Below, in pieces: positions 1 to 20,376 of a DNA stretch of 20,376 bases. The stretch comes from a virus. The translations under genes were made by a program, and so were the position numbers. Position 1 is the stretch's first letter; every line of letters starts with the position of its first letter. The notes under the pieces were generated by a model, which made no database searches, was not told the origin of the DNA, and saw only the letters and a list, made by a program, of their open reading frames with translations. The DNA lies in the IMG/VR virus record IMGVR_UViG_3300010371_000577, positions 1 through 20,376 of that record; one strand, given 5' to 3'.

Positions 1-1059
1 TCGCACTCCGCGGAGATCAAGTCGCTCCATGCGATTGACATTGTGTGGGTGGAGGAGGCGCACGCAGTCTCGGAGGACTCGTGGGACAACCTCACGAAGA
101 CTATCCGAAAGATCAAGGCCGAGGACGCCGACCCTCAGATCTGGGTGAGCTTCAACCCGTACGAGGAGAAAAGCGACAAGGGCGTCAAGAACCACACCTA
201 CGCGCTTTTCGTGACGGGCAAGGAAAGCATCGAGCGCAACTATCCGGGCTCATACGTGAAGCTCGTGAACTGGGACCGCAATCCCTGGTTCGTGAACTGC
301 GGCCTCGAGACGGAGCGCCAGGCGGATATCGATCGGATCGATAAATGCGTCGACGAGGCCGGCAAGATGGAGGCCTACCTTCGGGTGCTTCACATCTGGG
401 AAGGCCGCATCCGTAAGCTCCCGGGCGGGAACTACTTCAGCCTCAACTCGATGCTCGTCGCCGGGAAGCCGGCGGCAACGCCCTGGCATCCGACGTTCGT
501 CATGGTCATAATCGACACGGCGAACAAAACGGGGCTCGCCAACGATGGCTGCGCGGCGGTGTATGTGGCCGTGGATCTCAATAACGTCTGCGAGTACCCG
601 CTCTACATCCTCGACTGGGAGTACAAGCAGATCGATGGCGCCATGCTCGAGACGTGGCTGCCGACCGTGTTTGAAAACCTCGAGTTTTATGCCAAGGAAA
701 CGCAGGCGCTCCAGGGCTCCAAGGGCGCCCGCATCGAGGATCAGCAGTCTGGCACCGTGCTACTTCAGCAGGCGGCCATGCACGGCTGGGATGCCTATCC
801 GATCAGCCACAAGCTCACGGCGCTCAACAAGCATGCGAAGTGCCTGAACGTCAGCAGCTACGTGCACCTTGGACAGGTGAAGATCACGCAGCGCGCATTC
901 GATAAGCGAGTGACCTACAAGGGCGAGACGAAGAATCATCTGCTCGATCAGGTGTTGAGCTTCAGCGCGTCGGTCAAGGAGAAGTCTGACGTGGCAGACG
1001 ATTTGCGGGATGCTTGGGCGTACTCCATCGCGATAACCCTGGGACCTGAATTCGAGTAA
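1..1059 (+). CDS. Phage terminase large subunit, C-terminal part (5' end outside window)
   Basis: The reading frame is open from base 1, so the gene starts upstream; the GTG at 43 is internal. The large terminase cuts concatemeric DNA and pumps it into the prohead through the portal. Near the left edge IDIVWVEEAH reads as the Walker B strand of the ATPase, which means Walker A lies upstream. The C-terminal RNase H-like nuclease domain is visible: IIDTAN (Asp codon at 514), IEDQQSG (Glu/Asp codons at 736 and 739) and DDLRDAW (Asp codon at 1009) are placed like the metal-binding acidic residues of the PBSX/Terminase_3-6C type nuclease. The stop is 2 nt before the portal ATG, the usual terminase-portal order. 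Only the ATPase N-terminus is missing; nothing looks broken. Confidence 0.93.
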   Translation, partial: SHSAEIKSLHAIDIVWVEEAHAVSEDSWDNLTKTIRKIKAEDADPQIWVSFNPYEEKSDKGVKNHTYALFVTGKESIERNYPGSYVKLVNWDRNPWFVNCGLETERQADIDRIDKCVDEAGKMEAYLRVLHIWEGRIRKLPGGNYFSLNSMLVAGKPAATPWHPTFVMVIIDTANKTGLANDGCAAVYVAVDLNNVCEYPLYILDWEYKQIDGAMLETWLPTVFENLEFYAKETQALQGSKGARIEDQQSGTVLLQQAAMHGWDAYPISHKLTALNKHAKCLNVSSYVHLGQVKITQRAFDKRVTYKGETKNHLLDQVLSFSASVKEKSDVADDLRDAWAYSIAITLGPEFE

Positions 1060-1061
1060 AC

Positions 1062-2609
1062 ATGGCCACCGCATCGATCGAGCAATTGGGAGGAGCAGCG
1101 GAAGACGCTGAGTGGTTCTCCTCCGCTCTCATGCGGATCCTGATGTCTGACGACATCGTGCCAGGGAGCAACCCCTCCTACGAGTTGTGCAAAGAGATCC
1201 TGCTCTTTCACCCCTTGGGCGCGAAAATGGCCGAGGCGCCCATCAAGATGGCGCAGTCTCAGCCACGAGTCATCACGGTACAGGGCGCGCCGAAGGAAGT
1301 CGTCGAGCAATTCACGAGCGTCTCGGAAGAGTTGCGCGTCGAGGCCAACATACTGAACTTGCGCCGGCTCTCCCGGGCTTACGGCGTCGCATCTCTCGTG
1401 ATGGGCTGTAAGGACAAGCCCACGGACCGACCGCTCGACCTGCGGGAGTTGTGGCAGCTCCCGATCTATTTCAACGTGTTCGACCCGTTGAACATGTCGG
1501 GCTCGGTCATCATGAATCAGGTGCCGAACACGCCGGAGTTCAACCAGGTCACACAGGTGACTGTGGCAGGGCAGGCCTATCATCGTTCGCGCTACCGCGT
1601 GGCGATGAACGAAGAGCCGATCTATATCGCATACACGGACTCTGGCTTCGGATTCACGGGGCGCAGCGTCTACCAGCGGGCGCTCTTTCCGCTGAAATCG
1701 TTCATCAAGACGATGATCGCGGACGACATGATCGCGACGAAGAACGGACTTCTCATCGCGAAAATGAAGTCACCGGGCGCGGTGGTCAACAAGGTCATGC
1801 AGGCTGGGGCCGCAGTGAAGCGGTTGCTCTTGAAAGCCGCTCGGGTCGGGCAAATAGCGACGATTGATCCCTCGGAGGAAATCGCCGCACTCAACATGCA
1901 GAACGTCGACGGCGCCGGCACATTCGCGCGGGACAATATCTTGAAGAACGCCGCGACCGCCGCCGACATGCCGGCGAAGCTCCTGCAGAACGAGACGATG
2001 ATCGGCGGCATGGCGGAGGGCACCGAGGATGCCAAGAACATCGCGAAGTACATCGACGGTGTGCGGGTGGACTTGAAGCCGGACTACGAGTGGTTCGACA
2101 ACATTGTGCGCTACCGGGCCTGGATGGCTCCGGCCTTCTACAAGCGCATCCAGTCTCTCTATCCGGACCAGTACGAGAGCAAATCGCACGACGTCGCCTT
2201 CAGCGAGTGGTGCCGGGCGTTCTCGGCGACCTGGCCGTCGATGCTCATCGAACCGGAAAGCGAGCAGGTCAAGCTCGAAGAAGTCAAGCTTGAGGGCTGC
2301 ATCAACATCGTGGAAGTGATGTTCGATCGGCTGGATCCTGAGAATCAGGCGCTGCTCATCGAGACCGCGCTTGACAACCTGAGTGAGAACAAACGGCTTT
2401 TCCCGTATGCGTTCTCGCTGGATTCGGACGCCCTGAAGAACCATCTCATCGACCGCTCCGAGCAGAGCAATCAACTCGAGCAGGAGGGCGAGCGTATCGA
2501 GGGCGAGGAAGCCTATCGCGCCAGGGTTTCCAAGATCGATAGCGTTCGCGCCGATTCGCGACGCAGGCTGCGCGCCGCCGCACTTCGGCTCGCCGCGCCG
2601 GCGCAATGA
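1062..2609 (+). CDS. Portal protein, DUF1073 (Phage_portal_3) type
   Basis: This 515-aa protein should form the dodecameric ring at the head vertex through which DNA enters and leaves. The N-terminal part (HPLGAKMAEAPIKMA, then RRLSRAYGVASLVMG), the central GRSVYQRALFPLKSFIKTM stretch and a later region with TMIGGMAEGTEDAKN match the pattern I know from DUF1073 portal proteins; length also fits. It sits directly between terminase and the minor head gene, and its TGA overlaps the next ATG (ATGA at 2606-2609), so translation is probably coupled. Some databases label this family 'anti-CBASS Acb1-like'; I see no pair of HxT/S motifs of a 2H phosphodiesterase, and position and length argue for portal. 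The C-terminal tail (after about residue 470) is Glu/Arg-rich and probably helical. Confidence 0.88.
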   Translation: MATASIEQLGGAAEDAEWFSSALMRILMSDDIVPGSNPSYELCKEILLFHPLGAKMAEAPIKMAQSQPRVITVQGAPKEVVEQFTSVSEELRVEANILNLRRLSRAYGVASLVMGCKDKPTDRPLDLRELWQLPIYFNVFDPLNMSGSVIMNQVPNTPEFNQVTQVTVAGQAYHRSRYRVAMNEEPIYIAYTDSGFGFTGRSVYQRALFPLKSFIKTMIADDMIATKNGLLIAKMKSPGAVVNKVMQAGAAVKRLLLKAARVGQIATIDPSEEIAALNMQNVDGAGTFARDNILKNAATAADMPAKLLQNETMIGGMAEGTEDAKNIAKYIDGVRVDLKPDYEWFDNIVRYRAWMAPAFYKRIQSLYPDQYESKSHDVAFSEWCRAFSATWPSMLIEPESEQVKLEEVKLEGCINIVEVMFDRLDPENQALLIETALDNLSENKRLFPYAFSLDSDALKNHLIDRSEQSNQLEQEGERIEGEEAYRARVSKIDSVRADSRRRLRAAALRLAAPAQ

Positions 2610-3469
2610 GCACGGTCGTCCGCAACCGTTTCTACCGCGTCCTCTCCGAAGCCATCGCCGATTTTACGGAGCATGGATTCGACAGCCAGGAACGGCTCGA
2701 CCGGTGGGTGCGGGAGCTGAAGCAGGCGGCGGTCGAGTCACTGGTGCCGGAGTCGGTGCTCACCAAGGCGCTGAACGAGGCTTTAGGCCGGGAGTTCCGC
2801 CGCGCCACGGATCCGCGCACGCTGCAGCGCCGGCACCGCGCCGTGCCGCTCTTCAAGCTGGAACAGGTGAAGCCGCGGCTTCGGTCCGAGCTCGACCGCA
2901 GGATTTTGGCGAGCGCGAGTCTGATCCGCCTCAACCGGGACGCCTCCGTAGAGCGGACCCTGCAGCGGTTCGTCGGTTGGTCGACCTCGATCCCGAGCGG
3001 CGGGACTCGCGCCGTCGACAAGCGGGAGACGAACGAGGACATCCGCCGGTCGATCGCGGGCCTGCCGTTCGAGGAGCGGCGCGTCATCATCGATCAGGGC
3101 CACAAGCTCGCTGCCGCGATCAACGACATCATCGCGACGGATGCCGGCGCGATCGTGATGACCTGGCACCACGTTATGGAGGGCGGCGGTTACCAGGCGC
3201 GTCCCGAACACGTCGCGCGCAACGATGAGATCTTCGTCGTCCGCGGCAACTGGGCGCTCGAGGCCGGGCTCATGAAGCTCGCCGGTCGCAAGTACACGGA
3301 CCAGGTCGACCAGCCCGCCGAGAAGCCCTATTGCCGCTGCTGGTGGGAAGCCGGCTACACCCTGCGCGATCTGCCGCCGGAGATGCTGACCGCCGCCGGG
3401 CGCGAGCAGCTCGCTGCGGCGCGGAAACAGATTGCCTCACATATGACCGAGAGAGCCATTTATGTCTGA
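2606..3469 (+). CDS. Minor head / head morphogenesis protein (Mu F, SPP1 gp7-like)
   Basis: The 287-aa protein begins inside the portal stop (ATGA). Its C-terminal third carries the Mu F-type signature: ARPEHVARNDEIF (His202, Asp207), then DQVDQPAEKPYCRCWW with Cys243 and Cys245, the conserved C-x-C block. The N-terminal two thirds are charged and helical without a motif I recognise. In Mu and SPP1 such proteins bind the portal, enter the prohead in few copies and affect head assembly or DNA ejection; that role is transferred by family and position. It follows the portal, as usual, and overlaps the next gene by 8 nt. It is shorter than fused MuF-toxin proteins and has no extra C-terminal toxin domain. 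Confidence 0.85.
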   Translation: MSTVVRNRFYRVLSEAIADFTEHGFDSQERLDRWVRELKQAAVESLVPESVLTKALNEALGREFRRATDPRTLQRRHRAVPLFKLEQVKPRLRSELDRRILASASLIRLNRDASVERTLQRFVGWSTSIPSGGTRAVDKRETNEDIRRSIAGLPFEERRVIIDQGHKLAAAINDIIATDAGAIVMTWHHVMEGGGYQARPEHVARNDEIFVVRGNWALEAGLMKLAGRKYTDQVDQPAEKPYCRCWWEAGYTLRDLPPEMLTAAGREQLAAARKQIASHMTERAIYV

Positions 3470-3704
3470 TCCTACCCCCGTAGAGCGCGCGACGAAGCTC
3501 GTCGAGCACACCGCGGCGCAACTGAAGCGCGTCACCGACTTCGGGCCCTACGAGGGCAAGGAGAAGGCGATCTCCGCCATTCGCCGCGAGCTCAAGCAGG
3601 CCGAGAAGGCGCTGGAAGATGCGAAGGTGGAAGTCGCGAAGGCTGATGCCGCCAAGGCGCTGCCGCCGGCAGATCCGGCTACGAAGGCGCCTGCGGCCAA
3701 GTAG
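3462..3704 (+). CDS. Small charged helical protein of unknown function
   Basis: 80 aa, start ATG overlapping the end of the minor head gene by 8 nt, with a GAGAG purine tract ahead of it. The middle (EKAISAIRRELKQAEKALEDAKVEV) has heptad-like spacing of Ala, Leu and Val and should form a coiled coil; the last 20 residues are Ala/Pro/Lys-rich and likely disordered. There is no known domain that I recognise. Its place between minor head protein and protease fusion suggests a small head-assembly or scaffold-like accessory, which is inference only. The overlap and ribosome-binding tract make it very probably a real gene. Confidence 0.65.
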   Translation: MSDPTPVERATKLVEHTAAQLKRVTDFGPYEGKEKAISAIRRELKQAEKALEDAKVEVAKADAAKALPPADPATKAPAAK

Positions 3705-3713
3705 AGCGCCACT

Positions 3714-3896
3714 ATGCCGTTGACTGCGAAGGGCGAGGAAATCAAGGCCGCGCTCGTCAAGGAGTACGGCGAAAAGAAGGGCGAGCAAGTGCTTTACGCC
3801 GGCAAGAACAAGGGCACATTCACCGGCATCGACAGCGCGAAGCTCGACGCCATCGTCGCGCGCTGCGACAGCTACGAAAAGAAGGCCCATGGCTGA
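3714..3896 (+). CDS. Small conserved phage protein (KGEEI...KNKGTFTGI type)
   Basis: 60 aa, starting 9 nt after the previous stop and overlapping the next gene by 8 nt. The sequence pattern MPLTAKGEEIKAAL, then EYGEKKGEQVLYAGKNKGTFTGI, is one I recognise from many small proteins near head genes of unrelated phages, sometimes as a separate gene and sometimes as a tail of a larger protein. The 'KGEQVxYAxKNKGTxxG' segment is the constant part. No biochemical role is known to me. Its codon use is like its neighbours, and the overlap with the Nudix-DUF2213 gene suggests coupled translation. Confidence 0.72.
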   Translation: MPLTAKGEEIKAALVKEYGEKKGEQVLYAGKNKGTFTGIDSAKLDAIVARCDSYEKKAHG

Positions 3897-4923
3897 GAGC
3901 GGCCAACCCGGCGATCTCTCGCCCTCCGCGCCTCCAGCAGACGGTTCTCCGCTCAAAGCCGCCGGCATTATGTTCATTGCCGATGACGGTCGCGTGCTGC
4001 TCACGCGCCGCGTCGGCCGTGATCATCCCGGCGAGTGGGCATTCCCGGGCGGCGGTGTTGAGCAAGGCGAGTCGGCCGAGGAGTGCGCCCGCCGCGAGAC
4101 GGTCGAGGAAACCGCGCTTCGTTACAAAGGCCCGCTTTCGCTCTGGACGCGGCGCATCAAAGACGGCGTCGACTTCACGACGTTTATCGGGAAGTGCGAG
4201 AAGTTCGTCCCGGAGTTGAACGAAGAGCACGACATTTTCACGTGGGCGCGGCCTGAGACCGCGCTCGCGACGATGCAGCTACATCCTGGCGCTGCGGCGG
4301 CGCTGCGACGATTCGACATGGACGAGCTCGGGATCGCCAAGGCGATGGTGGCGGGCGATCTCGTGAGTCCGCAGCGGTATGAGAACCTGTTGCTGGTGGC
4401 TCTGCGCATCACGGGCACCGGCGCGGCATATCGGTCCGGTCTCGATGAGTATGTTTGGCGTGATCCGTCGCTGTACTTGAACGATGAGTTTCTCGAGCGT
4501 TGTCAGGGACTCACAGTTATATGGGATCACCCGAAGAAGCGGATGATGAATTCCAAGGAGTTCAATCGACGCGTCATCGGATCGGTCATGATTCCCTACA
4601 TCAAGCCCGAAGAGCGCGAGGTGTGGGGCATTGCCAAGGTGTACGACGAGGAAGCTGTCGAGGCGCTTTCCACTGAGCAGTGGTCCACATCGCCTGGCGT
4701 GAAGCTCAAGACGAGCATGTCGCAAAAGCTTGATGACGGCTCAAAATTGCTGCTCGAGGGCGACGTCAGACTGTTGGATCACATCGCCGTCTGCACACTC
4801 GGAGTCTGGGACAAGGCCGGCCCGGCAAGCGGTGTTGATGTCGTTTTGGACTCGGCCGAACACGCGCCACTAGATAAGATTCTCGACAAGATTTATACGC
4901 GAGAGATCAGCTCGCGCTGCTAA
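3889..4923 (+). CDS. Nudix hydrolase - DUF2213 fusion (probable prohead protease)
   Basis: 344 aa with two domains. Residues about 22-145 are a Nudix fold: the box runs from Gly55 to Leu77, with Glu61, Arg69-Glu70 and the metal-binding Glu73-Glu74 present; the usual Gly before the last hydrophobic position is Ala76. Residues about 150-320 match DUF2213, a phage family found just before scaffold and capsid genes and thought to contain the head maturation protease; WDHP (His214) and LDHIAVC (His298) are candidate active-site elements. The start ATG lies in the preceding gene's end (8-nt overlap). Nudix enzymes hydrolyse nucleoside diphosphates linked to another moiety; the substrate here is unknown. 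The DUF2213 part probably trims scaffold or capsid protein. Protease assignment is by family and position, not by proven catalytic residues. Confidence 0.8.
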   Translation: MAESGQPGDLSPSAPPADGSPLKAAGIMFIADDGRVLLTRRVGRDHPGEWAFPGGGVEQGESAEECARRETVEETALRYKGPLSLWTRRIKDGVDFTTFIGKCEKFVPELNEEHDIFTWARPETALATMQLHPGAAAALRRFDMDELGIAKAMVAGDLVSPQRYENLLLVALRITGTGAAYRSGLDEYVWRDPSLYLNDEFLERCQGLTVIWDHPKKRMMNSKEFNRRVIGSVMIPYIKPEEREVWGIAKVYDEEAVEALSTEQWSTSPGVKLKTSMSQKLDDGSKLLLEGDVRLLDHIAVCTLGVWDKAGPASGVDVVLDSAEHAPLDKILDKIYTREISSRC

Positions 4924-4957
4924 TTTCAGATCCCTTAATTTACCCGGCGTGCACACC

Positions 4958-4996
4958 AAATGCGGCGTGCGCCCTCAAAGCGGCGTTGCCGCATTT
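4958..4996 (+). promoter_or_regulatory. Perfect 9-bp inverted repeat ahead of the scaffold-like gene
   Basis: AAATGCGGC (4958-4966) and GCCGCATTT (4988-4996) are exact reverse complements with a 21-nt loop. The 3' arm ends only a few bases before the CGGAG at 4999-5003. In mRNA the hairpin would sit next to the ribosome-binding site; it could set translation level, block exonucleases, or act as a weak terminator (only TTT follows the stem). Function is inference. Confidence 0.45.
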
Positions 4997-4998
4997 CT

Positions 4999-5003
4999 CG
5001 GAG
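4999..5003 (+). promoter_or_regulatory. Ribosome binding site deciding the start at 5014
   Basis: CGGAG, 10 nt before the ATG at 5014. The in-frame ATG at 4960 has no such tract, lies inside the inverted repeat and would add 18 residues rich in Arg/Ser, so 5014 is preferred. Confidence 0.65.
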
Positions 5004-5013
5004 TCAACTGACC

Positions 5014-5829
5014 ATGGCTGATGAAGACAAGCTGGACAAAGTCCTGACCCATCTGGACAGCATCCACTCCATGTGCGATTCCTTCAAGACGCGTCTGGAC
5101 GCGATGGAGGAAGAGCACAAGAAGGACCGCGCCGACGCTGCCGAGTGGAAGGCTCGAGCCGACGCCGCCGAGAAGGAGCGCGCCGACAAGGCTCGCGCGG
5201 ATGCCGAAGAGAAGGAGCGCAAGGAGAAGGAGGAAAAAGAGAAGGCAGACGCCGAGGCGAAAGCCCGCGCGGATGCCGAGGAGAAAGAGAAGGCCGACAA
5301 GGCTCGTAAGGACGCAGAGGAGAAGGAAAAGGCCGACGCCGCCGCTCGCGCCTCTGGCAACACCGACCTCGCGCGCAAGCTCGCCGAGCTCGAGCGACGC
5401 ATGCCTGCCACGCTCGCCGATGCCGACAAAGCCGCCTTCGCCGATGCGCAGATGCGCGCCGATTCGGCCTATCAGGCGTGGAACCTCGGTCAGGCTCCCT
5501 ATGCCTTGAACGGCGAGACGCTGTCGGACTATCGCGTGAGACTGCTCTCGAAACTGAAGCAACACAGCCCCATCTACAAGGACTCGAACCTCGGCCTGCT
5601 CGTCGCCGATTCCGCCGCGTTCTCCGTCATCGAGAATGCCATCGTGAACGATGCCATCGAGGCATCCTGCAAGAGCATCACCGTGGGCGCGCCCCTTCGC
5701 GAGCAAGTCACGCGCAACGCGAGCGGTCACACCATCACGAAGTTCGTCGGCGACCCCGCGGTCACGTGGGGCCCGATGATGGGCGGTGCGACCAAGTTTG
5801 GCCGCATCTCGCGCCCCAAGTCCCACTGA
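5014..5829 (+). CDS. Coiled-coil head protein, scaffold-like
   Basis: 271 aa from the ATG at 5014. Residues about 25-130 are an extreme Ala/Glu/Lys/Asp/Arg run made of imperfect repeats of the type ARADAEEKE(K/R)xK, almost certainly one long helix or coiled coil. Residues about 137-266 form a separate globular part; the pattern LNGETLSDYRVRLL, HSPIYKD, then FVGDPAVTWGP is one I know from uncharacterised proteins placed between DUF2213 and capsid genes in other phages. Position between probable protease and cement/capsid genes plus the long charged helix suggests an internal scaffold or scaffold-domain protein; the conserved C-terminal domain means it may also stay in the virion. It has only one Cys in each half and no signal peptide. 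Role is inference; existence of the gene is secure. Confidence 0.75.
   Translation: MADEDKLDKVLTHLDSIHSMCDSFKTRLDAMEEEHKKDRADAAEWKARADAAEKERADKARADAEEKERKEKEEKEKADAEAKARADAEEKEKADKARKDAEEKEKADAAARASGNTDLARKLAELERRMPATLADADKAAFADAQMRADSAYQAWNLGQAPYALNGETLSDYRVRLLSKLKQHSPIYKDSNLGLLVADSAAFSVIENAIVNDAIEASCKSITVGAPLREQVTRNASGHTITKFVGDPAVTWGPMMGGATKFGRISRPKSH
5149..5343 (+). repeat. Degenerate repeats coding for the charged helix
   Basis: Within the scaffold-like gene the segment GCGCGGATGCCGA is repeated (near 5197 and 5267) and related GCCGA(C/G)GAGAAG units recur, giving ADAEEKE-type peptide repeats. The copies are imperfect, so this is repeated coding sequence, not a tandem array with a fixed unit. 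Confidence 0.6.
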
Positions 5830-5855
5830 TCATCTCGGCTCCCGCCATCATCCCT

Positions 5856-5868
5856 GCGGCGTAGCCGC
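5856..5868 (+). other. Small GC-rich hairpin between scaffold-like and cement genes
   Basis: GCGGC-GTA-GCCGC is a perfect 5-bp stem with a 3-nt loop in the 62-nt gap 5830-5891. No T-run follows, so it is not a convincing Rho-independent terminator. A GGAG tract (5877-5880) follows it, 11 nt before the next ATG. Confidence 0.35.
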
Positions 5869-5891
5869 CTCTTCCTGGAGTTCAATCTCAA

Positions 5892-6509
5892 ATGGGCATC
5901 ACCCTCAATCCGCTGCCGACCACCTTCGCCAGCGGGACTTTCAACGACAGCACGATCGGGTACGTGGCGGGGACGCTCTTCCCCAATGCCTCGACTCGCA
6001 ACCTCATCCGAACCGGCTACGTCGCCTCCTCGGTCACCGGCCTCATGTATGGCGGTGTCGGCGTCTCCGTGGCTACTCAGGCGGCCGCCTCTCCGATGCT
6101 GGGCCCCCAGCTCACGATCGCAACCGCCATCGCGAATCTCGGCGGCTTCCTCGTGTGGGACCAGTCTGCGGCCCCCGTGCAGACTCCGCAGTCGAACGTT
6201 CCGCTTGCCTCACCCGGCATGGGCTTCAGCTTCGCGGAATTCGGCCTGGGCCACGTTATCGCGCTGCCGATGTCGGCCGCGAACGCCGCGAACCTGCTCA
6301 ACGTGTCTGACATCACGCAGCTCACCTGGGACTACACCAATCAGGTCCTGCTGCCCTTCACGAGCGGCCAGATCCCAGGTCCGAGCGCACTGCCCGCCAA
6401 GATCATCGACGTGCAGATCGGCAACTCTTGGGTCGTCACGCCGAATTCGCCCTCCGCAGGGCAGGCGACGTGGAACTCGGCCGGCGCCTGCGTCGTGCTG
6501 CAGATCTGA
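5892..6509 (+). CDS. Structural cement (capsid decoration) protein, Gp24-like
   Basis: 205 aa, placed directly before the major capsid gene. The opening MGITLNPLPTTFASGTFNDS, followed by NLIRTGYVASSVTGLMYGGVGVSV, and later the LGPQLTIATAIANLGGFLVW and LQI-ending beta strands, resemble proteins called 'structural cement protein Gp24' in phages with DUF2184 capsids. Such proteins bind the outer or joint surfaces of capsid hexamers and stabilise the shell. The protein is rich in Ala, Ser, Gly and Val with few charges and no transmembrane segment, consistent with a beta-rich virion protein. A GGAG tract precedes the ATG. The alternative is a minor capsid or fibre protein; the pairing with the capsid gene favours cement. 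Confidence 0.7.
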   Translation: MGITLNPLPTTFASGTFNDSTIGYVAGTLFPNASTRNLIRTGYVASSVTGLMYGGVGVSVATQAAASPMLGPQLTIATAIANLGGFLVWDQSAAPVQTPQSNVPLASPGMGFSFAEFGLGHVIALPMSAANAANLLNVSDITQLTWDYTNQVLLPFTSGQIPGPSALPAKIIDVQIGNSWVVTPNSPSAGQATWNSAGACVVLQI

Positions 6510-6528
6510 ACTGACAACTGCTTTTCTT

Positions 6529-6533
6529 CGGAG
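6529..6533 (+). promoter_or_regulatory. CGGAG ribosome binding site of the capsid gene
   Basis: CGGAG 10 nt before the ATG at 6544. The same pentamer precedes the scaffold-like gene, the gene at 10727, the sheath and the chaperone gene, so it appears to be this phage's favoured Shine-Dalgarno form. Confidence 0.6.
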
Positions 6534-6543
6534 CTAACGAAAC

Positions 6544-7563
6544 ATGGCTACTCTTGGCACCTCCTGGGCACAGGTCCACCCGTCTCGCATCGAGCCGGGC
6601 GTGCTCATGCAGATTACGCAGGCTTCCCAGGCGCTGCGTCTCGTCGCGGACGGCAAGCCGCGCATCATGCTCGACCCGGAAGACCTCTACGTCTACATGC
6701 GCACGCTCGGCATGACCGCGCAGGCGCAGGTCGGCCAGACCGCCGGCAACAATTTGCCGGGCGCCACGCTGATCCCGAAGTACATCAGCACGCCGACCTA
6801 TCGGATCCGCGCGAATGCCGCGTGGGATCACCACGACTCTGCGAACATGAGTCGCTGGGGCGTCAACATCGCTCAGGGATATCGCCTCGCGAATCGGCAG
6901 GCGATCTTCCAGGTGCTGCGCAACATGGAGCTGTACGGTGTCAATGCGGCGAACGGCGAAGGGTTCCTGAATGGTGGCGGCACCGCCGTCACTCTGCCGC
7001 CAGACACCTTCGGCAACACCAACGTGCTGACCTACGACAACGGCCAGATGGCGCTGTGGCTGCTGCAGCAGCTCCTGAACCTGAAGGCCCGCACGTACCA
7101 GCTCGGCAAGCCGCACCGGTTCGTGTTCCTCGGACCCCAACGCATCATCGGCCAGTTCGAGCTGGTCGACGTCGTGCAGTTGACGAGCTACCAGCGCTTA
7201 GGCGCCGGCAGCGCGACCACGGCGCAGATGGTGAAGGAAGTGGCCAAGCAGACCGAGGGCGATGTGATCGAGTTCTGCTACGACGACACCCTGATTGGTC
7301 AGGGCTCGGGCGGCGCGGACATGGTCGTTCTGCAGATGCCCGAGGTCGAAGAGCCCAACGGTCCCGAGTGGGATACCAACGAGTTCGCGAAGTTGGAACC
7401 GAACCTTGCGGCCTGCGCTCTGCAGTACGCCGACATGGCGGCCCCGCTCGAGATCAGCGCCCCGCTGGCACTGGGCGCGGTGCATACGCTCTATGAGCTT
7501 CGCGCGACGTGCGGATGGCCGCTGCGCCCGGAGACGACCTCGCTCCTGTCGATTCCGTACTGA
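6544..7563 (+). CDS. Major capsid protein, DUF2184 family
   Basis: 339 aa, HK97-fold coat protein by family. The stretch PGATLIPKYISTPTYRIRANAAWDHHD, the helix SRWGVNIAQGYRLANRQAIFQ (spine-helix-like) and NVLTYDNGQMALWLLQQLL fit the DUF2184 'major capsid' family, and the length is close to the usual 320-360. It lies after protease, scaffold-like and cement genes, exactly where the coat gene is expected. No separate N-terminal delta domain is obvious, in keeping with scaffolding by the upstream coiled-coil protein. Codon use is strongly biased to GC-ending codons, as expected for a highly expressed structural gene. No introns, insertions or frameshifts seen. Confidence 0.85.
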   Translation: MATLGTSWAQVHPSRIEPGVLMQITQASQALRLVADGKPRIMLDPEDLYVYMRTLGMTAQAQVGQTAGNNLPGATLIPKYISTPTYRIRANAAWDHHDSANMSRWGVNIAQGYRLANRQAIFQVLRNMELYGVNAANGEGFLNGGGTAVTLPPDTFGNTNVLTYDNGQMALWLLQQLLNLKARTYQLGKPHRFVFLGPQRIIGQFELVDVVQLTSYQRLGAGSATTAQMVKEVAKQTEGDVIEFCYDDTLIGQGSGGADMVVLQMPEVEEPNGPEWDTNEFAKLEPNLAACALQYADMAAPLEISAPLALGAVHTLYELRATCGWPLRPETTSLLSIPY

Positions 7564-7579
7564 TACAACACTCACTTTC

Positions 7580-7584
7580 GAGGA
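7580..7584 (+). promoter_or_regulatory. Ribosome binding site deciding the start at 7589
   Basis: GAGGA 4 nt before ATG 7589. The same frame is open upstream through the capsid gene, but there it gives an Arg/Ser-rich shadow; the purine tract and position just after the capsid stop fix the start. Confidence 0.6.
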
Positions 7585-7588
7585 ATCC

Positions 7589-8143
7589 ATGCCCAAAATC
7601 TACGTCGCCAATACCACGATGCAGAACGTGGAGCTCAATTACCGAATGCCGACGGAGCCCAATCCCAAGACCGGTCGCATGATGTGGAGCGAGCGGCTGT
7701 ACGTCGAGAAGATCCCGGCCGGCGGCCAGATCCTCTTGGGCGGCGGTCGCGAGTTCACGGACTTCGACGTGAAGCACATCTTCGATCATCTGGGAGCAAA
7801 CTACGCCGTGCGCCGCAATGGAGAACTCGCTCGGGGTTTCGTCGGCATGATCTGGGACGAGAAGCCGATCAAGGTCGGTCGGATAGAAGAGGCGATCGGG
7901 CAAAACAGGGATGCGGCGGAGGAGCGTAGCGACAGGATGTTGAACGCGACCGCGGCAGCCTCACTCGCCAAGCAGAGCGAGAAGGCCCAGGAGGCCGGCA
8001 TCCCCGCACCGGATCGCGTCGAGATCGAGGTCGCGGCCGATATCTCAAGGGATGCTGATGTCGGCGGCAAAGGCTCGGAGGCGGTCCAGGCCGGAGTGAC
8101 GCCTCGCAGTCGCAGGAACGGTAGCGGCCGCGTTGCCGCGTAA
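7589..8143 (+). CDS. Conserved head-region protein of unknown function
   Basis: 184 aa, 25 nt after the capsid gene. Residues 1-100 look folded: MPKIYVANTTMQNVELNYRMP, RLYVEKIPAGGQILLGG, FDVKHIFDHLGANYAV, ending with an ARGFVGMIWDEKPI strand. Residues 100-184 are Ala/Glu/Lys/Arg-rich, helical then disordered, ending in a basic RSRRNGSGRVAA tail. I recall similar N-terminal parts in phages with DUF2184 capsids but know no function. Possible roles are a head completion or minor capsid protein; that is position-based inference. The basic tail could touch packaged DNA. Confidence 0.68.
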   Translation: MPKIYVANTTMQNVELNYRMPTEPNPKTGRMMWSERLYVEKIPAGGQILLGGGREFTDFDVKHIFDHLGANYAVRRNGELARGFVGMIWDEKPIKVGRIEEAIGQNRDAAEERSDRMLNATAAASLAKQSEKAQEAGIPAPDRVEIEVAADISRDADVGGKGSEAVQAGVTPRSRRNGSGRVAA

Positions 8144-8160
8144 TCAGAAAAGAGGCCGTC

Positions 8161-8496
8161 ATGGCGAGTCAGAAGTCGAAGCGTCCCGCGCCACGGAAAA
8201 AGAAACGGACTTCGGCTTCTGCGGCTGCGATCACGAGCGATCCGGTAGCGGAGTGCGGTATCGGCGCTCCGGCCGGCGATCTGACATCTGAGGCGCGCGA
8301 GGTCATGGAGGACAATGCCCGCGCGCTTGCGGAGATGGGGGTAAGCGTTGCCAGCGATCCCGTGACGCCGCTCGACATCTCGCTGCCTGTGCTGGATGCC
8401 GTGCCAGATGAGCCGACTCGACCTTCGGCTCCGAAACGTCCAGGGATCATCAGTCGCTTCATTGACTGGGTTTTCGATCTGAATTCGGGCCGCTGA
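8161..8496 (+). CDS. Small protein with basic N-terminus and amphipathic C-terminus, unknown function
   Basis: 111 aa, preceded by an AGAGG tract and 17 nt after the previous stop. Residues 3-18 contain a dense Lys/Arg cluster (KSKRPAPRKKKR), the middle is acidic and Pro/Ala-rich and probably disordered, and the last 20 residues (RPGIISRFIDWVFDLNSGR) would form an amphipathic helix with Ile, Phe, Trp on one face. It matches no family I know. A short DNA- or membrane-contacting internal head protein is possible but unproven. Spacing and coupling to the next gene (6 nt) support that it is real. Confidence 0.6.
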   Translation: MASQKSKRPAPRKKKRTSASAAAITSDPVAECGIGAPAGDLTSEAREVMEDNARALAEMGVSVASDPVTPLDISLPVLDAVPDEPTRPSAPKRPGIISRFIDWVFDLNSGR

Positions 8497-8502
8497 GGAC
8501 TC

Positions 8503-9249
8503 ATGGCGGTCAATCCGTTCGTTCCCAATCTCGCGGATTACCGCTCCTTCGTCTACGGGATGTCGAGCAAGGCGGCGTCGGGCTATCCGACCGCTGCCGG
8601 CACGGTGAGCGCCGGCACGATCTCTTCTCTCACGGATCAGGCTGCGAACTGGAAGGCCAACGCGTGGATCGGGTGCGTGATGTTCGATGTCACGCAGTCC
8701 TTTGGCGGAATCGTCATCTCCAATACGTCGACGGTCGTGAGCTTTGAGGTCTACGGTCCGGGATCTGTGCAACTGATCGACAGCTCCGGCGCCTTCGTTA
8801 TGGACTCGGGTGGTAATCAGATAACAGGCGTCGGCAATGCTCAGGGTTTGGCACCGGCACCGGGAGATCGGTACCTCATCGTACAGGCGTCGCTTTCCGA
8901 AAGCCTTGCCATCGCGATTGCGACGGTGAATGAGACTCTTAGCTGTGTCGCGCCTCTGCTTTACACCAAGGCCGTCTACAACCTGGCGTTGGATCGCCTC
9001 ATCAACTTCGGCGTCGATGTCGAGGGGCAGACCTGGCTTCAGGACCTGCGGACCGACTTCGGGGTGCTCAGCATTGAGTCCGGCGTCGTCGCGGCCGCAT
9101 CGGATCAGGGCACCTCGGGCTCGATGCTGGTACCGGATCAGTTCCGCACCTTCACGCTCGATGACCTTCAGCTCATGAAGACTCCGTTTGGGCGTCAGTA
9201 TCTTTCCATAGCCCAGAACTACGGATCCACGCTTTTTGGTGTCTCATGA
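8503..9249 (+). CDS. Head-tail adaptor (connector) protein with inserted beta domain
   Basis: 248 aa. The ends look like a known connector family: MAVNPFVPNLADYRSFVYGM at the start, then from about residue 130 LSESLAIAIATVNETL, YTKAVYNLALDRLINF, a DLRTDFGVLSI segment, LVPDQFRTFTLDDLQLMKTPFGRQYLSIAQ and a Trp/Phe-Gly C-terminus. Between them (about 31-128) sits a beta-rich stretch including TDQAANWKANAWIGCVM and VISNTSTVVSF, a pattern seen as a separate module in other phage structural proteins. The gene should make the ring joining portal to the neck. The stop overlaps the next ATG (ATGA at 9246-9249). Naming of the exact ring (adaptor versus stopper) is uncertain. Confidence 0.68.
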   Translation: MAVNPFVPNLADYRSFVYGMSSKAASGYPTAAGTVSAGTISSLTDQAANWKANAWIGCVMFDVTQSFGGIVISNTSTVVSFEVYGPGSVQLIDSSGAFVMDSGGNQITGVGNAQGLAPAPGDRYLIVQASLSESLAIAIATVNETLSCVAPLLYTKAVYNLALDRLINFGVDVEGQTWLQDLRTDFGVLSIESGVVAAASDQGTSGSMLVPDQFRTFTLDDLQLMKTPFGRQYLSIAQNYGSTLFGVS

Positions 9250-9767
9250 GCCCGATTCTCGATGATACCCGCGGCACCTTCACGGGCGGTGGCGGGAGCA
9301 TTTCTGCGCCCACGCTGGGCTCCGGCAAGAGCCTCACGTTGAACCTCGGTGTCATCGTGCAGCCGTACCGGTCGGAGTCCAAGTCCGCAGGCGCGGTGAC
9401 GACGGGCGACGTCGCGAACTGGCTCGAAAAGCGATACGCCGTCATGGAAGTATTCACGCGCGTGCATTCGCGGGTCATTGAGAACGCGCTTTTCACCTCG
9501 ACCCAGGGGGCGCTCGAGGCGCTGTTCATGGGCCGACGCGTGGACCCGTTCGCTCGCGGCACGCAGGCCATCACGACGCGGTTCAAGCAGTACATCAACA
9601 GCTACGAGGCGGAGCGGGTCGGGATCCCCGGCACGCCTACCGGGGCGGCTCTGCGCGGCGTCTCGCATCGGCGTGCGCATCCGTACGCGAAGTCGAACCC
9701 GCGCCGGCCGTCGTTTCGCGACACCGGCACGTATGTCGGCTCGGCCGTGACGTGGGTGTCCTCGTAA
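9246..9767 (+). CDS. Probable neck / tail-completion protein
   Basis: 173 aa, start inside the previous stop. The N-terminus is Gly/Ser-rich (TGGGGSISAPTLGSGKSLTL); the centre ENALFTSTQGALEALFMGRR is helical; the C-terminus is strongly basic (RGVSHRRAHPYAKSNPRR) and ends PSFRDTGTYVGSAVTWVS. That final 'P-x-F-x-DTG-x-Y-x-x-S' pattern is common in small phage proteins of the neck/tail-completion group. It lies between the probable adaptor and a probable neck or terminator gene. Family assignment rests on position and this short motif only. The next gene starts immediately after the stop, with no gap. Confidence 0.5.
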   Translation: MSPILDDTRGTFTGGGGSISAPTLGSGKSLTLNLGVIVQPYRSESKSAGAVTTGDVANWLEKRYAVMEVFTRVHSRVIENALFTSTQGALEALFMGRRVDPFARGTQAITTRFKQYINSYEAERVGIPGTPTGAALRGVSHRRAHPYAKSNPRRPSFRDTGTYVGSAVTWVSS

Positions 9768-10712
9768 ATGGGTCTGCTTGATGAGTTCGACCCGAGTGAC
9801 ACTGCGCTCGGGGGCGTGCTCAATCGTGCACAGCGGCAGTTAAGCGGCGATCAGACGCTCGCCTTTCAGCGTTACTCGCGCGTCGTGCTGCCCGTGGACA
9901 AGTACGTCTACTGGCGGCCGATTGGGGATCCTTGCCCGATTCAAGGGTCGCTGCATTTCTCGCAGGACATCGAGCAGAACGAGGATGAGACCGTCGGGCT
10001 CGCGCATGTCGTCTTCACGACGCCGAGCCGAATCGCGCTCTTTGTGGATGCGCCGCCAGAGACGATCTTTGTCGCCACCGTCGAGAGCGATGGGACGCCG
10101 TTTCGCTTCGCCTTCGCACAGCAGCAGGGCCGCTACGACGCCGCGGGCGAGTGGCACTACGCAGGCCGGTCCATCTACCCAGCGCTTGCCACGCAGCTCC
10201 TGGATACGCCTGGAGCGATTGACCCCAGCCGGGCCATCGTCTCGAACAGCCTGCCGCTCTGGATCGCGCTCAACACATATGAGCCGCTCTACGGCTACGC
10301 GCCGAGGGTGACGCTGTACCCGGCGGACCTCGTCGAGCCGAACCTGACGCCACCTTATGGCGCGGTCGTCATCGACGGGCCGGAGCCATTCTCCGCAGCA
10401 CCGAACCTCGACGCGAACTCCTCGAGCACGCAGCCAGTCGCGGATCGCGTGAAGCTGATCCTCTACGGGCTTCAGAGCAATGAAGCGATCGATTTCCTGA
10501 ATGCCCTGATCCAGTACAGCCGCGACACGCAGAACTTCGGGCTCATGTCGATGCCATGCGTGGTCGACGCGCGCCGGACCCAGTCGGAGCTCCAGGCGAT
10601 CGCGATGCAGAAGACCATCGACGTCCGCGTGAGCTACACGCAAAGCCGCGTCAATACCGTGGCACAGAAACTCATCCTGTCGGCAGTGCCGACGGTGCTC
10701 ATACAGTCCTGA
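9768..10712 (+). CDS. Conserved phage protein, probable neck or tail terminator
   Basis: 314 aa, ATG directly abutting the previous TAA. N-terminal LAFQRYSRVVLPVDKYVYWRP and a run of beta strands (GSLHFSQDIEQNEDETVGLAHVVFTT) are features I associate with an uncharacterised protein in the neck region of several myophages. The middle is rich in aromatic residues (LWIALNTYEPLYGYAPRVTLYP); the C-terminal part has VKLILYGLQSNEAIDFLNALIQYSRD and ends in a beta-rich segment. No enzyme motif, membrane segment or signal peptide is seen. Position before the sheath suggests a tail terminator or sheath/tube initiation role; unproven. Confidence 0.55.
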   Translation: MGLLDEFDPSDTALGGVLNRAQRQLSGDQTLAFQRYSRVVLPVDKYVYWRPIGDPCPIQGSLHFSQDIEQNEDETVGLAHVVFTTPSRIALFVDAPPETIFVATVESDGTPFRFAFAQQQGRYDAAGEWHYAGRSIYPALATQLLDTPGAIDPSRAIVSNSLPLWIALNTYEPLYGYAPRVTLYPADLVEPNLTPPYGAVVIDGPEPFSAAPNLDANSSSTQPVADRVKLILYGLQSNEAIDFLNALIQYSRDTQNFGLMSMPCVVDARRTQSELQAIAMQKTIDVRVSYTQSRVNTVAQKLILSAVPTVLIQS

Positions 10713-10715
10713 TTT

Positions 10716-10720
10716 CGGAG
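10716..10720 (+). promoter_or_regulatory. Ribosome binding site deciding the start at 10727
   Basis: CGGAG, 6 nt before ATG 10727. The frame is open further upstream inside the previous gene, but the upstream part is Arg/Pro-rich shadow sequence, so this start is chosen. Confidence 0.65.
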
Positions 10721-10726
10721 CGATTC

Positions 10727-11164
10727 ATGCCTCAGAATCTCTTTCCCTGGAACAATCCGGCCGGCCTTCGCGAGCAGTCGCAGCCCAACGACGGATTCAG
10801 CACCGACACCACGGTCACCTCTCACGTGCTCACTGCCGCAAAATTGACGGGCGGCGCCGATGAAGTCGTGATTTCGTTGACCGGCACGCTGACCGGAGCG
10901 CAGACGGCGACCACGGACACTGCGACGAACATCGTTGCGGCCGTTCCTCAGGGCCAGCGCTACGTCGGCGCGAACTACCGGTTGCGCGTGATCAACGCGT
11001 CCTCCGGTGCCTTCGCCTGGACGATTGCGGGCGGCACCGGTGTCACGGTGACGGGTACCGCGACGATCGCGCAGAACACCTGGCGAGAATTCATAGTCAC
11101 CCTCACGGCGGTCGGAACCCCCGCTGTCACGCTACAGAGCGTCGGCACTGGGACGAACTCCTAA
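10727..11164 (+). CDS. Small beta-rich virion-type protein (decoration-like)
   Basis: 145 aa. Thr, Gly, Ala and Val dominate; the pattern STDTTVTSHVLTAAKL, TGTLTGAQTATTDTATNIVAA, RLRVINASSGAFAWTIAGG and TVTGTATIAQNTWREFIVTL is typical of a beta-sandwich module seen in decoration or appendage proteins of many tailed phages. The N-terminus MPQNLFPWNNPAGLREQ is likely an anchor. The stop shares one base with the next ATG (TAATG). Placement between neck genes and the sheath is not the usual place for capsid decoration, so it could also decorate the neck. Function is inferred from composition and recalled family pattern. Confidence 0.6.
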   Translation: MPQNLFPWNNPAGLREQSQPNDGFSTDTTVTSHVLTAAKLTGGADEVVISLTGTLTGAQTATTDTATNIVAAVPQGQRYVGANYRLRVINASSGAFAWTIAGGTGVTVTGTATIAQNTWREFIVTLTAVGTPAVTLQSVGTGTNS

Positions 11165-11475
11165 TGGCCGCGACGCTCGTCGGTCCGGTAACGGTGTCGC
11201 CGGGCCTTCCCGGCGGCAACCGTGCCGCACTCAATGTCACCGCCGCGACGGTGCTGAAAACGACTCCAGGCATCTGTGTCAGCGTCGCCGTGGTAGTCGC
11301 CGGAAGCACCGTTGGCACCGTGAACGATGTGGCTACGACGGGTGGCGCGGGAGCCGCGAATCAGTTCGGCACGATCCCGAACACCGTCAGCACCTACACG
11401 TTCAACTGGCCATGCGGCACTGGCATCGTGGTGGTTCCCGGAACCGGCCAGACGCTCGCGGTCTCGTTCGCCTGA
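11164..11475 (+). CDS. Small beta-rich protein, second of three in tandem
   Basis: 103 aa, ATG overlapping the previous TAA by one base. RAALNVTAATVLKTTPGICVSV, VVVAGSTVGTVNDVATTGG and IVVVPGTGQTLAVSFA resemble a small phage family whose members share 'A-x-V-x-K-x-x-PG...V...G...G...D' and end in a PG-x-GQ strand. Beta sandwich is likely. No enzyme motif. The stop again overlaps the next ATG (TGATG), so the three small proteins are probably made in linked amounts. Virion surface or neck protein is the best guess. Confidence 0.6.
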   Translation: MAATLVGPVTVSPGLPGGNRAALNVTAATVLKTTPGICVSVAVVVAGSTVGTVNDVATTGGAGAANQFGTIPNTVSTYTFNWPCGTGIVVVPGTGQTLAVSFA

Positions 11476-11771
11476 TGGGCACCGCAACGATCAACTGGGA
11501 CCTCGACGTCCCGGCGGCCGTTCCCACGGGAAGCGCGCTCGGAGTCTCCGAGGCCGGGCAGATCAAGGATAGACCGGGTCGGCTCTGGGACATCGTCTGC
11601 CTCGCCGCCGGCTCCATCACGCTGCTCGATGGCACGGCGGGCTCCGCCGCAACTCTGCTGCCGACCCTTCAGATGACCGCCGGGCAAGTCGTGTCGCTTC
11701 ACGGCTTCCCGTTCTTCTCCGGCCTCTACGTGTCGGCCGTCACCGGCGAATTCAACCTCTCATTCGCCTGA
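11475..11771 (+). CDS. Small beta-rich protein, third of three in tandem
   Basis: 98 aa starting at the ATG in TGATG; the open frame further upstream is a shadow of the previous gene. Sequence MGTATINWDLDVPAAVP, KDRPGRLWDIVCLAAGSITLLDG and FFSGLYVSAVTGEFNLSFA; its short FNLSFA ending resembles the LAVSFA ending of the preceding protein, and both look like the same class of small beta-sandwich (the GLYVSAVTG strand versus GIVVVPGTG). It may be a diverged paralogue of its neighbour, but identity is too low for me to be sure. No function is known. Confidence 0.6.
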   Translation: MGTATINWDLDVPAAVPTGSALGVSEAGQIKDRPGRLWDIVCLAAGSITLLDGTAGSAATLLPTLQMTAGQVVSLHGFPFFSGLYVSAVTGEFNLSFA

Positions 11772-11842
11772 CAGCCGGCGCCGCCCCTTCTGCCGCTGAC
11801 GCCACGCCGCGTCCGGCCGCCCTTACTCCTACGGAGCCGTAA

Positions 11843-13216
11843 ATGTCCATCGTTCAACTGAACGTCTCCACGCTGATTGGAGCGAAGCCGAGTACGCTTC
11901 AGCAGACTGGGGCGATCCTCTCCTTTGGCGCCACCACGCTCGCTGCCGGCGCCTACGCTGCTCTCACTCAGGACAGCGATCTCACCTCGCTCCTCGCCCC
12001 CGCTCAGTCACTCTCCTCACTCACCTGGTCCGGCGGCACCGTCACCGCGACAGCCGCCAACCCGATCGCCGGCCTCACCTCAGGCGACACCTTCTTGACG
12101 ACCATCTCCGGGGCCTCACCGATCGCCTACAACGGCACGGTCACAGCCACCGTGACGGGTCCGAGCACCTTCACGTACCCGCTCGCTGCGAATCCGGGCT
12201 CAGAGACCACCCCGGGCACGTACACGCCCGGCAATCAGGTGTACCTCGGTCTCGCCGTCAAAGACTTCTTCGCGCAAGGTACCCGCCGCGCCATCTACGT
12301 GCTCGAGCTCGGGGCGGCAGATGCGACCACCGGGCCCACCGCCTTGAGCACCTGGATCGCGGCGAACCCCGGCGTCTTCTACGTCTACCTCGTGCCCAAG
12401 TCCTGGGACGGCTCCGCTAACTTCATCGCGCTCGCCAATACGTTCAAGTCCGACACGTCCAAGACCTACTTCTTCGTCACGACGACCACGGGGACTTACG
12501 CGCCGTACGCCGGTATCAAGTCCATCTTGGCGATGGTGGAGGCGCCTGGCGTCTCGACGACCGAGTTCGATGCCGCAGAACCCATGCAGGCGGTGCTCTC
12601 CTATGCGCCGTCTTCAACCAATCGCCTGACCCCGCTCGCCTACACGTTCTTGAACGATGCGACCATTTACCCGGTCTTGGGCAACCAGTCGCTCCTCGCG
12701 GCGCTCGATGCCGCCAATGTGAACTACGTGGCGAGCGCTGCCGAAGGCGGCATCTCGAACGCGATGATCTCATCCGGGGCGCTTCAGGACGGCGAGGACT
12801 TCTCCTGGTGGTACGCCGTCGACTACTTGCAGATAAATGCGCAGCAGGTGAGCGCGAACGTCGTCATCAACGGGTCCAACAACTCGATAAACCCGCTCTG
12901 GTACAGCCAGGACGGCATCAACCGGCTGCAGGACGCGCAGTACAAGTTGCTCAAGAACATGGGCGCCTATGCGCTGACCCAGGCATCCCCGCAGCGCGCG
13001 ACGCTCGATCAGCAGACATTCATCGATGCGCTCGACAACGGCGATTACGACGGTCAGAACGTCGTCAACGCGGTGCCCTTCGCGGACTACATCGCGGCGA
13101 ATCCCGCGCAGTACCAAGACAACACTTACGGCGGCCTCACCATCGCGTTCTGGGCGCCGCAGCTCTTCAAGCACCTGATAATCAATGTGCTCGTCCAGAA
13201 TTACGTGGCCGGCTGA
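11843..13216 (+). CDS. Contractile tail sheath protein (DUF3383-like) with inserted beta domain
   Basis: 457 aa. Sheath subunits surround the tube and contract on infection. Support: the core elements VYLGLAVKDFFAQGTRRAIYVLEL, GVFYVYLVPKSWDG, KTYFFVTTTTGTYAPYAGIKSILAMVE, DFSWWYAVDYLQINAQQ, and the C-terminal GLTIAFWAPQLFKHLIINVLVQNYVAG, which is of the C-terminal arm type that links neighbouring subunits. Residues about 57-128 (LTWSGGTVTATAANP to TPGTY) form a separate Thr/Gly-rich beta domain in the N-terminal region, similar to one in the plug-like protein at 16790. CGGAG at 11832-11836 lies 6 nt before the ATG. The next gene, a tube protein, follows after 10 nt, as usual. Confidence 0.85.
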   Translation: MSIVQLNVSTLIGAKPSTLQQTGAILSFGATTLAAGAYAALTQDSDLTSLLAPAQSLSSLTWSGGTVTATAANPIAGLTSGDTFLTTISGASPIAYNGTVTATVTGPSTFTYPLAANPGSETTPGTYTPGNQVYLGLAVKDFFAQGTRRAIYVLELGAADATTGPTALSTWIAANPGVFYVYLVPKSWDGSANFIALANTFKSDTSKTYFFVTTTTGTYAPYAGIKSILAMVEAPGVSTTEFDAAEPMQAVLSYAPSSTNRLTPLAYTFLNDATIYPVLGNQSLLAALDAANVNYVASAAEGGISNAMISSGALQDGEDFSWWYAVDYLQINAQQVSANVVINGSNNSINPLWYSQDGINRLQDAQYKLLKNMGAYALTQASPQRATLDQQTFIDALDNGDYDGQNVVNAVPFADYIAANPAQYQDNTYGGLTIAFWAPQLFKHLIINVLVQNYVAG

Positions 13217-13226
13217 GGAATAGATC

Positions 13227-13664
13227 ATGCCAAACCCCAACATTTCGCCGGGAACGCTGAACCTCCTCAACACGAGCGTCACGATCCCGGGCTTTCCCTC
13301 GCTCAACGTCACCCCGTCATTCTTAGGCAAGCAGATGGCGCGCCTCTCGCTCGAGGGCGACGTAACCAAGCATTTGCCGGTCGCGGTGAGTGTGGTGCCC
13401 TCGCCGCAGGTCTATCTCATCGGCATGGTGACCATCAACCTCATCAAGTCCCAGGGCCTGGCCGCGCTCTACAAGACGCAGATGGATACGAACTCCATCC
13501 TGGGCGACATCACGGTCCGGCCGGACTCCACCGTGCTGCCGCCCTTTGACATGGACCAGGTCGCCATAGCGGACTGGCGCGAGATGTCGTTCAACGGCGA
13601 GGAGCCGGACATTTTCGTGACGTTGCGCGGTCGCTACCCGATCAACGCGAGCCTGTGGCCCTGA
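13227..13664 (+). CDS. Tail tube protein
   Basis: 145 aa directly after the sheath gene, the usual place and size for the inner tube subunit. The pattern VTPSFLGKQMARLSLEGDV, VYLIGMVTINLIKSQGLAALYKTQMDTNSILGDITVRPD and IADWREMSFNGEEPDIFVTLRGRYPINASL fits tube proteins: a beta barrel with a hexamer-forming loop and a helix at 'GLAALYKTQMDTN'. No domain beyond that. Tube assignment rests on these weak family resemblances plus strong synteny (sheath, tube, chaperone, tape measure). Confidence 0.78.
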   Translation: MPNPNISPGTLNLLNTSVTIPGFPSLNVTPSFLGKQMARLSLEGDVTKHLPVAVSVVPSPQVYLIGMVTINLIKSQGLAALYKTQMDTNSILGDITVRPDSTVLPPFDMDQVAIADWREMSFNGEEPDIFVTLRGRYPINASLWP

Positions 13665-13706
13665 CATAAGGCATGCAACCAATGGGCATCAAAACGAACG
13701 ATAAGA

Positions 13707-13711
13707 CGGAG
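13707..13711 (+). promoter_or_regulatory. Ribosome binding site deciding the GTG start at 13717
   Basis: CGGAG 5 nt before GTG 13717. In this frame a TAA at 13702 excludes upstream starts. A 14-codon ORF from ATG 13682 overlaps it in another frame. Confidence 0.6.
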
Positions 13712-13716
13712 TTGGC

Positions 13717-14346
13717 GTGCGCATAGATCGAAAGTTGTGCTTGGTGCATCCGCTAGAGCGCGACGACGGCCTCGTCCTCTTCGCGCACTCCACGCCGATC
13801 GCGGAAGAGACCTTCATCGCGTATCACCGTCCGCTCACCATGACGTACGCGCAGCTCGACGCGGACGGGCTCATCCGAAGCGGCGGCATCCGAAACGCGG
13901 ACTTGATCCTCAAGGATGTCTGTGAGCGGATCGGCATGTGGAAGGACGATCCGATCGAGAAGCGCATCGGCGTCGAGCGCGGACTGCTCGGGGAAATCCG
14001 CCGCCTCACGAACGTCTTCGCGCCCACCGCCCAGAAATGGGAGATGGTGCCGCTCGAAGATTGCGTCGCGCGGGACATCCTATCGTCGCAGGAAGCGCGG
14101 GAAGTGCAGGCTGCTGCGGTTTTTTTTTGCTGCAGCTCGCATGGCTTTCCACGCCAGAATCTGAAGACCTTCCTCCAGCTATGCTCCGGTCGAATCGGTG
14201 CGCACGTCACGTACTCGAGTGCTACAGCCTTCCAGTCTTCCTTGCCGACATTGACGCCCGACGAGAATTCTGGCGTGACGGCGGCGGCCTGGTGGGACAA
14301 ATACTTGAGTGGGTCGCAACCGGAGAGCAGTTCGGCGAAGTCATGA
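13717..14346 (+). CDS. Tail assembly chaperone (zero frame)
   Basis: 209 aa, GTG start. Tail chaperones coat the tape measure during tail assembly. The N-terminal part (RKLCLVHPLE, YHRPLTMTYAQL, ADLILKDVCE, GLLGEIRRLTNVF, KWEMVPLED) is of the kind encoded just ahead of tape measures in related phages. The frame continues past a run of nine T (14120-14128, codons for Val135, Phe136, Phe137). Residues 138-209, including AFQSSLPTLTPDENSG, resemble the C-terminal part of such chaperones as I remember them, so the long form is likely real. A second frame (-1) is open from the T-run to 14435. Confidence 0.72.
   Translation: MRIDRKLCLVHPLERDDGLVLFAHSTPIAEETFIAYHRPLTMTYAQLDADGLIRSGGIRNADLILKDVCERIGMWKDDPIEKRIGVERGLLGEIRRLTNVFAPTAQKWEMVPLEDCVARDILSSQEAREVQAAAVFFCCSSHGFPRQNLKTFLQLCSGRIGAHVTYSSATAFQSSLPTLTPDENSGVTAAAWWDKYLSGSQPESSSAKS
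14120..14128 (+). other. Nine-T slippery run, candidate -1 frameshift site
   Basis: Zero-frame codons here are GTT TTT TTT TGC, so T TTT TTT (14121-14127) fits the X XXY YYZ rule for -1 slippage. The -1 frame then reads TTG CTG CAG on to 14435. The same run would also be the likeliest place for a homopolymer-length error. Confidence 0.55.
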
Positions 14347-14435
14347 AGGCGTTTCAGCGGGACTTCTCGTGGACGTATGCGGAGGAGTTTCGCAATCGGT
14401 ACGTGTTGAAGGCTGCGGCGAGCAGGGGGATTTGA
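14127..14435 (+). CDS. -1 frame extension of the tail assembly chaperone (G-T-like product)
   Basis: If ribosomes slip at the T-run, residues 1-137 of the chaperone are joined to 102 further residues here, giving about 239 aa, like lambda gpG/gpGT. After the slip the frame reads LLQLAWLSTPESEDL, then SLPVFLADIDARREFW, GGGLVGQILEWVATGEQF and AFQRDFSWTYAEEFRNRYVLK: no excess of Arg or Pro, unlike the same frame ahead of the slip, which is Arg-rich shadow. It ends one base before the tape measure ATG, closing what would otherwise be a 90-nt gap. Separate initiation at ATG 14181 is possible but has no clear ribosome-binding tract. It is also possible that the T-run has lost one T in this sequence and that the fused frame is the only product. 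Confidence 0.55.
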   Translation: MLQLAWLSTPESEDLPPAMLRSNRCARHVLECYSLPVFLADIDARREFWRDGGGLVGQILEWVATGEQFGEVMKAFQRDFSWTYAEEFRNRYVLKAAASRGI

Positions 14436-14436
14436 T

Positions 14437-16107
14437 ATGGCTCTGCGGATGCCGGTCGTCGAAATTCCAATCGACGATGCGCAGTTTCGCCGTTTCGCCG
14501 AGCTCTTCGCGCTGTACGAAGACCGGCTCGAAAAGAGTCCCGGCGTCTGGCAGAAAGTCAACAAGGAATTTCGCCAGTCCACGGCCGCCATCCTTGCCCA
14601 GAATCAGTCCATGAAGGAACTCGGGATGGGCAATCCGACGAAGCTCCGTCAGGTCGAATCGGGCTGGCGCAGCATCGCTGGCTTCTCAGGCGCCATCCTC
14701 GGCAACACGATGAGGATCACGCAGCAGCTCTTGAAGTGGGGCACGATCTTCGCCGGCGGTCTCGTCGGCGGCTCGCTCTGGGGCTTGACGCACATGGCGG
14801 GCGATGTCGCGGGATACCGCCGCCAGTCCAAGGGCCTCGGGATGTCGATCGGTGGCATGCGCAGCTTCGACATCAACATGTCGCGGTTCGTCGACCCGGT
14901 CTCGTTCCTGTCCTCGATCAACCAGGCGGTTTCGAACCCGGCGCTGCAGGGGCCGCTCTACGCCATGGGCGTGAACCCGAACGGCAGCACGGAGCAGGTC
15001 TCGCTCGCGATGCTCAAGGCCATGCGGCGCTTGGCATTGTCGACGCCCCGCGGCGAGCTCGGCCTCATGTCGCAGGCGTATGGGCTGGGGCCGTTCGGCG
15101 GGCTCGAGACGCTGATGCGGCTGCAGCGCACGCCGGCCAGCGAGTTCTACAAGCAACTGCGCGCGGAGCAGGGCGACCGCACCGGCTTGGGGCTGCCGCC
15201 TGGCGTCGCGGGCAAATGGCAGGAATTCACGACCCAGATGGAGCGGGCGCGCTCGGAGATCTTCAAGACCTTCGTCGTCGGGCTCGAGCCGCTCGCCGGG
15301 CCGCTGACCAAACTCTCGGCGGCATTCTCCGGGTTCCTCTCCCGCCTCATGTCGGGACCGATCCTGAAGCAAGGCGTCGACAAGCTCGCGGACTGGCTGA
15401 ACAAATTCTCTGTGGAACTGACCTCGCAGAAGTTCCAGGCGGCGGTTGCGAACCTCGTTTCGGATACCGGGACGATTGCCAAAGGGCTGCATCATCTCGC
15501 GAATGCCATCAAGGATATCGAAGGCGGGTATTACTGGTCGACCTCTCCCGTGAGCTCTCCCCTGGCGAATCCTGGAGCATTGGGTGCCGCCGCAAGAGAC
15601 AAGTTCGATCGCTTCATCCATGGAATCGGCAGGCCCGCAGGCGTTCGCCTGAACAATCCTGGCGATCTTCGTTACGCCGGCCAGCCCGGAGCGATGCTTG
15701 TGGGAAATGGTTTTGCCGCATTCAGGACGCCACAAGAGGGATTGACGGCGCTCGGACGACAGCTTGAGTTGTATGGGTCGCGAGGAAATAACACTCTCTC
15801 GGGAATCATCTCGAAATACGCGCCGCCATCAGAAAACGACACTGCGGCATATATTCGAGATATGGTGCGCCGGGTCGGCGTCTCTGCATCCTCTCGATTG
15901 GACCTGAGCGATCCGAAGGTGCTGGCAAGTCTTATGCAGGCCATGATCCGGCACGAAGTAGGTTATAACCCCTATAGCCGAGGCATGATCGGCAAGGCCG
16001 CCGTCACCGTCATCACGCCCGACTCCGGCATCGTGGTAACGGCACGCCACAAGTCAGGCGCCAACGCCGTGCTCTCCGCCGCTGGGCTCGCCGGGGTACC
16101 GCAGTGA
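14437..16107 (+). CDS. Short tape measure protein with C-terminal P5-like muralytic domain
   Basis: 556 aa, starting 1 nt after the -1 frame stop, with a GGGGGA tract ahead. Tape measure features: long helical N-terminal region, a hydrophobic Gly-rich segment at about residues 99-118 (KWGTIFAGGLVGGSLWGL), and position right after the chaperone. Residues about 400-525 match the lytic domain named after PRD1 virion protein P5: RLNNPGDLRY, GNGFAAFRTPQEGL, SGIISKYAPPSENDTAAYI and MIRHEVGYNPY. That domain should cut peptidoglycan locally to let the tail tube pass. Excluding it, the ruler is only about 400 residues, which predicts a short tail. Bases about 15530-15990 are poorer in GC (30 of 60 at 15781-15840 against 43 of 60 at 15061-15120), suggesting later acquisition of the domain. 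Confidence 0.85.
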   Translation: MALRMPVVEIPIDDAQFRRFAELFALYEDRLEKSPGVWQKVNKEFRQSTAAILAQNQSMKELGMGNPTKLRQVESGWRSIAGFSGAILGNTMRITQQLLKWGTIFAGGLVGGSLWGLTHMAGDVAGYRRQSKGLGMSIGGMRSFDINMSRFVDPVSFLSSINQAVSNPALQGPLYAMGVNPNGSTEQVSLAMLKAMRRLALSTPRGELGLMSQAYGLGPFGGLETLMRLQRTPASEFYKQLRAEQGDRTGLGLPPGVAGKWQEFTTQMERARSEIFKTFVVGLEPLAGPLTKLSAAFSGFLSRLMSGPILKQGVDKLADWLNKFSVELTSQKFQAAVANLVSDTGTIAKGLHHLANAIKDIEGGYYWSTSPVSSPLANPGALGAAARDKFDRFIHGIGRPAGVRLNNPGDLRYAGQPGAMLVGNGFAAFRTPQEGLTALGRQLELYGSRGNNTLSGIISKYAPPSENDTAAYIRDMVRRVGVSASSRLDLSDPKVLASLMQAMIRHEVGYNPYSRGMIGKAAVTVITPDSGIVVTARHKSGANAVLSAAGLAGVPQ

Positions 16108-16793
16108 GTATCGGCGCCGCCCAGATCCTGGGGCAACTTACGCTCCAGGCTTCGCCCATCGTGCTCACCCGCGGTATCGCGACCGCCATGGGCGGCGCGC
16201 TTCCGATCATCGCCATCACCGAAGGCGCGAATTTCCTGGACACGTTGCTCTCCGGCGGCAACCCGATCGACTTGGACAACGTCTTTGCGAACTACATCGT
16301 GCTCCCCGGCGCGACGCTTGCCGAGAACCAGGTCGGCATGTACCCGTTCGCGAATCAGGCGGTGGCAGCGAACGCCATCATTGCGCAGCCGCTCGCTGTC
16401 TCGATGCTGATGCGGGTGCCAGCCAAAGGGAATTGGGGCTTTGCGGTGAAACTCGCGACCATGACGGCGCTGCAGAAGACGCTGCAGCAGCACTCGCTCT
16501 CGGGTGGCACCTATACCGTCATCACGCCGTCCTACATCTACTCGGACTGCCTCCTCACCTCCTTCGCCGATGCGAGCGGGGATGATGACACGCAGCAGCA
16601 GGTGTCCTGGCGGCTCGACTTCATCCAGCCGCTCGTGAGCAAGGCGGCGGCGGCGCAGGCGTTAAATGGCCTCATGCGCCAGCTCGCCAATGGCTCGAAG
16701 ATCTCCGGCACGCCGACCTGGTCGGGCTACGGCCTTCAGGTCGGCAATCCCGCCTCGCTCCTGACCTCGGGCCTCGCGCCCTCGATTCAGTGA
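16104..16793 (+). CDS. Baseplate protein, Dit/tube-adaptor-like
   Basis: 229 aa, GTG start overlapping the tape measure stop (GTGA at 16104-16107). Patterns such as ITEGANFLDTLLSGG, PANAIIAQPLAVSMLMRVPAKGNWGFAVK, ALQKTLQQHSLSGGTYTVITPSYIYSDCLLTSF and VSWRLDFIQPL are those of a phage protein placed between tape measure and hub genes; the 'GGTYxVxTPSxxYxxxxLxxxxD' block is the best-conserved part I recognise. It probably attaches the tube to the hub, like Dit or T4 gp48/54, but I have not matched a named family with certainty. Ala/Leu-rich, no membrane segment or enzyme motif. Confidence 0.6.
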   Translation: MSIGAAQILGQLTLQASPIVLTRGIATAMGGALPIIAITEGANFLDTLLSGGNPIDLDNVFANYIVLPGATLAENQVGMYPFANQAVAANAIIAQPLAVSMLMRVPAKGNWGFAVKLATMTALQKTLQQHSLSGGTYTVITPSYIYSDCLLTSFADASGDDDTQQQVSWRLDFIQPLVSKAAAAQALNGLMRQLANGSKISGTPTWSGYGLQVGNPASLLTSGLAPSIQ

Positions 16794-17281
16794 CGACCTA
16801 CGTCGATTTCCAGCCGTCCTCGACGGCGACGCCGCCCTTTCAGTTTCAGGCGACGCTCGATAGTGTCCAGTACAACGTCACGACGACCTGGAACATTTTC
16901 GGGCAGCGCTGGTACGTGAACGTCTATGACCTATCGGGCAATCGCATCCTGACGCGTCCCATGGTGGGCTCCGGCGCCAAGATCCAGGGCGTGCTCACCT
17001 GGGCCAATTGGACCGCGACGGCGAGCCTGCAGGCGCCGCACAACGTGCCGGTGGGGTCAGTAGCCAATGTCGATGTCTCGGGCACCGGATTGAGCTACGA
17101 CGGGGCGTGGCGGGCGCTCGCGGTCGATGCCGCGACGCTGACTTTTTCGCTGCAGGTGGATCCGGGCCGGTACGGCGTCACCGGAAACGTGAGTCAGGAC
17201 GTGAATCTCGTCGGCGGGTATTTTCAGACCTCAACGCTGGTGTTTCGCACTGGCACCGCGCAACTCGAGGTGACGCCGTGA
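16790..17281 (+). CDS. Baseplate plug-like protein (Pam3 gp18 / DUF6983 type) with inserted beta domain
   Basis: 163 aa, GTG start overlapping the previous stop by 4 nt. Residues 17-60 (FQFQATLDSVQYNVTTTWN, QRWYVNVYDLSGNRIL) and the last 25 (VNLVGGYFQTSTLVFRTG) form the two halves of a small beta fold which I recognise as the family described as the baseplate 'plug' of cyanophage Pam3; its usual length is about 100-110. Between the halves (about 65-137) is an extra domain, LTWANWTATASLQAP to VDPG, similar to that in the sheath. The plug would close the hub channel before infection; this is transferred by family. The GTG of the hub gene follows 17 nt after the stop. Confidence 0.68.
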   Translation: MTTYVDFQPSSTATPPFQFQATLDSVQYNVTTTWNIFGQRWYVNVYDLSGNRILTRPMVGSGAKIQGVLTWANWTATASLQAPHNVPVGSVANVDVSGTGLSYDGAWRALAVDAATLTFSLQVDPGRYGVTGNVSQDVNLVGGYFQTSTLVFRTGTAQLEVTP

Positions 17282-17298
17282 CGGCGTAGAGGAACGCC

Positions 17299-18348
17299 GT
17301 GCGTTATTACTCGATCACGATATCGCAGCCCGATTCGGGAGTCTCGATTGTTCCTGACGGCAATCAAGGTTTCACGACCGGTTCGGGGCCGACCTTCACG
17401 AGCTTCGTGAACGGAGCCACAGACCCTGGCGCACTCCATATCGACTTTGACTTCCCGGCATATCCGTTCGCACTCTCTCAAGGCGGTCAGCGGATCAAGA
17501 TCTGGGGTGTTGGCCTGAACATGATCGGGCAGGCGTCGAATCTCGCCGGGCTCAACTTCCTGTTGAAGGCCGGGATGGCGCCAGGGCTGCCGCTCGCAAA
17601 TCCCGTCCAGGCCGGGATCATCCTCCATGGAAACGTGTTCCAAGCGTACGGGAACTGGCAGGGGACGAACCAGACCATTGACCTCATCGTCAACCCGGGC
17701 CTGAATCAGAGCCTCTTCGACCTGCCCGTACCGTTCTGGTGGCCCGCTGGCAGTTCGCTCGATGAGGCGATCGATGCGGCATTGTCGGCGGCGTTTCCTG
17801 GGTTCAAGACCGAGATCAACATCGACTCGAACCTGACGCTCGCGAATGACGAAGCCGGCTACTACCAGAACATCTGGCAGTTCGCGGCGTACTTAAAGGG
17901 CATCACGGTTAGGCTCGGATCACAGTACCTCAAGAACTACGCGGGCGTCGACATCGCTTGGAACGGCGACAAGATCAGCGTGTTCGACGGGATGAACAAC
18001 GACGGCGGCCCGGCTGCGGTACGCGTGCAGCTCAACTTCGAGGACCTGATCGGCCAGCCGACCTGGATCGGGCCGGCACAGATTAACTTCAAGACCGTGC
18101 TGCGCGCGGACATCAGCGTCGGCAACCGGATCGCCTTCCCCGTGGGCGCCAATGGCTCGCCCGCGATCGTGCTGCCGTACGCGATTACCTCGCCCGCGGC
18201 CGCAGTACCGAACGCGCCGGCGCGAAGTTCGGTCGTGTTCAGTGGCGATTTCATCGTGAATGAAATTCACCATTTTGGGTCGTATCGCGAGCCTGACGCG
18301 GACTCCTGGGCGACGACGTTCAGTGCCACAGCGATCAGCGCGACATGA
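17299..18348 (+). CDS. Baseplate hub protein (T4 gp27 / Mu gp44-like role)
   Basis: 349 aa, GTG start with AGAGGA 5 nt ahead. The N-terminal half begins MRYYSITISQPDSG and contains ALHIDFDFPAYPF and the barrel strands AGIILHGNVFQAYGNWQGTNQTIDLIV; the centre has DEAIDAALSAAFPGFKTEINI and YYQNIWQFAAYLKG; the end has VVFSGDFIVNEIHHFGSYREPDADSWATTFSATAI. The 'F-x-V-x-E-x-x-H-x-G-x-Y-R-x-P-D-A-x-x-W-x-T-x-F' ending is characteristic of hub proteins. The trimeric hub joins tail tube to the spike, encoded next with an ATGA overlap. No lysozyme domain is fused, in keeping with a muralytic domain on the tape measure instead. Confidence 0.78.
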   Translation: MRYYSITISQPDSGVSIVPDGNQGFTTGSGPTFTSFVNGATDPGALHIDFDFPAYPFALSQGGQRIKIWGVGLNMIGQASNLAGLNFLLKAGMAPGLPLANPVQAGIILHGNVFQAYGNWQGTNQTIDLIVNPGLNQSLFDLPVPFWWPAGSSLDEAIDAALSAAFPGFKTEINIDSNLTLANDEAGYYQNIWQFAAYLKGITVRLGSQYLKNYAGVDIAWNGDKISVFDGMNNDGGPAAVRVQLNFEDLIGQPTWIGPAQINFKTVLRADISVGNRIAFPVGANGSPAIVLPYAITSPAAAVPNAPARSSVVFSGDFIVNEIHHFGSYREPDADSWATTFSATAISAT

Positions 18349-18929
18349 GCGACCAACAGAAACAGCCGCTCGCCCGCACGCTTTCGGCATTCGCGAGCGG
18401 CAAAGCGGCCGATGAGATCGCAAAGATTGGCCTTCGCTTGCCCGGCCATGTCACGGCGGTCTCAGGGTCCATTGTGACGGTCAACTTCGACGTCGCAGGA
18501 GTCAAAATCCAGCAGATGACAATGGCTGTGGCGACCTCAAAGTATTGCCGTGAGCCCATCCAAGTCGACGATTTGGGATTTGCGACGACTGCGGACGCCT
18601 ACCTCGGCGGCATCACAGGTCTTGGCGGCGGAGCTGCGGACCTTACGCAACGCGGCAACTTGTCGACACTGGTATGGGTGCCACTGGGAAATAAGAATTG
18701 GAACGCAGTCGACTCAAGCTCAATGCACTTGGAGTCGGCCAATGGCCTATTCACGGTGGACGTGGCCAACGGCGGCATCACGATGAGCTACAACGGGTCG
18801 GTCATGCTTGAGATCACCTCTGGCACCGTGACGATTCAGGGGAAGACGTTCCTCACGCACGAGCACCAGGCTGGAACTTACGTCGTGAGTTCTAGCCCCG
18901 TCACCGGCGATTCGGGCGCCGTCGTCTAG
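18345..18929 (+). CDS. Baseplate spike protein (gp138 / gpV-like) with His-x-His tip
   Basis: 194 aa, ATG inside the hub stop. Residues about 30-120 form the OB-fold-type region of membrane-piercing spikes (RLPGHVTAVSGSIVTVNFDVAG, then EPIQVDDLGFATTADAYLGGI). Residues about 125-170 give repeated short strands (MHLESANGLFTVDVANGGITMSYNG, LEITSGTVTIQGK), typical of the beta-helix. The tip carries THEHQAG (His172, His174), the pair that binds an iron ion in P2 gpV and phi92 gp138, followed by VTGDSGAVV. A homotrimer would form the needle that pierces the outer membrane, so the host is probably Gram-negative. Base composition is a little lower in GC in places (30 of 60 at 18661-18720). Confidence 0.85.
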   Translation: MSDQQKQPLARTLSAFASGKAADEIAKIGLRLPGHVTAVSGSIVTVNFDVAGVKIQQMTMAVATSKYCREPIQVDDLGFATTADAYLGGITGLGGGAADLTQRGNLSTLVWVPLGNKNWNAVDSSSMHLESANGLFTVDVANGGITMSYNGSVMLEITSGTVTIQGKTFLTHEHQAGTYVVSSSPVTGDSGAVV

Positions 18930-18931
18930 CC

Positions 18932-19354
18932 GTGAGAAGTTTCGGGCGTATCAACTTGAGTCTGGTAACGGACTCGAGCGGCAACGTCGTGCTCGACTCC
19001 AATGGGAACCCCGTCTATGCCGCGGGCGGAAATTCGACATCGTGGGTCGAGGTCGAAACGGATGCCAATGGGAACAACGATCTCGTCATGCTGACCACGC
19101 TCTGCCAGGTGCTGCGGCTCAACAAAAACGAGAGCCCGTTTTTCGCCGACTGGGGCATCTACGCCAAGGGCTCGATCATGCAGCAGGTCGCGCCGGATTC
19201 GGACATGTCCGCTATTCAGCAGCAGTTCGCGCCGAGCTTCGCCTCACTCGTCATCAGTAAACAGCCCTCGACACCTCAGAACCCGACGCCGACCTACAAC
19301 GTGAACGTCATCACTCATCAGGGCGTAAGCCTTACCGTACAGGTCGCGTCCTAA
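18932..19354 (+). CDS. Baseplate wedge protein, gp25-like
   Basis: 140 aa, GTG start 2 nt after the spike stop. The N-terminal part (NLSLVTDSSGNVVLDSNGNPVY, VEVETDANGNNDLVMLTTLCQVLRL) and the central NESPFFADWGIYAKGS block match GPW/gp25-type wedge proteins, which start sheath assembly and bind the J-like protein; the C-terminal YNVNVITHQG strand fits too. Its place between spike and J-like genes is the normal order in P2-like and minimal baseplates. The repeated 'DSSGN-x-x-DSNGN' asks for a calcium-like or turn-rich loop, not interpreted further. Assignment is by family pattern and context. Confidence 0.78.
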   Translation: MRSFGRINLSLVTDSSGNVVLDSNGNPVYAAGGNSTSWVEVETDANGNNDLVMLTTLCQVLRLNKNESPFFADWGIYAKGSIMQQVAPDSDMSAIQQQFAPSFASLVISKQPSTPQNPTPTYNVNVITHQGVSLTVQVAS

Positions 19355-19357
19355 GCC

Positions 19358-20376
19358 GTGGCGACGTACTCCTACAACTTCCCCGTCGTCATCACGGCGC
19401 AGGGGCTTCAGCCGCAGGACCCGACGAGCCTGAGGCTACAGCTCACGAGCAATGTCGGGCTCACCAATCCCGGCTATACCGCGAACCTGCCGGGCTCGCT
19501 GATCGAGGACATCGCGAGCACGGATGTCGGGGCGATTGCGCTTTGCGACCAGGCGCGTGTCGATACCGTCAATTCGCTGACGCCGAACGCGGCCAATGAG
19601 CCGCTACTCATCCAGCTGGGACAAGTCGCGGGCGTCCCGCAAGGCCAGCCGAGCAGCGTGAGTGTGGTGCTGCAGTTCTCGGGCTCCACGGCTGGATTTA
19701 TCGTCTCGCAGGGCTGGATTTTCTCGGATGGGACGTACTCGTACGCGCTGACCTCGAGCATCGCGATCTCATCGGGCGGCACGGCGACAGCTACCGCAGT
19801 GGCGCTCAATGCCTCGCAGACCGTCGCGCCGGCTGCGAACACCGTGACGCAGAGCAAGACCTCGATTCCGCCCGGCATCACGTTGAACGTCACGAACCCA
19901 AGTGCCGGTAACCCGGCTGCGGCGGCGGAGACGTTCCAGTCCTATCGGGCGCGGGTGCTGCAGGCGGGGCTTGCGGCTTCAGTGTCGACGGCGCGCTTCA
20001 TCAAGACGCTCGTCGGCCAGGTCTCAGGGGTCACGCCGCGGCTCATTTCGGTACAGCAAGCCTCGCCCGGCATCAAGGTCATCGTGGGCGGGGCGGGGGA
20101 TCAGTACCAGGTCGCCAACGCCATCTTGCAGGCGGTCTCGGACCCGACCGACCTCGTGGGCAAATCCGGCGGCGGCACCACGGTCACGGTGAGCGTGAAC
20201 GACTACCCGGACACCTACACCGTCCTCTACGTCACCCCGGGCGTTCAGACCGTGACGATGACGGTGACCTGGAACACCTCGCTTACGAGCTTCACTGGGG
20301 GCGCCTCGTTCCCCTCGCTGATTCAGCCGGCCATCGCCGCGTACATCAATCAGCTCATCGTGGGCCAGCCCATGAA
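19358..20376 (+). CDS. Baseplate J-like wedge protein, 5' part (cut at window end)
   Basis: The frame opens with GTG at 19358, 3 nt after the gp25-like stop, and runs without a stop to the window edge (339 full codons plus 2 nt). It starts VATYSYNFPVVITAQGLQPQDP. Next come PGSLIEDIASTDVGAIALCDQARVDTVNS, a Thr/Ser-rich beta domain (residues about 80-180: VSVVLQFSGSTAGFIV, GTATATAVALNASQTVAP), then ETFQSYRARVLQAGLAASVSTARFIKTLVGQVSGV and KVIVGGAGDQYQVANAI. The 'ESL-EDIAS...D' start and the 'ETFxSYRxRV' helix are the hallmarks of Baseplate_J proteins. With gp25 it forms the wedge ring and would be followed by a gpI-like protein. It is easily missed because there is no ATG near the start. Confidence 0.8.
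   Translation, partial: MATYSYNFPVVITAQGLQPQDPTSLRLQLTSNVGLTNPGYTANLPGSLIEDIASTDVGAIALCDQARVDTVNSLTPNAANEPLLIQLGQVAGVPQGQPSSVSVVLQFSGSTAGFIVSQGWIFSDGTYSYALTSSIAISSGGTATATAVALNASQTVAPAANTVTQSKTSIPPGITLNVTNPSAGNPAAAAETFQSYRARVLQAGLAASVSTARFIKTLVGQVSGVTPRLISVQQASPGIKVIVGGAGDQYQVANAILQAVSDPTDLVGKSGGGTTVTVSVNDYPDTYTVLYVTPGVQTVTMTVTWNTSLTSFTGGASFPSLIQPAIAAYINQLIVGQPM

Follow-up and report, generated by a model that had tools for sequence, protein, structure and literature searches.

The tail assembly chaperone gene of this contractile-tailed phage very probably undergoes programmed -1 ribosomal frameshifting of the G/GT type, and the long overlap of its two reading frames appears, from substitutions in related loci, to be a relay of constraint in which the two frames have only about 30 nt in common, rather than a dual-coding stretch of 220 nt. 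The DNA analysed, referred to here as the window, is a 20,376-base virus contig from IMG/VR with 63% GC; it is probably a fragment, with terminase and baseplate J frames that overrun its two ends. Its gene order includes terminase, portal and a NUDIX-DUF2213 protein, and further on the sheath, the protein in the tube position, the chaperone, the tape measure, the baseplate hub (phrog_196) and the baseplate wedge/J protein (phrog_6, PF04865). The main features, all on the plus strand, are as follows.

11843 to 13216, plus strand: tail sheath (phrog_205, E 6.3e-20).
13227 to 13664, plus strand: tail tube, assigned by position and size (phrog_6566, function not given), flanked by the sheath and chaperone genes, an order also found in Mu and P2.
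13717 to 14346, plus strand: zero-frame tail assembly chaperone ('G'-like), 209 aa, GTG start (open reading frame; phrog_11810 match).
14121 to 14127, plus strand: T_TTT_TTT slippery heptamer within a T9 run (14120-14128), predicted slip after residue 137 (sequence; same register in relatives).
14127 to 14435, plus strand: -1 frame extension ('T'-like domain), 102 aa after the slip (open frame; phrog_14324; purifying selection in relatives; AF2 model).
14130 to 14190, plus strand: first ~20 codons after the slip, where the zero frame would be constrained as the end of the chaperone fold and the -1 frame free as a linker (O/E transferred from relatives; window against its nearest relative; AF2).
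14190 to 14220, plus strand: crossover of ~30 nt, both frames probably weakly constrained (O/E 0.75 and 0.82).
14220 to 14346, plus strand: distal overlap, -1 frame probably constrained and zero-frame tail without detectable amino-acid constraint (O/E; openness test).
14437 to 16107, plus strand: tape measure protein with a lytic-enzyme-like C-terminal part (phrog_7694 and phrog_2276 tape measure).

An earlier sequence-only reading had proposed a tail chaperone with a -1 slip, a zero frame of 209 residues ending at 14346, a -1 frame open to 14435 and an overlap of about 220 nt. These limits are exact, the overlap after the slip being 219 nt, and the proposal itself is supported by gene order, the conserved slip site and the conserved -1 frame. 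The heptamer does lie at 14121-14127, with the slip at residue 137 of 209, and the -1 stop does end at 14435, one base ahead of the tape-measure ATG at 14437. From 14119, the zero-frame codons across the T-run read GTT TTT TTT TGC, and the fused product predicted from the two frames is 239 aa long, 137 residues of which are common with the zero-frame protein. The latter matches phrog_11810 over its full length (E 3.9e-24), and the -1 extension matches phrog_14324 (E 3.4e-8), a family matched likewise in 25 of 27 relatives. A Pfam search returned no chaperone family, and BFVD matches were weak, with named tail assembly chaperones among them.

The position of the gene, between the tube-position gene and the tape measure gene, is that of G/GT-type genes. 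The tape measure protein is 27-30% identical over 98% of its length to Yersinia and Pantoea proteins in the equivalent position; it is short (556 aa) and, over residues ~390-550, similar to lytic enzymes and to other proteins from numerous unrelated phages. Searches with sheath, tape measure and chaperone all return one small phage set, whose Yersinia members are myoviruses by electron microscopy (PMC9224151, which does not mention a frameshift in these phages). Elsewhere in the window, a single ORF at 3889-4923 combines a NUDIX domain (PF00293, 2.8e-19) with a DUF2213-like part (6.1e-5) and is followed at 4960-5829 by a charged ORF, probably a coiled coil.

The same organisation recurs in about 100 loci, complete genomes among them. 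Using tblastn, zero-frame homologues were found in 12 phage records, from Klebsiella, Yersinia, Pantoea and Shewanella phages, with 24-32% identity over 84-89% of the length; an alignment search added 80 IMG/VR loci, and related E. coli prophages occur in 90 of 5,426 complete genomes, strain W included. In these relatives, the zero frame runs 41-86 codons past the slip (overlap 126-261 nt), and the -1 frame, wherever the contig continues, is 96-123 aa long and reaches the start region of the tape measure. Close relatives of the window are fewer: a single-protein search with the zero-frame N-terminal part returned none, one with the -1 part gave a single 15-residue match, the nearest relative L011 was found again, the sheath search added L107 and L108, and genome contigs yielded none. 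Two of the phage records, OP650936.1 ('Hujiaoplasma phage zrk29-1', Tenericutes host) and OK094664.1 (Shewanella phage vB_Sb_QDWS), are both 47,902 long and give near-identical matches, so that one of the two host assignments may be wrong.

The slip site exceeds chance expectation. The T9 run is the sole homopolymer of at least six in the whole window, and encoding Val-Phe-Phe as GTT TTT TTT has a probability of 0.0014 under the window's own codon usage; this, together with recurrence in the same register in relatives that are mostly 25-40% identical at the protein level, points to more than coincidence. T_TTT_TTT lies in the same register, as T7-T9, in 83 of the 89 loci first examined, counts that are not independent as many loci are near-identical and that include L085, whose 5' end is cut off; T8 was present in each of the eight E. 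coli loci read. The other six (L058, L072, L074, L075, L086 and L088) carry G_TTT_TTT, 387 nt after the start, with an intact 107-aa -1 frame. In L107:4838-5547, closely related to the window (69% identity in the sheath), the slip region reads GTG TAT TTT ACG, leaving the T_TTT tetramer alone; its -1 frame remains open, and the ORF that follows (5567-6289) is unlike a tape measure. PMC4066793 lists U_UU.U_UU.U as one of the E. coli motifs that give more than 0.10% frameshifting without a stimulator, and U_UU.U tetramers as shifting if stimulated, so that these motifs would in principle cover the G_TTT_TTT and TATTTT members. In the six G_TTT_TTT relatives, the shift rate should be lower, or aided in some other way. 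A common downstream RNA structure was not seen (z -1.9 to +2.1), and Shine-Dalgarno-like stimulators gave good matches in some lineages with differing spacings, an inconsistent pattern.

According to the mechanism we propose, the majority of ribosomes would pass T_TTT_TTT in frame and produce the 209-aa zero-frame chaperone, while in a minority both Phe tRNAs would re-pair one base back and give the 239-aa fusion, consisting of the 137 common residues, a linker of ~20-25 residues and an all-helical domain of ~75-80 residues. By analogy with lambda gpG/gpGT (PMC5009743), the common part would bind the tape measure protein, and the tail tube would be the partner of the -1 domain. The fusion could also arise by transcriptional slippage, with RNA polymerase adding one U on the T-run and ordinary translation doing the rest; T8-T9 runs can be slippage-prone in bacteria, where the usual threshold is nine nucleotides (PMC1088944), and the window's T9 could make such a contribution. 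However, the -1 frame is retained in members with T7 (L006, L013, L015, L108), T6 (the six G_TTT_TTT loci) and TATTTT (L107), and two zero-frame Phe codons hold the exact register needed for ribosomal slippage. The T6-T7 members thus disfavour transcriptional slippage as the general mechanism, and we consider it improbable.

To assess constraint along the overlap, a FastTree tree was made for the largest ungapped group, with 54 distinct overlap sequences; changes were mapped onto it by parsimony, classed by their consequences in the two frames and compared with random changes introduced into the same parents. A second run added 120 nt upstream, used 59 sequences and resolved the changes by position, with upstream and downstream controls. 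Over the whole overlap, 82 changes nonsynonymous in both frames were observed against 149 expected (p<0.001, 54 sequences, robust to kappa 2-5), and nonsynonymous observed/expected ratios (O/E) were 0.84 and 0.86 in the two frames (p<0.001). This depletion in both frames, along with PHROG family matches for each, is what would be expected if both proteins were selected along the entire overlap. Resolved by position, however, the constraint is sequential. Upstream of the slip, O/E is 0.17-0.61 in the zero frame and 1.19-1.25 in the -1 frame (59 sequences); from 5 to 65 nt after it, the values are 0.52-0.60 and 1.22-1.24; from 65 to 95 nt, 0.75 and 0.82; and from 95 to 189 nt, 0.88-1.20 and 0.46-0.73. 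Past the zero-frame stop, the -1 frame stands at 0.38-0.54 (0.07-0.36 on short branches). Short branches sharpen the picture, with 0.23 in the zero frame and 1.33 in the -1 frame at 5-65 nt, and 1.15 and 0.39 at 95-189 nt, and values for the third frame are close to 1 or higher at all positions. The hand-over was measured in the enterobacterial group, from which the window positions given above were transferred; in the window itself, comparison with L011 gives identities along the overlap of 18/24, 11/24 and 11/23 in the zero frame and 11/24, 15/24 and 13/24 in the -1 frame, the same direction as in that group from few changes in one pair. The same substitution-class test was not significant in a six-sequence Rac-type set.

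Open-frame tests bear on the same question. When -1 codons were synonymously reshuffled and the frequency with which the zero frame stayed open to its observed stop was counted, openness over the whole overlap, its proximal part included, had a P of 0.02 in 12 lineages. The distal part did not exceed what the -1 protein alone would lead one to expect (Fisher P 0.18 in 12 less related lineages, 0.15 in 17 lineages), and selection keeping the distal zero-frame tail open was rejected at these values. The length of that tail is therefore explicable without function. In the reverse test, a -1 frame this open given the zero-frame protein had a P of 0.003. Where lineages resemble one another in the distal zero frame, as in SLPTS and IPS, the nucleotides concerned also encode the conserved -1 part, and the resemblance can thus be an imprint of the conserved -1 protein. 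With some 30 nt of common constraint, a distal zero frame at 0.9-1.2, a proximal -1 frame at 1.2 and distal openness within expectation, selection on both proteins throughout the overlap is highly unlikely. The sequence-only reading had offered a large dual-coding stretch or a shadow zero-frame tail, to be settled by codon-substitution analysis; that analysis puts constraint on the zero frame first and then on the -1 frame, so that coding appears to hold for ~25 zero-frame codons after the slip (0.5-0.6), the distal 35-40 seem to be a shadow cast by the constrained -1 frame, and each of the two options is right for a different portion of the overlap.

A -1 gene with its own start was rejected: in seven loci (L003, L006, L007, L018, L024, L058, L062), -1 codons 1-30 after the slip contain no ATG, GTG or TTG, and the -1 frame is open merely 12-33 nt upstream of the slip, which makes a separate gene unlikely there. 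A single genuine frame, with the -1 frame open by chance or a T-run error hiding one fused gene, might be suggested by the fact that the -1 extension is unannotated in E. coli and most phage records seen, yet this has next to no probability in view of the organisation repeated in ~100 loci, the -1 constraint beyond the overlap and the origin of the ninth T as a substitution. L011 (zero frame 69% identical) reads GTT TTT TTT ACA at the place of the window's GTT TTT TTT TGC, so the ninth T reflects a base substitution with no change of frame; a mis-sized T-run, which had also been suspected, is refuted by this comparison and by the heptamer register kept in relatives, which likewise reject a sequencing error. 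No homologue with an uninterrupted fused frame (10 T) was seen among the ~100 loci, and the -1 frame of the homologues is conserved and under purifying selection.

Both the zero-frame protein and the -1 extension are predicted to fold. The zero-frame model (mean pLDDT 87) has an alpha/beta fold with the slip inside helix 124-141; after the slip, it shows a helix at 146-158 and short elements to residue 175, residues 203-209 falling below 50, and its distal part calls for caution as alignment conservation there is possibly imprinted by the -1 frame. The AF2 model of the -1 domain (mean pLDDT 83) is all-alpha, with residues 1-20 at 53-62 and later ones high, in agreement with a linker followed by a domain. 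PDB searches with both models gave no useful fold match. As the slip falls within the chaperone fold, the last folded zero-frame segment would be missing from the fusion, and the two products would carry alternative ends. More tentatively, and with somewhat less than even probability in our judgement, the frameshift may act as a C-terminal swap rather than an add-on, in which the fusion loses a conserved helix found only in the zero-frame product, the two exclusive ends serve different binding roles, and the overlap has evolved as a hand-over with almost no double constraint.

If these assignments hold, two protein families listed as unknown gain a probable function, together with a C-terminal domain that had been missing. 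Their members come from prophages of E. coli, from phages of Klebsiella, Yersinia, Pantoea and Shewanella and from metagenomic phages, with the -1 part mostly unannotated; they provide a natural example of a long overlap tolerated through constraint passing between frames, and E. coli W carries a version in which the mechanism is testable.

Among known systems, lambda gpG/gpGT likewise comprises two tail chaperones made from one start by a -1 frameshift, encoded between the major tail protein and the tape measure (PMC5009743), and no sequence relation between those proteins and the present ones was shown. Lambda slips at G_GGA_AAG, after which its zero frame continues for 18 nt, whereas in the window it continues for 219 nt and gives the zero-frame product a folded end of its own, which bears out the earlier observation that the lambda-type slip is near the end of G and the present one deep. 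Closer in tail type is P2 gpE/gpE+E', with a contractile tail, the order sheath, tube, chaperone and tape measure (also that of Mu) and a U-rich heptamer (T_TTT_TTG in P2), although its slip lies 21 nt ahead of the zero-frame end. The window (219 nt) and its relatives (126-261 nt) therefore fall outside the short-overlap subtype of lambda and P2, in which the slip is within ~10 codons of the zero-frame stop. A deep slip is nevertheless not new, because SPP1 gp17.5/gp17.5*, of a siphovirus of a Gram-positive host likened to the present gene by its published description, has a predicted -1 slip (UUUUUUC) deep in the chaperone gene, sharing only 112 of 173 residues with a fusion of 297 aa (PMC6316719). 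As for the families themselves, phrog_11810 and phrog_14324 contain the zero-frame protein and the -1 domain and are listed as separate families of unknown function, not as one frameshifted gene. No paper describing them as frameshifted was found in the part of the literature covered, and they may already be among the five enterobacterial prophage frameshift clusters of PMC4066793. The kind of system is thus already known; the additions made here are a new pair of families, the range over which they occur and a measurement of how constraint is handed over between the frames.
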